DNA of 64,000 nt from Curvibacter sp. PAE-UM (GTDB lineage: Bacteria > Pseudomonadota > Gammaproteobacteria > Burkholderiales > Burkholderiaceae_C), in contig NZ_KQ483358.1 of assembly GCF_001432305.1 (NCBI RefSeq), positions 2,722,114-2,786,113 on the forward strand, given 5' to 3'. Position numbers and translations under genes: made by a program. The notes beneath the pieces were generated by a model. It was not told the origin of the DNA. It saw nothing but the letters and a program-made list of their open reading frames with translations, and ran no database searches. Of the stretch, positions 1-64,000 are shown piece by piece; positions within the stretch are counted from its first letter, which is position 1; every line of letters starts with the position of its first letter.

Positions 1-1247
1 ATCAGCTCACGCCCCAGGTAATGGGCGGCGCAGTGTAGCAGCCAGCGCTGCAGCGCGGACTTCGCGTCCAGCGACTCGACCTTGTCCAGGGCCAGCAGCA
101 CGTGGGCCGCGGCGGGCGGCTCAAAGCCCACGGACCGCCCCAGTTCGGCCAGCTCCTTGTCCGGCGTCAAGGCCAGCATGCGGTCGGCGTTCTGCGTCAG
201 CCAGGACCGCAGCCCCGGGATCGGCGAGAGTGTGGCGAAATGCCTGAGCCGGGGGAACTCGGCGCACAGCGTCTCCACCACCCGCTTGATCAGCGAATCC
301 CCGAAACTCACACCGCGCAGTCCGGTCTGGGTATTGCTGATCGAATAGAAAATCGCCGTGGTGGCCTTGTCCAGGTCGGAAGCCGCGGCCTGCTCGTCCA
401 GCAGCGGGGGGATGCTGCCGGCCATATGGTCGATCAGGGCGACCTCCACGAAAATCAAAGGCTCCCCGGGCAGTCGGGGATGGAAAAAGCCGTAGCAGCG
501 ACGGTCGGAATCGAGCCGGTTCTTGACGTCGGCCCAACTGCGGATATCGTGCACGGCCTCGTACTTGATGAGCTTCTCGACCAGGGAGGCCGGCGAATCC
601 CAGCTGATGCGCTGCAACTCCAGAAAACCGACATCGAACCAGGTGGAGAACATGTACTCCATCTCCACGTCCAGCGCCTGCAGCCGCTTGTCTTTCTTCA
701 GGAAAGGCTGCATCTCGGCCCGCAGGTCCACCAGGAAACGGATGCCCTCGGGCAGCACGCTGAAACGCTGCAGCAGGCGCCGGCGCGGCGACACCGTGGC
801 CCGGCGGTACTGCACTTCCGCGGCCGCCTCATCGGGTGTGCCCACGGCGGCAGCGAACTTGGCCTGCGCGCTTTTGACCTTTTCGGTATCGGCCGTGAAC
901 ATCTCGCTCATCAGCAGCCACATGTCACGCCGCCGGGCCACCGTGGCACCCGCATAACGTTCGATCAGGACCTGGGCGCGCCGCCCGCCCTCGACCTCGC
1001 TGATGCGCGGATCGATGGTGGCCTTCAGCTCATCGAGCACGAGTCGCAGCATGCGCGGCGACATCGCCTCTTCCTTGTGGCGCCGGCTGGCCGCCAGGCG
1101 CTCACGCGTGGGCCGTTCAGCGGCCGGGCCCACCGCGCCGCCACGCACGGCCGGTGCGGGGCCGGCGGCATCGCTTGCCAGCAGACCCTTGCGGTCGATG
1201 GGGAAGAGTCGCGAGACGTTGCGGCTGATCCAGCTCGTTGCGTTCAT
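1..1247 (-). CDS. Malonyl-CoA decarboxylase (3' end outside window)
   Basis: Reading the minus strand from the ATG at 1247 gives an open frame of about 415 codons that runs off the left edge of the window. The protein carries stretches typical of malonyl-CoA decarboxylase: RRCYGFFHPRLPGEPLIFVE, then TAIFYSISNTQTGLRGVSFG, then FATLSPIPG. The family converts malonyl-CoA to acetyl-CoA and CO2 and contains a helical N-terminal domain and a GNAT-fold catalytic domain; both appear present, with only the C-terminus missing. The start overlaps the stop of the upstream GntR gene in an ATGA tetranucleotide (1244-1247), which indicates translational coupling. By analogy with the rhizobial mat genes, this would be a malonate utilisation enzyme. 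A long plus-strand open frame covers the same DNA but has no protein-like content. Confidence 0.9.
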   Translation of the reverse strand, partial: MNATSWISRNVSRLFPIDRKGLLASDAAGPAPAVRGGAVGPAAERPTRERLAASRRHKEEAMSPRMLRLVLDELKATIDPRISEVEGGRRAQVLIERYAGATVARRRDMWLLMSEMFTADTEKVKSAQAKFAAAVGTPDEAAAEVQYRRATVSPRRRLLQRFSVLPEGIRFLVDLRAEMQPFLKKDKRLQALDVEMEYMFSTWFDVGFLELQRISWDSPASLVEKLIKYEAVHDIRSWADVKNRLDSDRRCYGFFHPRLPGEPLIFVEVALIDHMAGSIPPLLDEQAAASDLDKATTAIFYSISNTQTGLRGVSFGDSLIKRVVETLCAEFPRLRHFATLSPIPGLRSWLTQNADRMLALTPDKELAELGRSVGFEPPAAAHVLLALDKVESLDAKSALQRWLLHCAAHYLGREL

Positions 1248-1981
1248 GCCAGTCTCCGGCTTTTTTGATGACGGGCCAATTCGCGCAGGGCTTCGCGCTG
1301 GCGCGTCAGATGCGTGCGCATCGCCGCCTCCGCGCCCTCGCCGTCGCGCGCCTTGAGCGCGGCGAACACGGCCAGGTGCTCACTCAGGCTTTGCTCCAGC
1401 CGCCCCGGCGCATGCAGCTGCTGCAGCCGGGCCAGCTTGAGAATCTTGCGCAGGTCGCCAATGACCTGGGCCAGCCAGCGGTTGTTGGCCAGCGTAATGA
1501 TGGCCTCGTGGATGGCGAAATTGGTTTCGTAGTAGTCGACGATGCGCTTGCTGCGCGCCGCCTTCTGCAAACGCTCATGCAAGGCCTCCAGGGCCTCCAG
1601 GTCGGCATCGCTGGCATGGCTTGCGGCCTCGTGCGCACACCGCCCCTCCAGCAGGGCGATCACGGGAAAGATTTCGTCGAGATCCTGCTCGGTGACCTCG
1701 TTCACGAAGCAGCCGCGCCGCGGCTCGTGCCGTACCAGCCCCTCGGCTGTCAAGACCTTGAGCGCTTCCCGCAAGGGCGTGCGCGAAATCTCCAGCCGCA
1801 CACACAGGACGGCTTCGTCCACGAAGCTGCCCGGCGCCAGGGTGCCATTGAAGATCTCCTGCCGCAGGGTGTCTGCGACCTGTTCGTGCAAGGAGTTGTG
1901 GACGACACGCATGGGCAGGCTGACCGGGATGAGGAAACACCCTGCCACTTCGAGAACGGGCCTCGGCAGCAGCAGGACCAT
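1244..1981 (-). CDS. GntR-family transcriptional regulator, FCD subfamily
   Basis: The protein has an N-terminal winged helix (LHEQVADTLRQEIFNGTLAPG, then SRTPLREALKVLTAEGLV) and an all-helical FCD ligand-binding domain (LEGRCAHEAA and following). FCD regulators usually bind small carboxylates or acyl-CoAs and act as repressors relieved by the pathway substrate. Its stop overlaps the start of the malonyl-CoA decarboxylase gene, so malonate or malonyl-CoA is the natural guess for the effector (inference, MatR-like). The start is uncertain: the first ATG is at 1981, but similarity begins near the second ATG at 1912 (MRVVHNSLHEQ), and neither has a strong RBS. A palindrome at 1996-2013 lies immediately upstream and may be its operator. 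Confidence 0.88.
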   Translation of the reverse strand: MVLLLPRPVLEVAGCFLIPVSLPMRVVHNSLHEQVADTLRQEIFNGTLAPGSFVDEAVLCVRLEISRTPLREALKVLTAEGLVRHEPRRGCFVNEVTEQDLDEIFPVIALLEGRCAHEAASHASDADLEALEALHERLQKAARSKRIVDYYETNFAIHEAIITLANNRWLAQVIGDLRKILKLARLQQLHAPGRLEQSLSEHLAVFAALKARDGEGAEAAMRTHLTRQREALRELARHQKSRRLA

Positions 1982-1985
1982 GGCT

Positions 1986-2013
1986 GTAATTTTACGTAAT
2001 TACGCATAATTAC
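1986..2013 (-). promoter_or_regulatory. Candidate operator of the GntR regulator
   Basis: An AT-rich island in otherwise GC-rich DNA contains the perfect 7-4-7 inverted repeat GTAATTACGCATAATTAC (1996-2013), directly preceded by a related half-site GTAATTTTAC (1986-1995). It ends five bases before the first possible ATG of the GntR gene. Short palindromes just upstream of the regulator gene are typical of FCD-type GntR autoregulation. Assignment to this regulator is inferred from position. Confidence 0.5.
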
Positions 2014-2084
2014 AAAACTAGGTAATAACCCTGAGTCTCATGGGCGCAACAAAAGGCAGCCCAACCAGTGAAAACCAACCCGGC

Positions 2085-2897
2085 TCAAGGCCGCTGTGGC
2101 TGGCGGCCGAACCACCACCAAAGCCCCGCCCCCAGGGCGATCATGGGCAGGCAGAGCCATTGCCCCATGCTGAGGTTCAGGGCCAGCAGGCCGAGATAGT
2201 CATCGGGCTCGCGGAAGTATTCGGCAATGAAACGCAGCAGCCCATAGCCCAGCAAAAAGACGGCAGCCACCTGGCCGGTGCGCCGCGGCTTGCGGGCATA
2301 AAGCCACAGCAGCACGAACAGCAACAGGCCTTCGAGCAGGAACTGGTAGAGCTGCGAGGGATGGCGCGGGGCATCCCCGGCGCCGCGAAACACCATGGCC
2401 CAGGGCAAGGACGGGTCGGCCACGCGCCCCCAGAGTTCGCCATTGATGAAGTTGCCGATACGGCCTGCCGCCAGGCCCGTGGGCACACAGGGCGCCACGA
2501 AATCGGCGACCTGCAGCCAGTGCTTGTGGCGGGCACGCGCAAACCAGAGCATGGCGACCACCACCCCCAGCATGCCGCCGTGAAAGCTCATGCCACCCTG
2601 CCAGAGCGCAAAAATCTCCAGCGGGTGGCTCAGGTAATAGGCCGGCTTGTAGAACAGGCAGTAGCCCAGGCGCCCGCCGATGACCACGCCGATCACACCG
2701 TAGAACAGCACATCCTCGACGTCACGCCGGCTCCAGGCCCCTTCCCCGCGGGCCGAGGCATAAGGTTCGTGCCGCAGCCGGCGCAGACCCAGGAACATGA
2801 AGAGGGCAAAGGCCACCAGATAGGTGATGCCGTACCAGTGGATGGCCAGGGGTCCCAGGCGCAAGGCCACCGGATCGATCGCGGGGTGTATCAGCAT
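2085..2897 (-). CDS. lgt: Prolipoprotein diacylglyceryl transferase
   Basis: Lgt is an inner-membrane enzyme that transfers diacylglycerol from phosphatidylglycerol to the lipobox cysteine of prolipoproteins. The sequence shows about seven hydrophobic segments, the conserved HGGMLG motif and the signature [14 protein letters not shown] with its essential arginine. The start at 2897 ([23 protein letters not shown]) matches the usual Lgt N-terminus; a second ATG three codons upstream (2906) is possible, and the longest frame (from 2957) adds non-homologous residues. It is divergent from ilvD, with about 90 bases between starts. The gene length of about 270 residues is normal. The many lipoproteins in this window would be its substrates. 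Confidence 0.95.
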
Positions 2898-2989
2898 GGG
2901 CGCCATTGTGCCGCAGCACCGCCCCGACCGGCCACGGCTTACACTCACGGTCTGCACTGATTTTTCGGCTCATTTACTGCACACGAACC

Positions 2990-4684
2990 ATGGTTACCAA
3001 AGTCATCCAGATCAACCGCCGCTCGGCCAATATCACCGAGGGCAAGTCCCGCGCACCCAACCGCTCCATGTACTACGCCATGGGCTACGAGGAAAGCGAT
3101 TTCAAGAAACCCATGGTCGGCGTGGCCAACGGCCACAGCACCATCACCCCCTGCAACTCGGGCCTTCAGAAGCTGGCCGACGCCGCGATCGCCGGCATCG
3201 AAGAGGCTGGCGGCAACGCCCAGGTCTTCGGCACACCCACTATCAGCGACGGCATGGCCATGGGCACCGAAGGCATGAAGTACTCGCTGGTCTCGCGTGA
3301 AGTGATTTCCGACTGCATCGAGACCTGCGTGCAGGGCCAGTGGATGGACGGCGTGCTGGTGGTCGGCGGCTGCGACAAGAACATGCCCGGCGGCATGATG
3401 GGCATGCTGCGCGCCAACGTGCCCGCCATCTACGTCTACGGTGGCACCATCCTGCCCGGCCACTACAAGGGCCAGGACCTGAACATCGTCAGCGTGTTCG
3501 AGGCCGTGGGCCAGAATGCCGCCGGCAACATGAGCGATGCCGACCTGCGCGAGATCGAGATGCGCGCCATCCCCGGCACCGGCTCCTGCGGCGGCATGTA
3601 CACCGCCAACACCATGTCCAGCGCCTTCGAGGCCCTGGGCATGAGCCTGCCCTACTCCTCCACCATGGCCAATCCGCACGACGAGAAGCAGAACTCGGCC
3701 AAGGAATCCGCCAAGGTGCTGATCGAGGCGATCAAGAAGGACATCAAGCCGCGCGACATCGTGACGCGCAAGAGCATCGAGAACGCCGTGGCCGTCATCA
3801 TGGCCACCGGCGGCTCCACCAACGCCGTGCTGCACTTCCTGGCCATCGCGCATGCGGCGGATGTGGAATGGACCATCGACGACTTCGAGCGCGTGCGCAA
3901 GAAGACCCCCGTGCTGTGCGACCTCAAGCCCAGCGGCAAGTACCTGGCGGTGGACCTGCACAAGGCGGGCGGCATCCCCCAGGTCATGAAGGTTTTGCTG
4001 AACGCCGGTCTGCTGCACGGCGACTGCATCACCATCACCGGCCAGACCATCGCCGAAGTGCTCAAGGACGTGCCGGACCAGCCGCGCGCCGACCAGGACG
4101 TGATCCGTCCCATCAACAAACCCATGTATGCCGAAGGCCATCTGGCCATCCTCAAGGGCAACCTCTCGCCCGAGGGCGCGGTCGCCAAGATCACCGGCCT
4201 GAAGAACCCGGTCATCACCGGCCCGGCCCGCGTGTTCGACGACGAGCAGTCGGCCCTCAAGGCCATCCTGGACGGCAAGATCAAGGCCGGGGACGTGATG
4301 GTGCTGCGCTACCTGGGCCCCAAGGGCGGCCCGGGCATGCCCGAGATGCTAGCCCCCACCGGTGCGCTGATCGGTGCCGGCCTGGGCGAGAGCGTGGGCC
4401 TGATCACCGACGGCCGCTTCTCCGGCGGCACCTGGGGCATGGTGGTGGGCCACGTGGCGCCCGAAGCCGCAGCCGGCGGCACCATCGCCTTCGTCAAGGA
4501 AGGCGACAGCATCACCATCGACGCGCATGAACTCAAGCTGGAACTGAATGTGCCGGCAGCTGAGTTGGCCAAGCGCCGCGAAGGCTGGACGCCGCCGCAA
4601 CCGCGCTACACGCGTGGCGTTCAGGCCAAGTTCGCCTTCAACGCCTGCTCGGCCAGCAAGGGCGCGGTGCTGGACAACTACTGA
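2990..4684 (+). CDS. ilvD: Dihydroxy-acid dehydratase
   Basis: The 564-residue protein is a full-length IlvD/Edd-family dehydratase, which removes water from 2,3-dihydroxy acids in valine, leucine and isoleucine synthesis. Three cysteines expected to bind the iron-sulfur cluster are visible at 55 (PCNSG), 128 ([12 protein letters not shown]) and 200 ([14 protein letters not shown]), the set seen in [2Fe-2S]-type enzymes. The C-terminal [11 protein letters not shown] motif is intact. The start at 2990 ([18 protein letters not shown]) is chosen by family similarity over an upstream ATG at 2906 that would run back over the lgt start. It stands apart from the ilvB-H-C block at 18-21 kb. A strong terminator follows at 4700. 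Confidence 0.97.
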
Positions 4685-4699
4685 TCCGGCCAACCCAAC

Positions 4700-4727
4700 A
4701 AAAAGCCCCGGCATGCCGGGGCTTTTT
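4700..4727. terminator. Bidirectional intrinsic terminator between ilvD and the Trp-rich protein gene
   Basis: Perfect inverted repeat aaaaagccccgg-catg-ccggggcttttt. The A and T runs flank the GC stem on both sides, so the hairpin can terminate ilvD on the plus strand and the convergent small gene on the minus strand. Confidence 0.92.
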
Positions 4728-4747
4728 GTTGGGCCGCCATCGGAGGC

Positions 4748-4984
4748 TCAGCGTTTGCGTTTCATGCCCATGGCGTCACGCTGCTTGTTGATGCGGTCCA
4801 GGCGCCGTTTGTCCTCGCGCTCCATGGCCTTGCGCCGCGTATAGCCGCTGGCATCGGCCCAGGACCACCAGGCAACCGCCAGGCCAAACGGCGCCAGCAC
4901 GATCAGCCAGCTCCAACTCACGACCGGATCGATATCGAGATATTTCATCAGCAGAAGAATGATGCCCAGTCCCAGCAAATACAT
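4748..4984 (-). CDS. Small Trp-rich membrane protein (TIGR04438-like)
   Basis: A short protein of 78 residues if started at 4984 (MYLLGLGIILLLMKYLDIDPV); the longest frame starts at 5029 but adds an unlike N-terminus. It has one hydrophobic N-terminal helix, a second hydrophobic stretch rich in tryptophan (SWSWLIVLAPFGLAVAWWSW), then a strongly basic, probably cytoplasmic tail (RRKAMEREDKRRLDRINKQR). This architecture matches a small Burkholderiales family known only as small Trp-rich protein; no function is established. It lies between ilvD and the cytochrome c gene and shares the ilvD terminator. Confidence 0.75.
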   Translation of the reverse strand: MYLLGLGIILLLMKYLDIDPVVSWSWLIVLAPFGLAVAWWSWADASGYTRRKAMEREDKRRLDRINKQRDAMGMKRKR

Positions 4985-5089
4985 GTGTAGCCCTCGGTCT
5001 TGGTGCTGCCGGCCCACCACGCAGGTCAACGGCAGCCCTTACAATTGCGTTCATTGATTATGTATTAACCCCCAGCCTAGAGGAAATCA

Positions 5090-5395
5090 ATGAAACGCGC
5101 CCTGTTCATCCTGTTTGCCGCCACCGCCATCAGCGCCCCCGCGCTGGCCGATCAGGCCCTGGCCACTTCCAAGAACTGCATGGCCTGCCATGCCGTCGAC
5201 AAGAAGCTGGTCGGCCCGTCCTTCAAGGACGTGGCCAAGAAGTATGCAGCCGACAAGTCCGCCGGCGACAAACTCGCCACCAAGATCATCAAGGGTGGCT
5301 CCGGCGTCTGGGGCCCCGTGCCCATGCCGGCCAACCCGCAAGTCAGCGAAGCCGAGTCCAAGAAGCTGGCTGCTTGGGTGCTGGCTGCCAAATAA
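5090..5395 (+). CDS. Small periplasmic class I cytochrome c
   Basis: A 101-residue protein with a clear signal peptide (cleavage after ALA, residue 20), a haem-binding CMACH motif (C30, C33, H34) and a likely sixth-ligand methionine at 79 in GPVPMPAN. Size and motif layout fit the cytochrome c-551/c-552 type, which carries electrons in the periplasm to terminal oxidases or reductases. A good RBS (agaggaaa) precedes the ATG. No oxidase or reductase gene is adjacent, so the partner cannot be named. Confidence 0.92.
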   Translation: MKRALFILFAATAISAPALADQALATSKNCMACHAVDKKLVGPSFKDVAKKYAADKSAGDKLATKIIKGGSGVWGPVPMPANPQVSEAESKKLAAWVLAAK

Positions 5396-5413
5396 GGCTC
5401 TCCCCTTGCATGA

Positions 5414-5437
5414 AAAAGCCCGCTCACGCGGGCTTTT
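5414..5437. terminator. Terminator shared by the cytochrome c gene and acs
   Basis: Hairpin aaaagcccgc-tcac-gcgggctttt, 18 bases after the cytochrome stop and before the convergent acs stop. Symmetric A and T runs make it usable in both directions. Confidence 0.88.
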
Positions 5438-5480
5438 CTGTTTGGGCGCCAGGCGCCACCAACGGCGCCGTGACATCGGC

Positions 5481-7475
5481 TCAGTTGTTCTGCGACAACT
5501 GATCCAGGATGGCCGGGTTCTCTAGTGTCGAGGTGTCCGAGGTGATGGCCTCGCCCTTGGCGATGGAGCGCAGCAGGCGGCGCATGATCTTGCCGCTGCG
5601 GGTCTTGGGCAGGTTGTCGCCAAAGCGGATGTCCTTGGGTTTCGCGATCGGACCGATCTCCTTGGCCACCCAGTCGCGTAACTCCTTGGCAATGGCCTTG
5701 GCTTCATCGCCGGTCGGACGCGAGCGCTTGAGCACGACAAAGGCGCAGATGGCCTCACCGGTCAGGTCGTCCGGGCGCCCCACCACGGCGGCCTCGGCCA
5801 CCAGGTCGGTCTTGGAGACCAGGGCAGACTCGATCTCCATCGTGCCCATGCGGTGACCGGAGACGTTGAGCACGTCATCAATGCGGCCCGTGATGCGGAA
5901 ATAACCGCGGTCGACACTGCGCACGGCGCCGTCGCCGGCCAGGTAATAGCCCTTGAGCTCCTCGGGGAAGTAGCTCTTCTTGAAGCGCTCGGGATCGCCC
6001 CAGATGGTGCGGATCATCGAGGGCCAGGGTTTCTTGATCACCAGGATGCCGCCCGAGCCGTTGGGCACGTCATGGCCCGCCTCGTCCACGATGGCCGCGG
6101 CGATGCCCGGCAGCGGCAGGGTGCAGGAGCCCGGCACCAGCGGCGTGGCGCCCGGCAGCGGGGTGATCACATGGCCGCCGGTTTCGGTCTGCCAGAAGGT
6201 GTCCACGATGGGGCAACGCTCGCCGCCGACATGCTTGTGGTACCACATCCAGGCTTCCGGATTGATGGGCTCGCCCACCGAGCCCAGGATGCGCAGGCTG
6301 CTGAGGTTGGAGCGGGCCGGATGCACGGCGGCATCGCCCTCGGCCGCCTTGATCAGCGAACGGATGGCCGTGGGTGCCGTGTAGAAGATCGTGCACTTGT
6401 GCTTCTCGATCATCTGCCAGAAGCGGCCGGCGTTCGGGTAGGTCGGCACGCCTTCGAAGACGATCTGCGTCGCGCCAGCGGCCAGCGGGCCATAAGCCAC
6501 ATAGGTGTGGCCGGTGATCCAGCCGATGTCGGCCGTGCACCAGAAGACATCGCTGGGCTGGAGGTCGAACGTCCAGTCCATGGTCAACCGGGCCCACAGC
6601 AGGTAGCCACCAGTGGCGTGCTGCACGCCCTTGGGTTTGCCGGTGGAACCCGAGGTGTAGAGGATGAAGAGCGGGTGCTCGGCGCCCACGGCCGTCGGCG
6701 CGCAGGTGCTGCTCTGCCCGGCCAAAGCCTCGGCAAAGGTCTTGTCGCGGCCGGCGACCATGTTGCAGGCCGTCGCCGTGCGCTGGTAGACCAGCACAGT
6801 CTTGATGGAGTCGCAGCCGCCCATGGACAGGCCCTCGTCCACGATGGCCTTGAGCGGCAGCTCCTTGCCGCCGCGCATCTGGTAGTTGGCCGTGATCACG
6901 GCCACGGCGCCGGCGTCGATGATGCGTTCCTGCAGCGACTTGGCCGAGAAGCCGCCGAACACCACCGAGTGGGTGGCACCGATACGCGCGCAGGCCTGCA
7001 TGGCAACCACACCCTCGATGGTCATGGGCATGTAGACCAGGACGCGATCGCCCTTCTTGACGCCCTGGGCCTTGAGCGCGTTGGCAAACTGGCTGACCTT
7101 GGCCAGCAGTTCCTTGTACGTCACCTTGGTCACGGCGCCATCGTCGGCCTCGAAAATGATGGCGGTCTTGTTCTCGGTGGACGTGCCCATGTGCTTGTCC
7201 AGGCAGTTGGCCGAGGCGTTGAGTTCGCCGTCGTCGAACCACTTGTAGAAAGGCTTCCTGGAAGCATCCAGGGTGCGGGTGAAGGGCTTGTTCCAGACCA
7301 GGTTCTCACGTGCCAGCCTGGCCCATGTCCCCTCGAAATCCTTGTCGAAGGCGTCGCACATCGCCTGGTACTGCGCCATGCCGGAGATACGTGCCGCCTT
7401 GACGACCGCATCCGCCGGGGGAAAGACACGGTTCTCGACCAGGACGGACTCGATGGCGGACGAAGGTGAACTCAT
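5481..7475 (-). CDS. acs: Acetyl-CoA synthetase (AMP-forming)
   Basis: The 664-residue enzyme activates acetate to acetyl-CoA through acetyl-AMP. Visible features are the P-loop-like [12 protein letters not shown] motif, the WWQTE-equivalent FWQTETGG, the YRTGD-equivalent AGDGA, and the C-terminal [11 protein letters not shown] with the lysine (about residue 629) that Pat-type acetyltransferases modify in this family. Length is normal for bacterial Acs (about 650). It is transcribed alone, with a perfect 7-1-7 palindrome 57 bases upstream of the start and the inverted-repeat element at 7604-7874 beyond that. Confidence 0.97.
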
Positions 7476-7531
7476 GGTTTGTTTCCTCTGGTTGAAATTG
7501 GATCGCCCCGCAATGTCGGGTTTTGCCCTTA

Positions 7532-7546
7532 CAAGTCACTGACTTG
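7532..7546. promoter_or_regulatory. Perfect palindrome upstream of acs
   Basis: CAAGTCA-C-TGACTTG is a perfect 7-1-7 inverted repeat lying 57 bases upstream of the acs start codon. The length, spacing and position suit a dimeric regulator site, but no cognate factor is adjacent. No T run follows it, so it is not a terminator. Confidence 0.4.
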
Positions 7547-7603
7547 ACACCATCCTGCAATGTACCGAATCCCGGTCCGGTTTGAAATGCGGCCTAAAAT
7601 CAC

Positions 7604-7874
7604 GGGAGGGTATTCAAAACTCGCGCCGTGCGCGGCGTGGCTTTTGCGGGATGAGCCGCAAGGCGCAAAACCCAAGGCAAGCCTGGACGGCTTGCCTGGT
7701 TTTGCAACGCCGCGGATCGCCCGCAAAACCGCGCCCCTACGGGTTCGGCCAAAAACGGGCCCTTTGCCCACCAAACCGCTTGCGTGTGCTTCAGCACACG
7801 CTGCGTGGTGTTGGCGGTCAAATCATCCCGTTTTTGACTCGAACGCGCAAGGCGGGAGTTTTGAATACCCTCCC
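7604..7874. repeat. 271-bp structured inverted-repeat element (MITE-like)
   Basis: Both ends carry a 24-bp terminal inverted repeat with one mismatch (7604-7627 against 7851-7874; core gggagggtattcaaaact). The interior is two nested imperfect hairpins. Left arm: ttttgcggg 7642-7650 with 7720-7728, gcaaaacc 7665-7672 with 7698-7705, ggcaagcc 7676-7683 with 7689-7696. Right arm: gttcg 7743-7747 with 7840-7844, aaaaacggg 7751-7759 with 7827-7835, gcgtgtgc 7782-7789 with 7794-7801. There is no transposase, no plausible gene and no obvious target duplication. It fills most of the 429-bp acs/UPF0114 gap. It could be a non-autonomous mobile repeat or a structured RNA. Confidence 0.8.
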
Positions 7875-7904
7875 CAATCTACATAGAAACCCGCAGAACG
7901 CCCC

Positions 7905-8507
7905 ATGTCCACCCCTGAACCGTCGAAGACCTCCCCCCTGCGCCCCCTGCCCGCGCTTATTTTTTCCAGCCGCTGGCTGCAACTGCCCCTCTACCTGGGT
8001 CTGATCGCGGCCCAGGGCGTCTACGTTTATCACTTCCTGTTCGAGCTGCTGCACCTGATCGAGGCCGCCTTTGGCAGCCAGGCCGCCCTGCAGGCCCTGG
8101 TCACGAGCATCGGCTACAAGACGACGGCGCCCATCACCACGCTGAACGAGACGGTCATCATGCTGGTGGTGTTGGCCCTGATCGACGTGGTCATGATCTC
8201 CAACCTGCTGATCATGGTGATCGTCGGCGGCTACGAGACCTTCGTCAGCCGCATGGATCTCGAAGGCCACCGCGACCAGCCCGAGTGGCTGAGCCACGTC
8301 AACGCCTCGGTCCTCAAGGTCAAGCTGGCCACCGCCATCATCGGCATCAGCTCGATCCACCTGCTCAAGACCTTCATCAACGCGGACAACTACACCGACC
8401 GGGTGTTGATCGCCCAGACGGCCATCCACATCACCTTCCTGCTGTCGGCCATCGCCATTGCCTACACCGACCGGTTGATGTCGGCCCCCGCCGCAGACCA
8501 TCACTGA
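7905..8507 (+). CDS. UPF0114 / TIGR00645 family membrane protein (YqhA-like)
   Basis: A 200-residue membrane protein with about four hydrophobic segments (roughly residues 29-51, 82-106, 137-158 and 168-186). The polar stretch [22 protein letters not shown] in the central loop is characteristic of UPF0114 (E. coli YqhA). Function of the family is not established. It begins 30 bases after the structured repeat and ends 23 bases before fumarase, so the two may be cotranscribed. Confidence 0.88.
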
Positions 8508-8530
8508 CCCACTCTCCGAGCTTTCGCATC

Positions 8531-10084
8531 ATGACCACGCACATCAAGCAGGCCGACCTGATCGAATCCGTCGCCGCCGCCCTGCAGTACATCAGCTACT
8601 ACCACCCGGCCGACTACATTGCCCACCTGGCCCGTGCCTACGCGCGCGAGCAGAGCCCCGCGGCCAAGGACGCCATTGCGCAGATCCTGACCAACAGCAA
8701 GATGAGCGCCACGGGCCACCGCCCGATCTGCCAGGACACCGGCATCGTCAACGTCTTCCTCAAGGTCGGCATGGATGTCCGCTGGGAAGGCTTCAGCGGC
8801 AGCCTGGAAGACGCCATCAACGAAGGCGTGCGTCGCGCCTACAACCACCCGGACAACATGCTGCGCGCCTCGGTGCTGGCCGACCCGCAGTTTGCTCGCA
8901 AGAACACCAAGGACAACACCCCGGCGGTCATCTTCACCGAGATCGTGGCCGGCGACAAGGTCGAGGTCACTGTGGCCGCCAAGGGCGGCGGCAGCGAGAA
9001 CAAGAGCAAGATGGTCATGATGAACCCCAGCGACTCCATCGTCGACTGGGTGCTCAAGACCGTGCCCACCATGGGCGCCGGCTGGTGTCCGCCGGGCATG
9101 CTGGGCATCGGCATCGGTGGCACCGCCGAGAAGGCCGTGCTGATGGCCAAGGAAAGCCTGATGGAAGACCTGGACATGTACGAGCTGCAGGCCAAGGCCA
9201 CCAAGGGTGAAAAGCTCACCCAGGTGGAAGAGCTGCGCCTGGAACTGCACGAAAAGGTCAACGCGCTGGGCATCGGTGCCCAGGGCCTGGGCGGCCTGAC
9301 CACGGTGCTGGACGTGAAGATCAAGATGTACCCCACGCATGCCGCCAGCAAGCCCGTGGCCATGATCCCCAACTGTGCCGCCACGCGCCACGCGCACTTC
9401 GTCATGGACGGCTCGGGCCCGGTCTATCTGGATCCGCCCAGCCTGGACCTCTGGCCCAATGTGAACTGGACGCCCGATACCCAGAAGAGCAAGCGCGTGA
9501 ACCTCGACAAACTCAGCAAGGACGAAGTGGCGAGCTGGAAACCCGGCGACACCCTGCTGCTCAACGGCAAGATGCTCACCGGCCGCGACGCCGCGCACAA
9601 GCGCATCGCCGACATGCTGGCCAAGGGCGAGAAACTGCCGGTGGACTTCACCAACCGCGTGATCTACTACGTAGGCCCGGTGGACCCGGTCAAGGGTGAG
9701 GCCGTGGGCCCCGCCGGCCCGACCACCGCCACGCGCATGGACAAGTTCACCGAGACCATGCTGGGCCAGACCGGCCTGATCGCCATGATCGGCAAGGCCG
9801 AGCGCGGCCCCGAGGCCGTCGAGGTCATCCGCCAGCACAAGAGTGCCTACCTGATGGCCGTGGGTGGCGCCGCCTACCTGGTCAGCAAGGCCATCAAGAC
9901 CGCCAAGGTGGTGGGGTTTGCCGACCTGGGCATGGAAGCCATCTACGAATTCGACGTGGTGGACATGCCGGTCACCGTGGCGGTGGACGCCGGTGGCACC
10001 AGCGCGCACGTGACCGGCCCGGCCGAGTGGAGCCGCCGCATCGCCAGCGGCGAGTTCAAGGGCATCGCGCTCGCCACCGCCTGA
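8531..10084 (+). CDS. Fumarate hydratase, class I (iron-sulfur)
   Basis: The protein (517 residues from the ATG at 8531, MTTHIKQADLIESVAAAL) is a single-chain class I fumarase, an oxygen-sensitive [4Fe-4S] hydro-lyase interconverting fumarate and malate in the TCA cycle. Typical stretches are CQDTGIVNVFLKVGMDV, KGGGSENKSKMVMMNP and GIGGTAEKAVLMAKESL in the alpha-type half, followed by the beta-type half (GPTTATRMDKFTETML). Longer upstream frames from 8285 overlap the preceding gene and are rejected. murI follows with a GTG start six bases after the stop. Confidence 0.95.
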   Translation: MTTHIKQADLIESVAAALQYISYYHPADYIAHLARAYAREQSPAAKDAIAQILTNSKMSATGHRPICQDTGIVNVFLKVGMDVRWEGFSGSLEDAINEGVRRAYNHPDNMLRASVLADPQFARKNTKDNTPAVIFTEIVAGDKVEVTVAAKGGGSENKSKMVMMNPSDSIVDWVLKTVPTMGAGWCPPGMLGIGIGGTAEKAVLMAKESLMEDLDMYELQAKATKGEKLTQVEELRLELHEKVNALGIGAQGLGGLTTVLDVKIKMYPTHAASKPVAMIPNCAATRHAHFVMDGSGPVYLDPPSLDLWPNVNWTPDTQKSKRVNLDKLSKDEVASWKPGDTLLLNGKMLTGRDAAHKRIADMLAKGEKLPVDFTNRVIYYVGPVDPVKGEAVGPAGPTTATRMDKFTETMLGQTGLIAMIGKAERGPEAVEVIRQHKSAYLMAVGGAAYLVSKAIKTAKVVGFADLGMEAIYEFDVVDMPVTVAVDAGGTSAHVTGPAEWSRRIASGEFKGIALATA

Positions 10085-10089
10085 GTAGA

Positions 10090-10884
10090 GTGACAACACG
10101 ACCGGTCGGCGTCTTCGATAGCGGCATCGGGGGCCTGAGCGTCCTGCAGGCGCTGCGCGCCGAGTTGCCGCACCAGCCCTTTGTCTACCTGGCCGACAGC
10201 GGCCACGCACCCTATGGGGAGCGTGAGCCTGGTCACGTGATCGAGCGCTCGCAGGCCATCGCGCGCCACCTGATCGAGGCCCATGACATCCAGGCCCTGG
10301 TTGTGGCCTGCAATACCGCCACAGCTGCTGCCATCAGCCTGCTGCGCGAACAGCACCCCGAACTCCCCATCGTGGGAGTGGAACCCGCCCTCAAGCCCGC
10401 TGTGCAACTCAGCAGGACCCGGCGCGTGGGCGTGCTGGCCACACGCAGCACGCTGCAAAGCACCAAGTTCCGGGTCCTGCTGGAATCCCTGCAAGGCCAG
10501 GTCGACTTCATGCTGCAAGCCTGCGACGGCCTCGCCGACGCCATTGAGCATCAGGACAGCGCACGCATCGAATCCCTGGGCCGCCGTTACACGCAGGCCC
10601 TGGGCGCCTGCGGCCGCGAGGCAGGCCAGATCGACACCGTGGTGCTGGGCTGTACCCATTACCCGCTGGTCGCCGAGAACCTGCAGTCCCTGTTGGGACC
10701 CGGTGTGGAACTGATGGCCAGCGGCGCCCCGGTCGCGCGACAGACGCGCCGCGTGCTGCAGCAAGTCGTTGACACAGGCCAGCCTACCTTGCGCTGGCTG
10801 ACCACCGGCCCGGCGGATCAGCTGCAGATTGCCGTGCAACGCTGGCTGCAACCGCAGGCGCGTGTCGAGACATTGAAAATCTGA
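10090..10884 (+). CDS. murI: Glutamate racemase
   Basis: MurI supplies D-glutamate for peptidoglycan. The expected catalytic residues are visible: D10 and S11 in VFDSGIGG, the acid/base cysteines C74 (ACNTAT) and C188 (LGCTHYP), followed by H190. The start is taken as GTG at 10090, six bases after the fumarase stop, giving 264 residues; the longer ATG-initiated frame at 10027 would overlap fumarase with an arginine-rich non-homologous leader. Close spacing suggests cotranscription with fumarase. Confidence 0.94.
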   Translation: MTTRPVGVFDSGIGGLSVLQALRAELPHQPFVYLADSGHAPYGEREPGHVIERSQAIARHLIEAHDIQALVVACNTATAAAISLLREQHPELPIVGVEPALKPAVQLSRTRRVGVLATRSTLQSTKFRVLLESLQGQVDFMLQACDGLADAIEHQDSARIESLGRRYTQALGACGREAGQIDTVVLGCTHYPLVAENLQSLLGPGVELMASGAPVARQTRRVLQQVVDTGQPTLRWLTTGPADQLQIAVQRWLQPQARVETLKI

Positions 10885-10937
10885 GGATGGCCTGCGCACA
10901 GCAGGCGACAGCACACCGGATACGGGCGGATCAAGAC

Positions 10938-11432
10938 CTATTTGCGACGACCAGCCCGGTAGTCCCAGGGAGGGATGGGCTTGCTGTCACGCCAGAGTCC
11001 GGCACGCCGCTCACGGGCATCGGCCTGCGCGGCAGCATAGGCCTGACGATCCTGCGCCGCCAGGTCCTGCGCGCGGGATGGGTCGTACCAGGCAGCGCCG
11101 TCGGCAAGCAGTTCCAGGCCGACATCACGCCCTGCAACCACCACCTTGCCCAGACGCGGTGAGCCGCCCTGGCGTGGCACCTCCACCGTCACGTATTTCT
11201 GAAAAACGAACTCGCGCAAGGCGTCCTCCGAGCGCTGGGCATGCTTCTGGAACTTCTCCGGCGCATCGATACCCGCCAGGCGCACCGTGTGCTGGACCTT
11301 GCGCTCATCGCGCACGCGGATGGTGTCACCATTGACGATGGCGACCACCTGGCCCTGCAGGGTCCAGGCCACTGCCATCGGGCTCGACAGCAACAGGAAC
11401 AGGAACGCGAAGTTGGTGAGGATGGATCTCAT
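10938..11432 (-). CDS. Secreted thermonuclease-family (SNase-like) nuclease
   Basis: A 164-residue protein with a Sec signal peptide (cleavage near AVA, residue 22) and a staphylococcal-nuclease OB-fold: GDTIRVRD, RLAGIDAPE, then WYDPSRAQDLAAQDRQAYAAAQADARERRAGLW, which is the usual helix and tail. The basic residues of the active centre appear at RLAGIDAPE and in the ARERRAGLW region. Expected to be a Ca2+-dependent DNA/RNA nuclease acting outside the cytoplasm. It lies directly downstream of the tRNA-Pro gene; a small hairpin gatctc-atc-gagatc (11425-11439) covers its start codon. Confidence 0.87.
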   Translation of the reverse strand: MRSILTNFAFLFLLLSSPMAVAWTLQGQVVAIVNGDTIRVRDERKVQHTVRLAGIDAPEKFQKHAQRSEDALREFVFQKYVTVEVPRQGGSPRLGKVVVAGRDVGLELLADGAAWYDPSRAQDLAAQDRQAYAAAQADARERRAGLWRDSKPIPPWDYRAGRRK

Positions 11433-11450
11433 CGAGATCAGACAGAAAGA

Positions 11451-11527
11451 TGGTCGGGGCGATACGATTCGAACGTACGACCCTCTGCTCCCAAAGCAGA
11501 TGCGCTACCAGGCTGCGCTACGCCCCG
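11451..11527 (-). tRNA. tRNA-Pro (anticodon UGG)
   Basis: The minus strand reads a 77-nt cloverleaf: acceptor CGGGGCG pairs with CGCCCCG, the D arm contains GTAGCGCAGCCTGGTAGCGC, the anticodon stem-loop is CTGCTTTGGGAGCAG with anticodon TGG, and the T arm has GTTCGAATC. The 3' CCA is encoded. Confidence 0.97.
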
Positions 11528-11599
11528 ACAAGCTGCGTATTCTACCGGCACACCCCGGCCATTCCACGTGACACGACGTCCTTGGGATAAAGTTTCTCC

Positions 11600-12364
11600 A
11601 TGCGCACACGCTCCGTTCCCCTGCCCTGGCTCGAACCGGGCGAAGAATTTCCGGCCGCCAGCCAGGCGTGGGGGCCCGGCTCCGACGCTCCCGGCCTGCT
11701 GGCCGCTGGTGGCAGCCTGGATGTCGACAGCCTGTGCCGGGCCTACGGGCACGGCATCTTCCCGTGGTTCAGCACGGGGCAGCCCATCCTCTGGTGGAGC
11801 CCGGACCCGCGGATGGTGCTGAAGGTGGACCAGTTCAGGCTACATCGCTCACTGCGCAAGACCTTGCAGAAATTCATCTCGACCGACGGATGCGAAATCC
11901 GCTTCGATTCCGCTTTTGACGATGTGATCAGCGCCTGCGCCAACAGCCCGCGCGAAGGCCAGGACGGGACCTGGATCGTGCCGCCCATGGTGCAGGCCTA
12001 TGGCGAACTGCACCGCGCCGGCCACGCACACAGCGTGGAGACCTGGATCAACGGACGGCTCGTGGGCGGGCTCTACTGCATGGCCCTGGGTCGCGCGGTG
12101 TTCGGTGAATCCATGTTCGCCCGCATGACCGACGCCTCCAAGATCGCGCTGGCCGCCCTGGTGGCCTTTTGTCGCCACCAGGGCATCACCCTGATCGACT
12201 GCCAGCAGAACACCCAGCACCTCGCCTCGCTGGGCGCCCATGAGATAACGCGTGTGGATTTTTTGCGCCATATCGCGGCGGCACAGGCGCAGCCCGGACC
12301 CCGCTGGCAGTTCGACCCCCTATACTGGCGTGAACTGATGATGTCCCCCGCGGAGTCGACGTGA
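11600..12364 (+). CDS. aat: Leucyl/phenylalanyl-tRNA--protein transferase
   Basis: Aat adds Leu or Phe from aminoacyl-tRNA to proteins with N-terminal Arg or Lys, marking them for ClpAP. The 254-residue sequence shows the family signatures [43 protein letters not shown], and [17 protein letters not shown], followed by [16 protein letters not shown]. Its stop overlaps the bpt start (GTGA), so the two N-end-rule enzymes are coupled. Confidence 0.97.
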
Positions 12365-13128
12365 CGCACCTCAAGGACCTGCCCCTCCAGAGTCTGCAGT
12401 TCTATGCCACGGCCCCCTACCCGTGCAGCTACCTGAGTGGCCGTCTGGCACGCTCCCAGGTGGCCACACCCAGCCATCTGATCAACAACTCCACCTATTC
12501 GGAACTGGTCGCCCAGGGATTTCGCCGCAGTGGCATGTTCACCTATCGGCCGCACTGTGATGGCTGCCAGGCTTGCGTCCCGCTGCGCGTGCGCGTGCAG
12601 GACTTCCAGCCCACACGCAGCCAGCGCCGCGCCTGGAAGCAGCATCAGAACCTGCAGGCCCGCGTCTCGCGCCTGTGCTTCGTGCCGGAGCACTACCAGC
12701 TCTATCTGCGCTACCAGAACGGCCGGCACGCCGGCGGTGGCATGGACCAGGACAGCATCGACCAGTACACCCAGTTCCTGCTCCAGAGCCGGGTCAATTC
12801 GCGCCTGGTCGAGTTCCGCGAAACGCTGGGAGACGGCTCGCCCGGCCCGCTGCGCATGGTTTCCGTGCTCGACGTCCTGGACGACGGCCTCTCGGCGGTC
12901 TACACCTTCTACGAGCCGGGACGCGAAGCCAGTTATGGCACCCACAGCGTGCTCTGGCAGATCGAACAGGCGCGCCTGCTGGGGCTACCGCATGTCTATC
13001 TGGGCTACTGGATCGAGGACAGCCCGAAGATGAACTACAAGGCCCGTTTCAGCCCTCACGAACTGCTGCTGCAAGGACAATGGCAAGCTGTCAGCCCCGC
13101 GAGCAAGATGCCGCCGGCCAGAGGGTGA
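12361..13128 (+). CDS. bpt: Aspartate/glutamate leucyltransferase (Bpt)
   Basis: Bpt transfers leucine to N-terminal Asp or Glu, the second bacterial N-end-rule branch. It starts with GTG inside the aat stop (GTGA overlap). The ATE1-like N-terminal cysteine cluster is present (PYPCSYL and later [15 protein letters not shown]), and the C-terminal domain has the YFVLWQ-equivalent [25 protein letters not shown] and PKMNYKARF. Length 255 is typical. Substrates are not deducible from the locus. Confidence 0.95.
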
Positions 13129-13170
13129 TTTCACGAGGTAAAATCGGGGCCAGATGCAGGAGAGTACCCG

Positions 13171-13962
13171 ATGAAGAAAAAAGATCCGGATGCCGTCGTC
13201 ACGCCGACCGTGCAGGTAATTGAACGGATGTTCACCCTCATGGACGTGCTGGCCTCGCGCGAAGAAGCCATCTCACTCAAGGAAATCAGCGAGAAGACCG
13301 GGCTACACCCCTCCACGGCGCACCGCATCCTCAACGACCTGGCCACCGGCCGTTATGTCGACCGCCCCCAGCCGGGCACCTACCGCCTGGGCATGCGCCT
13401 GCTTGAACTGGGTAATCTGGTCAAGGCTCGCCTCAACGTGCGCGACGCAGCCATCACCCCCATGCGCGAACTGCACCGCCTGATCCAGCAACCGGTGAAC
13501 CTGAGCATGCGCCAGGGGGACGAAATCGTCTACATCGAACGCGCCTACAGCGAACGCTCGGGCATGCAGGTGGTGCGCGCCATCGGCGGACGGGCGCCCC
13601 TGCACCTGACCTCGGTGGGCAAGCTCTTCCTGGCTGCCGACGATCCCCAGCGTGTCCGTGCGTACGCCACCCGTACGGGTCTGGCCGGCCACACCAAGAA
13701 CAGCATCACCCAGCTGCCCGTGCTCGAACGCGAACTGGCCAAGGTACGCCAGTACGGGACCGCCCATGATGATGAGGAACTGGAACTGGGTGTGCACTGC
13801 ATGGCCGCCGGTATCCATGACGATCAAGGCAAGCTGATCGCCGGCCTGTCGATCTCCGCGCCCACGGGCCGGCTCGACAAGGAATGGCTTCCCAAGCTGG
13901 AAGCGGTGGCCAGTGAGATTTCCCGCATGCTGGGCTATCAGCCCGGGGCAGAAAAGCGCTAG
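13171..13962 (+). CDS. IclR-family transcriptional regulator
   Basis: A 263-residue protein with an N-terminal winged helix (IERMFTLMDVLAS, SLKEISEKTGLHPSTAHRILNDLATGRYVDR) and a C-terminal IclR effector domain (LHLTSVGKLFLA, DDEELELGVHCMAAGI, GLSISAPTGRL). IclR proteins control aromatic, glyoxylate and other catabolic genes in response to small carboxylates. No catabolic operon is adjacent; its neighbours are bpt and the convergent pbpG, so target and effector are unknown. Confidence 0.93.
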   Translation: MKKKDPDAVVTPTVQVIERMFTLMDVLASREEAISLKEISEKTGLHPSTAHRILNDLATGRYVDRPQPGTYRLGMRLLELGNLVKARLNVRDAAITPMRELHRLIQQPVNLSMRQGDEIVYIERAYSERSGMQVVRAIGGRAPLHLTSVGKLFLAADDPQRVRAYATRTGLAGHTKNSITQLPVLERELAKVRQYGTAHDDEELELGVHCMAAGIHDDQGKLIAGLSISAPTGRLDKEWLPKLEAVASEISRMLGYQPGAEKR

Positions 13963-13980
13963 GCGGGCCTGGTGCCCGCC
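13962..13980. terminator. Weak hairpin between the IclR gene and pbpG
   Basis: Stem ggcgggc-ctggt-gcccgcc lies across the IclR stop codon, before the convergent pbpG stop. There is no T run on either side, so factor-independent termination is uncertain. Confidence 0.35.
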
Positions 13981-13987
13981 AGCCTCT

Positions 13988-15034
13988 TCAGAAGAAGACT
14001 GGCGACTTCGCGTCGAGGTGATTCTCGGTCAGGGGAACGACCGGCCGGGCGGGGATGGACTCGACCCAACGGCGCACGCGCTCGGCATCGCCCAGACGAC
14101 TGAGCTTGCCAGCGGAATCCAGGAACACCATGATCAGATTACGCCCAGCCACCCTGGCTTGCATCACCAGGCACTGACCGGCCTCGGAGATGTAGCCTGT
14201 CTTCTGAAGACCGATCTCCCAGGTCGGGTTCTTGACCAGCCGATTGGTGTTGCTGAACATGAGTTTGCGCCGCCCCACGGCGACCTGATAGGCAGGAGAG
14301 GTGGAGTACTCGCGCAACAGCGGGTCGTCCGACGCCACGTTCACCAGCACCGCCAGGTCCCTGGCACTGGAGCGGTTCTTGCTGGACAGCCCCGTGGGCT
14401 CGACATATTGCGTGTCCTGCATACCCAACAGTTGTGCCTTGGCGTTCATCATTTCGACAAACACCTGCAGGCCACCCGGATAGGTTCGACCCAAGGCATG
14501 CGCCGCACGGTTTTCACTGGCCATCAGCGCCAGATGCATCAACTCCCCGCGGCTCAGGGTTGAGCCCACGCGCAAGCGAGAAGTGCTGCCCTTTTCGGTA
14601 TCCACATCGGCCTGGGTGATGGTGACCATCTCGTCCAGGGGCAGCTCAGCCTCGCTGATCAGCAGGCCTGTCATGAGCTTGGTCAGTGACGCAATCGGCA
14701 GCACGGCCTCTTCGTTCTTGCTGAGGAGCACCTCCTGGGTTTCCTGGTCGATGACGTAGGCCACGCTGGAACGCAGGGACAGGGGATCGGTGGCGCCATG
14801 CAAGCCGGCGCGCATGCCATCCGAGGGACGGGCCGGGCGCACGATGCGGGCGGAGGGGCGCTTGGCATAAGCCTTGCGCTTGGCCTGGTAGGCGGTCTTG
14901 ATGACCTTGGGTTTGGCGCCGGGCTGGGCGCTGCTGCTGCCAGACGGCGCAGCAAAAGCCTGCCCGGATGCAACCGACAGCGTCACAAAGAGCGACGCCG
15001 CCCAAGCCCAGATAAAACGATGTAAGTGGTTCAC
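13988..15034 (-). CDS. pbpG: D-alanyl-D-alanine endopeptidase / carboxypeptidase (PBP7-like)
   Basis: A periplasmic low-molecular-mass penicillin-binding protein of 348 residues. A signal peptide ends near AFAA (residue 29), followed by a basic Lys/Arg/Ala linker and the S11 peptidase domain. All three active-site motifs are visible: SLTK (S116, K119), SEN (S173-N175) and KTG (K278-G280). The absence of a long C-terminal domain fits the PBP7 (PbpG) endopeptidase type more than PBP5/6. It is convergent with the IclR gene and downstream of leuA. Confidence 0.9.
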   Translation of the reverse strand: MNHLHRFIWAWAASLFVTLSVASGQAFAAPSGSSSAQPGAKPKVIKTAYQAKRKAYAKRPSARIVRPARPSDGMRAGLHGATDPLSLRSSVAYVIDQETQEVLLSKNEEAVLPIASLTKLMTGLLISEAELPLDEMVTITQADVDTEKGSTSRLRVGSTLSRGELMHLALMASENRAAHALGRTYPGGLQVFVEMMNAKAQLLGMQDTQYVEPTGLSSKNRSSARDLAVLVNVASDDPLLREYSTSPAYQVAVGRRKLMFSNTNRLVKNPTWEIGLQKTGYISEAGQCLVMQARVAGRNLIMVFLDSAGKLSRLGDAERVRRWVESIPARPVVPLTENHLDAKSPVFF

Positions 15035-15174
15035 CAGTCCGACCCTGCACTAGAAAAAAACGGCACCCTCTCTTCATGGCACCCTCTGAAGAAAGGTTAT
15101 ACCGAAAATCTCATGCAGGATCAACCACTTGTGTGGCTTTTCTCAACAAACTCTTACATATATAGGTGGTAACC

Positions 15175-16713
15175 CTAGCCTTGCGCCGCTACCCGATCAG
15201 CTTTGCTGTGCAACTTGTTGAGCGCACTCAGATAAGCCTTGGCCGAGGCGACCACGATATCGGGATCAGACCCGACACCATTCACCACGCGGCCACTGTT
15301 TTGCAGGCGCACGGTCACCTCACCCTGGCTTTCGGTCGAGCCGCTGATGGCGTTGACTGAATACAACACCATCTCGGCACCGCTCTTGACGTTCGATTCG
15401 ATGGCCTTCAGCGAAGCGTCCACCGGGCCGTTGCCATCCGACTCGCCATGCACCTCCTTGCCCTCTACCGTGATCACGATGGATGCATGCGGCCGTTCGC
15501 CGGTTTCGCTGTGCTGTGAAAGCGAGATGAAACCGTACTGCTCCTTCTCGCTGGTCACGCTCTCATCGCTCACCAGGGCCAGGATGTCCTCGTCGAAAAT
15601 CTCGCTCTTCCGGTCAGCCAGTTCCTTGAAGCGGGCGAAGGCGGTGTTGAGCTCACCCTCGCTCTCCAGGCTCACGCCCAGATCCTGCAGGCGTTGCTTG
15701 AAGGCATTGCGCCCACTCAGTTTGCCCAGCACGATCTTGTTGGCGCTCCAGCCCACATCTTCGGCACGCATGATTTCATAGGTGTCGCGCGCCTTGAGCA
15801 CGCCATCCTGGTGAATGCCGGAGGCGTGGGCAAAGGCATTGGCGCCCACCACGGCCTTGTTGGGCTGCACCACAAAACCGGTGGTCTGGCTCACCATGCG
15901 GCTGGCCGGAACGATCTGCGTGGTATCGATGCCGACATCCAGGTTGAAGTAGTCGCGGCGCGTCTTCACGGCCATGACAATCTCTTCCAGGCTGCAGTTA
16001 CCCGCACGCTCGCCCAGGCCGTTGATGGTGCACTCGACCTGACGCGCACCGCCGATCTTCACGCCGGCCAGGGAATTGGCCACCGCCATGCCCAGATCGT
16101 TGTGGCAATGCACCGACCAGATCGCCTTGTCCGAGTTGGGAATGCGTTCGCGCAGGGTCTTGATGAAGTTGCCATACAGCTCGGGCACGGCATAACCCAC
16201 AGTGTCCGGGATGTTGAGGGTGGTGGCGCCCTCCTTGATCACCGCCTCCAGCACGCGGCAGAGGAAGTCCACGTCGCTACGGTAACCATCCTCCGGGCTG
16301 AACTCGATGTCTTCCACCAGATTGCGCGCATAACGCACGGACAGCTTGGCCTGCTCCAGCACCTGCTCGGGGCTCATGCGCAGCTTTTTCTCCATGTGCA
16401 GGGCCGAGGTGGCAATGAAGGTGTGGATGCGAGCCCGGTTGGCACCCTTGAGCGCTTCGGCCGCGCGTGCGATATCGCGGTCGTTGGCACGCGAGAGCGA
16501 GCAGATCGTGGAATCCTTGATGGTGTTGGCAATGTTCTGGATCGCCTCGAAGTCCCCGTTGGAGCTGGCGGCGAAACCGGCCTCGATCACGTCCACCTTC
16601 AGGCGTTCGAGCTGGCGGGCGATACGCAGCTTCTCGTCCTTGGTCATGGAGGCGCCGGGCGACTGCTCACCATCACGCAGGGTGGTATCGAAAATGATCA
16701 GTTTCTCAGCCAT
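15175..16713 (-). CDS. leuA: 2-Isopropylmalate synthase
   Basis: LeuA condenses acetyl-CoA with 2-oxoisovalerate, the committed step of leucine synthesis. The N-terminal TIM-barrel shows [16 protein letters not shown], the [16 protein letters not shown] metal-binding signature and [18 protein letters not shown]; the C-terminal leucine-sensing domain ([20 protein letters not shown] through [23 protein letters not shown]) is complete, so feedback inhibition by leucine is expected. Length 512 is standard. A leader peptide and hairpin upstream indicate attenuation control. It follows pssA and ends the ilvB-H-C-pssA-leuA series. Confidence 0.97.
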
Positions 16714-16761
16714 TTCAAACTCCTGTTTGTCTTCAACTCAAAATCAACAACCGTAAAAGCA

Positions 16762-16792
16762 AAAGGCCCGCTGCGGATGCATACGGGCCTTT
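16762..16792 (-). promoter_or_regulatory. leuA attenuator hairpin
   Basis: On the leuA transcript the sequence AAAGGCCCG-(13 nt)-CGGGCCTTT folds as a 9-bp stem followed by TTGCTTTTACGG, an intrinsic-terminator shape sitting between the leader peptide stop and leuA. The 5' arm contains GCCCGT, which is complementary to ACGGGC inside the leader peptide coding region (16823-16828), offering a competing antiterminator pairing. Confidence 0.72.
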
Positions 16793-16814
16793 GATGGGAA
16801 TTTCGCGCGCGCTA

Positions 16815-16868
16815 CTAATTCCGCCCGTTGTGGCGTTGCAGCAGTAGTGCTAGCAGGAATTTCTTCAT
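16815..16868 (-). CDS. leuA leader peptide
   Basis: A 17-codon frame encodes MKKFLLALLLQRHNGRN. Five of its codons are leucine, clustered as Leu-Leu-Ala-Leu-Leu-Leu, and two use CTA, a rare codon in GC-rich genomes. It is preceded by GAAGGC and followed after 22 bases by the attenuator hairpin. This is the classical arrangement in which ribosome stalling at Leu codons under leucine shortage prevents termination and permits leuA expression. The frame is too short to have been called by length-based gene finding. Confidence 0.8.
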   Translation of the reverse strand: MKKFLLALLLQRHNGRN

Positions 16869-16894
16869 GCCTTCAATGTACCACAATCAAACGC

Positions 16895-16924
16895 CATATG
16901 CATAGCCATATCCTATGGTTTCAA
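16895..16924 (-). promoter_or_regulatory. Candidate promoter of the leuA leader
   Basis: TTGAAA (16924-16919) and CATATG (16900-16895) are separated by 18 bases and sit just after the pssA stop, about 27 bases before the leader peptide ATG. The -10 match is weak, so this is tentative. Confidence 0.3.
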
Positions 16925-17740
16925 TTACTGGTGCAGTCCACGCTCTTCGGGCTCGTCGGTCGAAGTGCTGATGACGCTGGTCGGCTTGCCCTTGGCCTTG
17001 CGCCAGGCATAGACAAAATAACCACTCAGGCCATAGACCACGAAAACACCGAACAGCACCACAGGCGGATGGATGTTGACGACGGCAATGCCCAGGGCAA
17101 TCAGGACGATCACCACGAAGGGCACGCTCTTCTTCATGTGGATATCCTTGAAGCTGTAGAACGGCACATTGCTGACCATGGTCAGGCCGGCATACAGGGC
17201 CAGCACGAACATGGGCCATGCCACGGCCGGGCCCGCTACGTCCAGCTCGGTCATGATCCAGATGAACCCCGTGACCAAGGCCGCTGCGGCAGGAGAGGGC
17301 AAGCCTTGGAAATAGCGCTTGTCCACCACGGCCGTGTTGACGTTGAAACGCGCCAGGCGCAATGCGGCACAAGCACAGTAGACAAAAGCCGCAATCCAGC
17401 CCCAACGTCCCAGCCCCTTGAGCGCCCACTCATAGGCGATCAGGGCCGGCGCCGCACCAAAGGACACCATGTCGGACAGCGAGTCCATCTGCTCGCCAAA
17501 AGCGCTCTGGGTATTGGTCATGCGCGCCACCCGCCCGTCCAGGCTGTCGAGCACCATGGCCGAGAAGACGCCGATGGCGGCCAGGTCGAACCGGCCATTC
17601 ATGGCCATGACGATGGCATAAAAGCCGCCAAACAAGCCGCCCAGGGTGAACAGATTGGGCAGGATGTAGATGCCCTTGCGGCGCTTGCGCACCATCACGG
17701 CTTCCCCTTCGCCGATGCGCTCATCTGCACCATCATGCAT
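16925..17740 (-). CDS. pssA: CDP-diacylglycerol--serine O-phosphatidyltransferase
   Basis: PssA makes phosphatidylserine, the precursor of phosphatidylethanolamine. It has a CDP-alcohol phosphotransferase motif (LDSLDGRVARMTNTQSAFGEQMDSLSD) and about seven membrane segments, with a basic N-terminus (MVRKRRKGIYILPNLFTLGGL). Starts at 17740 (MHDGADERIG) or 17695 (MVRKRR) are both plausible; the longest frame from 17779 is less likely. Linkage between ilvC and leuA is widespread in betaproteobacteria. Confidence 0.93.
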   Translation of the reverse strand: MHDGADERIGEGEAVMVRKRRKGIYILPNLFTLGGLFGGFYAIVMAMNGRFDLAAIGVFSAMVLDSLDGRVARMTNTQSAFGEQMDSLSDMVSFGAAPALIAYEWALKGLGRWGWIAAFVYCACAALRLARFNVNTAVVDKRYFQGLPSPAAAALVTGFIWIMTELDVAGPAVAWPMFVLALYAGLTMVSNVPFYSFKDIHMKKSVPFVVIVLIALGIAVVNIHPPVVLFGVFVVYGLSGYFVYAWRKAKGKPTSVISTSTDEPEERGLHQ

Positions 17741-17832
17741 ATCGCACCTCCGTCCCGCAACCGCAGGTCTGTGTATCAAGGTCTTGAGTATTCATGGCGG
17801 CAAGTGTAAAGCAGGCCACGCCTGCGTGAGAC

Positions 17833-17864
17833 AAAAAAAACAAGGCCACCGAAGTGGCCTTGTT
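17833..17864 (-). terminator. Terminator of the ilvB-ilvH-ilvC operon
   Basis: On the minus strand the stem CAAGGCCAC-TTCG-GTGGCCTTG is followed by eight T residues, 17 bases after the ilvC stop. The UUCG tetraloop and U run make this a strong intrinsic terminator, so pssA and leuA need their own promoter or read-through. Confidence 0.93.
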
Positions 17865-17881
17865 GCAAGCGGCAAAACCGA

Positions 17882-19428
<1,547 letters not shown>

Positions 19429-19542
19429 GAATGGATTCCTCTTTTCGCCGCCCTCCCCCGGTCGCGGTAACGACCGGGCTCGGCGGACAATAGATTCGTC
19501 TTTGATAGGTAGTGACGCGACCTGAACGGCCGCACCACCGGC

Positions 19543-21321
19543 TTACAGGTCTTCGGCTCCCAACAGCATCTCGGTAATGCCCATGCCGGCCTTGACCATC
19601 GGGAACACGTTCTCGGTGGGGTCGGTGCGGAAGTCCATGAAGACCGTACGGTCCTTGAGCTTGCGCGCTTCACGCAGCGCCGGCTCCACGTCCTGCGGCT
19701 TCTCGATCAGCATGCCGACGTGACCATAGGCCTCGGCCAGCTTCACGAAGTCGGGCAGCGCATCCATATAGCTGTGGCTGTAGCGGCCGGAGTACTCGAT
19801 CTCCTGCCACTGGCGCACCATGCCCAGGTAGCGGTTGTTCAGCGACAGGATCTTGATCGGCGTGTTGTATTGCAGGCAGGTCGAGAGTTCCTGGATGCAC
19901 ATCTGCACCGAGCCTTCACCCGTCACGCAGTAGACCTCGCTCTCGGGCTTGGCCAGCTTGATGCCCATGGCATAGGGGATGCCCACGCCCATGGTGCCCA
20001 GACCCCCGGAGTTGATCCAGCGGCGCGGCTCGTTGAACTTATAGTACTGCGCCGCCCACATCTGGTGCTGGCCAACGTCGGACGTGATGTAGGTGTCGAC
20101 GTCCTTGGTCATGTTCCACAGGGTCTCGATCACGAACTGAGGCTTGATCACATCCTTGTTTCCACGGTCGTACTTCAGGCAGTCGCGCTTGCGCCAGCCA
20201 TTGATGGCGTCCCACCAGGAACCCAGCACATTCGCATCGGGCCGGGTCGGGCTTTCCTTGATCATGGCGATCATCTCGGTCAGCACGTCCTTGACGTCGC
20301 CCACGATCGGGATATCGACCTTGACGCGCTTGGAAATGCTCGAAGGATCGATGTCGATGTGGATGATCTTGCGCTCGTTCTGCGCGAAGTGCTTGGGATT
20401 GCCGATCACGCGGTCGTCGAAACGTGCGCCCACGGCCAGTAGCACGTCGCAGTTCTGCATGGCGTTGTTGGCTTCGATCGTGCCGTGCATGCCCAGCATG
20501 CCCAGGAACTTGGGATCGGTCGCCGGGTAGGCACCCAGGCCCATCAGGGTATTGGTGACCGGGTAGCCCAGCATGTCCACCAGCGTGCGCAACTCGGCTG
20601 TGGCATTGCCCAGCAGAACACCGCCGCCGGTGTAGATATAGGGACGCTTGGCGGTCAGCAGCAATTGCAAGGCCTTGCGGATCTGACCGGCATGGCCCTT
20701 GCGCACCGGGTTGTAGGAGCGCATGGTCACCGACTCCGGGTAACCGGCGTAGGGCACTTTCTTGAAGGAGACGTCCTTCGGGATATCCACCACCACGGGG
20801 CCGGGACGGCCGCTGCGTGCGATGTGGAAGGCCTTCTTCATGGTTTCGGCCAGATCATTGGCGTCCTTGACCAGGAAGTTGTGCTTGACGATGGGGCGGG
20901 TGATGCCCACGGTGTCGCACTCCTGGAAGGCGTCCAGGCCGATGGCTGCGGTGGGCACCTGACCGGTGATGATCACCATCGGAATGCTGTCCATGTAGGC
21001 CGTGGCAATCCCGGTGATGGCATTGGTCACGCCAGGGCCGGAGGTCACCAGCGCCACGCCCACATCGCCGGTGGCGCGCGCATAACCATCGGCGGCGTGC
21101 ACGGCGGCCTGCTCGTGACGCACCAGGATGTGCTGGATGGTGTCCTGCTTGTAGAAGGCGTCGTAGATGTGCAGGACGGCACCGCCGGGATAACCCCAGA
21201 CGTACTTGACGTCCTCTGCCTGCAGCGCCTTGACCAGGATCTCGGCGCCACGCAACTCTTCGGCCTGGCCGGCAGCACTGGCTGCCGCGGCGGAAGTGAT
21301 TTCAGCCTTGGAAATTTCCAT
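19543..21321 (-). CDS. ilvB: Acetolactate synthase large (catalytic) subunit
   Basis: A 592-residue ThDP-dependent enzyme starting at ATG 21321 ([13 protein letters not shown]), preceded by AAAGG. It condenses two pyruvates, or pyruvate with 2-oxobutyrate. Visible features are the N-terminal PYR domain with the catalytic glutamate in [22 protein letters not shown], the FAD-associated central domain, and the ThDP-binding GEGS-type C-terminal motif (TGEGSVQM through [13 protein letters not shown]). The frame can be extended to 21672, but that would cross the divergent sigma-factor gene and adds no homologous sequence. Confidence 0.97.
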
Positions 21322-21613
21322 GATGAACCTTTGTGAATTTCTCTGACGAAAAACCTTGGGTGCCCCTTCGCAAACGCTTGTGGCATCGCGTCGGGACTTG
21401 AGGTCAAGGACATGGGCGCCATGGATAGCCGCGCCGGACCGTGACCCGTTTGCTTTTTGATTTGCAAATGGCATTATCGCACTGCAGCATTCAAATTCGC
21501 AGCCGCGCGTGCATAAATGTGCAGGCACGATGCCATAATCCTGCCCCAAAGCGGCCTTTCCAGACCGCCCCCTCCTCCAGAGACACACTCGCGCCTCCCC
21601 CTGGTTCCTGCCC
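21322..21613. other. Divergent ilvB / sigma-factor control region
   Basis: This 292-base gap is AT-richer than its surroundings. It contains a -10-like GATAAT toward ilvB (21478-21473) and a CATAAT toward the sigma factor (21534-21539), without convincing -35 boxes. No leader peptide rich in Ile, Leu or Val and no attenuator hairpin was found before ilvB. Confidence 0.35.
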
Positions 21614-22180
21614 TTGGCCACCGAACAAGAACTGACCGAATTCCTCAAAAGCGTGGAAAAACGCGCTTTCAAGCGTTCTGTCTACCACGTGCGCAATGAC
21701 GAGTCGGCGCTGGACATCGTGCAGGACAGCATGATGAAGCTGGTGGAGCACTACAGCCACAAGCCGCCCGATGAGCTGCCCATGCTGTTCCAGCGCATCC
21801 TGTCCAACACCACCCTGGACTGGTTTCGTCGGCAGAAGACGCGCAACGCCCTGTTTTCGAATCTCAGCGATTTCGAATCCGAGTCCGAGGACGGTGAATT
21901 CAACTTGTTGGAAAATCTCGACAGTTCGGACGCATCCACCCAAGTGGAAAGCGCTGAAAGCTCGACCCAGCGGGCCCAGATCTTTCGTGAAATCGAGCTG
22001 GAAATCCAGGAACTGCCCGCCCGTCAACGGGAAGCCTTCCTGATGCGTTACTGGGAGGAACTGGACGTGGCGGAAACCGCCGCGGCCATGGGCTGTTCCG
22101 AAGGCAGTGTGAAAACGCACTGTTCCAGGGCGGTCCAGGCTCTTAACAAAGCCTTGAGGGCCAAGGGAATACAACTATGA
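21614..22180 (+). CDS. ECF-like RNA polymerase sigma factor
   Basis: A 188-residue sigma-70-family protein with region 2 ([38 protein letters not shown]) and region 4 ([44 protein letters not shown]), separated by an acidic linker ([21 protein letters not shown]). Region 3 is absent, as in ECF sigmas. The start appears to be TTG at 21614 (leading to [20 protein letters not shown]); no upstream ATG is available. Its stop overlaps the DUF3619 start (ATGA), and DUF3619 may be its anti-sigma partner (inference). Confidence 0.88.
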
Positions 22181-22620
22181 AGACCATGTCCGTCACCGCC
22201 AACCTGTCCGCCCAGGACCGCTACGGCCGCCAATTGGCGGCCTATCTGGACGCGTCCGCCCAGCAGTTGCCCCACGACATCAGCGAGCGGCTGCGTGTCG
22301 CACGCCAGCAGGCCCTCGGCAAGTACCGTGAAGTCCAGGTCCGGGAAACCGCCGGCATCTCCCTGGGCGGCGGCGTGGCGGCGCTGGGCGGCGGCGAGGA
22401 TGAGCGTGGACTCTGGCCCCGACTGGTGTCCCTCATTCCCCTGCTGGCCCTGATCGCGGGTCTCGTGACCATCCAGATGGTGGGAACCGAGCAGATCGCC
22501 GAGGAACTGGCCGAACTCGATGCCGCCATCCTGACCGACGATCTGCCCCCCGATGCCTATTCCGACCCTGGCTTCGCCCAGTTCCTCAAAGCCCGCATCG
22601 ATCAGCTGCGGCAAGACTGA
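22177..22620 (+). CDS. DUF3619 family membrane protein, possible anti-sigma factor
   Basis: A 147-residue protein with a soluble N-terminal part (residues 1-80), one transmembrane helix (about 81-101, LVSLIPLLALIAGLVTIQMV) and an acidic C-terminal part, probably periplasmic. This single-span topology and direct translational coupling to a sigma factor resemble anti-sigma factors, although no ZAS-type His/Cys motif is seen. The family is assigned by similarity to DUF3619 proteins of Burkholderiales; the role is inference. Confidence 0.8.
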   Translation: MKTMSVTANLSAQDRYGRQLAAYLDASAQQLPHDISERLRVARQQALGKYREVQVRETAGISLGGGVAALGGGEDERGLWPRLVSLIPLLALIAGLVTIQMVGTEQIAEELAELDAAILTDDLPPDAYSDPGFAQFLKARIDQLRQD

Positions 22621-22629
22621 GACTGCGCC

Positions 22630-23373
22630 ATGGAACAGATGACCCGCCCCCTCTCCTCTCACCGGCACTTGTCCGGACCGGGTGGCTTGGTCGCGACCCT
22701 GCTGCTCGCCTTCTGGCTGCCGGCCTTGGCTGCGCCAGCCGAAGGCACGGCCGGGCAGACCGTCACCGGGCGCTCCCTCTACCGCCACGACAGCACCGCC
22801 CGGAGCGCCAGCAGCAATACCGTTGTGGCCGCCGCCCCCATCCAGAACAAACCGGCCTGGAAAGACCTGACCCCGGCCCAGCGCCAAGCCCTGCAGCCCC
22901 TGGCCCCGCATTGGGACCGCCTGACCGAGCAGCACAAGCTGAAATGGCTGGCTCTCTCCAAAAACTACCCGACCCTCAGCGCCGAGGAACAGGTCAAACT
23001 GCATCTGCATATGAGCAAGTGGGCCACCCTGAGCCAGCAGCAGCGCACCCAAGCCCGTCAGAATTTCAAGGAAATCAAGAAACTGACTCCTGAACAGAAA
23101 GCCAGCCAGTGGGAGGCCTACCAGGCCTTGAGCCCGGAAGAAAAACGCCAGCTGGCCAAGCAGGCGCAAACCCAGCCAGCCGGCGTGACCACGGTCAAGC
23201 CCGGCGCGAGCCCCAAACTGAGCCAGGTGCCCCGCCGGTCGGCCTCGCCGCGCCCCAACCTGGCTGATGCCACGTTGCCGGTCCAGCAGCACACCCTGCT
23301 ACCGCGGCCGGAAGCCGCACGCAGCGAACCCGAACGCTCGCCTTACGAAGACGAGCCCGCCGAAGCGCAGTGA
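22630..23373 (+). CDS. DUF3106 family exported protein
   Basis: A 247-residue protein with a signal peptide (cleavage near LAAPA, residue 36) and a central DUF3106 region made of repeated helical units of the form W-x-x-L-(T/S)-x-x-x-(R/Q)-x-x-L (PAWKDLTPAQRQALQPL, HKLKWLALSKNYPTLS, KWATLSQQQRTQARQNF, SQWEAYQALSPEEKRQL). The C-terminus is Pro/Arg-rich and disordered. A periplasmic partner or sensor for the upstream sigma/DUF3619 pair is possible, but function is unknown. The RDD gene begins inside its stop codon. Confidence 0.82.
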   Translation: MEQMTRPLSSHRHLSGPGGLVATLLLAFWLPALAAPAEGTAGQTVTGRSLYRHDSTARSASSNTVVAAAPIQNKPAWKDLTPAQRQALQPLAPHWDRLTEQHKLKWLALSKNYPTLSAEEQVKLHLHMSKWATLSQQQRTQARQNFKEIKKLTPEQKASQWEAYQALSPEEKRQLAKQAQTQPAGVTTVKPGASPKLSQVPRRSASPRPNLADATLPVQQHTLLPRPEAARSEPERSPYEDEPAEAQ

Positions 23374-23906
23374 GTCCGGACCGCACGACGACCGCCCCTA
23401 CGACAGCAGGGGACGGGAATTCCCCTGTCACCCCTGGCTTGTGGCGACGCATGGCCTGCTGGCTGTACGAAGGCATGCTGCTGTTTGGGGTGGTCTTCAT
23501 CGCCAGCTACCTGTTCAGCTCCCTGTCCCAGACCCGGCACGCCCTGGACAACCGCCTCATGCAACAGGCCTTCCTTTTTGTCGTGCTGGGGATTTACTTT
23601 GCCTGGTTCTGGTCCAAGGGTCAGACCCTGGCCATGAAAACCTGGCATATCCGCGTGGTGGACCTGGCCGGTCGGCCCCTGACGCAGCGTCGCTCTCTGT
23701 TGCGCTATGTGCTGAGCTGGCTCTGGTTTCTGCCACCGCTGGCGGTCACCTCCGCCTTCGGCCTTTCGGGCGCAGAATCTGCGGTCATCGTGCTCGGCTG
23801 GGTACTGGTCTGGGCCCTGCTCAGCCGCTTTCATCCTGCCCAGCAGTTCTGGCATGACGCCCTGGCTGGCACCCGCCTGATCGATGCCCGCCCCCGGCAG
23901 GCCTGA
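23370..23906 (+). CDS. RDD family membrane protein
   Basis: Starts at GTG 23370, overlapping the DUF3106 stop (GTGA). The 178-residue protein has three or four hydrophobic segments and the RDD-type positions: an Arg in the first helix region (LWRRMACWLYEGMLLFGVVF), and later KTWHIRVVDLAGRPLTQRRSLLRYVLSWLW. RDD proteins are poorly defined membrane proteins, some linked to ion or compatible-solute transport. Confidence 0.83.
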   Translation: MSPDRTTTAPTTAGDGNSPVTPGLWRRMACWLYEGMLLFGVVFIASYLFSSLSQTRHALDNRLMQQAFLFVVLGIYFAWFWSKGQTLAMKTWHIRVVDLAGRPLTQRRSLLRYVLSWLWFLPPLAVTSAFGLSGAESAVIVLGWVLVWALLSRFHPAQQFWHDALAGTRLIDARPRQA

Positions 23907-23934
23907 TGTCGCCGGGCTGGTGGACAATCAGCGC

Positions 23935-24329
23935 ATGCCCGATTTACACGACACCACCGTCAACCCGCAAAAATCCCGCCGCGGCCTGAATCGCATGTGG
24001 CACGCCCTGGGTTACTCCTTCGAAGGCCTGCGGGCCGGCTGGCATGAGGCCGCGTTTCGCCAGGAAGCCCTGGCTGCCCTGGTCCTGCTACCGCTCTCGC
24101 TCTGGATCGGCCGCAACTGGGTAGAAACGGCCCTGCTGGCTGGCGCCGTCCTCTTTGTCATGATCGTCGAGCTGCTCAACACCGGTATCGAGACTGCCAT
24201 CGACCGCATCGGTCCCGAATGGCACGACCTGTCCAAGCGTGCCAAGGACATGGGCAGCGCTGCCGTGCTGCTGAGCCTGCTGCTGTGCACAGGCATCTGG
24301 TGCGTCGCTCTCTACCACCGCTTCCTCGC

Positions 24330-24333
<4 letters not shown>
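23935..24333 (+). CDS. dgkA: Diacylglycerol kinase
   Basis: A 132-residue inner-membrane kinase recycling diacylglycerol. Three transmembrane helices and the signature VELLNTGIETAIDRIG with the catalytic glutamate are visible. The start at 23935 (MPDLHDTTVNPQKSRRGLNR) is preferred; the longer frame from 23884 would overlap the RDD gene. Its stop overlaps the start of the LOG-family gene (ATGA). Confidence 0.92.
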
Positions 24334-25282
<949 letters not shown>

Positions 25283-25304
25283 TCAGCCTGCCTTGCCATG
25301 CAAG

Positions 25305-26990
25305 TCAGGCGCGGAACTTGTTGGTAATAGGATAACGCCAATCCTTGCCGAAACTGCGGTGGGTAACCCGGATGCCCACCGGCGCCTGGCGCCGCTTGTA
25401 TTCGTTCAACCTGATCAGGCGCGTCACCTTCTCGACGTCGGCCCTCGCGTAGCCCTGGGCCACGATTTCCTCGATGCCCTGGTCATTCTCCATGTAACGC
25501 TCGACGATGGCATCCAGCACCTCGTATTCCGGCAGGCTGTCCTGATCCTTCTGGTCGGGGCGCAACTCGGCGCTGGGCGGGCGCGTGATGATGCGCTCGG
25601 GGATCGGGTTGGCACCGCTGCCATGCGGATCGTGGGCATTGCGCCAGCGCGCCAGCCGGAACACCGTGGTCTTGGCCAGGTCCTTGATCACGGCAAAACC
25701 GCCGGCCATGTCGCCGTAGAGCGTGCAGTAGCCGGTCGCCATCTCGGACTTGTTACCAGTGGTCAGCACGATGCGTCCGCTCTTGTTGGACAGGGCCATC
25801 AAGAGCGTGCCACGGATGCGGGCCTGGATGTTCTCCTCGGTCGTGTCCTCGGGCAGGCCGCGGAACTCCTGCGCCAGCGAGGCCTTGAAGGCCTCGAACT
25901 CGGGCACGATGGAAATCTCGTCGTACTGCACGCCCATGCGGTGGGCCATCTCCCGTGCGTCGATCCAGCTGATATCGGCCGTGTAGGGCGAGGGCATCAT
26001 GACCGTGCGCACCCGGTCGGCCCCCAGGGCATCGACAGCGATGGCCAGCACCAGGGCCGAGTCGATGCCACCAGACAGGCCGATGATCGCGCCCGGAAAA
26101 CCGTTCTTGCCCACATAGTCGCGCACGCCCAGCACCAGGGCATCCCAGAGGTCGGCGTCGGCGCTGCGGTCGGGTTCGATCGCACCCTGCAATTGCACGC
26201 CCGCTGCGCTGCGGTGCAGGTCCACCACGAACGCGTCCTCGGCAAAACTCGGCGCCCGCGCCGCCAGCGCACCATCGGCCTGCAGGGCAAAGGAATGCCC
26301 CTCGAAGACCACCTCGTCCTGGCCACCGACCAGATGGGCGTAGACCAGCGGCAGGCCGCAGTCCCGGGCCCGCCGTCGCATCATGTCTTCGCGCTCGCTA
26401 CCCTTGCCCACGTGAAAAGGCGAAGCATTGATCACTGCCAGCAGCTCGGCCCCGGCCGCGCGCGTCTCTCGCGCCGGCGCTTCGTACCAGGCGTCCTCGC
26501 AGATCAGCAGGCCGACCTTGACGCGCGCACCGGCCGCGCCGGCCTCGAACACACAGGTGTCCCGCCCCGGGACGAAATAACGCCGTTCGTCAAAGACCTG
26601 GTAGTTGGGCAGCTCGCGCTTGGCATAGGTGGCGATCACCTGCCCCTCGCGCAGGACGCTGGCAGCGTTCACGCGGTTGGGCACGGTGACCGAACGCGTG
26701 CGCAGACCGCCCGCCTCGACGGCGGCGGGGTGTCCCACCACCACCGTCATGTCCTTTAACCCGGCCAGCTCGCGGGCCACTGTTTTCACGGCATCATCAC
26801 AGGCAGCGATGAACGATGGCCGGAAGAACAGGTCTTCCGCCGCGTAGCCACAGATGGAAAGTTCGGGCGTGAGCAATAGCCGGGCACCGGCCACGTGGGC
26901 CGCGCGGGCTGCCGCAATGATTTTTTGTGCATTGCCCGCCAGGTCGCCGACGACGAAGTTGAGCTGGGCAACGCAGATACGCAAGGTCAT
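25305..26990 (-). CDS. nadE: Glutamine-dependent NAD+ synthetase
   Basis: A two-domain enzyme of 561 residues. The N-terminal nitrilase-like glutaminase has the Glu-Lys-Cys triad in TPELSICGY, YAKRELPNYQVFDERRYF and LLICEDAWY. The C-terminal ATP-pyrophosphatase domain has the P-loop IGLSGGIDSALVL and LTTGNKSEMATGY. It amidates nicotinate adenine dinucleotide. The start at 26990 (MTLRICVAQLNFVVGDL) is family-consistent; a frame extending to 27260 overlaps the divergent GNAT gene. Only 27 bases separate the two divergent start codons. Confidence 0.96.
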   Translation of the reverse strand: MTLRICVAQLNFVVGDLAGNAQKIIAAARAAHVAGARLLLTPELSICGYAAEDLFFRPSFIAACDDAVKTVARELAGLKDMTVVVGHPAAVEAGGLRTRSVTVPNRVNAASVLREGQVIATYAKRELPNYQVFDERRYFVPGRDTCVFEAGAAGARVKVGLLICEDAWYEAPARETRAAGAELLAVINASPFHVGKGSEREDMMRRRARDCGLPLVYAHLVGGQDEVVFEGHSFALQADGALAARAPSFAEDAFVVDLHRSAAGVQLQGAIEPDRSADADLWDALVLGVRDYVGKNGFPGAIIGLSGGIDSALVLAIAVDALGADRVRTVMMPSPYTADISWIDAREMAHRMGVQYDEISIVPEFEAFKASLAQEFRGLPEDTTEENIQARIRGTLLMALSNKSGRIVLTTGNKSEMATGYCTLYGDMAGGFAVIKDLAKTTVFRLARWRNAHDPHGSGANPIPERIITRPPSAELRPDQKDQDSLPEYEVLDAIVERYMENDQGIEEIVAQGYARADVEKVTRLIRLNEYKRRQAPVGIRVTHRSFGKDWRYPITNKFRA

Positions 26991-27017
26991 GGAAGGCAAG
27001 GAAAGTCGGGGAGCAGC

Positions 27018-28190
27018 GTGAGCAAAAGCAATTATGTCATCCGGGTGCTCGATTCCCCACTGGAGCTCGATGCCGGCGCCTGGAACGGCTTGCTGGCGCA
27101 GCAGCCCCAGCCCACACCCTTCATGCAGCACGAATACCTGGCCGCGCTGCACCGTAGCGGCAGTGCCTGCCCGGCCACGGGCTGGACACCGCGCTTCGTC
27201 ACACTCTGGGACGCTACCGGAATCCTGCAGGCGGCCTGCCCGCTTTACCTCAAGTCCCACTCACGGGGTGAATACGTGTTCGACTGGGCCTGGGCTGATG
27301 CCCACCTACGTCATGGCCTCGCCTACTACCCCAAGGCCGTGGTGGCCGTACCTTTCACCCCGGTACCAGGCAGCCGTCTACTGGCACGTGACGCCGCCTC
27401 CCGCGCGGCCCTGGTCGAAGCGGTACTGGATCTGTGCCGTGACAAGGAGCTGTCCTCATTGCACCTGCTCTTCGGGCATCCACAGGATCTCCAGGCCTGC
27501 CAGCAGGCCGGCCTGATGCAGCGCCACACCGTGCAATTTCACTGGGAAAATCGGAAACCTGAACCCTACCGTAACTTCGATGATTTCCTTGCCGCGCTCA
27601 ACCAGGAGAAGCGCAAGAAGATACGGCAGGAACGGCGCAAGGTGATCGAGGCCGGTGTGGTGCTGCGGCACGCCCGCGGACCGGCGATCACCCCGCAGGA
27701 CTGGGATTTCTTCTATCGCTGTTACGAGCGAACCTATCTCGAACACGGCAACCCGCCCTACCTGAGCCGGATGTTCTTCGAGGAGATCTCCCACACCCAA
27801 TCAGACCACTGGCTGCTCTTCATCGCCGAACGCCGGGGCCATCCCATCGCCTGCAGCCTGATCGCCATCAGCGACACGGGATCAGAGAAAGTGGCCTGGG
27901 GACGTTACTGGGGGGCGCTGGAGCGGGTCGACTGTCTGCACTTCGAGGCCTGCTATTACAGCCCGCTGCAATGGTGCATCGCCCAGGGCTACCAGCGCTT
28001 CGAGGGCGGGGCGCAGGGAGAGCACAAACTGGCCCGTGCCCTGCTGCCGGTGCGCACCAGCAGTGCCCACTGGCTGTCGCATCCGGAATTCGCCAGCGCC
28101 ATCGAACGCTACCTGGAGCGCGAGGCCCTGGGTGTCGCCGACTACGTCGATGAACTGGAGCGGCACTCCCCGCTACGGCAGGAAGACTAG
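27018..28190 (+). CDS. GNAT / FemAB-like N-acyltransferase (PF04339-type)
   Basis: A 390-residue protein starting with GTG at 27018 behind a GGGGAG RBS. It belongs to the peptidogalycan-biosynthesis/recognition group (formerly DUF482), a double-GNAT fold related to FemAB. Typical stretches are TPFMQHEYLAALHRSGSA, the YFDWAWADAH-like segment, LNQEKRKKIRQERRKV, YERTYLEHGNPPYLSRMFF, and FEGGAQGEHKLARAL. Substrate is not established. It is divergent from nadE. Confidence 0.85.
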   Translation: MSKSNYVIRVLDSPLELDAGAWNGLLAQQPQPTPFMQHEYLAALHRSGSACPATGWTPRFVTLWDATGILQAACPLYLKSHSRGEYVFDWAWADAHLRHGLAYYPKAVVAVPFTPVPGSRLLARDAASRAALVEAVLDLCRDKELSSLHLLFGHPQDLQACQQAGLMQRHTVQFHWENRKPEPYRNFDDFLAALNQEKRKKIRQERRKVIEAGVVLRHARGPAITPQDWDFFYRCYERTYLEHGNPPYLSRMFFEEISHTQSDHWLLFIAERRGHPIACSLIAISDTGSEKVAWGRYWGALERVDCLHFEACYYSPLQWCIAQGYQRFEGGAQGEHKLARALLPVRTSSAHWLSHPEFASAIERYLEREALGVADYVDELERHSPLRQED

Positions 28191-28201
28191 AAAAGGCCTG
28201 T

Positions 28202-29956
28202 TCAGAAGGTTTCCCAGTCGCCATCATCGCCACCGGCCTTGGCGCTGAGCTTGGGGGGCTCGCGCGGGGTCGCCGGCGCTGCTGGCGCAACAGCTGGAGC
28301 AGCCCTTGCACCCGTTTGACGGGGCACTGCTACACGCACAGGCAGACCGGCTGGCTTGGCCGCACGCACAGCAGGTGCCGGCGCTGAAGTCGGAGCGCTG
28401 AAGTCGTGCTGCTGCGCATCCACCTTGAACACAGCCACCGTCTGCACCAGGTCCTGTGCCTGGCTTTTGAGACTGCTGGCCGCCGCCGCCATTTCCTCTA
28501 CCAACGCCGCGTTCTGCTGCGTGGCCTGGTCCATCTGCGTGACGGCCTCGCCAATCTGCGCCACACCCTGGCTCTGCTCGCTGCTGGCCGCGCTGATCTC
28601 GCCCATGATGTCGGTCACGCGCCGGATGCTGGCCACCACCTCGTTCATCGTGGTACCCGCCTGGTCCACCAGGGCCGTGCCCTGCCCCACGCGGCTCACG
28701 CTGTCGTTGATCAGGGTCTTGATTTCCTTGGCGGCTCCGGCCGAGCGACCCGCCAGGCTGCGCACTTCGGCGGCCACCACGGCAAAACCGCGACCCTGCT
28801 CGCCCGCACGCGCGGCTTCCACCGCAGCATTGAGCGCCAGGATGTTGGTCTGGAAGGCGATGCCGTCGATCACGCTGATGATGTCGGCAATCTTCTTGCT
28901 CGAATCATTGATGCCCTTCATGGTCTCGACCACCTGGGCCACGACTTCACCGCCCTGCATGGCCACGGCACTGGCGTTCTGGGCCAGCTGGTTGGCCTGC
29001 TTGGCGTTGTCGGCGTTCTGGCGCACGGTGGAGGACAACTCTTCCATGGACGCGGCCGTCTCTTCCAGCGCGCTGGCCTGGCTTTCGGTACGCGCGCTCA
29101 GGTCGTTGTTGCCCTGGGCGATCTCGGCGCTGGCGGTCGACACCGATTCACTCCCCTGGCGCACCCGGCTGACGATGCGGGCCAGGTTGTGCTGCATGGC
29201 AGCCAGGGACTGCAGCAATTGCGCGACTTCATCGGAGCCATGTGCAGGAATATGCGTCGTCAGGTCCCCTTCGGCAATATGGCGTGTGGAGGCTGCGGCC
29301 TGCCGGACTGGCTGGACGATGGAACGCGTCACCAGATAGGCCAGGACGATGCCCAGCAGCACGGCCAACACGGTACCGCCCGTCTGGGCCAGCTGGCTTC
29401 TGGCCGCAGTAGCCTCGGCTTCAGCCTGCGTCTCAGTCAGGATCCGGCGGGCATGGCCAGCCACCTGGTCCACGGCCTTGAGGTAGGTTTCCGCCAGCGG
29501 GCGCAAGTCGCTATCGACAGCGCCAAGAATGTCCTCACCGGCCTTTTGCCGTTTGATCAGTGCTGCGCGCGCATCAACATAGGTCTTGCGATCTTTGGCG
29601 ACAAGCGCCAGCAGCTCCTTGCCCGCGGCGTCCTCCATCAGGCTCTCAAGCTGCTTCTGGTCGTCGCTGATGGCCTTGGAGGTGGCCGCCATGTCTTTCT
29701 GCAAGGCATCGATATAAGCCTCGTCGCGGGTTTTCAGCGCTGCCGAGGCCCGCACCCAGTTGATGGCAATCTGTGAAGCCCAGCGCTGGGCGAGCAGGCT
29801 GCGCTGCAACTCGACCGTAGCGATCTCATGGCTGGTGTCCTTGAGCGTTCCAAGCCGCCAGACCCCCAGCGCCGAAACGGTGGTGGTAATGATGAGCACC
29901 GCGGCAAACGCCAGGGCCAGTCGGGTGCCAATCCGGAGTCGAAGCCAGAATTCCAT
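28202..29956 (-). CDS. Methyl-accepting chemotaxis protein
   Basis: A 584-residue class I chemoreceptor: N-terminal TM (about 12-31), a four-helix-bundle periplasmic sensor (about 32-190), second TM (about 194-213), HAMP, and a cytoplasmic signalling domain with the hairpin tip around [48 protein letters not shown]. After an Ala/Pro-rich linker it ends in DWETF, a tether pentapeptide of the type that recruits CheR or CheB. It is encoded directly after cheW, but no kinase, cheR/B or flagellar gene is nearby, so it must work with a chemosensory core encoded elsewhere. Confidence 0.95.
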
Positions 29957-30037
29957 GCGTGTCTCCTGTTATCGCCACCCCCGTGCGCCACTCGGGCTCC
30001 AAGTGCCAGATTCGTGGGTGCGGGCTTGTCCTGTCGC

Positions 30038-30538
30038 TCAGCTGATGGCCGTGGCCAGCATGCCCATCTCGGCATTGTTCATCAGTGCTTCCATGTTCAT
30101 GACGATCAGCATGCGTTCGCCTACATTGGCCAGCCCGGTGATGAAGCGGGTGTCGAGCGTGGTCTCGAACTGGGGCGCCGGCTTGATGGCATCTGCCGCC
30201 AGCGTGACGACGTCGGAGACCGAATCCACGACAGCACCGATCACGGTACCGCGCACGTTGAGGATGATGACCACGGTGAATTCGTTGTACTCGACCTTGT
30301 CCAGGGCGAGCTTCATGCGCAGATCGACGATGGGCACGATCACGCCGCGCAGGTTGACCACCCCCTTGATGAAGGCCGGCGCATTGACCATGCGGGTCGG
30401 CTCTTCGTAGGAGCGGATCTCCTGCACGCGCAGGATGTCGATGGCATATTCCTCCTTGCCCAGGCGCAGGGTGAGGTACTGACCGGAAGCCGCTGTGGCG
30501 GTCGCGGTGCCGGAACGGGTTTCGCTGGTGGTCTGCAT
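30038..30538 (-). CDS. cheW: Chemotaxis coupling protein CheW
   Basis: A 166-residue SH3-like CheW protein bridging receptors and CheA. Typical positions are GKEEYAIDILRVQEI, VKGVVNLRGVIVPIVDLR (here IKGVVNLRGV), and TVIGAVVDSVSDVV. It is 81 bases upstream of the chemoreceptor gene on the same strand, suggesting the two are expressed as a pair. Confidence 0.95.
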   Translation of the reverse strand: MQTTSETRSGTATATAASGQYLTLRLGKEEYAIDILRVQEIRSYEEPTRMVNAPAFIKGVVNLRGVIVPIVDLRMKLALDKVEYNEFTVVIILNVRGTVIGAVVDSVSDVVTLAADAIKPAPQFETTLDTRFITGLANVGERMLIVMNMEALMNNAEMGMLATAIS

Positions 30539-30665
30539 GATCTTTGTTCCTTCCTGGCGTGGTGCGCCGGATTGACCTTCGAACCATGATACACGCGGGG
30601 GTTCACGAGGTGTAGCTCAAATTGAACCGGAAAAACCCTGCGATTCTCGCGCGTGCGCATGAAAA

Positions 30666-30697
30666 AACGCCGGCAGGCCCATGGGCCTGCCGGCGTT
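30666..30697 (-). terminator. Terminator of ppa
   Basis: A perfect 15-bp stem AACGCCGGCAGGCCC paired to GGGCCTGCCGGCGTT, followed on the minus strand by a T run, begins 18 bases after the ppa stop. Confidence 0.92.
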
Positions 30698-30714
30698 GCT
30701 TTCAGTGGAGACGA

Positions 30715-31257
30715 TTAACCTTTGGAGGCCTTGCTGTTGTAATTGGCGATGCCATCCATGATTTCCTTCTTGGCCGACTCCGGGCCTTCCCAGCCCAGCA
30801 CCTTGACCCACTTGCCCGGCTCCAGATCCTTGTAGTGTTCGAAGAAATGCTGGATGGTATTCAGGCGCATCGGGTTCAGGTCTTCGGGTTTTTGCCACTG
30901 GGTGTAGATCGACAGGATCTTGTCGATCGGCACCGCCAGCACCTTGCCGTCCTCGCCGGCCTCGTCCTGCATCTTCAGGATGCCGATGGCACGGCAGGGC
31001 ACGACCACGCCGGGGATCAGCGGCACCGGCGTGATGACCAGCACATCGACCGGATCGCCGTCGCCCGAGATGGTCTTGGGCACATAACCGTAGTTGGTCG
31101 GGTAGTGCATGGCCGTGCTCATGAAACGGTCCACGAAGATGGCGCCGGTTTCCTTGTCCACCTCGTACTTGATGGGATCGGCGTTCATCGGGATCTCGAT
31201 GATCACGTTGAAAGCTTCGGGAACATTCTTGCCAGGGGTGACGTTGTCGAGGGACAT
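30715..31257 (-). CDS. ppa: Soluble inorganic pyrophosphatase (family I)
   Basis: A 180-residue cytoplasmic enzyme hydrolysing PPi. The family I metal-binding signature is present ([13 protein letters not shown]), with further catalytic residues in [18 protein letters not shown] and [12 protein letters not shown]. It is divergent from the membrane pyrophosphatase hppA, 224 bases away, so both a heat-dissipating and an energy-conserving PPase are encoded side by side. Confidence 0.96.
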
Positions 31258-31333
31258 GGTTGCTTCTTGCTGAGTTGAGACGGAAAGAGATCGGTATTAA
31301 CCCTGATTTTACTTGCTCCGCCCTGACGCCCTC

Positions 31334-31361
31334 TTGAAACGGGCTGTTTTCACGTTACAGT
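31334..31361 (+). promoter_or_regulatory. Candidate hppA promoter
   Basis: TTGAAA (31334-31339) and TACAGT (31356-31361) with a 16-base spacer, about 120 bases before the hppA start. Tentative sigma-70 match. Confidence 0.35.
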
Positions 31362-31481
31362 CCGCCCGTTGGCCAATCGTCCTGTCAGACCTGTGGGCTG
31401 TCGCGGCGAGGAAGCAACGCATCGGTGGCCCCGCCCCCTGCGTTGCCACCCCTACGCGATACAACAACACAGGAGTTTGAT

Positions 31482-33548
<2,067 letters not shown>

Positions 33549-33568
33549 AGAAAATCACCCGTTCCAGC

Positions 33569-33596
33569 AAGCCCGCCATCCGGCGGGCTTTTTTTT
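33569..33596 (+). terminator. hppA terminator
   Basis: Stem aagcccgcc-atcc-ggcgggctt followed by eight T residues, 20 bases after the hppA stop. Confidence 0.93.
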
Positions 33597-33881
33597 GCCT
33601 GCGCAACAAGCCGATGGACCGGGGCAGGCGCCAGCTGGCTGGCGGACCGTCGCGAGTGACGATCAATCGATAAGAATCGTCAATGTCATCACCGCGGCGA
33701 TAGTGCAAACGAGCCCAACCCAGTACCACCAGCACCGAGTCAGTGCATGGACCTTCCTTGCAAGGGGCGGACGTATTTCCCCTGGGTTCCACCTGAAGTA
33801 CATATAATGGCCTCGTCGGTGGTGGAGAGCCCGGGCATCACGGGCAAGGTCGGTTCCGTTTCTGTCCTTCGGAGTGCTCCC
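33597..33881. other. Gap between hppA terminator and hypothetical gene
   Basis: About 285 bases without a supported gene. A TATAAT hexamer (33803-33808) is the only strong -10-like sequence; no good -35 was seen at the correct distance. An ATG overlaps it (33807) in frame with the next gene, but the ATG at 33882 is a better start. Nothing else was recognised. Confidence 0.4.
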
Positions 33882-34397
33882 ATGTTCGAATTGTTTCGTT
33901 CTTCTCGCAGCCCTGCATCCCACAGCCCGTCGGCTGACAGTCCTTCGACGCTGGGTGCCTCCAATCATTCCCAAAATCCGATCAACTATCGGGATCTGGT
34001 GCGCATGGTGTTGCGCGACACCCTGCGTCTCAATGGCATCCCGATCGACTGGATCGGCTGTGAAGTCATTGCGCGGCCGCACACCGGCCAGGCACCGAAC
34101 TTCCAGATCAACCTGGTCGTCTACACTTGGCATGAGGGCCTGCTGCGTTATGCCCCCCTGCTCAAACAACAGATTCTGCAGGGGCTGCAACACTTCGATC
34201 CCGCCAACAATCACAACTCGCATGTGATGGCCTGGGTGTTTGCCCCGACCTGCGGCTTCCCCCACACCCGCATGCCGGGACCGGCCTACTGGCGGGTCTC
34301 CGCCGAACTGGGGAAATTCGATCTGCCGCCCTCGCGTAACGATCTGCGCCGCGACGACCAGGACCACATCCCCACGGTGCCCACGCCCCTGCGTTGA
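33882..34397 (+). CDS. Conserved hypothetical protein
   Basis: A 171-residue cytoplasmic-looking protein beginning MFELFRSSRSPASHSP, with a ggag motif upstream. The first 35 residues are Ser/Pro-rich and probably disordered; the rest is a compact domain (YRDLVRMVLRDTLRLNGIPIDWIGCEVIA, INLVVYTWHEGLLRYAPLLKQQIL, PGPAYWRVSAELGKFDLPPSRNDLRRDDQDHIPTVPTPLR). No signal peptide or membrane helix. I do not recognise the family. It is about 110 bases upstream of the response regulator gene in the same direction, so a shared transcript is possible. Confidence 0.65.
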   Translation: MFELFRSSRSPASHSPSADSPSTLGASNHSQNPINYRDLVRMVLRDTLRLNGIPIDWIGCEVIARPHTGQAPNFQINLVVYTWHEGLLRYAPLLKQQILQGLQHFDPANNHNSHVMAWVFAPTCGFPHTRMPGPAYWRVSAELGKFDLPPSRNDLRRDDQDHIPTVPTPLR

Positions 34398-34509
34398 CGT
34401 CCCATTCTGAGTGTTGCCGGGGCGGCTCTGGTCGCGTTCCGGTCATGCGCCTTGTCTAGCGGGCCTTGCGCTACCATGCCAGCCATTGCGCCCATCGTTG
34501 GGAAACACA

Positions 34510-35169
34510 TTGAAGATACTGGTCGTTGATGATCACGCCCTGATCCGAGAAGGCCTGCGCCAGGTTCTGCGCGGACTGGAAAATGACGTCGACGTACTGG
34601 AAGCCGGCTCCTGCGCCCGCGCCTTCGAACTGGCGCAACAGGAACCCGAACTCGATCTGGTGCTGCTGGACTACCACCTGCCCGACATGAACGGACTGGA
34701 GGCGCTGGACGTCTTTGGCCGCCAGCACCCGGCCCTGCCCATCATCGTCCTGTCCGGCTCGGTCAATCCGCGCGTGATGCAACAAGTCATGCAAAAAGGT
34801 GCGGCGGCTTTCCTGACCAAGTCCGGCATGAGTGATGAACTGCTCTCGGTCACCCGCCTGGTGCTGGCTGGCGGCATCCATATGCCGGCCCTGCCCAGGA
34901 TCATGGGCGACGAAGTCACGATGGCCGAACTCCCCTCCTCTCTGCTCACACCGCGCCAGGAAGAAGTGCTGCAGCTGCTGCTCGACGGCTACACCAACAA
35001 GGAGATCGGGCGCATGCTCTACCTCTCCGAGGAAACGGTGAAGAACCACGTCAGCAGCATTCTGCGCAACTTTGGCGTCACCACTCGCACCCAGGCGGTG
35101 CTGGCCGCCAACCGACACGGTTATGCCGGTACGGGCCGGCCGCAGATGGCACCCGACGACGCCAGCTAG
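34510..35169 (+). CDS. LuxR/NarL-type response regulator
   Basis: A 219-residue two-component regulator. The receiver domain (residues 2-120) starts KILVVDDHALIREGL and has the phosphoacceptor D54 (LVLLDYHLPDMNGLEAL) and the conserved Lys in AFLTKSG. The C-terminal LuxR helix-turn-helix is LTPRQEEVLQLLLDGYTNKEIGRMLYLSEETVKNHVSSIL. The start is most probably TTG at 34510, since the receiver domain begins at once and no ATG lies nearby. It is convergent with the hybrid kinase gene (13 bases apart), its likely partner. Confidence 0.9.
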   Translation: MKILVVDDHALIREGLRQVLRGLENDVDVLEAGSCARAFELAQQEPELDLVLLDYHLPDMNGLEALDVFGRQHPALPIIVLSGSVNPRVMQQVMQKGAAAFLTKSGMSDELLSVTRLVLAGGIHMPALPRIMGDEVTMAELPSSLLTPRQEEVLQLLLDGYTNKEIGRMLYLSEETVKNHVSSILRNFGVTTRTQAVLAANRHGYAGTGRPQMAPDDAS

Positions 35170-35182
35170 GCCCCGCGACGCC

Positions 35183-37108
35183 CTAGACCGGTTGGGGTCG
35201 CGCCAGGCGGCGGATCAGGGTGCGAAGCTTGGCGGGCCGCACTGGCTTGTGCAGCAGCGGCAGGCCAGCGTCGCGGCAGGACTGGATCAGCTCCGGATCG
35301 GTGTCACCACTCATCAGACAGGCCGGCAGCGACCTCACCAGGGTCGTGCGCAGGTGCTCCAGGGTCTGCATGCCGCTCTCACCGGCCCGCAAGCGGAAAT
35401 CACTGAGGACCAGGTCGGGCACGAAACCACCGTCGACGACGGTCAAGGCGCCCTGCAGCCCTTCGACGACAGCCACCACGCAACCCCAGGAATCGAGCAG
35501 GCCGCGCAGTGCCTGGGCGGACTGGCGATCATCCTCGATCACCAGGATGCGCAGGCCGCGTACATCGTCCACAGGCAGCGGATCGGCTGCCGCCAGCAAG
35601 GACTGCAAATCACCGGGCTGGGCCAGCGGCAGTTCGATGCGAAAGCGCGTACCGTGGCCGGGTACGGAACACAGCTGCAGCGGGTGCCCCAGCAGGCGCG
35701 CCGTGCGGTCCACGATGTTGAGTCCCAGGCCCAGGCCCTTGCTGCGGTCGCGCTCGGGATTGCCGATCTGGTAGAACTCGCGGAAGATGTCCTGCTGGTA
35801 CTCGGGCGCGATGCCCACGCCCGTATCCCAGACCTCGATCCACAAATGGCTGCCGCCGCGGCTGCGTCGACAGCCCACCAGGACCCCGCCGTTTCCCGTG
35901 TAGCGCAGGGCATTGCTGATCAGATTGAGGAGGATGCGATGCAGCAGGGTCGGGTCGCTTTGCACCCATGTCTCGCTGCTGCGCAGACGCAGACGCAGGC
36001 CCTTGTCACTGGCCACCGGTTGCAGCGCACCGCGCAACTGATCGAACAGGGGCGCCAGTGGCACCGGCTGCAACTGGACCCGCACCGCGTCGGCATCGAG
36101 GCGGGAGATGTCGAGCAGCGCGTCCAGCAGGTCCTGCATGGCGCGCACCGAGGCCTCCAGATTACCGATCAGGTGACGTGTCTCGCGGTCATGCGGCAGC
36201 TGGGCCAGCCGCGCGACAAACATGCCAAGCGCGTGTATGGGCTGGCGCAGGTCGTGGCTGGCCGCGGCCAGGAAACGCGACTTGGCCCGGGTAGCGGTCT
36301 CGGCTTCCTCCTTCTTGGCGCGCAGTTCGGAGGTCGCGAGGGCCACCCGCTGCTCCAGCTCATCGCGCCCCTGCTGCAGGTGCTCGGCCATCTGGTTCAG
36401 GCCCAGCTGCAGGTCGCGCAAGGGATCGTCGGGCTGCACCTGGCCGCGCACCGACAACTCCCCCCGGCCTATGCGGTGGATCATGTCGGAGACACGCAGG
36501 ATGGGCCGGATCACGCCGCGCCCGATACGCACCGCCAGCACAACGCCGAAGAGCACCCCCCCCAGCGTGACGGCCAGGCCGATGGCCAGCATGTCGTGAC
36601 TGCGCGAGACCATGGCCGCGCGCGAAATTTCCATCACCACGTGTCCCAGCGGTGCCGCATCCATCTGGTTTGCCAGGGTGCCGCCTTCAAACAGGTCATC
36701 AAGCCGCAGCTGCGAAGCATTGACCGGCTGGAGCAACAGTTCAAGACCGGTCGTGGCGTCGACCCAGCGCTGCTCCTGCGGCCCGAGCGCAGGCAGGGTC
36801 GTCAACCCGGAGGAACCCGCCCGTGCCAGCGCCTGCCCCTGCGCATTCAGGATCATGACCGAGCGCACATCCGGCTCGCGCAGGGCACCCGCGGCAATCG
36901 CCTGCAGGCTGCTGGCATTGGCGGAGAACAGGCCGTATTCGCTGGCACTGGCCAGCTGGCGCGCCAGGGAACGGGCGCGCTGCTGATGGGCTTCATCCAG
37001 GTCGGCATAGCGCCCGGCCAGGAAAACACTCGACAGCAGCACAGCCACCAGGGTCACCGGCAACAGCGCCGCGAGCAGCATGCGGTCACGGATATCGAAG
37101 AATTTCAT
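35183..37108 (-). CDS. Hybrid sensor histidine kinase with C-terminal receiver
   Basis: A 641-residue kinase. TM1 (about 10-31), an extracytoplasmic sensor of about 140 residues, TM2 (about 175-193), HAMP (about 195-250), a short coiled segment, HisKA with H285 (FLAAASHDLRQPIHALGMF), HATPase_c with N399 (LLNLISNALRYTG), the DTGVGI and GLGLGLNIV boxes, then a receiver domain with D570 (LVLSDFRL). The gene starts inside the stop of the upstream binding-protein gene (ATGA), so the kinase is made together with a periplasmic binding protein and a TonB receptor. The convergent LuxR-type regulator is the likely output. Confidence 0.92.
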   Translation of the reverse strand: MKFFDIRDRMLLAALLPVTLVAVLLSSVFLAGRYADLDEAHQQRARSLARQLASASEYGLFSANASSLQAIAAGALREPDVRSVMILNAQGQALARAGSSGLTTLPALGPQEQRWVDATTGLELLLQPVNASQLRLDDLFEGGTLANQMDAAPLGHVVMEISRAAMVSRSHDMLAIGLAVTLGGVLFGVVLAVRIGRGVIRPILRVSDMIHRIGRGELSVRGQVQPDDPLRDLQLGLNQMAEHLQQGRDELEQRVALATSELRAKKEEAETATRAKSRFLAAASHDLRQPIHALGMFVARLAQLPHDRETRHLIGNLEASVRAMQDLLDALLDISRLDADAVRVQLQPVPLAPLFDQLRGALQPVASDKGLRLRLRSSETWVQSDPTLLHRILLNLISNALRYTGNGGVLVGCRRSRGGSHLWIEVWDTGVGIAPEYQQDIFREFYQIGNPERDRSKGLGLGLNIVDRTARLLGHPLQLCSVPGHGTRFRIELPLAQPGDLQSLLAAADPLPVDDVRGLRILVIEDDRQSAQALRGLLDSWGCVVAVVEGLQGALTVVDGGFVPDLVLSDFRLRAGESGMQTLEHLRTTLVRSLPACLMSGDTDPELIQSCRDAGLPLLHKPVRPAKLRTLIRRLARPQPV

Positions 37109-38049
37109 GAGCCTCGTTCCTGTCGACGCAGACGCTCGGCCAGGTTGCCGGCATCCAGCTTCAGCCCCAGGGAGCGTGCCACGTGCTCGTTGACGCTGAC
37201 CTCGAACTGCAAGGGGTACTGCGGCACCCCCAGCGGCTGCCCCTGCAGCACGCCCCGGGCGATCAGACCGGCCTGCTGACCGATCTGCACCGGCGTCGAG
37301 TAGACCGCCATCAAGGCGCCGGCGCGCACATAGGCCGGCGAGAAAGCCAGCATGGGCACCTGGGCGCGGAAGGAAGCCAGGAGGATGTTCTGGATGCTGC
37401 TGCCGTTGTAGATCTGCGGATCAGCCAGCGCCAGCAACAGGTCGGACTCGTCGAGAATCTTCTTCAAGCCGTTGAACACCGGCTCGTCCGGCTTCACCGG
37501 CACGCCGATCACCTTGAGCCCGCGCGCCTGGGCGGCCGCTTCCAGCATGGCTTCGCTGGCCTGTGAGTCAGCGCCCCACAACACGCCCACGCGCCGCGCC
37601 TGTGGCAGGGCCAGGCGCACCAGGTCGAGCTGGCGGCCCAGCGGCTGGTTCAGGTACAGGGCGGAAAGCGATGCCCCGGCACGCCGGCCGGTCTCGCGCA
37701 ACACCCGCTCGAAACTGGCACGTGGCAGCAAGGCACACAACACCGGCGCCGGGGCCGGGGTGCGTACCAGCAGGCCACAGGCCTCGGCCCCCAGGGCAAC
37801 ATAGAGGCGCGGGGCGGCTCCCCGGTAAGCCGGCAAATCGGCCACCGTGAACTGCAGAACCTGACGCCGGGTTTCGGTCGTCAGCCGGCCCAGTTCACTG
37901 GCGACCGCCTCGGCCGCCTCCAGGTAGGCCGGACTGCGTTCGCTGCTCACGACCAGCACCGCCGGTTCGTTGGCACGCACGACGCCCGCCGAGAAAGTCA
38001 GCAAAAGCAGAAGCGGCAGGCCATGCCGCAACAGGGCGGACAAGGGCAT
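37105..38049 (-). CDS. ABC transporter substrate-binding-like periplasmic protein (PF04392-type)
   Basis: A 314-residue exported protein with a signal peptide (cleavage near VRANE, residue 26) and a two-lobe periplasmic-binding fold of the ABC_sub_bind group (LVVSSERSPAYLEAAEAVASEL, LNQPLGRQLDLVRLALPQARRVGVLWG, DLLLALADPQIYNGSSIQNILLASFRAQVPMLAFSPAYVRAGALMAVYS, IARGVLQGQP). No permease or ATPase gene is present, so transport is unlikely to be its job. It lies between the TonB receptor (TGATG overlap) and the hybrid kinase (ATGA overlap), which suggests it presents a ligand to the kinase (inference). Confidence 0.85.
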   Translation of the reverse strand: MPLSALLRHGLPLLLLLTFSAGVVRANEPAVLVVSSERSPAYLEAAEAVASELGRLTTETRRQVLQFTVADLPAYRGAAPRLYVALGAEACGLLVRTPAPAPVLCALLPRASFERVLRETGRRAGASLSALYLNQPLGRQLDLVRLALPQARRVGVLWGADSQASEAMLEAAAQARGLKVIGVPVKPDEPVFNGLKKILDESDLLLALADPQIYNGSSIQNILLASFRAQVPMLAFSPAYVRAGALMAVYSTPVQIGQQAGLIARGVLQGQPLGVPQYPLQFEVSVNEHVARSLGLKLDAGNLAERLRRQERGS

Positions 38050-39983
38050 CAGTTCTCCAGTCGCAGCATCACATAGGCCTGCTGATGGAAGCGGAAACTC
38101 GGCATGAAGTCCTGGTACGAAGCCCCCAGGTTCTGAACCACCAGGGACAGTTCAGCCCGCCGGCCGCCCAGGCGCATGGCCCTGGCCAGACGCACATCGG
38201 TGCGGCTGATGGCCGGCGCCGCCTGGTCGGCACCGGGGAAGTGGCTGGCATCGGCCTGGTAATACATCAGGCTGAAATCGAAACCCTGCGGCAGGTGCTG
38301 CATGAACATGAAGCTCTGGCTGCCGTACAGGCCGACCCGTCCTGTCCCGACCGATTGCGTGCTGTCGACCCAGGCCTGACCATAGATCAGCTGGCCGTCC
38401 TGCCAAGGCTTCCATTTGAGCTGGTACTCGTAGCCATGGATGTTGAAATCCTCGCCATTGACGTAATCGAAAGCCTCGTTGTTGTTGCCGCTGCCAGGCA
38501 GGCTGTAACTGGGGCGCTTGACGAAGTCGATGACCCTTTCCTCGAACACCCGCACATCCAGGCTCAATACCTTGCCAGGCAGTTCGGCCAGGTAGCCCAG
38601 TTCCCGTGTCTGGACCTTCTCCGAGCTCACGTTGCCGCGCGCCACATCGGTCGAATCCGCGAGCGCGCCACCGAGGTAATAGCGCACGTTGGCGAATTTT
38701 TCAAAAGTGCTCGGTGGCCGGAAGGCCTGTGTCAGACCATAACGCAGGGTATGCCCTTCGGTCACCTGCCAGTTCAGCATGACCCGCGGCGAGGTGTGCT
38801 CTCCGCCGATGCTGCTGCGCTCGTACAGGGCGCCGGCATTGAGCAGCAGGTCCGGATGCAGGCGCCACTCGGCGTTGCTGAACAGACGGGTGAAGTCTGT
38901 CACGAAGGCTGAGTCGGTGTCGTACAGCGGGCGCGAAACGATGGTCTCGCGTCGCAACTCGCCACCCCAGACCAGGCGCAGCGTTGGAGTGGCCCGCAGG
39001 GTGTGCTGCAACGAGACGTTCTCATTGGTGGCACGGCCACCAAAATCGATGGTGAGAGCGGGCGCCGGCGCATAGGGAAAACGGTCCCGGATGGACTCGG
39101 CCGTGTGTGAGACCTGCAGGGCCAGGTCCTGGTCCACGCCCAGGCTGCGCTTCCAGTCGAGCTGGATGAAAGCCGTGTCGAGCTGGCGTGTCCGCGGCGC
39201 ATTGCCGTCCTGGCCGGCAAAACCGACCCCCGCCTCGATCACGCTCTGGCCGGTGCGCAACTCCACCATGTCCTGGTTGCTGGTACGCAGGTCGGCACGC
39301 AGGTTGACACGCTGGACGCGGGCGCCGCCACTGTCGCCACGCAAGCCGTCGTCAGCGCGTCCATCGGCACTGAGCCGGAAACGCGCCTGGTCACTCCCCC
39401 AGCCCAGGCGCACCAGCGTATCCTGGATGCCGTTGTCACCCGTGGCGGCCTGGACGTGCGCTCCCATGGTGTCAACCGGATCGCGTGTGACGATGTTGAT
39501 CGTTCCCAGGAAGGCTCGCGCGCCATAGGCCGCCGAGTTGGAGCCGCGATGCACCTCGATGCGCTCGATGTCCTCCAGCGCCACGGCCTGCAAACCCGGC
39601 CCGGTGCCGCCACGCAGATAGACCGAATAGACCGAGCGGCCATCGACCAGGATCTGCATGTGATTGGAATAATCACTCTGGCTGGTGTGATAGCTACCCT
39701 GGGGCGAGTTGCTCTCGAAGGAGTTGCTCACGCGAAAGCCCGGCACCAGGCGCAGCAGGTCGGCCACGTCGCGCGCGCCACTCATGCGGATCACCTGTCT
39801 GTCGATGATGGTGACCGCGCCCGGCGTTTCGTCCAGCCGCTGGGGCAGGCGCGAGACCGAGAGGACGATGGGCACCTCGTCCAGGTAATCCTTTTCCGAG
39901 ACGGTATCCGGCTGCTGGGCCGCAGCCCAGCCGACCATCCCCCAGAGGACACACAGGCAGATGAGATTGTTCTTGCGTTTCAT
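38049..39983 (-). CDS. TonB-dependent outer-membrane receptor
   Basis: A 644-residue protein with a signal peptide ending near WAAAQ (residue 23), a plug domain (about 40-170: PGAVTIIDRQVIRMSGARDVADLLRLVPGF, LVDGRSVYSVYLRGGTGPGLQAVALEDIERIEVHRGSNSAAYGARAFLGTINIVTR) and a 22-strand barrel ending HQQAYVMLRLEN. The last residue is Asn instead of the usual Phe or Trp. The ligand is unknown; plug similarity is to the general BtuB/CirA class. It is the first gene of the receptor/binding-protein/kinase operon. Confidence 0.9.
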   Translation of the reverse strand: MKRKNNLICLCVLWGMVGWAAAQQPDTVSEKDYLDEVPIVLSVSRLPQRLDETPGAVTIIDRQVIRMSGARDVADLLRLVPGFRVSNSFESNSPQGSYHTSQSDYSNHMQILVDGRSVYSVYLRGGTGPGLQAVALEDIERIEVHRGSNSAAYGARAFLGTINIVTRDPVDTMGAHVQAATGDNGIQDTLVRLGWGSDQARFRLSADGRADDGLRGDSGGARVQRVNLRADLRTSNQDMVELRTGQSVIEAGVGFAGQDGNAPRTRQLDTAFIQLDWKRSLGVDQDLALQVSHTAESIRDRFPYAPAPALTIDFGGRATNENVSLQHTLRATPTLRLVWGGELRRETIVSRPLYDTDSAFVTDFTRLFSNAEWRLHPDLLLNAGALYERSSIGGEHTSPRVMLNWQVTEGHTLRYGLTQAFRPPSTFEKFANVRYYLGGALADSTDVARGNVSSEKVQTRELGYLAELPGKVLSLDVRVFEERVIDFVKRPSYSLPGSGNNNEAFDYVNGEDFNIHGYEYQLKWKPWQDGQLIYGQAWVDSTQSVGTGRVGLYGSQSFMFMQHLPQGFDFSLMYYQADASHFPGADQAAPAISRTDVRLARAMRLGGRRAELSLVVQNLGASYQDFMPSFRFHQQAYVMLRLEN

Positions 39984-40075
39984 GAGCGGGTTTTCCGGGG
40001 ATTTGGTCTTTTTCTTATCCCTGCCCTGATTCTGCCTTGCCGCCAGGGGTATGCCGGCTGGGTCACAATAAGGGT

Positions 40076-41227
40076 ATGTCCGAACGTGTCATCCCCCTGG
40101 TCGACCAGCGCATCCCGACGCTGAGGGCTCCTGCGGCCGCCTTCGACCCGGCCACCCGCATTGCAGCCAATGGCCTGCTCGCCGACCAGTTGGGGCGCCC
40201 CCTGCGCGACCTGCGCATCAGCGTGACCGACCGCTGCAATTTCCGCTGCAGCTACTGCATGCCCAAGGAAATCTTCGACAAGGACTATGCCTATCTGCCG
40301 CACAGCGCCCTGCTGAGCTTCGAGGAAATCACCCGGGTGGCACGCCTCTTTGCCGCCCATGGTGTGCGCAAGATCCGCCTGACGGGCGGCGAGCCCTTGC
40401 TGCGCAAGAACATCGAGGTGCTGATCGAACAGCTGGCCGCTTTGCGCACCGTCGATGGTGAGCCCCTGGACCTGACGCTGACCACCAACGGCTCGCTGCT
40501 GGCGCGCAAGGCCCAGGCCCTCAAGGCCGCCGGCCTGCAGCGCGTGACCGTCAGCCTGGACGGGCTGGACGATGCCGTGTTTCGCCGCATGAACGACGTC
40601 GACTTCCCCGTGGCCGACGTGCTGGAAGGCATCCAGGCCGCCAAGGAAGCCGGTCTGGGCCCGATCAAGATCAATATGGTGGTCAAGCGCGGCACCAACG
40701 AGCATGAAATCCTGCGCATGGCACGCCATTTCCACGGCTCCGGCATGGTGCTTCGTTTCATCGAGTACATGGACGTGGGCGCCACCAACGGATGGTGCAT
40801 GGACGAGGTGCTGCCCTCGGCCGAGGTGGTCAAGCTCATCCACGCAGAACTGCCCCTGGTGCAGCTCGGGCACAGCGCGCCGGGCGAAACCGCCGAGCGC
40901 TGGGGTTACGCCGATGCCGCCGGCCACCATGACCAGGCCGCGGGCGAGATCGGTGTGATCAGCAGCGTCACCCACGCCTTCTGCGGCGACTGCAACCGTG
41001 CCCGTCTCTCCACCGAAGGGCGGCTCTACCTCTGCCTGTTCGCGACCCAGGGCCATGACTTGCGCTCGTTGATCCGCAACGGCGCCAGCGACGCCGACAT
41101 CGAATCGGCCATCGGCCACATCTGGGGCGCACGCGACGACCGATACTCCGAACAACGCGGCGCCCAGCCGCCCGACAGCGGGCACGGCGGCCAGCGCCGC
41201 GTCGAGATGAGCTACATCGGCGGCTAG
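40076..41227 (+). CDS. moaA: GTP 3',8-cyclase
   Basis: A 383-residue radical-SAM enzyme making the first molybdopterin intermediate from GTP. The SAM cluster cysteines are C54, C58 and C61 ([11 protein letters not shown]); the second cluster is held by C303, C306 and C320 ([20 protein letters not shown]). The C-terminus ends GG, as required for activity in this family. The start at 40076 ([11 protein letters not shown]) is preferred over 40037. It heads the moaA-mobA-moeA cluster and is divergent from the TonB receptor gene. Confidence 0.96.
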
Positions 41228-41315
41228 GATGTGACTCCCTGCCCCCAGAGTGGGCCGTGTTTTTCCTTGGGACGGCCCGGCGGCAAAACTTTCCTCTCGC
41301 TAAAGAAATTCTTCA

Positions 41316-41939
41316 ATGATCGACTCTTCTGAAATCACCGGCCTGATCCTGGCGGGCGGCCGCGGCAGCCGCATGGGCGGCGTCGACAAGGGCCTGCAGA
41401 ACTTCAACGGCATGCCCATGGCCCTGCACACGCTGATGCGCCTGCAGATGCAGGTGGGTCAGGTCATGATCAACGCCAATCGCAACCTGGCGGCCTACGA
41501 ATCCTTCGGCGCCGAGGTCTGGCCCGACGTGCTGGCCGATTACGCCGGCCCGCTGGCCGGTTTCCTGACCGGGCTGGAGCGCTGCGAAACGCCCTACCTG
41601 GTGACGGCGCCCTGCGACTCGCCGCGTTTCCCGCTGGACCTGGTCGCTCGCCTGGCCGAGGCCATGGACCGCGAGCAGGCCGAGATCGCCATGGCCGCTG
41701 CCCCGGAGAAAGATGAGCAGGGCGAGGTGAAAGTGCGCACCCAGCCGGTGTTCTGCCTGCTGCGCATCGAGCTGCTGGAAAGCCTGGTCCAGTTCACCCA
41801 GGGGGGTGGGCGCAAGATCGACGCCTGGACCGCGTTGCACAAGACCGTGGTCGTCCCCTTCGACAGGCCCGGCGACGACCCGCTGGCTTTTGCCAATGCC
41901 AACACCCTGGCCGAGCTCAAGCAACTCGAAAATTCCTGA
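41316..41939 (+). CDS. mobA: Molybdenum cofactor guanylyltransferase
   Basis: A 207-residue nucleotidyltransferase attaching GMP to Mo-molybdopterin. The N-terminal [23 protein letters not shown] motif binds GTP, and [16 protein letters not shown] contains the metal-binding aspartate. It lies 88 bases after moaA and 13 bases before moeA. Presence of mobA implies MGD-type molybdoenzymes such as DMSO-reductase-family proteins. Confidence 0.95.
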
Positions 41940-41952
41940 CCCGGTCTCCCGC

Positions 41953-43218
41953 ATGAAAAGCATCGAGCAGATCGCCGCCGAGCTGCAGGGCTACGACCCG
42001 CAGGCCCTGAGCGCCGCCGCCGTCAACGACTTCCTGGCCCGCCTGGTCGAGCCCGTCACGCAGGCCGAGGAACTGACCCTCTTCGACGCGCTGGACCGTG
42101 TGCTGGCGCAGGACGTGATCTCCCCGGTCAGCGTGCCGCCGCACGACAACTCGGCCATGGATGGTTATGCCTTCGACGGCCGCCAGCTGCGCGCCGACAG
42201 CCCGCTCACGCTGACCCCGGTGGGCACCGCGCTGGCCGGCAAGGCCTGGCAAGGTCAGGTCGGGCCCGGCCAGTGCGTACGCATCATGACCGGCGCCATC
42301 ATGCCCGCCGGCCTGGACACCGTGGTGCCGCAGGAGTTCGTCAGGACCGAAGGCGAGATCATCACGATTCCCCCCGGCCTGCTGCAGCCCGGCGACAACC
42401 GCCGCTTCAAGGGTGAGGACGTGATGCAGGGCCAGCCCGCCCTGCGCCAGGGCACCCGGCTCTCTCCGGCCGCGCTGGGCCTGGCCGCCAGCCTGGGCAT
42501 CCCCACGGTGCGGGTCTGGCGCCGCCTCAAGGTGGCCTACTTCTCCACCGGCGACGAGATCCTGAGCCTGGGTGAGGCGCCGCGCGAAGGCGCGGTCTAC
42601 GACAGCAACCGCTACACCGTCTTCGGCCTGCTCAAACGGCTGGGCATCGAGGTGCTGGACTATGGTGTCGTGGGTGACAGCCCCGAGAAACTGGAAGCCA
42701 CCTTCCGCCGTGCAGCGGCCGAGGCCGACGCCATCATCACCAGCGGTGGCGTGAGCGTGGGCGAGGCCGACTACACCAAGGCCATGATGAAAAAACTCGG
42801 CGACGTGGCCTTCTGGCGCATCGCCATGCGCCCGGGCCGCCCCATGGCGGTGGGCCGCATAGACAAGTCTGTCCTGTTTGGATTACCGGGCAACCCCGTG
42901 GCCGTGATGGTGACCTTCCTGGCTTTCGTGCGCCCGGCCTTGCTGCAGATGATGGGCTGCACCGCCGCACCGCCCCCCTTGCTGCGCGCACGCAGTCTGG
43001 AAGCCCTGCGCAAGAAGCCGGGGCGCACCGAGTACCAGCGCGGTTTCGTCAGCGCCGCTGCCGACGGCGGCCTGCAGGTGCGCACCACCGGCAACCAGGG
43101 CTCCGGTGTGCTCAGCTCCATGGTGCAGGGCAACGGGCTCATCGTGCTGCATCACGGCCAGGGCAACGTCGCCGTGGGCGACGAAGTCGACGTGATGATG
43201 TTCGACGGCGTGATCTGA
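41953..43218 (+). CDS. moeA: Molybdopterin molybdenumtransferase
   Basis: A 421-residue MoeA protein that inserts molybdate into adenylylated molybdopterin. Visible signatures include PPHDNSAMDGYAF, IMTGAIMPAGLDTVVPQE, FSTGDEI, ITSGGVSVGEADYTK and FGLPGNPVAVMVTF, followed by the C-terminal domain IV (RTEYQRGFVS and following). The start at 41953 (MKSIEQIAAEL) avoids a long overlap with mobA. The stop is directly adjacent to the convergent P-type ATPase stop. Confidence 0.96.
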   Translation: MKSIEQIAAELQGYDPQALSAAAVNDFLARLVEPVTQAEELTLFDALDRVLAQDVISPVSVPPHDNSAMDGYAFDGRQLRADSPLTLTPVGTALAGKAWQGQVGPGQCVRIMTGAIMPAGLDTVVPQEFVRTEGEIITIPPGLLQPGDNRRFKGEDVMQGQPALRQGTRLSPAALGLAASLGIPTVRVWRRLKVAYFSTGDEILSLGEAPREGAVYDSNRYTVFGLLKRLGIEVLDYGVVGDSPEKLEATFRRAAAEADAIITSGGVSVGEADYTKAMMKKLGDVAFWRIAMRPGRPMAVGRIDKSVLFGLPGNPVAVMVTFLAFVRPALLQMMGCTAAPPPLLRARSLEALRKKPGRTEYQRGFVSAAADGGLQVRTTGNQGSGVLSSMVQGNGLIVLHHGQGNVAVGDEVDVMMFDGVI

Positions 43219-45729
43219 TCAGACCCGACGGAAAACACGCCGGCGCGCCAGCACCCGGAGCGCCTCAAACCACAGCAGACAGCCCCCCGCCCCCGCCAGG
43301 GCGATGCCCAGTTGCCCCGCAGACAGCGGCGTCATGTGCAGCACGCCGGTCAGCGGCGGCAGGTAGAGTGCCAGCGCGAGCAATCCCAGCGTGAAGACCA
43401 TCACGCCCCACAGCATGCCATTGGGCACCCACAGCGAGGCCAGCAGGCCGCGCGGGCCGGCGCGGTTGGACACGATCAGCGCCAGGTTGCCCAGCACCAG
43501 GGTGCTGAAGGCCAGCGATCGTGCCTGCGCCTCGTCCAGCTGCTGCGTCCCCCAGAGATAAACCCCCAGCACCGCCACCAGCACACCCAGGCCCTGCAGC
43601 ACCGCCTGCACCAGCGTGCCGCCGGCAAACAGCGGGGCGGCCGGGTCGCGCGGCGGCTGGCGCATCACGTCGTCGTCGGCCGGCTCGTTCTCGAACACCA
43701 TGGCGCAGGCCGGGTCGATGGCCAGCTCCAGCAGCGCGATGTGCATGGGAAACAGCACGATGGGCCAGCCCAGCAAGAGCGGCAGCAAGGCCATGCCGGC
43801 GATGGGCACGTGCACCGCCATGATGTAGCTCATGGACTTGCGCAGATTGGTGTAGATGCGCCGGCCCTGGCGCACGGCACGCACGATGGAGGCAAAGTTG
43901 TCATCCACCAGAACGATGGCCGCCGCCTCGCGCGCCACGTCGGTGCCACGCGCCCCCATGGCCACGCCCACGTGCGCCGCCTTGAGGGCCGGCGCATCGT
44001 TGACACCGTCGCCCGTCATGGCCACCACCGCACCGGTGGCCTGCAGGGCCTGCACGATGCGCAACTTCTGCGCCGGGGTGATACGCGCGCAGATGCTGGC
44101 GGTGCGCAGGCGCTGCTGCAGTTCGGCATCCGGCAGTCGTTCCATCTCGTCGCCGCTGAGCACCTCCTGCGCATCGAGCCCGGCCTGGCGTGCGATGGCA
44201 CGCGCCGTGACCGGGTAGTCGCCGGTGATCATCACCACGCGGATGCCGGCCTCGCGGCACTCGCGCACGGCCTGCGGGATTTCCTCGCGCAGCGGGTCCG
44301 CCAGGCCCAGCAGACCGATGAACTCGAAGTTGAAATCATGCTCGCCCGCCGGCCAGGGCGGACCAGGATGCCGGGCGCGCGCCACGCCCAGCACGCGCAG
44401 GCCACGCGCGGCCATGGCATCGACGGCGGCGGCCACCTCGCCTCGACGCGATGCATCGAGATGGCAGAGATCGACGATGGCTTCCGGTGACCCCTTGGCC
44501 GCCACCACGTGGGAGTCCTGCGCATCGCCCTTCCAGACGTGGGCCATGGCCCGCAACTCCGGTGTCAGCGCGTATTCGTGCACCAGTGACCAGCGGGCGT
44601 GCAGGTGTTCGGTCTGCGCCAGGAACTGCTGACCCAGCGCATGAAAGGCCTGCTCCATCGGATCGTAGGGATCGACCCGGCTGGCCAGGATGGCGTACTC
44701 CACGAGCGTGTGGAAGTCCTCGGGCAAGTCACTGCGCGGCGTCCCGTCCAGCGTCAGTTCGGCGCCGCCCGCGCTCAGGCTGGCCACGCGCATGCGGTTC
44801 TGGGTCAGCGTGCCAGTCTTGTCCACACACAGCACCGAGGTCGCGCCCAGCGTCTCGATGGCAGCGATGCGGCGCGTCAGGACCTGCTGGTGCGAGAGAC
44901 GCCAGGCCCCCAGCGCCGGCAGCACGGTCAGCACCACCGTGAACTCCTCGGGCAGCATGGAGATGGCCAGGGCAATGCCGGCCAGCAGGGCCTGCAGCCA
45001 GTCATCCCGCATCAGGCCCTGGATCACGACCAGCAGCACACTCACACCCAGGCCCAGCCAGGCCAGCCGGTGCACCAGGGTGCGGGTCTGGCGCCGCAGC
45101 GGCGACTCCTCGGCCTGCACGGTCTGCAGCGCGTGACCGATCTGCCCCATCTGGCTGCGCGGCCCGGTCGCTGTCACACGCGCCAGGCCCTGCCCGTCTA
45201 CCACCAGCGTGCCGGCATGCAGCGCCGACACCCCACCCGCGCTCTTGCTGACCGGCACCGATTCGCCCGTGAGCAGGGATTCGTCCACCTGCAGCTCGCC
45301 AGCCGAGAGCAGCTCGGCATCGGCCGCCACGCGGTCGCCTTCGGCCAGCAACAGTAGATCGCCACGCACCAGCTCACGGCCGGCCAGGGTCTGTGCTTGG
45401 CCGTCGCGTATGACACGCGCGCGCGGGCTGGACAGGTCGCGCAGCGCCTGGATGGCGCGCTCCGTCTTGCCCTCCTGGTAGAGCGTCAAGCCGATCACCA
45501 CACACACCATCACAGCCAGGCTCAGGCTCTCCTGCAGTTCCCCCAGCAGCAGGTAAAGACCGACTGCAGCGAGAAGCAGGGAGAACATGGGATCGCGCAC
45601 GGTCTCGCGCACGATGTGCAGCCAACTGCGGCCACCGTCGCCCGGCAGGGCATTGGGGCCGTCCTCGGCCAGGCGCCGCGCGGCTTCGACGGAACTCAGG
45701 CCAGATTCATTGGGGGGAGACAGGCTCAT
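43219..45729 (-). CDS. Cation-transporting P-type ATPase (P2-like)
   Basis: An 836-residue P-type ATPase. It has the N-terminal cation-ATPase domain (LSSVEAARRLAEDGPNALP), the actuator-loop TGES (DESLLTGESVPVS), the phosphorylation motif CVDKTGTLTQNRM, the KGSPEAIV nucleotide-domain motif, the hinge TGDGVNDAPALKAAHVGVAMG, and about ten membrane helices. TM4 reads MLPEEF and TM6 ALLELAIDPACAMVFE, so the ion-site residues differ from SERCA (PEGL, and N..TD in TM6). The ion is therefore uncertain; Ca2+, Mg2+ or another divalent or monovalent cation is possible. No heavy-metal domain is present. Confidence 0.88.
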   Translation of the reverse strand: MSLSPPNESGLSSVEAARRLAEDGPNALPGDGGRSWLHIVRETVRDPMFSLLLAAVGLYLLLGELQESLSLAVMVCVVIGLTLYQEGKTERAIQALRDLSSPRARVIRDGQAQTLAGRELVRGDLLLLAEGDRVAADAELLSAGELQVDESLLTGESVPVSKSAGGVSALHAGTLVVDGQGLARVTATGPRSQMGQIGHALQTVQAEESPLRRQTRTLVHRLAWLGLGVSVLLVVIQGLMRDDWLQALLAGIALAISMLPEEFTVVLTVLPALGAWRLSHQQVLTRRIAAIETLGATSVLCVDKTGTLTQNRMRVASLSAGGAELTLDGTPRSDLPEDFHTLVEYAILASRVDPYDPMEQAFHALGQQFLAQTEHLHARWSLVHEYALTPELRAMAHVWKGDAQDSHVVAAKGSPEAIVDLCHLDASRRGEVAAAVDAMAARGLRVLGVARARHPGPPWPAGEHDFNFEFIGLLGLADPLREEIPQAVRECREAGIRVVMITGDYPVTARAIARQAGLDAQEVLSGDEMERLPDAELQQRLRTASICARITPAQKLRIVQALQATGAVVAMTGDGVNDAPALKAAHVGVAMGARGTDVAREAAAIVLVDDNFASIVRAVRQGRRIYTNLRKSMSYIMAVHVPIAGMALLPLLLGWPIVLFPMHIALLELAIDPACAMVFENEPADDDVMRQPPRDPAAPLFAGGTLVQAVLQGLGVLVAVLGVYLWGTQQLDEAQARSLAFSTLVLGNLALIVSNRAGPRGLLASLWVPNGMLWGVMVFTLGLLALALYLPPLTGVLHMTPLSAGQLGIALAGAGGCLLWFEALRVLARRRVFRRV

Positions 45730-45763
45730 GCCGCTGATTGTGCGGCATGGCCTGAGGGGCTGA

Positions 45764-48700
45764 CTACTTGGCGATCAGCTCAGTCTCGTGCGCTGCGGCC
45801 TCACTGACCGTGCGCTTGTCAGCCCCGGGTGCGTGCTTGCGCGCCAGCAGGGTGTACATAGTGGGCACGACGAAGATGGTCAGCAGCGTGCCCAGGGTCA
45901 TGCCGCCGACGATGACCCAGCCGATCTGGATGCGGCTCTCGGCGCCAGCACCGGTGGACAGCGCCAGCGGGACAGCCCCCAGCACCATGGCACCGGTGGT
46001 CATGAGGATGGGACGCAGGCGCTGGCTGGAGGCCTTGACCACGGCCTCGAACATGTCCATGCCCTGCTCGCGCATCTGGTTGGCAAATTCGACGATCAGG
46101 ATGCCGTGTTTGGTGATCAGGCCCACCAGCGTGATCAGGCCGATCTGCGAGTAGACGTTGAGCGAGCCATTGCTCAGCTTCAGGGCCAGCAGCGCGCCGA
46201 TCATGGACAGCGGCACCGACAGCATGATGACCAGCGGATCCACAAAGCTCTCGAACTGGGCCGCCAGCACCAGGAAGATGAACAGCAGCGCCAGCACGAA
46301 CACGATGGTGAGCGAACCCTGCGAGTTCTTGAACTCGCGCGAGGTGCCGTTGAGATCGGTGGTGTAACCCGGCTTGAGCACCCGGGCACTGACATCGTCC
46401 AGGAAATCGAGTGCCTGCCCCAGGGAATAGTCGGGCGCCAGATTGGCCGTGATGGTGACCGCGCGACGCTGGCTGAAGTGGTTGAGTTCACGCGGCGAGA
46501 CTGATTCACGCACCGTCACCAGCGAAGCCAGCGGGATCATGGTGTCGTTGCGACCGCGCACGAAGATGCGTTCGATGTCATCGGGCGTGTCGCGCCCCAC
46601 GGACTGGGTCTGCACGATCACGTCGTACTGGTCGCCGCCCTTCTTGTAGCGTGTCACCAGACGACCGCCCAGCATGGTCTCGATGGCACGCGCCACGGCG
46701 TCCACGCCGACCCCCAGGTCCGAGGCCTTTTCGCGGTTCACGTCGATCTTGAGTTCGGGCTTGTTCAGGCGCAAATCCACGTCGGCCCCCTGGATGCCCG
46801 GGTTCTTGGCGATCTCGTCGAGGAACTGGCGCACCACCTGGTTCAGGTTTTCGTAACTCTCCGAGGTCAGGATCACGAAATTGACGGGTCGCTCACGGAA
46901 ACCCTGGCCCAGCGAAGGCGGGGTGATGGGAAAAGCTGCCACCCCCGGCAGCGCGGCAATGCGGGGCTGCATCTCGCGCGCCATCTCCAGCGTGGTGCGC
47001 TTGCGCTCATCCCAGTCCACCGCGCGCAAGGTCACGTTGGCCTGGCTCACCGTCGGATTGCCGAGCACGACGAAGACCCGGTCGAACTCCGGGTACTGGC
47101 TGCCGATCTTCTCGATGGCGCTGGCGTACTTGTCGGTGTAGGCCATGGTGGCGCCGTCGGGCGCATTGATCACGTTGAGGATCACGCCGCGGTCTTCCAG
47201 CGGCGCCAACTCGCGCTTCATGCCGGGCAATATCAGCACAATGGCCAGCACCACGGCACTCATGACCGCCAGCACCAGCCAACGCATGCCGAGCACGCGG
47301 CGCAGCAGGTGCTCGTAGCCATTGCTGAGCGCCGTCAGCCTGGCCTCCATCCAGCGGTCGAAGAAGGAGGGCTTGGGGTTGTGGCGCAGCAGGCGCGAGC
47401 ACATCATGGGCGAGAGCGTCAGCGCGATGAAACCCGAGACAATCACCGCGCCGGCCAGCGCCAGTGCAAATTCGACGAACAGGCGGCCGGTGCGTCCCGG
47501 CGTGAAGGCCAGCGGCGCATAAACGGCCGCCAGGGTCAGGGTCATGGCCACCACCGCAAACCCCACCTCCTTGGCACCTTTGATGGCGGCACTGAAGGGC
47601 TCCATGCCTTCTTCGATGTGGCGGTAGATGTTTTCCAGCACCACGATGGCATCGTCCACCACCAGGCCGATGGCCAGTACCAGGGCCAGCAGCGTCAGCG
47701 TGTTGATGGTGAAGCCCGCCAGCGCCATCAGCGCGAAGGTGCCGATCAGGCTGACCGGGATGGTGACGATGGGAATGATGGAGGCACGGAAGGTGCGCAG
47801 GAAGACGAAGATCACCAGCGCCACCAGCAGCACCGCTTCCAGGATGGTGGTGAAGACGTTCTTGATGGAGCGGTCGATGAAGACCGAGTTGTCGTTGGCG
47901 ATGGTGATGCTGATGCCCTTGGGCAGGTCGGCCTCCAGCCGGGGCAGCATCTCGCGCACGCCGCGGCTGAGCTCCAGCGGGTTGGCCGTGGCCTGGCGGA
48001 TCACGCCGGCGGAAATCGCCGGGCGCCCGTTGATGCGCACCGAGGTGCGTTCCTCGGCTGCCCCCTCCTCGATGCGCGCCACGTCGCGCAGCTTGACCGG
48101 GAAGCCGTTGACGGTGCGGATCACGATCTCGCCGAACTGGGCCGGTTTCATCAGGTCGGTGTTGGAAGTGACGGAGAACTCGCGCTGGCGGCTTTCGATG
48201 CGGCCGGCCGGCACTTCCAGATTGCTGCGGCGGATCGCGTCCTCGGCGTCCTGCGTCGTCAGCTTGTAGGCGGCCAGGCGGTCCGGGTCCAGCCAGACCC
48301 GCATGGCGTACTTGCGCTCGCCGAAGATGCGTACGTCGGCGGCGCCGCTGACGGTCTGCAGGCGCGGCTTGACGACGCGGTTGATCAGCTCGTTGAGCTG
48401 CAGCGGGGTGTGGGTGTCACTGGAGAAGGCCAGCCAGATCACAGGGAAAGCATCGGCCTCGACCTTGGCGATGACGGGCTCGTCGATGGCTTGCGGCAGC
48501 TTGTTGCGCACGCGCGAGGTGCGGTCGCGCACCTCGGCGGCGGCGGCGTCGGCATCCTTCTCCAGGCGGAAACGAACGGTGATCTGCGCCTGCTCGGCGC
48601 GCGAGATCGAGGTGATGACGTCCACCGCATCAATGCCGGCGATCGAATCCTCCAGCGGCTTGGCCACCTGCGACTCCACCACCTCGGCCGAGGCGCCGGC

Positions 48701-48853
48701 ATAACGCACGGTGACGGTGACCACCGGCTCGTCGATCTTGGGGTACTCGCGTACCGGCAGCTTGGTGAAGCTCACCGCGCCGATCAACAGGACCAGCAGC
48801 GATAGCACGGTGGCAAACACCGGCCGGCGGATCGCTATTTCAGGCAGTTGCAT
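45764..48853 (-). CDS. RND efflux transporter, inner-membrane pump
   Basis: A 1029-residue HAE1-type RND pump with 12 helices and two large periplasmic domains. The proton-relay aspartates are visible in TM4 (LAIGLVVDDAIVVLENIYRHIEEG). The start MQLPEIAIRRPVFATVLSLLVLLIG is typical. Together with the adaptor encoded just upstream, it would export drugs, solvents or other amphiphiles; no outer-membrane factor gene is nearby, so a TolC-like partner must be encoded elsewhere. Confidence 0.94.
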   Translation of the reverse strand: MQLPEIAIRRPVFATVLSLLVLLIGAVSFTKLPVREYPKIDEPVVTVTVRYAGASAEVVESQVAKPLEDSIAGIDAVDVITSISRAEQAQITVRFRLEKDADAAAAEVRDRTSRVRNKLPQAIDEPVIAKVEADAFPVIWLAFSSDTHTPLQLNELINRVVKPRLQTVSGAADVRIFGERKYAMRVWLDPDRLAAYKLTTQDAEDAIRRSNLEVPAGRIESRQREFSVTSNTDLMKPAQFGEIVIRTVNGFPVKLRDVARIEEGAAEERTSVRINGRPAISAGVIRQATANPLELSRGVREMLPRLEADLPKGISITIANDNSVFIDRSIKNVFTTILEAVLLVALVIFVFLRTFRASIIPIVTIPVSLIGTFALMALAGFTINTLTLLALVLAIGLVVDDAIVVLENIYRHIEEGMEPFSAAIKGAKEVGFAVVAMTLTLAAVYAPLAFTPGRTGRLFVEFALALAGAVIVSGFIALTLSPMMCSRLLRHNPKPSFFDRWMEARLTALSNGYEHLLRRVLGMRWLVLAVMSAVVLAIVLILPGMKRELAPLEDRGVILNVINAPDGATMAYTDKYASAIEKIGSQYPEFDRVFVVLGNPTVSQANVTLRAVDWDERKRTTLEMAREMQPRIAALPGVAAFPITPPSLGQGFRERPVNFVILTSESYENLNQVVRQFLDEIAKNPGIQGADVDLRLNKPELKIDVNREKASDLGVGVDAVARAIETMLGGRLVTRYKKGGDQYDVIVQTQSVGRDTPDDIERIFVRGRNDTMIPLASLVTVRESVSPRELNHFSQRRAVTITANLAPDYSLGQALDFLDDVSARVLKPGYTTDLNGTSREFKNSQGSLTIVFVLALLFIFLVLAAQFESFVDPLVIMLSVPLSMIGALLALKLSNGSLNVYSQIGLITLVGLITKHGILIVEFANQMREQGMDMFEAVVKASSQRLRPILMTTGAMVLGAVPLALSTGAGAESRIQIGWVIVGGMTLGTLLTIFVVPTMYTLLARKHAPGADKRTVSEAAAHETELIAK

Positions 48854-48874
48854 GGAGACTCCTGGTGCCTGTTT

Positions 48875-50008
48875 TCAGTTGGCAGGACGGCTCAGCTCCA
48901 GCACCCGGACCGGGCTGCCGTCGCGCTGCAGGCGCTGCTGGCCCGCCGTGACCACGGTATCGCCTTCCTTGAGCCCCTCGAGAATCTCGACCTGGCCCGG
49001 ACGGCGGATACCCACCGTCACCGGGACGCGCTGAGACACCAGGCCATCGTTGTCCGGCCCTGGCACCAGCTTGATGACGAACTGCCGCCCCCCCTGGGGC
49101 ACGATGGCCTCTTCGGGGATCACACGGGCTTTTTCACGCGAACCGAACACAGTGCTCACGCGCGCAAACATGCCGGGACGCAGCAGCAGTTGCTGGTTGG
49201 TGATGCTGGCACGCACGCCGATGGAACGGCCATTGGCGTCGATCAGCGGATCGACGGCTTGCACCCGCGCCTCGAACCTGCGCCCAGGCAGTGCGTCGAG
49301 CTCGACCGTGGCCTTCTGCCCCGACTTGAGCAGGGTCTGGAAACGCTCGGGCAGGCGGTAGTCGACATAGACCGTATCGATGTCCTCCAGGTTCACGATG
49401 TCGGTGCCGTCCTTGAGGTAATCCCCCACGTTGACGTTGCGGATGCCGGCGATGCCGTCGAAGGGCGCCAGGATCTTCAGGCGCGCGGCGGTGGCCTGCG
49501 CCAGCGCCAGCTTGGCCTGCGCCACCTCCAGATTGGCCGCGCTCTCGTCCAGGGAACGCTGGCTGACGAAGTTCTGCGCCAGCAGCTCCTGGTTGCGCTT
49601 GTGGTTGGCCTGGGCAATGGACAACTCGGCCTGGCTCTGCTTGATCTGCGCCAGTTGCAGCTGGTCGTCGAACTGCACCAGCAGCTGACCCTTGCGCACG
49701 CGCTCGCCGTCACGGAAATTGAGCTGGGTGATGCGCCCGCTGACCTCGGGGCGCAACATCACGCCCTGGCGCGAGCGCAGGCTGCCCACGGCCTGCGCAT
49801 CGTCCGTCAGCTTCATGATCTGGACCTTGGCCACCTCCACGGTGACCGGACGTGCTGGCCCTCCTGCGGCTGGCGCGCCACCGGATGCCGGACCGGCACT
49901 CGCACGGTTCGTGGCCGTGGGCGTCTTGTTCTGGTACCACCACGCGGCACCGGATGCCGCCACGATGCCGACAACGGCAATCACCGGGTAAAGAAATTTG
50001 GAAGCCAT
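48875..50008 (-). CDS. RND efflux periplasmic adaptor (membrane fusion protein)
   Basis: A 377-residue adaptor starting at 50008 (MASKFLYPVIAVVGIVAASG), with one N-terminal membrane anchor, a Gly/Ala/Pro-rich linker, a lipoyl-like half (LRPEVSGRITQLNFRDGERVRKGQLLVQFD), a helical hairpin (about 110-165), the second lipoyl half (ILAPFDGIAGIRNVNVGDYL) and beta-barrel and proximal domains. It lacks a lipobox. Coupled to the pump gene 21 bases downstream. The longer frame from 50140 is rejected. Confidence 0.92.
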   Translation of the reverse strand: MASKFLYPVIAVVGIVAASGAAWWYQNKTPTATNRASAGPASGGAPAAGGPARPVTVEVAKVQIMKLTDDAQAVGSLRSRQGVMLRPEVSGRITQLNFRDGERVRKGQLLVQFDDQLQLAQIKQSQAELSIAQANHKRNQELLAQNFVSQRSLDESAANLEVAQAKLALAQATAARLKILAPFDGIAGIRNVNVGDYLKDGTDIVNLEDIDTVYVDYRLPERFQTLLKSGQKATVELDALPGRRFEARVQAVDPLIDANGRSIGVRASITNQQLLLRPGMFARVSTVFGSREKARVIPEEAIVPQGGRQFVIKLVPGPDNDGLVSQRVPVTVGIRRPGQVEILEGLKEGDTVVTAGQQRLQRDGSPVRVLELSRPAN

Positions 50009-50143
50009 GGATGAATCGAAAACTCGGGCTGTTTCCCCGCCCGGGATGGGGCGAGACAGCTGACGACTGTAACAGTCAGTGCCCGTTTCCGCATGCGCAA
50101 TAGCCCTTAGGGCCGGCAAGCCGCGCGCGGCTTTGCACAAGCT

Positions 50144-50593
50144 TTACAAACGCCCCAGGGCCCGTTCGACACCCCGGTTGGCCAGCATGTCGGCACGCTC
50201 GTTGCCGGGGTCGCCGTCATGCCCCTTGACCCAGCGCCAATCGATGCGATGGCCCGCCCCCGCCACCAGAGCATCGAGCCGTTGCCACAGGTCCACGTTC
50301 TTCACCGGCTGCTTGGCCGCGGTTTTCCAGCCCCTGGCCTTCCAGCCGGCCAGCCACTCGGTGATGCCCTTGAGCACGTACTGGCTGTCGGCGTGCAACA
50401 CCACGTGGCAGGGACGCTTGAGCGACTCCAGTGCCATGATCACGGCCAGCATCTCCATGCGATTGTTGGTGGTCTCGCGCTCGCCGCCAAACAGCTCCTT
50501 CTCCACGCCGCCGGATTTCAGCAGCACGCCCCAGCCGCCCGGGCCGGGGTTGCCCTTGCAGGCGCCATCGGTATAGATCTCGACCGTGTTCAC
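50144..50593 (-). CDS. rnhA: Ribonuclease HI
   Basis: A 149-residue RNase H degrading RNA in RNA-DNA hybrids. All four acidic active-site residues are visible: D9 ([16 protein letters not shown]), E47 ([10 protein letters not shown]), D69 ([11 protein letters not shown]) and D135 (NERADMLAN), plus H125 (VKGHDG). Its start overlaps the stop of the methyltransferase gene (ATGA). The order mltD-gloB-methyltransferase-rnhA matches the region around E. coli gloB, yafS and rnhA, but here rnhA follows the methyltransferase on the same strand. Confidence 0.97.
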
Positions 50594-51387
50594 GTTTCTT
50601 GTCCCTCATTCATGCGGGCCTGATTGTCGCCGCTGCGGCGTACCAGGGGCGCGGTGGCCGCGGCATTGGTGTTCGCTTTTCTCCAGGCCGGCTCCAGCAG
50701 TCGCACGCCATACACGCGCTTGACGGCTACCAGGAAGTAGCTGGCGCCAAAGAAGGGCCACCAGCGCGCGCCGACGCGGTCCATCCAGCCATAGCGCCCC
50801 AGCCATTTCTCGCTGCGCACCAGCGGCCGGTAACAGCCATGGTGTGCGACCTCGACCTCGAAGTCGAGCAGGCGCAGCCAGTCGCGCAGTCGCCAGTTGC
50901 CGATGAACTCCAGCGGCTGCGGCAGCAGCGGCGTGCCCAGGCCGACGCGCCGGCACAGCTGTTCGCGCCGCTGGCGCAAGCCCCACAGGCTGGCAGGGTT
51001 GAAGCCGCTGAGCACCACGCGGCCGCCCGGCACCAGCACGCGCGCCACCTCGCGCAGGGTGGCGTGCGGATCCGGGTGGCTGTCCAGCGCGTGCGGCAGG
51101 GCCACCAGGTCCAGGCTGGCCTCGGGAAACGGCAGGGCCGCATAGTCGCTCAGCAGGGCGGCGCGCGTATTCGCGGCCCCGGGCGCAACGGGATGGCTGG
51201 TCGCCAGCCAGCGGTGCGACATGCGGTTGGCGGCCAGCGCATCGAGTGCAGGCAGGCCCAGCTGCAGGGCGTGGTAGCCGAAGATGTCGGCCACCAGCAG
51301 ATCGAACTGCTGTTGTTCCCACGCCAACAGATAAGACCCGGCGGGGGTCTCAAACCAGTCCTGCAAACCTATAATTCCGTCATTCAT
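50590..51387 (-). CDS. Class I SAM-dependent methyltransferase (YafS-like)
   Basis: A 265-residue protein with a methyltransferase domain of the Methyltransf_11 type ([55 protein letters not shown]), corresponding to the uncharacterised yafS gene beside gloB in enterobacteria. The canonical glycine-rich motif I is degenerate. Its ATG (51387-51385) overlaps the gloB ATG (51386-51388) on the opposite strand. Substrate unknown. Translationally coupled to rnhA. Confidence 0.87.
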
Positions 51388-52228
51388 GACACTGCTTCCA
51401 CTGCCCGCCTTCGACGATAACTACATCTGGATGCTGCATGACGGGCGCCAGGCTCTCGTCGTCGACCCCGGTGATGAGCAACCGGTGTTGCAGGCGCTGC
51501 AGGCCCAAGGCCTGCAACTCAAGGCGATTCTAGTCACCCACCACCATGCCGACCACGTCGGCGGCGTGGACGAGCTGCGCGCGGCCACCGGTGCCGCCGT
51601 CTACGGCCCGGCCGGCGAAACCATGCCCGAGCCGCTGCAGCGCTTCGCTGATGGCGACACACTGGACCTGCTGGGCCTGCACTTCACCGTGCTCGACGTG
51701 CCGGGGCACACCGCCGGCCACATCGCCTGGTACTGTGGCCCCCACGGGACTGCGTCCCTGCCCCCCGAGGGGGCTCAGCCGGCTTGGGGCGGCCCGGCGC
51801 CGGCTGGCGCTGACTGCGACGGCCAGCCCCTGCTGTTCTGCGGCGACACCCTGTTTTCCGGCGGCTGTGGCCGCCTCTTCGAAGGCACGCCGGCGCAGAT
51901 GCTGGCCTCGCTGGATCGCCTGGCCGCCCTGCCCGGCAATACGCGCGTGTGCTGTGCGCATGAATACACCCTGAGCAACCTGCGCTTTGCGCGCGCGGTG
52001 GAGCCCGACAACGCAGCGCTGCAGGACTACAGCCGGCAGTGCGAAGCGCTGCGGGCACGCCAGCTGCCCACCCTGCCCTCGACCATCGCCGTCGAGCGCG
52101 ACATCAACCCCTTCCTGCGCTCGCGCCAGCCCGCCGTGGCCCGCGCCATGCAGGCCCGTGCTGCAGCAGCCGACGACGACGTCAGCGTTTTCGCGACCCT
52201 GCGCGAGTGGAAAAACCAGTTCAAATGA
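51386..52228 (+). CDS. gloB: Hydroxyacylglutathione hydrolase (glyoxalase II)
   Basis: A 280-residue metallo-beta-lactamase-fold thioesterase hydrolysing S-lactoylglutathione. Metal ligands are in THHHADH (52-57), GHTAGHIAW and [20 protein letters not shown], with the C-terminal helical domain ([13 protein letters not shown] and following) complete. An extra loop of about 28 residues (119-146, [20 protein letters not shown] and following) sits between the GHTAGHIAW strand and LLFCGDT and is encoded by a REP-like palindromic sequence. Length exceeds the usual 255-260 by about that amount. mltD starts inside the stop codon. Confidence 0.95.
51740..51823. repeat. REP-like palindromic insertion inside gloB
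   Basis: A GC-rich stretch of about 28 codons contains the inverted repeat gccccc-cga-gggggc (51760-51774), a run cttggggcggcccgg, and the palindrome ccggcgccgg (51794-51803). Sequences of this form are frequent as dispersed intergenic repeats in Comamonadaceae (from memory). Here it is read in frame without a stop and adds a Pro/Ala/Gly loop to GloB. Exact boundaries are estimated from where GloB similarity breaks. Confidence 0.65.
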
Positions 52229-53742
52229 AATTCTTCAGCCATGCCTTCCTGGCCGGCCTGTTCCTCGTCCTGGGCGGCTGCGCCAGCATGGGCCCGAATG
52301 AGCAGACCACCACCTCGCCTTCTTCCGAGGCACCCAGCGTCGCCGACACCCAGCCCTACAGCCCACCCGCCCAGCCCAGCCGCAAGCCCGAATACCCGGC
52401 CGGCGACCTGACGCCCATCGCCCCGCATGAAGCCGCGCCGCGCACCGTGGCAGCGATGACCCCGCCCGCCGACCTCTGGGAGCGCATCCGCCGCGGATTT
52501 GCCATGCCCGACCTGCAGAGCAATCTGGTACCCGGCCGCGAGCAGTGGTACGCCGCGCGCCCCCAGGATCTGGAGAACATGGCCGAACGCTCGCGCAAGT
52601 ACCTGTTCCACATCGTCGAAGAGCTGGAGCGCCGCGGCCTGCCGACCGAGCTGGCCCTGCTGCCCTTCATCGAGAGCGCCTTCAACCCGCAGGCCTACTC
52701 GCGCGCGCGCGCCGCCGGCATGTGGCAGTTCATTCCCAGCACCGGCAAGCTCTACCAGCTCAAGCAGAACGCCTTTCGCGACGACCGGCGCGACGTGCTG
52801 GCCTCCACGCGCGCCGCCCTCGATTACCTGGAACGGCTGCACGGCATGTTCGGCGACTGGCACCTGGCCCTGGCCTCCTACAACTGGGGCGAAGGCAGCG
52901 TGGGGCGCGCCATTGCGAAAAACCGCAGACAAGGCAAGGGCACGGGTTACCTGGACCTGAACATGCCCATGGAGACGCGTTACTACATCCCCAAGCTGCA
53001 GGCCATGAAAAACATCGTGGCCAACCCCGGGGCTTTCCGCATCCAGCTGCCGGTGATCGATAACCACCCCTACTTCGACACCGTCACCATCACCCGCGAC
53101 ATCGACGTGGCCCTGGCCGCCAAGCTGGCCGAGGTGCCGCTGGCCGACTTCAAGGCACTCAACCCCTCGCTGCACCGGCCCGTCATCCTGGCCGCCGGCA
53201 CGCCGCAGATCCTGCTGCCCTGGGACAACGCCGCCATCTTCCAGCGCAACCTCGACGCCTACGCCGGCGACCGCCTCTCGAGCTGGACGGTCTGGATCGC
53301 GCCGTCGACCATGAAGACCGCCGATGCGGCCAAGCGCCTGAAGATGAGCGAAGCCGATCTGCGCTACGCCAACGACATCCCGACGCACATGATCATCCGC
53401 GCCGGCTCCACCCTGCTCGTGCCGCGCCCGGCCAGCCAGGAGCGTGACGTGACCGTGCGCATCGCCGACAACGGCCAGCTGGCACTGGTGCCGGAGACCG
53501 TGCTGCGCCGCGTCGTGCTGAAAGCCGGGAAAAAGGACTCGGTGGCCACCGTCGCGCGCCGCTACGGCCTGGCCCCGGCCAAGGTGGCCGAATGGAACAA
53601 CGTCGGCACCTCGGCCAGCTTCAAGCCGGGCCAGCAGATCGTGATCCACCGCTGGGTGCCGGTGCGCTCCAACATCGGCACCCCCCTGCCGTCGGCCACC
53701 AAGGCCGCGGTGCGCACACCGACACGCGTGGCCAACCGCTGA
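52225..53742 (+). CDS. mltD: Membrane-bound lytic murein transglycosylase D, LysM-containing
   Basis: A 505-residue lipoprotein: lipobox LGGC (cysteine 19), Pro/Ser-rich linker, SLT family 1 domain (about 120-260) with the catalytic glutamate in [30 protein letters not shown] and the [12 protein letters not shown] motif, then at least one C-terminal LysM domain (about 425-475, VTVRIADNG region through [23 protein letters not shown]). It cleaves glycan strands to 1,6-anhydro products in the periplasm. ATG overlaps the gloB stop (ATGA). Confidence 0.94.
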
Positions 53743-53751
53743 GTCGAAAAG

Positions 53752-54597
53752 CTAGAGCTTTTCCGTCTCGCCCTGGCGCGGCTGCCATTTCATGAGCCGG
53801 CGCTCGATGCGCCCGACCAGGCCGTCGAGCAGCAGCGCAAACGTGGTGAGCACCACGATGCCGGCAAACACCGTGTTGACGTCAAACGTCCCCTCGGCCT
53901 GCAGGATCAGGTAGCCCACGCCGCGCGCCGAGCCCAGGTACTCGCCCACCACCGCCCCCACGAAGGCCAGGCCCACCGAGGTGTGCAGGCTGGAGAACAC
54001 CCAGGCCGTGGCGCTGGGCAGGTAGACCGTGCGCAGCAGCTGGCGCTGGTTCGCGCCCAGCATGCGGGCGTTGGACAGCACCACGGGGCTGACCTCGCGC
54101 ACGCCCTGGTAGACGTTGAAGAAAACGATGAAAAACACCAGCGTGACAGCCAGCGCCACCTTGCTCCAGATCCCCAGGCCGAACCACATGGCGAAGATGG
54201 GGGCCAGGATCACGCGCGGCATGGCGTTGGCCGCCTTGATGTAGGGATCGAGGATGGCGCTGGCCAGGGGCGAGAGCGCCAGCCACAGGCCGCAGGCCAG
54301 GCCCAGCACCGTGCCGATGCCGAAGGCCAGGAAGGTCTCCAGCAGCGTGGTGCCCAGATGGCGGTAGATGTCGGCATTGCCGCTCAGGCCGTCGGGAAAC
54401 AGCAGGTTGGGCGCGATGGGCCAGGGCAGGAACCAGGACCAGACACGTCCGGCCACCTTGATGGGTTCGCCCAGGAAGAAGGCCAGCTGCACGTCGCGCG
54501 AGGCCAGCTGCCACAGGCCCAGGAAGACCAGCAGCACGCCGACCTGCCACAGGCGCAGATTGCCGGTATGGGGTTTGAAGCGTTGCCAGAGCGTCAT
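53752..54597 (-). CDS. ABC transporter permease (SsuC/TauC-like)
   Basis: A 281-residue permease with six membrane segments and the BPD_transp_1 EAA loop (VVLSNARMLGANQRQLLRTVYLPSATAWVF). It is of the nitrate/sulfonate/taurine type that pairs with SsuB-like ATPases. Its start codon is one base after the ATPase stop. The C-terminus (RRLMKWQPRQGETEKL) is basic and cytoplasmic. Confidence 0.92.
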   Translation of the reverse strand: MTLWQRFKPHTGNLRLWQVGVLLVFLGLWQLASRDVQLAFFLGEPIKVAGRVWSWFLPWPIAPNLLFPDGLSGNADIYRHLGTTLLETFLAFGIGTVLGLACGLWLALSPLASAILDPYIKAANAMPRVILAPIFAMWFGLGIWSKVALAVTLVFFIVFFNVYQGVREVSPVVLSNARMLGANQRQLLRTVYLPSATAWVFSSLHTSVGLAFVGAVVGEYLGSARGVGYLILQAEGTFDVNTVFAGIVVLTTFALLLDGLVGRIERRLMKWQPRQGETEKL

Positions 54598-54598
54598 G

Positions 54599-55420
54599 TC
54601 ATGCGGCCCGCTTCAATTGCTGCTGGTAGCCCTTGAGCACTTCCTCGCGCAGCACGTCCCAGATCTGCGTGTGCAGCTCGATGAAGCGCGGCGTGCTGCG
54701 CACCTCGGCCACGTTGCGCGGGCGTGCCAGGTCGATGCTGAACTCGCCCATGGGCCGTGTGGCCGGCCCGGCCGACAGCACCACGACGCGGTCGCTCATG
54801 GCGATGGCCTCGTCCAGGTCGTGCGTGATGAAGAGCACGGCCTTCTTTTTGGCCGCCCAGAGCTCCAGCACCTCGTCCTCCATCAACTGGCGGGTCTGGA
54901 TGTCCAGCGCACTGAAGGGCTCGTCCATCAGGATGATGTCCGGGTCCAGCGCCAGGGTCTGGGCCAGTGCCGTGCGCTTGCGCATACCGCCCGAGAGCTG
55001 GTGCGGGTAGCGGTCGCCGAAGCCGGCCAGGCCCACGCGTGCCAGCCAGTCCTGGGCCTGCGCGCGCGCCTGCGCATCCGGCACGCCGCGGTACTGCAGG
55101 CCCAACATCACGTTGTCCAGCGCACTGCGCCAGGGCAGCAGGGCTTCGGTCTGGAACATGTAACCGGCGCGCCGGTTGAGGCCGCGCAGCGGCTCGCCGA
55201 ACACACGCACCTCGCCGGCGCTGGGCACCAGCAGACCGGCCCCCACATTGAGCAGGGTGGACTTGCCGCAACCGGTGGGGCCGACCACGGAGACAAACTC
55301 GCCGGCCGCCACACGCAGGGTGGTGTCGGCCACGGCCGTGTAGGACGGCCCGCCGCCGGGCGCGGCGAAGGTGCAGGTGATGCCCAGAAGTTCCAGTGCG
55401 TGGGGAGAGCCCATGGGCAT
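54599..55420 (-). CDS. ABC transporter ATP-binding protein (SsuB/TauB-like)
   Basis: A 273-residue ATPase. Walker A GPTGCGKSTLL, Q-loop FQTEALLPW, signature LSGGMRKRTALAQTLA, Walker B IILMDEPFSALD and H-loop FITHDLDEA are all intact. It energises the permease encoded immediately after it. The upstream neighbour is a lipoprotein gene and not the binding protein, which is unusual for this transporter class. Confidence 0.94.
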   Translation of the reverse strand: MPMGSPHALELLGITCTFAAPGGGPSYTAVADTTLRVAAGEFVSVVGPTGCGKSTLLNVGAGLLVPSAGEVRVFGEPLRGLNRRAGYMFQTEALLPWRSALDNVMLGLQYRGVPDAQARAQAQDWLARVGLAGFGDRYPHQLSGGMRKRTALAQTLALDPDIILMDEPFSALDIQTRQLMEDEVLELWAAKKKAVLFITHDLDEAIAMSDRVVVLSAGPATRPMGEFSIDLARPRNVAEVRSTPRFIELHTQIWDVLREEVLKGYQQQLKRAA

Positions 55421-55433
55421 GCGTGACGGGCTC

Positions 55434-56072
55434 TCAGGGACGGGGGGCAGGAACGGCGAGGGATTTGCGCAGGCTCAGGCTCTTGCCGAAGCGGCGCTGG
55501 AACTCGGCGTTGGCGCTGGCGTAATCGTCGCGCACCACGACCTTGGTGGTGCCGAAGAACTCGTCGCGGTGGTAACGGATGGTGCCGATGTAGACCGCCT
55601 TGTCGCCGGGATGCACATCGACGCGGAACAGGCCCTGCAGGGGCGCGGTCGTATCGGCTGGCGAAGACGAGTTGCCGGAACGGACCTCGATCTTGGCGTA
55701 CATCACTACCCAGGATTTGACAATGTAGAAGGGCTGGGCCGGATGGCTGACAAAGAAGTGCTGGTCGAAAGGTGCATTGATGCGCTGCTTCAGGTCGCCC
55801 AGGGACAAGCGGTCCATCTCGCGCGGCTCCTCGTCCAGGATCACCAGGGCCAGGCGCTCGTACTCTGCATAGCGTTCGCTGAGCTTCTGTTCGCCGGGCT
55901 TGAGCGGCGGGTCGAGTTCGATGCGCCCCACCAGCAGGGTCTCGCCGGCGGGAACCTGGGCCAGGTTCTCGACCGGCTTGATGCGGCTGGTGGGCACACA
56001 GGCCGCCAGCAGCAGCGCCGCGCCCAAGGCCGGCGCCAGGCGGCGCAGGGCATGGAGAACCGCCGCGCTCAT
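55434..56072 (-). CDS. Hypothetical lipoprotein A of the ABC operon
   Basis: A 212-residue predicted lipoprotein starting at 56072 (MSAAVLHALRRLAPALGA) with lipobox LLLAAC. The mature part is mostly beta (TLLVGRIELDPPLKPGEQ, FYIVKSWVVMYAKIEVRSGN, GLFRVDVHPGDKAVYIGTIRYHRDEFFGTTKVVVRDDYASA). Its C-terminal half resembles that of the next lipoprotein (56069-56629): both show the pattern G-x-Y-x-G-x-x-R-Y followed by FF and a beta strand. I do not recognise a named family. Its ATG overlaps the upstream lipoprotein stop (ATGA). Confidence 0.75.
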   Translation of the reverse strand: MSAAVLHALRRLAPALGAALLLAACVPTSRIKPVENLAQVPAGETLLVGRIELDPPLKPGEQKLSERYAEYERLALVILDEEPREMDRLSLGDLKQRINAPFDQHFFVSHPAQPFYIVKSWVVMYAKIEVRSGNSSSPADTTAPLQGLFRVDVHPGDKAVYIGTIRYHRDEFFGTTKVVVRDDYASANAEFQRRFGKSLSLRKSLAVPAPRP

Positions 56073-56629
56073 TTTTTCCCTAGCTCCGCGAGACGGCTGC
56101 GGATGCGCGCCTCCCACTGTGTGCCCTTGACCCAGTCTTCTTTCTGGATGCGCTGCAGCAGTTCGGCCTCGGAGGGCGACTTGACACGCTCGATGGCAAA
56201 CTTGCTGCCCTCGAAGAAGCCGGTCTTGACCTTGGTGTAGCGATAGGCGCCCATGAAATAGATGCCGGGCTTCTGGATGCGCACGGCCGTCTCGTTGCGG
56301 CCATAGGTCGGGAAGCGGTAGACGTTGTTGCCGGCAAAGAAGCCCGAGCCCTGCAGCGTGGCCAGCTGGTAGGCACCCAGGGGCAGGTAGGGCTGGGTCA
56401 GCAGCTGGCCGTCTCCGGCCACGGTCATGTGCCAGTAGCCTTCCTCGCCCTGGGGCTTGAGGCTGGCGCCGTCGATCTTGGTCGGAGCTTCCGACATGTC
56501 GACATAGGCAAAGACCAGTGAGTTGGTCGGATCGTTGATGTCGCGCTCAGGGCCGATCGAGTTCGAGCCGCACGACGCCAGCATGACGGCCAGGAGCACC
56601 AGGCTCCAGCGCCGGATGTTTGCAATCAT
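56069..56629 (-). CDS. Hypothetical lipoprotein B of the ABC operon
   Basis: A 186-residue predicted lipoprotein starting at 56629 (MIANIRRWSLVLLAVMLASC), lipobox LASC. The mature protein has the segment NSLVFAYVDMSEAPTKIDGASL, then GAYQLATLQGSGFFAGNNVY, then GIYFMGAYRYTKVKTGFFEG and a helical C-terminus (SEAELLQRIQKEDWVKGTQWEARIRSRLAELGK). The GIYFMGAYRY region aligns by eye with AVYIGTIRYH in lipoprotein A. No named family recognised. A longer frame from 56710 adds a non-homologous N-terminus. Confidence 0.75.
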   Translation of the reverse strand: MIANIRRWSLVLLAVMLASCGSNSIGPERDINDPTNSLVFAYVDMSEAPTKIDGASLKPQGEEGYWHMTVAGDGQLLTQPYLPLGAYQLATLQGSGFFAGNNVYRFPTYGRNETAVRIQKPGIYFMGAYRYTKVKTGFFEGSKFAIERVKSPSEAELLQRIQKEDWVKGTQWEARIRSRLAELGKK

Positions 56630-56734
56630 GAAATCTCCCAAGGACAAGTTGAAAACTGGATGAGGGCCGGACGCACCAGCCACCCTGCGATTCTGGCACC
56701 GCTTGCGCACGGACTACCCGCCCGGCAGCAGGAC

Positions 56735-57781
56735 TCAGGCCTTGAAACGGGCCTTGGCCCGGGCCGCGAACTGGTTGGTCCAGGTCTTGGCCAGATCGAT
56801 CTTGTCGGCCTTGAGCGTGGCGTCGAAGCTGGCCAGCGCGCGCAGCGCCGTCTTGCCGCCCTCCTCGGGGAAGACGCCATCGAGCGCAATCGACTCGCGC
56901 ACCTTGTCGAAGGAGGCCAGGTAAAGGCCGCGGTCACCCAGCAGGTAGGACTCGGGCACGGTCTTGATGATGTCGCTCGGACCGGCGGTCTGCAACCACT
57001 TGAGGCCGTGCACGATGGCGTTGGTAAGGGCCTGCGCCGTGTTGGGGTTCTTCTGCAGGAACTCCATGGGCGCATACAGGCAGGCCGCCGGCATGGGACC
57101 GCCGAAGACTTCGCGGGTGCCCTTGAGGGTGCGCGTGTCGAAGACGATGCGCACATCGCCCTTCTGCTCCAGCATGGTCATGACCGGGTCGATGTTGCAG
57201 ATGGCATCGATCTGGCCCGAGCGCAGCGCCGTCAGCGCGCCCGCCGAGGTGCCCACGCCGATGAAGCTCACGTCGCCGGCCTTGATCCCGGCGCGAGACA
57301 GCACCAGGTTGGCCATCATGTTGGTGGAGGAGCCCGGCGCCGTCACGCCGATCTTCTTGCCCTTGAGGTCTGCCACCGACTTGTAGCCGGGCAGGGTCTT
57401 GTTGGAGATGCCCAGCGCAATCTGCGGCGCACGCCCCTGCAGCACGAAGGCCTGGAACATCTGGCCCTTGTTCTGCAGGTTGATGGTGTGCTCGTAGGCC
57501 CCACTGACCACGTCGGCCGAACCGCCCACCACGGCCTGCAGCGCCCTTGCACCACCGGCGAAGTCGCTGATCTCGACCTCCAGCCCCTCGGCCTTGAAAT
57601 AGCCCAGTTGCTCGGCCAGCGTGAGCGGCAGGTAGTAGAACGAGGCCTTGCCACCGACGGCAATGGCCACCTTGGTCTTTTCCGGCCGGTTCTGGGCGCG
57701 CAGGGCTGGCGCGGCCAGCGCGGCGGCGGCCAGCGCCGTCCCAGCCGTGAAGACACGACGGTTGATGAGATTTTTGGACAT
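56735..57781 (-). CDS. ABC transporter substrate-binding protein (NMT1/SsuA-like)
   Basis: A 348-residue periplasmic binding protein starting at 57781 (MSKNLINRRVFTAGTALAAAALA). The signal peptide contains a twin arginine (NRRVFTAG) and may use Tat or Sec; cleavage near LRAQN. The body is NMT1-like: YLPLTLAEQLGYFKAEGLEVEISDFAGG, GSADVVSGAYEHTINL, KGKKIGVTAPGSSTNMMANLVLSRAGI, DAICNIDPVMTML. Related proteins bind sulfonates, nitrate, thiamine precursors or aromatic acids; the ligand here is unknown. It is the first gene of the ABC operon, followed by two lipoproteins. Confidence 0.92.
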   Translation of the reverse strand: MSKNLINRRVFTAGTALAAAALAAPALRAQNRPEKTKVAIAVGGKASFYYLPLTLAEQLGYFKAEGLEVEISDFAGGARALQAVVGGSADVVSGAYEHTINLQNKGQMFQAFVLQGRAPQIALGISNKTLPGYKSVADLKGKKIGVTAPGSSTNMMANLVLSRAGIKAGDVSFIGVGTSAGALTALRSGQIDAICNIDPVMTMLEQKGDVRIVFDTRTLKGTREVFGGPMPAACLYAPMEFLQKNPNTAQALTNAIVHGLKWLQTAGPSDIIKTVPESYLLGDRGLYLASFDKVRESIALDGVFPEEGGKTALRALASFDATLKADKIDLAKTWTNQFAARAKARFKA

Positions 57782-57836
57782 TTTTAGCGACTCCCGAGGT
57801 ACAGACGATCTTGATACATCGAGCCTATCAAGACGC

Positions 57837-57873
57837 AAAAAAACCCGCATCGGGAAACATCCCGAGCGGGTTT
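57837..57873 (-). terminator. Terminator after the MAPEG gene
   Basis: On the minus strand the stem AAACCCGC-TCGGGA, loop TGTT, TCCCGA-(T)-GCGGGTTT with one bulge is followed by a seven-base T run. It separates the MAPEG gene from the ABC operon. Confidence 0.9.
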
Positions 57874-57912
57874 ACACCTAAATCTGGCTTGGCAGCAGCG
57901 CCGCCCGGCCTC

Positions 57913-58326
57913 TCAGCGATAACCGAGAAAGAGGATGGCAATGTTCACCAGGAAACCCACGCCCCAGACCACCGAACGCGCCGTGCCCATGCCCGCGACG
58001 TAGACCATGATGTAGAACAGGCGCAGGAAGACGAAGAGGAAGGCCAGCACGTCCAGCCGTGCCTGGTGGGCGCCCAGCTGGTGCGCAATGATGACCGCAC
58101 CGATGAAGAAGGGCAGCACCTCGAAGCTGTTCTGCTGCGCCGCATTCGCGCGGGCCCGCCAATCGGTCTGCTGCGCCAGCCAGGCGCGCGGGTTGTCATT
58201 GTCGTAGCCACCCTCGCGACGGGGTTTGCCCATCATGCCGGACTTGGCGATGCCGGCGCAGAGGATGGGCAACAGGGCGGCGATCAGGACACACCAGTAG
58301 GCCAGGGTGAAACGGGCAAAGGTCAT
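57913..58326 (-). CDS. MAPEG family membrane protein
   Basis: A 137-residue four-helix membrane protein starting at 58326 (MTFARFTLAYWCVLIAALLPIL). The MAPEG pattern is clear in ARANAAQQNSFEVLPFFIGAVIIAHQLG and RLFYIMVYVAGMGTARSVVW. Eukaryotic relatives are glutathione transferases or eicosanoid synthases; bacterial members are mostly uncharacterised. It is downstream of recR on the same strand with a 53-base gap. Confidence 0.88.
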   Translation of the reverse strand: MTFARFTLAYWCVLIAALLPILCAGIAKSGMMGKPRREGGYDNDNPRAWLAQQTDWRARANAAQQNSFEVLPFFIGAVIIAHQLGAHQARLDVLAFLFVFLRLFYIMVYVAGMGTARSVVWGVGFLVNIAILFLGYR

Positions 58327-58379
58327 GATGTTTTCGTCGAAGAGAGTGGGTCGCAAGGGCTTTCGAAATCTGCGGCGGA

Positions 58380-58970
58380 TTATCGCCGGTCCACCAAGGC
58401 GTGGGCGATGGTGCCCAGGTCCACGTACTCCAGTTCGCTGCCGATGGGCACGCCGCGCGCCAGCCGCGTAAAGGCCACACCGCGCACCTTGAGCGCCTCG
58501 GCGATCACATGCGCCGTGGCCTCACCCTCGGCCGTGAAGTTGGTGGCGAGGATGACCTCGCGCACCGTGCCATCGCTGGCACGCTCGAAGAATTGCTTGA
58601 GTCCGATATCGCGCGGACCGATGCCGTCCAGCGGGCTGAGCTTGCCCATGAGCACGTAGTACAGGCCCTTGTAGGCACCGGTACGCTCCAGCGCCATCTG
58701 GTCAGCAGGTGTTTCCACCACGCAGAGCTTGCTGGCGTCGCGCGCCGGGTCCTGGCAGGTGGCGCAGATCTCGCCTTCGCTGAAGGTGTGGCAGCGCGCG
58801 CAATGGCGCACGCTGGTAGCCGCCTCCTGCAAGGCCCGCGAAAGGAGCTGTGCGCCCTCGCGGTCATGCTGCAGCAAGTGAAAGGCCATGCGCGAGGCCG
58901 ACTTCACGCCCACGCCCGGCAACCGGCGCAGGGCCTGGATCAGCGCATCAAGGGTATGGGCGTCGGACAC
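58380..58970 (-). CDS. recR: Recombination protein RecR
   Basis: A 196-residue RecFOR-pathway clamp. The N-terminal HhH ([20 protein letters not shown]), the C4 zinc finger (C-x2-C-x(8)-C-x2-C in [17 protein letters not shown]) and the Toprim domain ([38 protein letters not shown]) are present. Usual order dnaX-ybaB-recR. Confidence 0.97.
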
Positions 58971-58973
58971 GAA

Positions 58974-59306
58974 TCAGAACGGGAATTTCATCCCACCAGG
59001 CAACCCCGGCATGCCGGCCGTGAGCTTGCCCATCTTCTCCTGGCTGGTCTCCTCGGCCTTGCGCACGGCCGCGTTGAAGGCGGCCGCCACCAGGTCTTCC
59101 AGCATGTCCTTGTCGTCGGCCAGCAGGCTGGGATCGATGGTGATGCGCTTGACGTCGTGCTTGCAGGTCATGAGCACCTTGACCAGGCCAGCCCCGGACT
59201 CACCGGTGACTTCGATGAAAGCCAGTTCGTCCTGGGCCTTCTTGAGGTTGTCCTGCATGGCCTGGGCCTGTTTCATGAGGCCGGCGAGTTGTCCTTTGTT
59301 GAACAT
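58974..59306 (-). CDS. ybaB: YbaB/EbfC nucleoid-associated protein
   Basis: A 110-residue DNA-binding dimer: N-terminal helix [28 protein letters not shown], then [32 protein letters not shown]. It lies eight bases after dnaX and three bases before recR. Confidence 0.95.
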
Positions 59307-59314
59307 GTCGTTCC

Positions 59315-61159
59315 TTAAGCGTTGATGTCGATGGGTTTGATGCTGCCCGGCACGATTTTCGCGCCGAAGTCACGCATCATGGTCTGCACGAAGGGGTCTT
59401 CGTAAATCAGTTTCTCTGCGGCCTGCTGCTTCTCTTCTGCAATGGCGGCATTGCGCTTGGCCGGGCTGTCACCCACGCGGCCGATCTCCACGGCCAGGGT
59501 CACATTGTGGCCAGCGGCCTGCAGGGCCGCTTGCAGACGCTCGCGGCTGGAGGTGGAGTTGAGCGACTCGCGTTCCACGCGCAGCAGCCACTGGTCGCTG
59601 TCGCGCGCCACCAGTTGCGACTGCAGGGCCAGTTCGCGCACCAGAGCGGTCACGGCCTCGCTGGCCACCAGCTGCTGCACCGTCAGGTGCCAGTAGGCGC
59701 CCTCCTCGGTCGGCACCAGCGGCGAGCCGGCACTGGGTCCAGGCGCGTCGGCACGCGACTCGGGGGCCACACGCACCGGCACCGCCATCACCTTGGCGGC
59801 GGCGGGCGCACCCGCCACCGGGGTGGCGGGTGGCGTGGGATGGGCGGCATCGACCACGGACAGCACCTGCCCATGGGACGGATGGACCGGCGCAGCGCTG
59901 GACGGCGGGGCTGTCGCCGTGATCGGGCGCGCCGCCACCGGCGGCGTGGGCGCCGAAACGGGGGCCGCTGCGACCGGCGCAGCAGGCCGCGCCACCGGCA
60001 CGGACGCCGCCGCCCGTGTTTCAGGCGATTTCAGTGTTTTTTTTTCAGCCGACCCGGCAACGCCGGGCTTGAAGGCGAGCAGGCGCAAGAGCACCATGGT
60101 GAGCGCGGCGTACTCATCGGGCGCCAGCCCCAGCTCGCCGCGCCCGTGCAGGCACAGGCTGTAGAGCAGCTGCGTCTCGTCGGCCGGCAGCAGCGCGGCC
60201 AGGCGCGCCGTCTCGGCGCCTTCAGGATCGGATTCGTCGGCGCTGTCGGGCACTGCCTGCAGCACGGCCATGCGCTGCAGCACCACACTCATCTCTTCCA
60301 GCGTGGAGGCCGCACTCTGGCCGTTGACGCGCAAGGTCTCGGAGGTTTCCACCACCGTCTTGCCGTCGCCCTGGGCCAGCGCATCGATGAGCTGGAACAC
60401 ATGCGAGCGGTCCACGCTGCCCAGCATCTGGCGCACCGTCTCGACCTGCAGCTGGCCCGAGCCGAAAGCGATGGCCTGGTCGGTCAGCGACAAGGCGTCG
60501 CGCATGGAGCCGCGTGCGGCCCGTGCGATCAGGCGCAGCGCCGCCGGCTCGGCCGGCACGTTCTCGGCCGCGAGCACCTTGACCAGGTGTTCCAGCACCG
60601 TCTCGGGCGCCATGGGCCGCAGGTTGAACTGCAGGCAGCGCGACAGCACGGTGACCGGCACCTTCTGCGGGTCCGTCGTGGCCAGCACGAACTTGAGGTA
60701 CTCGGGCGGTTCCTCCAGCGTCTTGAGCATGGCGTTGAAGGCCGTGTTCGAGAGCATGTGGACTTCGTCGATCATGAAGACCTTGAAGCGGCCCTGCACC
60801 GGCTTGTAGACTGCCTGCTCCAGCAGGGCCTGGACTTCGTCCACACCGCGGTTGGAGGCGGCGTCGAGTTCTGTGTAGTCGACAAAACGACCCGAGTCGA
60901 TGTCGGTGCAGGCCTGGCAGACACCGCAGGGCTGGTCGGTGATGCCGCCTGAGCCGTCCGGGCCCACGCAGTTGAGCGACTTGGCCAGGATGCGCGAGAC
61001 CGTGGTCTTGCCCACGCCGCGCGTGCCGGTGAACAGATAGGCATGGTGCAGGCGCCCGGTCTGCAGCGCATTGCCCAGTGCCCGCACCACGTGCTCCTGC
61101 CCCACCATTTCGGTGAAGCTCTTCGGCCGGTATTTGCGGGCGAGCACGAGATAGGACAT
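59315..61159 (-). CDS. dnaX: DNA polymerase III tau (and probably gamma) subunit
   Basis: A 614-residue clamp-loader ATPase. Walker [21 protein letters not shown], four-cysteine zinc module (C-x(n)-PCGVCQAC), Walker [28 protein letters not shown] motif (LSRCLQFNL), the collar domain to about 365, an Ala/Pro/Val-rich linker (about 380-490) and a C-terminal polymerase-binding region. At 60045-60037 the mRNA has nine consecutive A residues (residues 372-375), right after the collar. Slippage by one in either direction meets TGA within a few codons, so a gamma-like short form is expected. Confidence 0.96.
60037..60067 (-). promoter_or_regulatory. A9 slippage site in dnaX with upstream hairpin
   Basis: The transcript reads CCCGGC-GTT-GCCGGG (60067-60053), seven spacer bases, then nine A residues (60045-60037). 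The zero frame is E-K-K-T-L; one extra A, or -1 slippage, gives K-N-T-E-I-A-stop, and loss of one A gives K-K-H-stop. A possible downstream stem CACGG/CCGTG follows. The position, directly after domain III, is where gamma should end. Confidence 0.7.
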
Positions 61160-61209
61160 GCGCTCGATTCTAAGGTGTGGACCGCGCCGAATATTCCGGA
61201 CCGGCGGCC

Positions 61210-61237
61210 TTTAAGTTCCAGCCCCAGCCCTTACAAT
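61210..61237 (+). promoter_or_regulatory. ffs promoter
   Basis: TACAAT (61232-61237) lies eight bases before the RNA 5' end, with TTTAAG (61210-61215) 16 bases upstream as a weak -35. Confidence 0.55.
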
Positions 61238-61244
61238 ACAAAGC

Positions 61245-61338
61245 GACGGGCCTTCCCGCATGGTGAAGCGGCCAACCGGGTCAGGTGGGGAACCAAGCAG
61301 CCCTAACTGTGGAGCCAGTGCCGGGGTCGAGGTCCGTC
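61245..61338 (+). ncRNA. ffs: 4.5S signal recognition particle RNA
   Basis: The conserved SRP domain IV apical region is visible as GGGTCAGGTGGGGAACCAAGCAGCCCTAAC, matching the GGTCAGG...GGAA...AAGCAGCC consensus bound by Ffh. The flanking strands pair into a long hairpin, with GACGG at the 5' end and CCGTC at the 3' end, giving about 94 nt. A further 7-bp hairpin acctcat/atgaggt (61339-61361) follows directly and may mark the end of transcription. It is divergent from dnaX. Confidence 0.92.
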
Positions 61339-61432
61339 ACCTCATACATGTGCGATGAGGTCTGCAGCGCAAACGCGCCATCCAGACCTTGGCACAACAC
61401 CCCCGGGCCGTGCGCCCGGGTCCCCTCGCCGA

Positions 61433-61858
61433 TCAGCCAGCGACCAGGCCTGCGGCCTCGATGCCTGCGATGCAGATCTTTTCGTCTTCGTCCCCGGTGC
61501 CACCGCTGGCGCCAGCTGCGCCAAGGATCTGGCCCTGCGCGTTCTTGATCAGCACTGCACCCGGCTGCGGCAGGAACCGCCCCTGGGCGGTGGCCGCCAG
61601 CGTGACAAAGAAGTTGGGATTGTCCTTGGCGCGATTGGCGAGCACACGGCTGGAAACGCCCATACCCACGGCCCCCCAGGCCTTGCCTTTGGCAATGTCG
61701 AAGCGGAACATGCTCGCGCCGTCTTCACGCAGAAAGGTCACCAGATCACCCGCCCGGTCCAGCACGACGATGCCCATGGGCTGGTAGCCGGCGGTGCGTG
61801 CCGCCTTGGCGGCAGCCTGGGCGATGGTGAGGGCGGTGTCTAGGGTGAGTTCGGACAT
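61433..61858 (-). CDS. DUF336 / GlcG-HbpS family haem-binding-like protein
   Basis: A 141-residue single-domain protein of the Haem_degrading (GlcG/HbpS) family: LTLDTALTIAQAAAKAARTAG, MGIVVLDRAGDLVTFLREDGAS, IAKGKAWGAVGMG, and a C-terminal GAAGASGGTGDEDEKICIAGIEA. No signal peptide. Some members bind haem or cobalamin; many sit beside catabolic enzymes with unknown role. Here it follows an oxidoreductase and a Bug receptor. Confidence 0.88.
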   Translation of the reverse strand: MSELTLDTALTIAQAAAKAARTAGYQPMGIVVLDRAGDLVTFLREDGASMFRFDIAKGKAWGAVGMGVSSRVLANRAKDNPNFFVTLAATAQGRFLPQPGAVLIKNAQGQILGAAGASGGTGDEDEKICIAGIEAAGLVAG

Positions 61859-61954
61859 GGCAGGAGCTCGGATGGTTGGAATCGTTGGGAACCGGCAGGC
61901 GCCGGCAGACGGAGCCCACGCGCCGCGCAGGACACGTGGGTACCGGGGAAGACG

Positions 61955-62845
61955 CTAGAGTTTGCCACCTGTACTGAGCCACCAGACCGGCAGCTTGGAG
62001 CAGTCGGCGGCATCCAGCCCGCTGTGTGCCGCCTGGTCAAAGCTCTTGAGCGTGGCTTCGGTCAGCGGCAGCTTGCGCCCGAGCGACTGGGCCTGGGCCA
62101 GCATGGCGCGCACGTCCTTGCGCATGGTGGCCACGTCCACGGTGATCGCGTCGTTTTTCTGGCCGGCCAGCGCCTGCGCGATCATGGGGCCGCGCACCTT
62201 GAGCATATTGGGCCCGCCCGAGGACTCGGAGAACACTTCGATCACCCGTTGCGGATCCAGCCCCAGGGGCTCGATCAGGGACAGCGCCTCGCCCAGGGTC
62301 TGCCAGTAGACCATCAGCGGCAGGTTGATCGCCAGCTTCATGGTGGCGCCCGAACCATGGGGACCGACGTGCTCGATGCGGCGGCAGAGCAACTCCAGCA
62401 CCGGACGGGCTCGCGCCAGGTCGGCCGCTTCGCCGCCGACAAAACCCAGCAGCTTGCCGTCCTTGGCCGGACCGACGCTGCCGCTGACCGGGCATTCGAT
62501 ATAGGCGGCCTGCACGGCGCGCGCGCGCGCGGCCTGCTCCTGCTGCTTGGCGGGCTTGACCGTACTCATCTCGATGAAGAGCTTGTCCTTGACCGGCCCG
62601 GACCACAAGCCCTGGGCCGAGAGGTACACATCGTCCAGGGCCTGCTCGTTGGTGAGCAGGCTGAGCACCACATCACACTGGGTGGCCAGTTCGGCGGGCG
62701 TGGCCGCCCAGGCGATGCCGCTGTCGAGCAGCGCCTGCGCGCGCGCCTTCGAGCGGTTCCAGACGGTGACCGGTTGACCCAGGGTGTGCAGGCGCGAGGC
62801 GATCGCGCTGCCCATCTTGCCGGTTCCTGCGATGCCTATGCGCAT
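61955..62845 (-). CDS. NAD(P)-dependent oxidoreductase of the 3-hydroxyisobutyrate dehydrogenase family
   Basis: A 296-residue beta-hydroxyacid dehydrogenase starting at 62845 (MRIGIAGTGKMGSAIASRL). It has the Rossmann GxGxMG motif, the substrate-binding PVSGSVGPAKDGKLLGFVGG, and the catalytic Lys in GSGATMKLAINL. Substrates of the family include 3-hydroxyisobutyrate, tartronate semialdehyde and 6-phosphogluconate; the exact one cannot be read here. The longer frame from 62965 overlaps the Bug gene and is rejected. Confidence 0.9.
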   Translation of the reverse strand: MRIGIAGTGKMGSAIASRLHTLGQPVTVWNRSKARAQALLDSGIAWAATPAELATQCDVVLSLLTNEQALDDVYLSAQGLWSGPVKDKLFIEMSTVKPAKQQEQAARARAVQAAYIECPVSGSVGPAKDGKLLGFVGGEAADLARARPVLELLCRRIEHVGPHGSGATMKLAINLPLMVYWQTLGEALSLIEPLGLDPQRVIEVFSESSGGPNMLKVRGPMIAQALAGQKNDAITVDVATMRKDVRAMLAQAQSLGRKLPLTEATLKSFDQAAHSGLDAADCSKLPVWWLSTGGKL

Positions 62846-62870
62846 GATGTGCCCCTTGTCGCGTTGCAGG

Positions 62871-63860
62871 CTAGTCAGCCTTGATGTTGTTGTCGGCCAC
62901 CAGCTTGGCGTACTTGGTCGTCTCTGCAGCGAGGAAGGCCTTGAACTCGTCCTGGGTGCTGGCATGGGCCTCGACGCCCAGACCGGCGAACCGCTCTTTC
63001 AAGTCGGGGTTGGCCATGATCTTGACCAGGGCCTGCTGGTAGCTGTCGACGACGGCCTTGGGCGTGCCGGCTGGCACGAAAACGCCCCACCAGTTGACGG
63101 CCACCAAGCCCGGCAGGCCGGCTTCGGCGAAGGTGGGGATCTCGGGGCTCATGGGCGAGCGCTTTTCGCTGGTGATGGCCAGCGCGCGCAGGCGACCGGT
63201 GCGGATGTGCTGGATGACCGGCAAGGCGTCCGACACCATCATCTGGATCTGGCCGGCGATCAGGTCGGTCACGGCCAGGCCGCCGCCCTTGTAGGGCACG
63301 CCCACCATCTTGACGCCGGCCTGGCGCATGATGAGCTCGCCGCCCAGGTGCGACATGCTGCCGGGGCCGCTGGTGCCGAAATTGATGGCGCCGGGCTGGG
63401 CCCGCGCTGCCTTGAGCAGGTCTTCCAGGGTCTTGTAGGGAGAGGAAGCCGGCACAGCCAGGATGTTGGGGCCGGTCGCCGTGAGCGCGACCGGAATGAA
63501 ATCCTTCTCCATGCTGTAGGGCACCTTGCTGATCAGCGGGTTCACTGCCGCCGGGCCCAGGTTGCCCACCACGAAGGTGTAGCCGTCGGCCGGCTGGCGG
63601 GCCGTGAATTCCATGCCGATGGAGCCGGCCGCGCCCGGCTTGCTTTCGATGATGACGGGCTGCCCCCAGTGCTCGCTGAGCTTCTGGCCCATGATGCGGG
63701 CCATCAGGTCGGAGCTGCCGCCCGGCGGATAGGTCACCACCAGCTTGACCGGCTTGTTGGGAAAACCTTGCGCCGCCACGATGGGCGACAGGCAGCTCAG
63801 GCCCAAGGCCAGCAGCAGGGCACTGTTTCTTTTCAGACTCGATAGCAACACCGACTTCAT
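62871..63860 (-). CDS. Bug-family tripartite tricarboxylate transporter substrate-binding protein
   Basis: A 329-residue periplasmic receptor of the TctC/Bug type, hugely expanded in Burkholderiales. Signal peptide to about residue 30 (VAAQG), then FPNKPVKLVVTYPPGGSSDLMARIMGQKLSEHWGQPVIIESKPGAAGSIG, NFGTSGPGSMSHLGGELI, and GVPYKGGGLAVTDLIAGQIQMMVSD. No tctA or tctB gene is next to it, so it may be an orphan receptor or a sensor component. Binds carboxylates; ligand unknown. The following 140 bases to the window end hold no gene. Confidence 0.93.
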   Translation of the reverse strand: MKSVLLSSLKRNSALLLALGLSCLSPIVAAQGFPNKPVKLVVTYPPGGSSDLMARIMGQKLSEHWGQPVIIESKPGAAGSIGMEFTARQPADGYTFVVGNLGPAAVNPLISKVPYSMEKDFIPVALTATGPNILAVPASSPYKTLEDLLKAARAQPGAINFGTSGPGSMSHLGGELIMRQAGVKMVGVPYKGGGLAVTDLIAGQIQMMVSDALPVIQHIRTGRLRALAITSEKRSPMSPEIPTFAEAGLPGLVAVNWWGVFVPAGTPKAVVDSYQQALVKIMANPDLKERFAGLGVEAHASTQDEFKAFLAAETTKYAKLVADNNIKAD

Positions 63861-64000
63861 GTCATCTCCTTGGGTTGTTGGAAATTCAATTAATCGCCGA
63901 ACTGGACATCGACTTTTAATTCTGCGTGCACACCGTTGAAAGCATCGAGGGTGTTAACCCTGTGATCCCTGGACCGGCCTGGCGCGTCATGGGCCACCGC

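Follow-up and report, generated by a model that had tools for sequence, protein, structure and literature searches.

We identified a run of nine A residues (A9) in the dnaX gene of Curvibacter sp. PAE-UM that is, with a probability of roughly 0.77, a programmed transcriptional slippage site making the short protein gamma beside the full-length tau. Across a large Comamonadaceae-like clade, the presence of the run, its exact length and phase, and the stops that follow it in both shifted frames are conserved to a degree far above chance, and a single dnaX gene probably gives rise to both a long and a short protein in many of these related environmental bacteria. In the 64,000-nt window (the whole stretch of DNA that was analysed), dnaX is a single open frame on the minus strand (59315–61159) encoding a tau of 614 amino acids. 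Pfam matches in the protein are DNA_pol3_delta2, the ATPase lid, domain III (gamma3, residues 238–362) and tau domain V (residues 496–606). With AAA+ domains I-II, the collar domain III and tau domain V all present, the product is DnaX; the best-matching PDB entries carry Pol III tau or gamma in their names.

The A9 run (60037–60045, minus strand; nucleotides 1115–1123 of the coding sequence) lies within GAA AAA AAA ACA, codons 372–375, ten codons beyond the last residue matched by Pfam domain III. The first-pass annotation had placed it just past the collar domain with stops in both shifted frames, and its coordinates, codons and shifted tails (N-T-E-I-A and H) are confirmed here. Gain of one A, or a −1 ribosomal slip, leads to a TGA at 60021–60023 (minus strand) and a 379-aa product with the C-terminus EKKNTEIA, while loss of one A leads to a TGA at 60031–60033 (minus strand) and a 375-aa product ending in EKKH, which a −1 ribosomal slip could not produce. 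Domains I-III (60074–61159, minus strand, up to the Pfam domain III end at residue 362) are common to tau and the predicted gamma; the linker and the tau-only region with domain V (59315–60036, minus strand) are missing from the latter. In the clamp-loader entry 1jr3, E. coli gamma aligns with residues 1–366 of the query, so a product cut at the A9 run keeps the clamp-loader part.

As we picture it, RNA polymerase would add or drop A's on the T9 template and leave a mixed population of dnaX mRNAs. Those with nine (or 9+3n) A's would be translated into tau, and those with any other count would meet a stop in the shifted frame within a few codons and yield gamma, that is, domains I-III with a short tail. 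That slippage occurs in the cell, that gamma is stable and becomes part of the clamp loader, and in what ratio to tau it is made are matters that we infer from the DNA sequence.

The run is the single A9 on either strand of the window; dinucleotide shuffles expect 0.03 occurrences, and any A9 appeared in 2 of 100 shuffles. On both strands of the whole genome (3.63 Mb) there are four A9 runs, dnaX's included, and none of the other three lies in the sense strand of an evident gene. By our reading of the sequence two of these adjoin terminator-like hairpins, and the third falls between two frames that read as ABC-transporter genes, within a frame that has no Pfam match. Read as a slippery heptamer, the dnaX site is A_AAA_AAA followed by ACA, not the A_AAA_AAG of the E. 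coli type.

Relatives were read in three sets from the same family: the genus, genomes drawn evenly over the family, and the best named loci. The genus search covered 26 genomes and gave 27 dnaX rows, some of them the same gene twice; two genomes (G006 and G008) were left out because their weak matches were of the kind given by other AAA proteins. The even draw comprised 150 genomes, 5 of them without a match, and 141 of the 145 matching genomes were read, the other four (G125, G136, G140 and G161) being left out as not read past domain III. The named set consists of the best 80 of at least 543 relatives and is therefore biased to near kin: 58 loci are labelled Comamonadaceae, 20 carry no family label and 2 stand under other labels, and the genera include Hylemonella, Curvibacter, Rhodoferax, Variovorax, Ramlibacter, Polaromonas, Acidovorax, Caenimonas, Xenophilus and Comamonas. 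Removal of 18 duplicates from 248 rows left 230 distinct loci from the family as sampled, whose named members are mostly Comamonadaceae. Run lengths and codons were counted over all 230 loci in the 60 codons past domain III, with no picking by run length; the loci are related, so locus counts overstate independence.

An A-run of at least five occurs in the linker just past domain III in 174 of the 230 family loci, and in 168 of them it is exactly A9. Tabulated by the longest run of at least five, 56 loci have none, two have A6, one A7, one A8, 168 A9 and two A10, so that 59 of the 230 are without a run of 8 or more. All 80 named loci, the best of at least 543 relatives, carry the run (79 as A9, one as A10). 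In the even set a run of at least 8 is found in 76 of 132 genera and missing in 56; no genus is mixed, which says little given that more than one locus was available for just 8 of the 132. Mapped onto a tree of 141 loci, the presence/absence label changes 6 times, compared with 45 for shuffled labels, counts that rest on a tree from a short alignment in which 71 of 138 inner branches are weak. A strict nucleotide pattern matched 127 of 399 family genomes, and its reversed form one genome among the matches listed; this is a weak replicate, as the pattern requires TTCAAGCC and so passes over many true sites with other codons, and it also takes up a few matches that are plainly not dnaX. The proposal that the run is a trait of the lineage thus holds for the family, where it is widespread, but not for the Burkholderiales as a whole, since most of the loci read from other families have no run at this place. 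Around the run the linker is variable: the distance from the domain III anchor ranges from 3 to 42 codons and the sequence varies too, while the run is constant. Tau is kept in one open frame, the shortest open tail being 60 codons in the 171 loci with the run and 205 codons in the 59 without. G, C or T homopolymers of at least 7 were considered as replacements for A9 in loci lacking it and rejected; six such runs in five loci were scattered.

In the 171 loci with runs of at least 8, codon 1 is always xAA (GAA in 161, CAA in 9, AAA in one) and codon 4 begins with A in 170, so the run is longer than the A_AAA_AAR heptamer on which ribosomal frameshifting depends. The expected suppression of AAG synonyms in relatives was borne out: within 60 codons past domain III in the 230 loci, 173 of 180 Lys-Lys pairs are AAA AAA. 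The rest are AAA AAG in four (L056, L094, L133 and L167, of which L094 is an A10 locus), AAG AAG in two and AAG AAA in one. Lysine codons outside the site in the 80 named genes favour AAG (817 vs 549 AAA), and the corresponding linker segment of loci that lack the run does too (51 AAG vs 16 AAA).

Stops in the shifted frames were compared with a synonymous-codon null that keeps the amino acids and uses a single codon table taken from the named genes. In 153 of 168 A9 loci the minus-A frame closes directly where the run ends (null 106.6 ± 5.0), and in 165 it closes within 9 codons (null 115.8). The plus-A (−1) frame, for which the null gives 42.0 ± 5.1, is closed within 9 codons in 163. Both frames are closed within that distance in 160 of the 168 loci, against 26.8 ± 4.2 for the null, and a near stop is missing from at least one frame in the other eight. 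The even set behaves alike: among its 80 A9 loci, 78 have the minus-A stop, 77 the plus-A stop and 75 both within 9 codons (nulls 53.8, 17.9 and 11.1), and 68 have the minus-A stop at the run end (null 46.8). As a positional control, we applied one definition throughout and found both stops at 95.2% of A9 sites vs 6.2% of 18359 other positions in the same genes, and at 1.2% of 1180 positions in the 59 loci without the run. Conserved shifted-frame stops had been named as support for the site, and the relatives show the opposite of the AAG/AAA mixtures and lack of conserved stops that the first-pass annotation had named as evidence against the site.

The minus-A stop is kept in more than one way. 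Codon 5 is CTG in 128 of 171 loci, and the next base is A in 127 of these 128. In 23 loci it is CTA, which makes up 1.5% of Leu codons in the named genes, and there the next base is A (13 loci) or G (10 loci). A minus-A stop is formed by CTG-A, CTA-A and CTA-G and not by CTG-G, a combination seen once; with CTA at codon 5 the stop is therefore kept whether A or G follows, a case of covariation. On the tree of the 80 A9 loci the position of the plus-A stop changes at least 36 times and the codon-5/6 type 17 times, while A9 stays. Such a pattern of stops would be expected if selection acted to terminate both shifted frames.

Elements that could stimulate ribosomal frameshifting were sought around the run. 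A Shine-Dalgarno (SD)-like element is not enriched at A9 loci, the strict motif being present in 1 of 171 and a looser one in 8 of 168, where 5.2 are expected. The perfect 6-bp hairpin CCCGGC GTT GCCGGG (60053–60067, minus strand), reported earlier as ending seven bases upstream of the run, does exist 5′ of it, but by our reading it is absent from close relatives; it is not a conserved part of the site and is probably incidental. We rejected an upstream hairpin as a conserved stimulator in the family at large: the longest perfect stem averages 4.83 bp vs 4.57 bp in shuffles, and stems of at least 6 bp occur in 35 of 168 loci vs 130 of 840 shuffles. The 60 nt after the run have a mean energy of −22.67 vs −19.72 in other windows of the same linkers. 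Relative to codon shuffles the mean z is −0.27, with 7 of 168 loci below −2, and relative to dinucleotide shuffles it is −0.57, with 16 of 171 below −1.96; z is −1.06 for the locus in the window. Downstream structure is thus in at most weak excess.

A lysine tRNA was also considered as the reason for slippage in place of frameshifting. The genome of the window has both lysine tRNAs, UUU and CUU. The CUU pattern turned up in 55 of the 82 genomes that have the run and in 52 of the 59 that do not, counts in which a missing pattern may also reflect an incomplete genome or a variant gene. It is commoner where the run is absent, and the idea gains no support. The two lysine tRNAs, an argument made for Thermus as a proposed reason for slippage and not as a defining trait, do not separate family genomes with the run from those without.

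A small natural contrast comes from family loci without A9. In L133 and L167 (genomes G053 and G107), AGGAG or GGAGG lies upstream of an A_AAA_AAG and the −1 stop comes one codon on. The hairpin downstream has a z of −2.36 in L133, and L167 has none of note (z −0.2). Judged by this anatomy, a switch from transcriptional to ribosomal slippage is possible at these two loci. L056 also has A_AAA_AAG, with a −1 stop after 3 codons, but it lacks the strict SD motif; its other frame is closed 7 codons on. L101, the A8 locus, has no SD motif and its nearest minus-A stop is 35 codons away. The contrast drawn by L133 and L167 is suggestive only and not clean, because L056 keeps its minus-A stop and L101 has lost its own while lacking an SD motif.

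The first-pass annotation had left the mode of slippage open. Programmed −1 ribosomal frameshifting on A_AAA_AAA alone, in the style of E. coli dnaX, would also give gamma: the heptamer is in frame within an A9 of this phase, the −1 stop is strongly kept as counted above, the weak excess of downstream structure would fit, and three family loci without the run (L056, L133 and L167) have A_AAA_AAG with a −1 stop 1–3 codons later. Ribosomal −1 slippage requires the heptamer and a single stop, and it leaves unexplained why the minus-A stop is selected as well, at once in most loci and with CTA and CTG covarying with the next base, and why the run is a heptamer plus two further A's, nine in all. 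The near absence of the strict SD-like motif argues against it too, and the two loci that do have the anatomy of ribosomal frameshifting, L133 and L167, lack a near minus-A stop (40 and 38 codons away). We therefore consider ribosomal frameshifting by itself unlikely, and the selected minus-A stop together with the unconserved stimulators leads us, on sequence alone, to favour transcriptional slippage. A combination of transcriptional slippage with some ribosomal slippage on the same run is a little less probable still. The plus-A frame would serve both processes, and poly-A sites are described as able to shift at either step (PMC3711429); the stops and the run length are nevertheless explained without a ribosomal part, and the SD-like element is not conserved. 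A point against transcriptional slippage itself is that slippage by E. coli polymerase is reported, in passages of PMC6260861, to be greater on T runs than on A runs.

Two further explanations dispense with a programmed product or with slippage in expression, and we regard both as very improbable. A lysine-rich linker could be kept for its amino acids, with the A-run as a by-product, and E-K-K-T or E-K-K-S is indeed common at the run position; but AAG is the commoner lysine codon elsewhere, the Lys-Lys pairs here are almost uniformly AAA AAA, and stops in both frames lie far above a null that keeps the amino acids. The run could instead be a contingency tract toggling tau by phase variation at the DNA level, given that homopolymers can alter their length in replication. 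Against this, a frame-breaking length occurs in 0 of 171 loci, and the three of these loci with a length other than A9 all stay in frame.

Outside the family we read the tau tail of 82 loci from the order, made up of the 22 best matches listed and 60 picked from listed places; 20 more were added later. There is no A-run of at least 6 in 63 of them, and a run of at least 8 in 13. All seven loci read in family f49 (L322, L327 and L374–L378) carry CAA AAA AAA ACT, placed 15–26 codons beyond domain III. The plus-A frame closes immediately in each of the seven and the minus-A frame within 3 codons in five, so that this appears to be a further A9 site whose two stops are in reversed arrangement. In f12 (L290, L383 and L384, all of one genus) an A10, GAA AAA AAA AAG CTG A, lies near domain V, and each of the 3 loci read has both stops. 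In f7 two of the eight loci read (L263 and L265) have an A9 that lies 155 and 127 codons, respectively, beyond domain III and is followed at once by a plus-A stop. The runs in f49, f12 and f7 may be separate inventions. L292, L307, L313 and L379 (families f14, f28 and f36) have an A8–A9 a few codons before TTT GAY GGY, which itself gives the plus-A stop; three other f14 loci (L380–L382) have no such run.

A broader generalization, to which we give slightly less than even odds, is that betaproteobacterial dnaX keeps the gamma-length outcome and swaps the means: the A9 with its double stops in most of the Comamonadaceae-like genera sampled, the apparently separate A9 of f49, the A10 of f12, and at least two local switches to A_AAA_AAG with an SD-like motif and without the second stop. 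If so, gamma would be important enough to be re-evolved, and slippage of RNA polymerase would be the default.

Programmed transcriptional slippage in dnaX of Thermus thermophilus was reportedly described by Larsen et al. in 2000. That gene is described as having A9 with stops in both frames and as making gamma by transcriptional slippage (PMC5009743, PMC1088944), and in E. coli the T9 template run of Thermus dnaX is reported to cause shifts in either direction, −1 and +1 (PMC6260861). A site of the Thermus type is expected to give mRNAs that differ in their number of A's, and gamma and tau at about 1:1. The site in the family resembles it in having a sense-strand A9 inside one tau frame, nearby double stops and a short product predicted to be gamma; it differs in belonging to an unrelated lineage, the Betaproteobacteria, and in that slippage is here a prediction. 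For E. coli dnaX the site described is A_AAA_AAG, accompanied by a Shine-Dalgarno-like stimulator on its upstream side and a hairpin on its downstream side (PMC3711429, PMC5009743). With it the family shares the gene, the same kind of short product (here predicted) and a near −1 stop, whereas the A9, the stops in both frames and the unconserved SD-like element set the family apart. Transcriptional realignment has been proposed for dnaX genes in two frames with A7–A10 (Chlorobium, Chloroherpeton and others in a GeneTack cluster; PMC3711429). These share the poly-A run, but there tau requires the shift and here gamma does. In Caulobacter crescentus gamma likewise comes from one dnaX gene, but by proteolysis: passages of PMC7566177 describe ClpXP processing of tau, with no frameshift site. 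Processing of the ClpXP type is a possible route to gamma in family members without A9.

We found no report of a dnaX A9 site in Comamonadaceae in the literature searched, a scope outside which Larsen et al. 2000 falls. The device is already known from Thermus thermophilus; its occurrence in a Comamonadaceae-like family is apparently new. Gamma production is described as well characterized for few routes and in few bacteria (PMC5009743). Earlier surveys, as their methods are presented, sought slippage that lengthens the product (PMC1088944) or disrupted frames (PMC4066793), and the latter kind of search cannot see sites where the short product needs the shift (PMC4066793). Since such designs pass over this class, more such sites may be waiting. 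If the run is held for gamma in 76 of 132 genera read in one family, transcriptional slippage would be a normal route of expression for a core replication gene and not a Thermus curiosity, and the purpose of gamma would become testable in new organisms.

Just upstream of dnaX in the window, on the opposite strand, lies a bacterial small SRP RNA gene (RF00169, 58.2 bits; 61245–61341, plus strand). Downstream of dnaX on the minus strand (58380–59306), Pfam confirms two frames, one of the YbaB/EbfC family (110 aa) and one for RecR (196 aa), in the familiar gene order dnaX-ybaB-recR.
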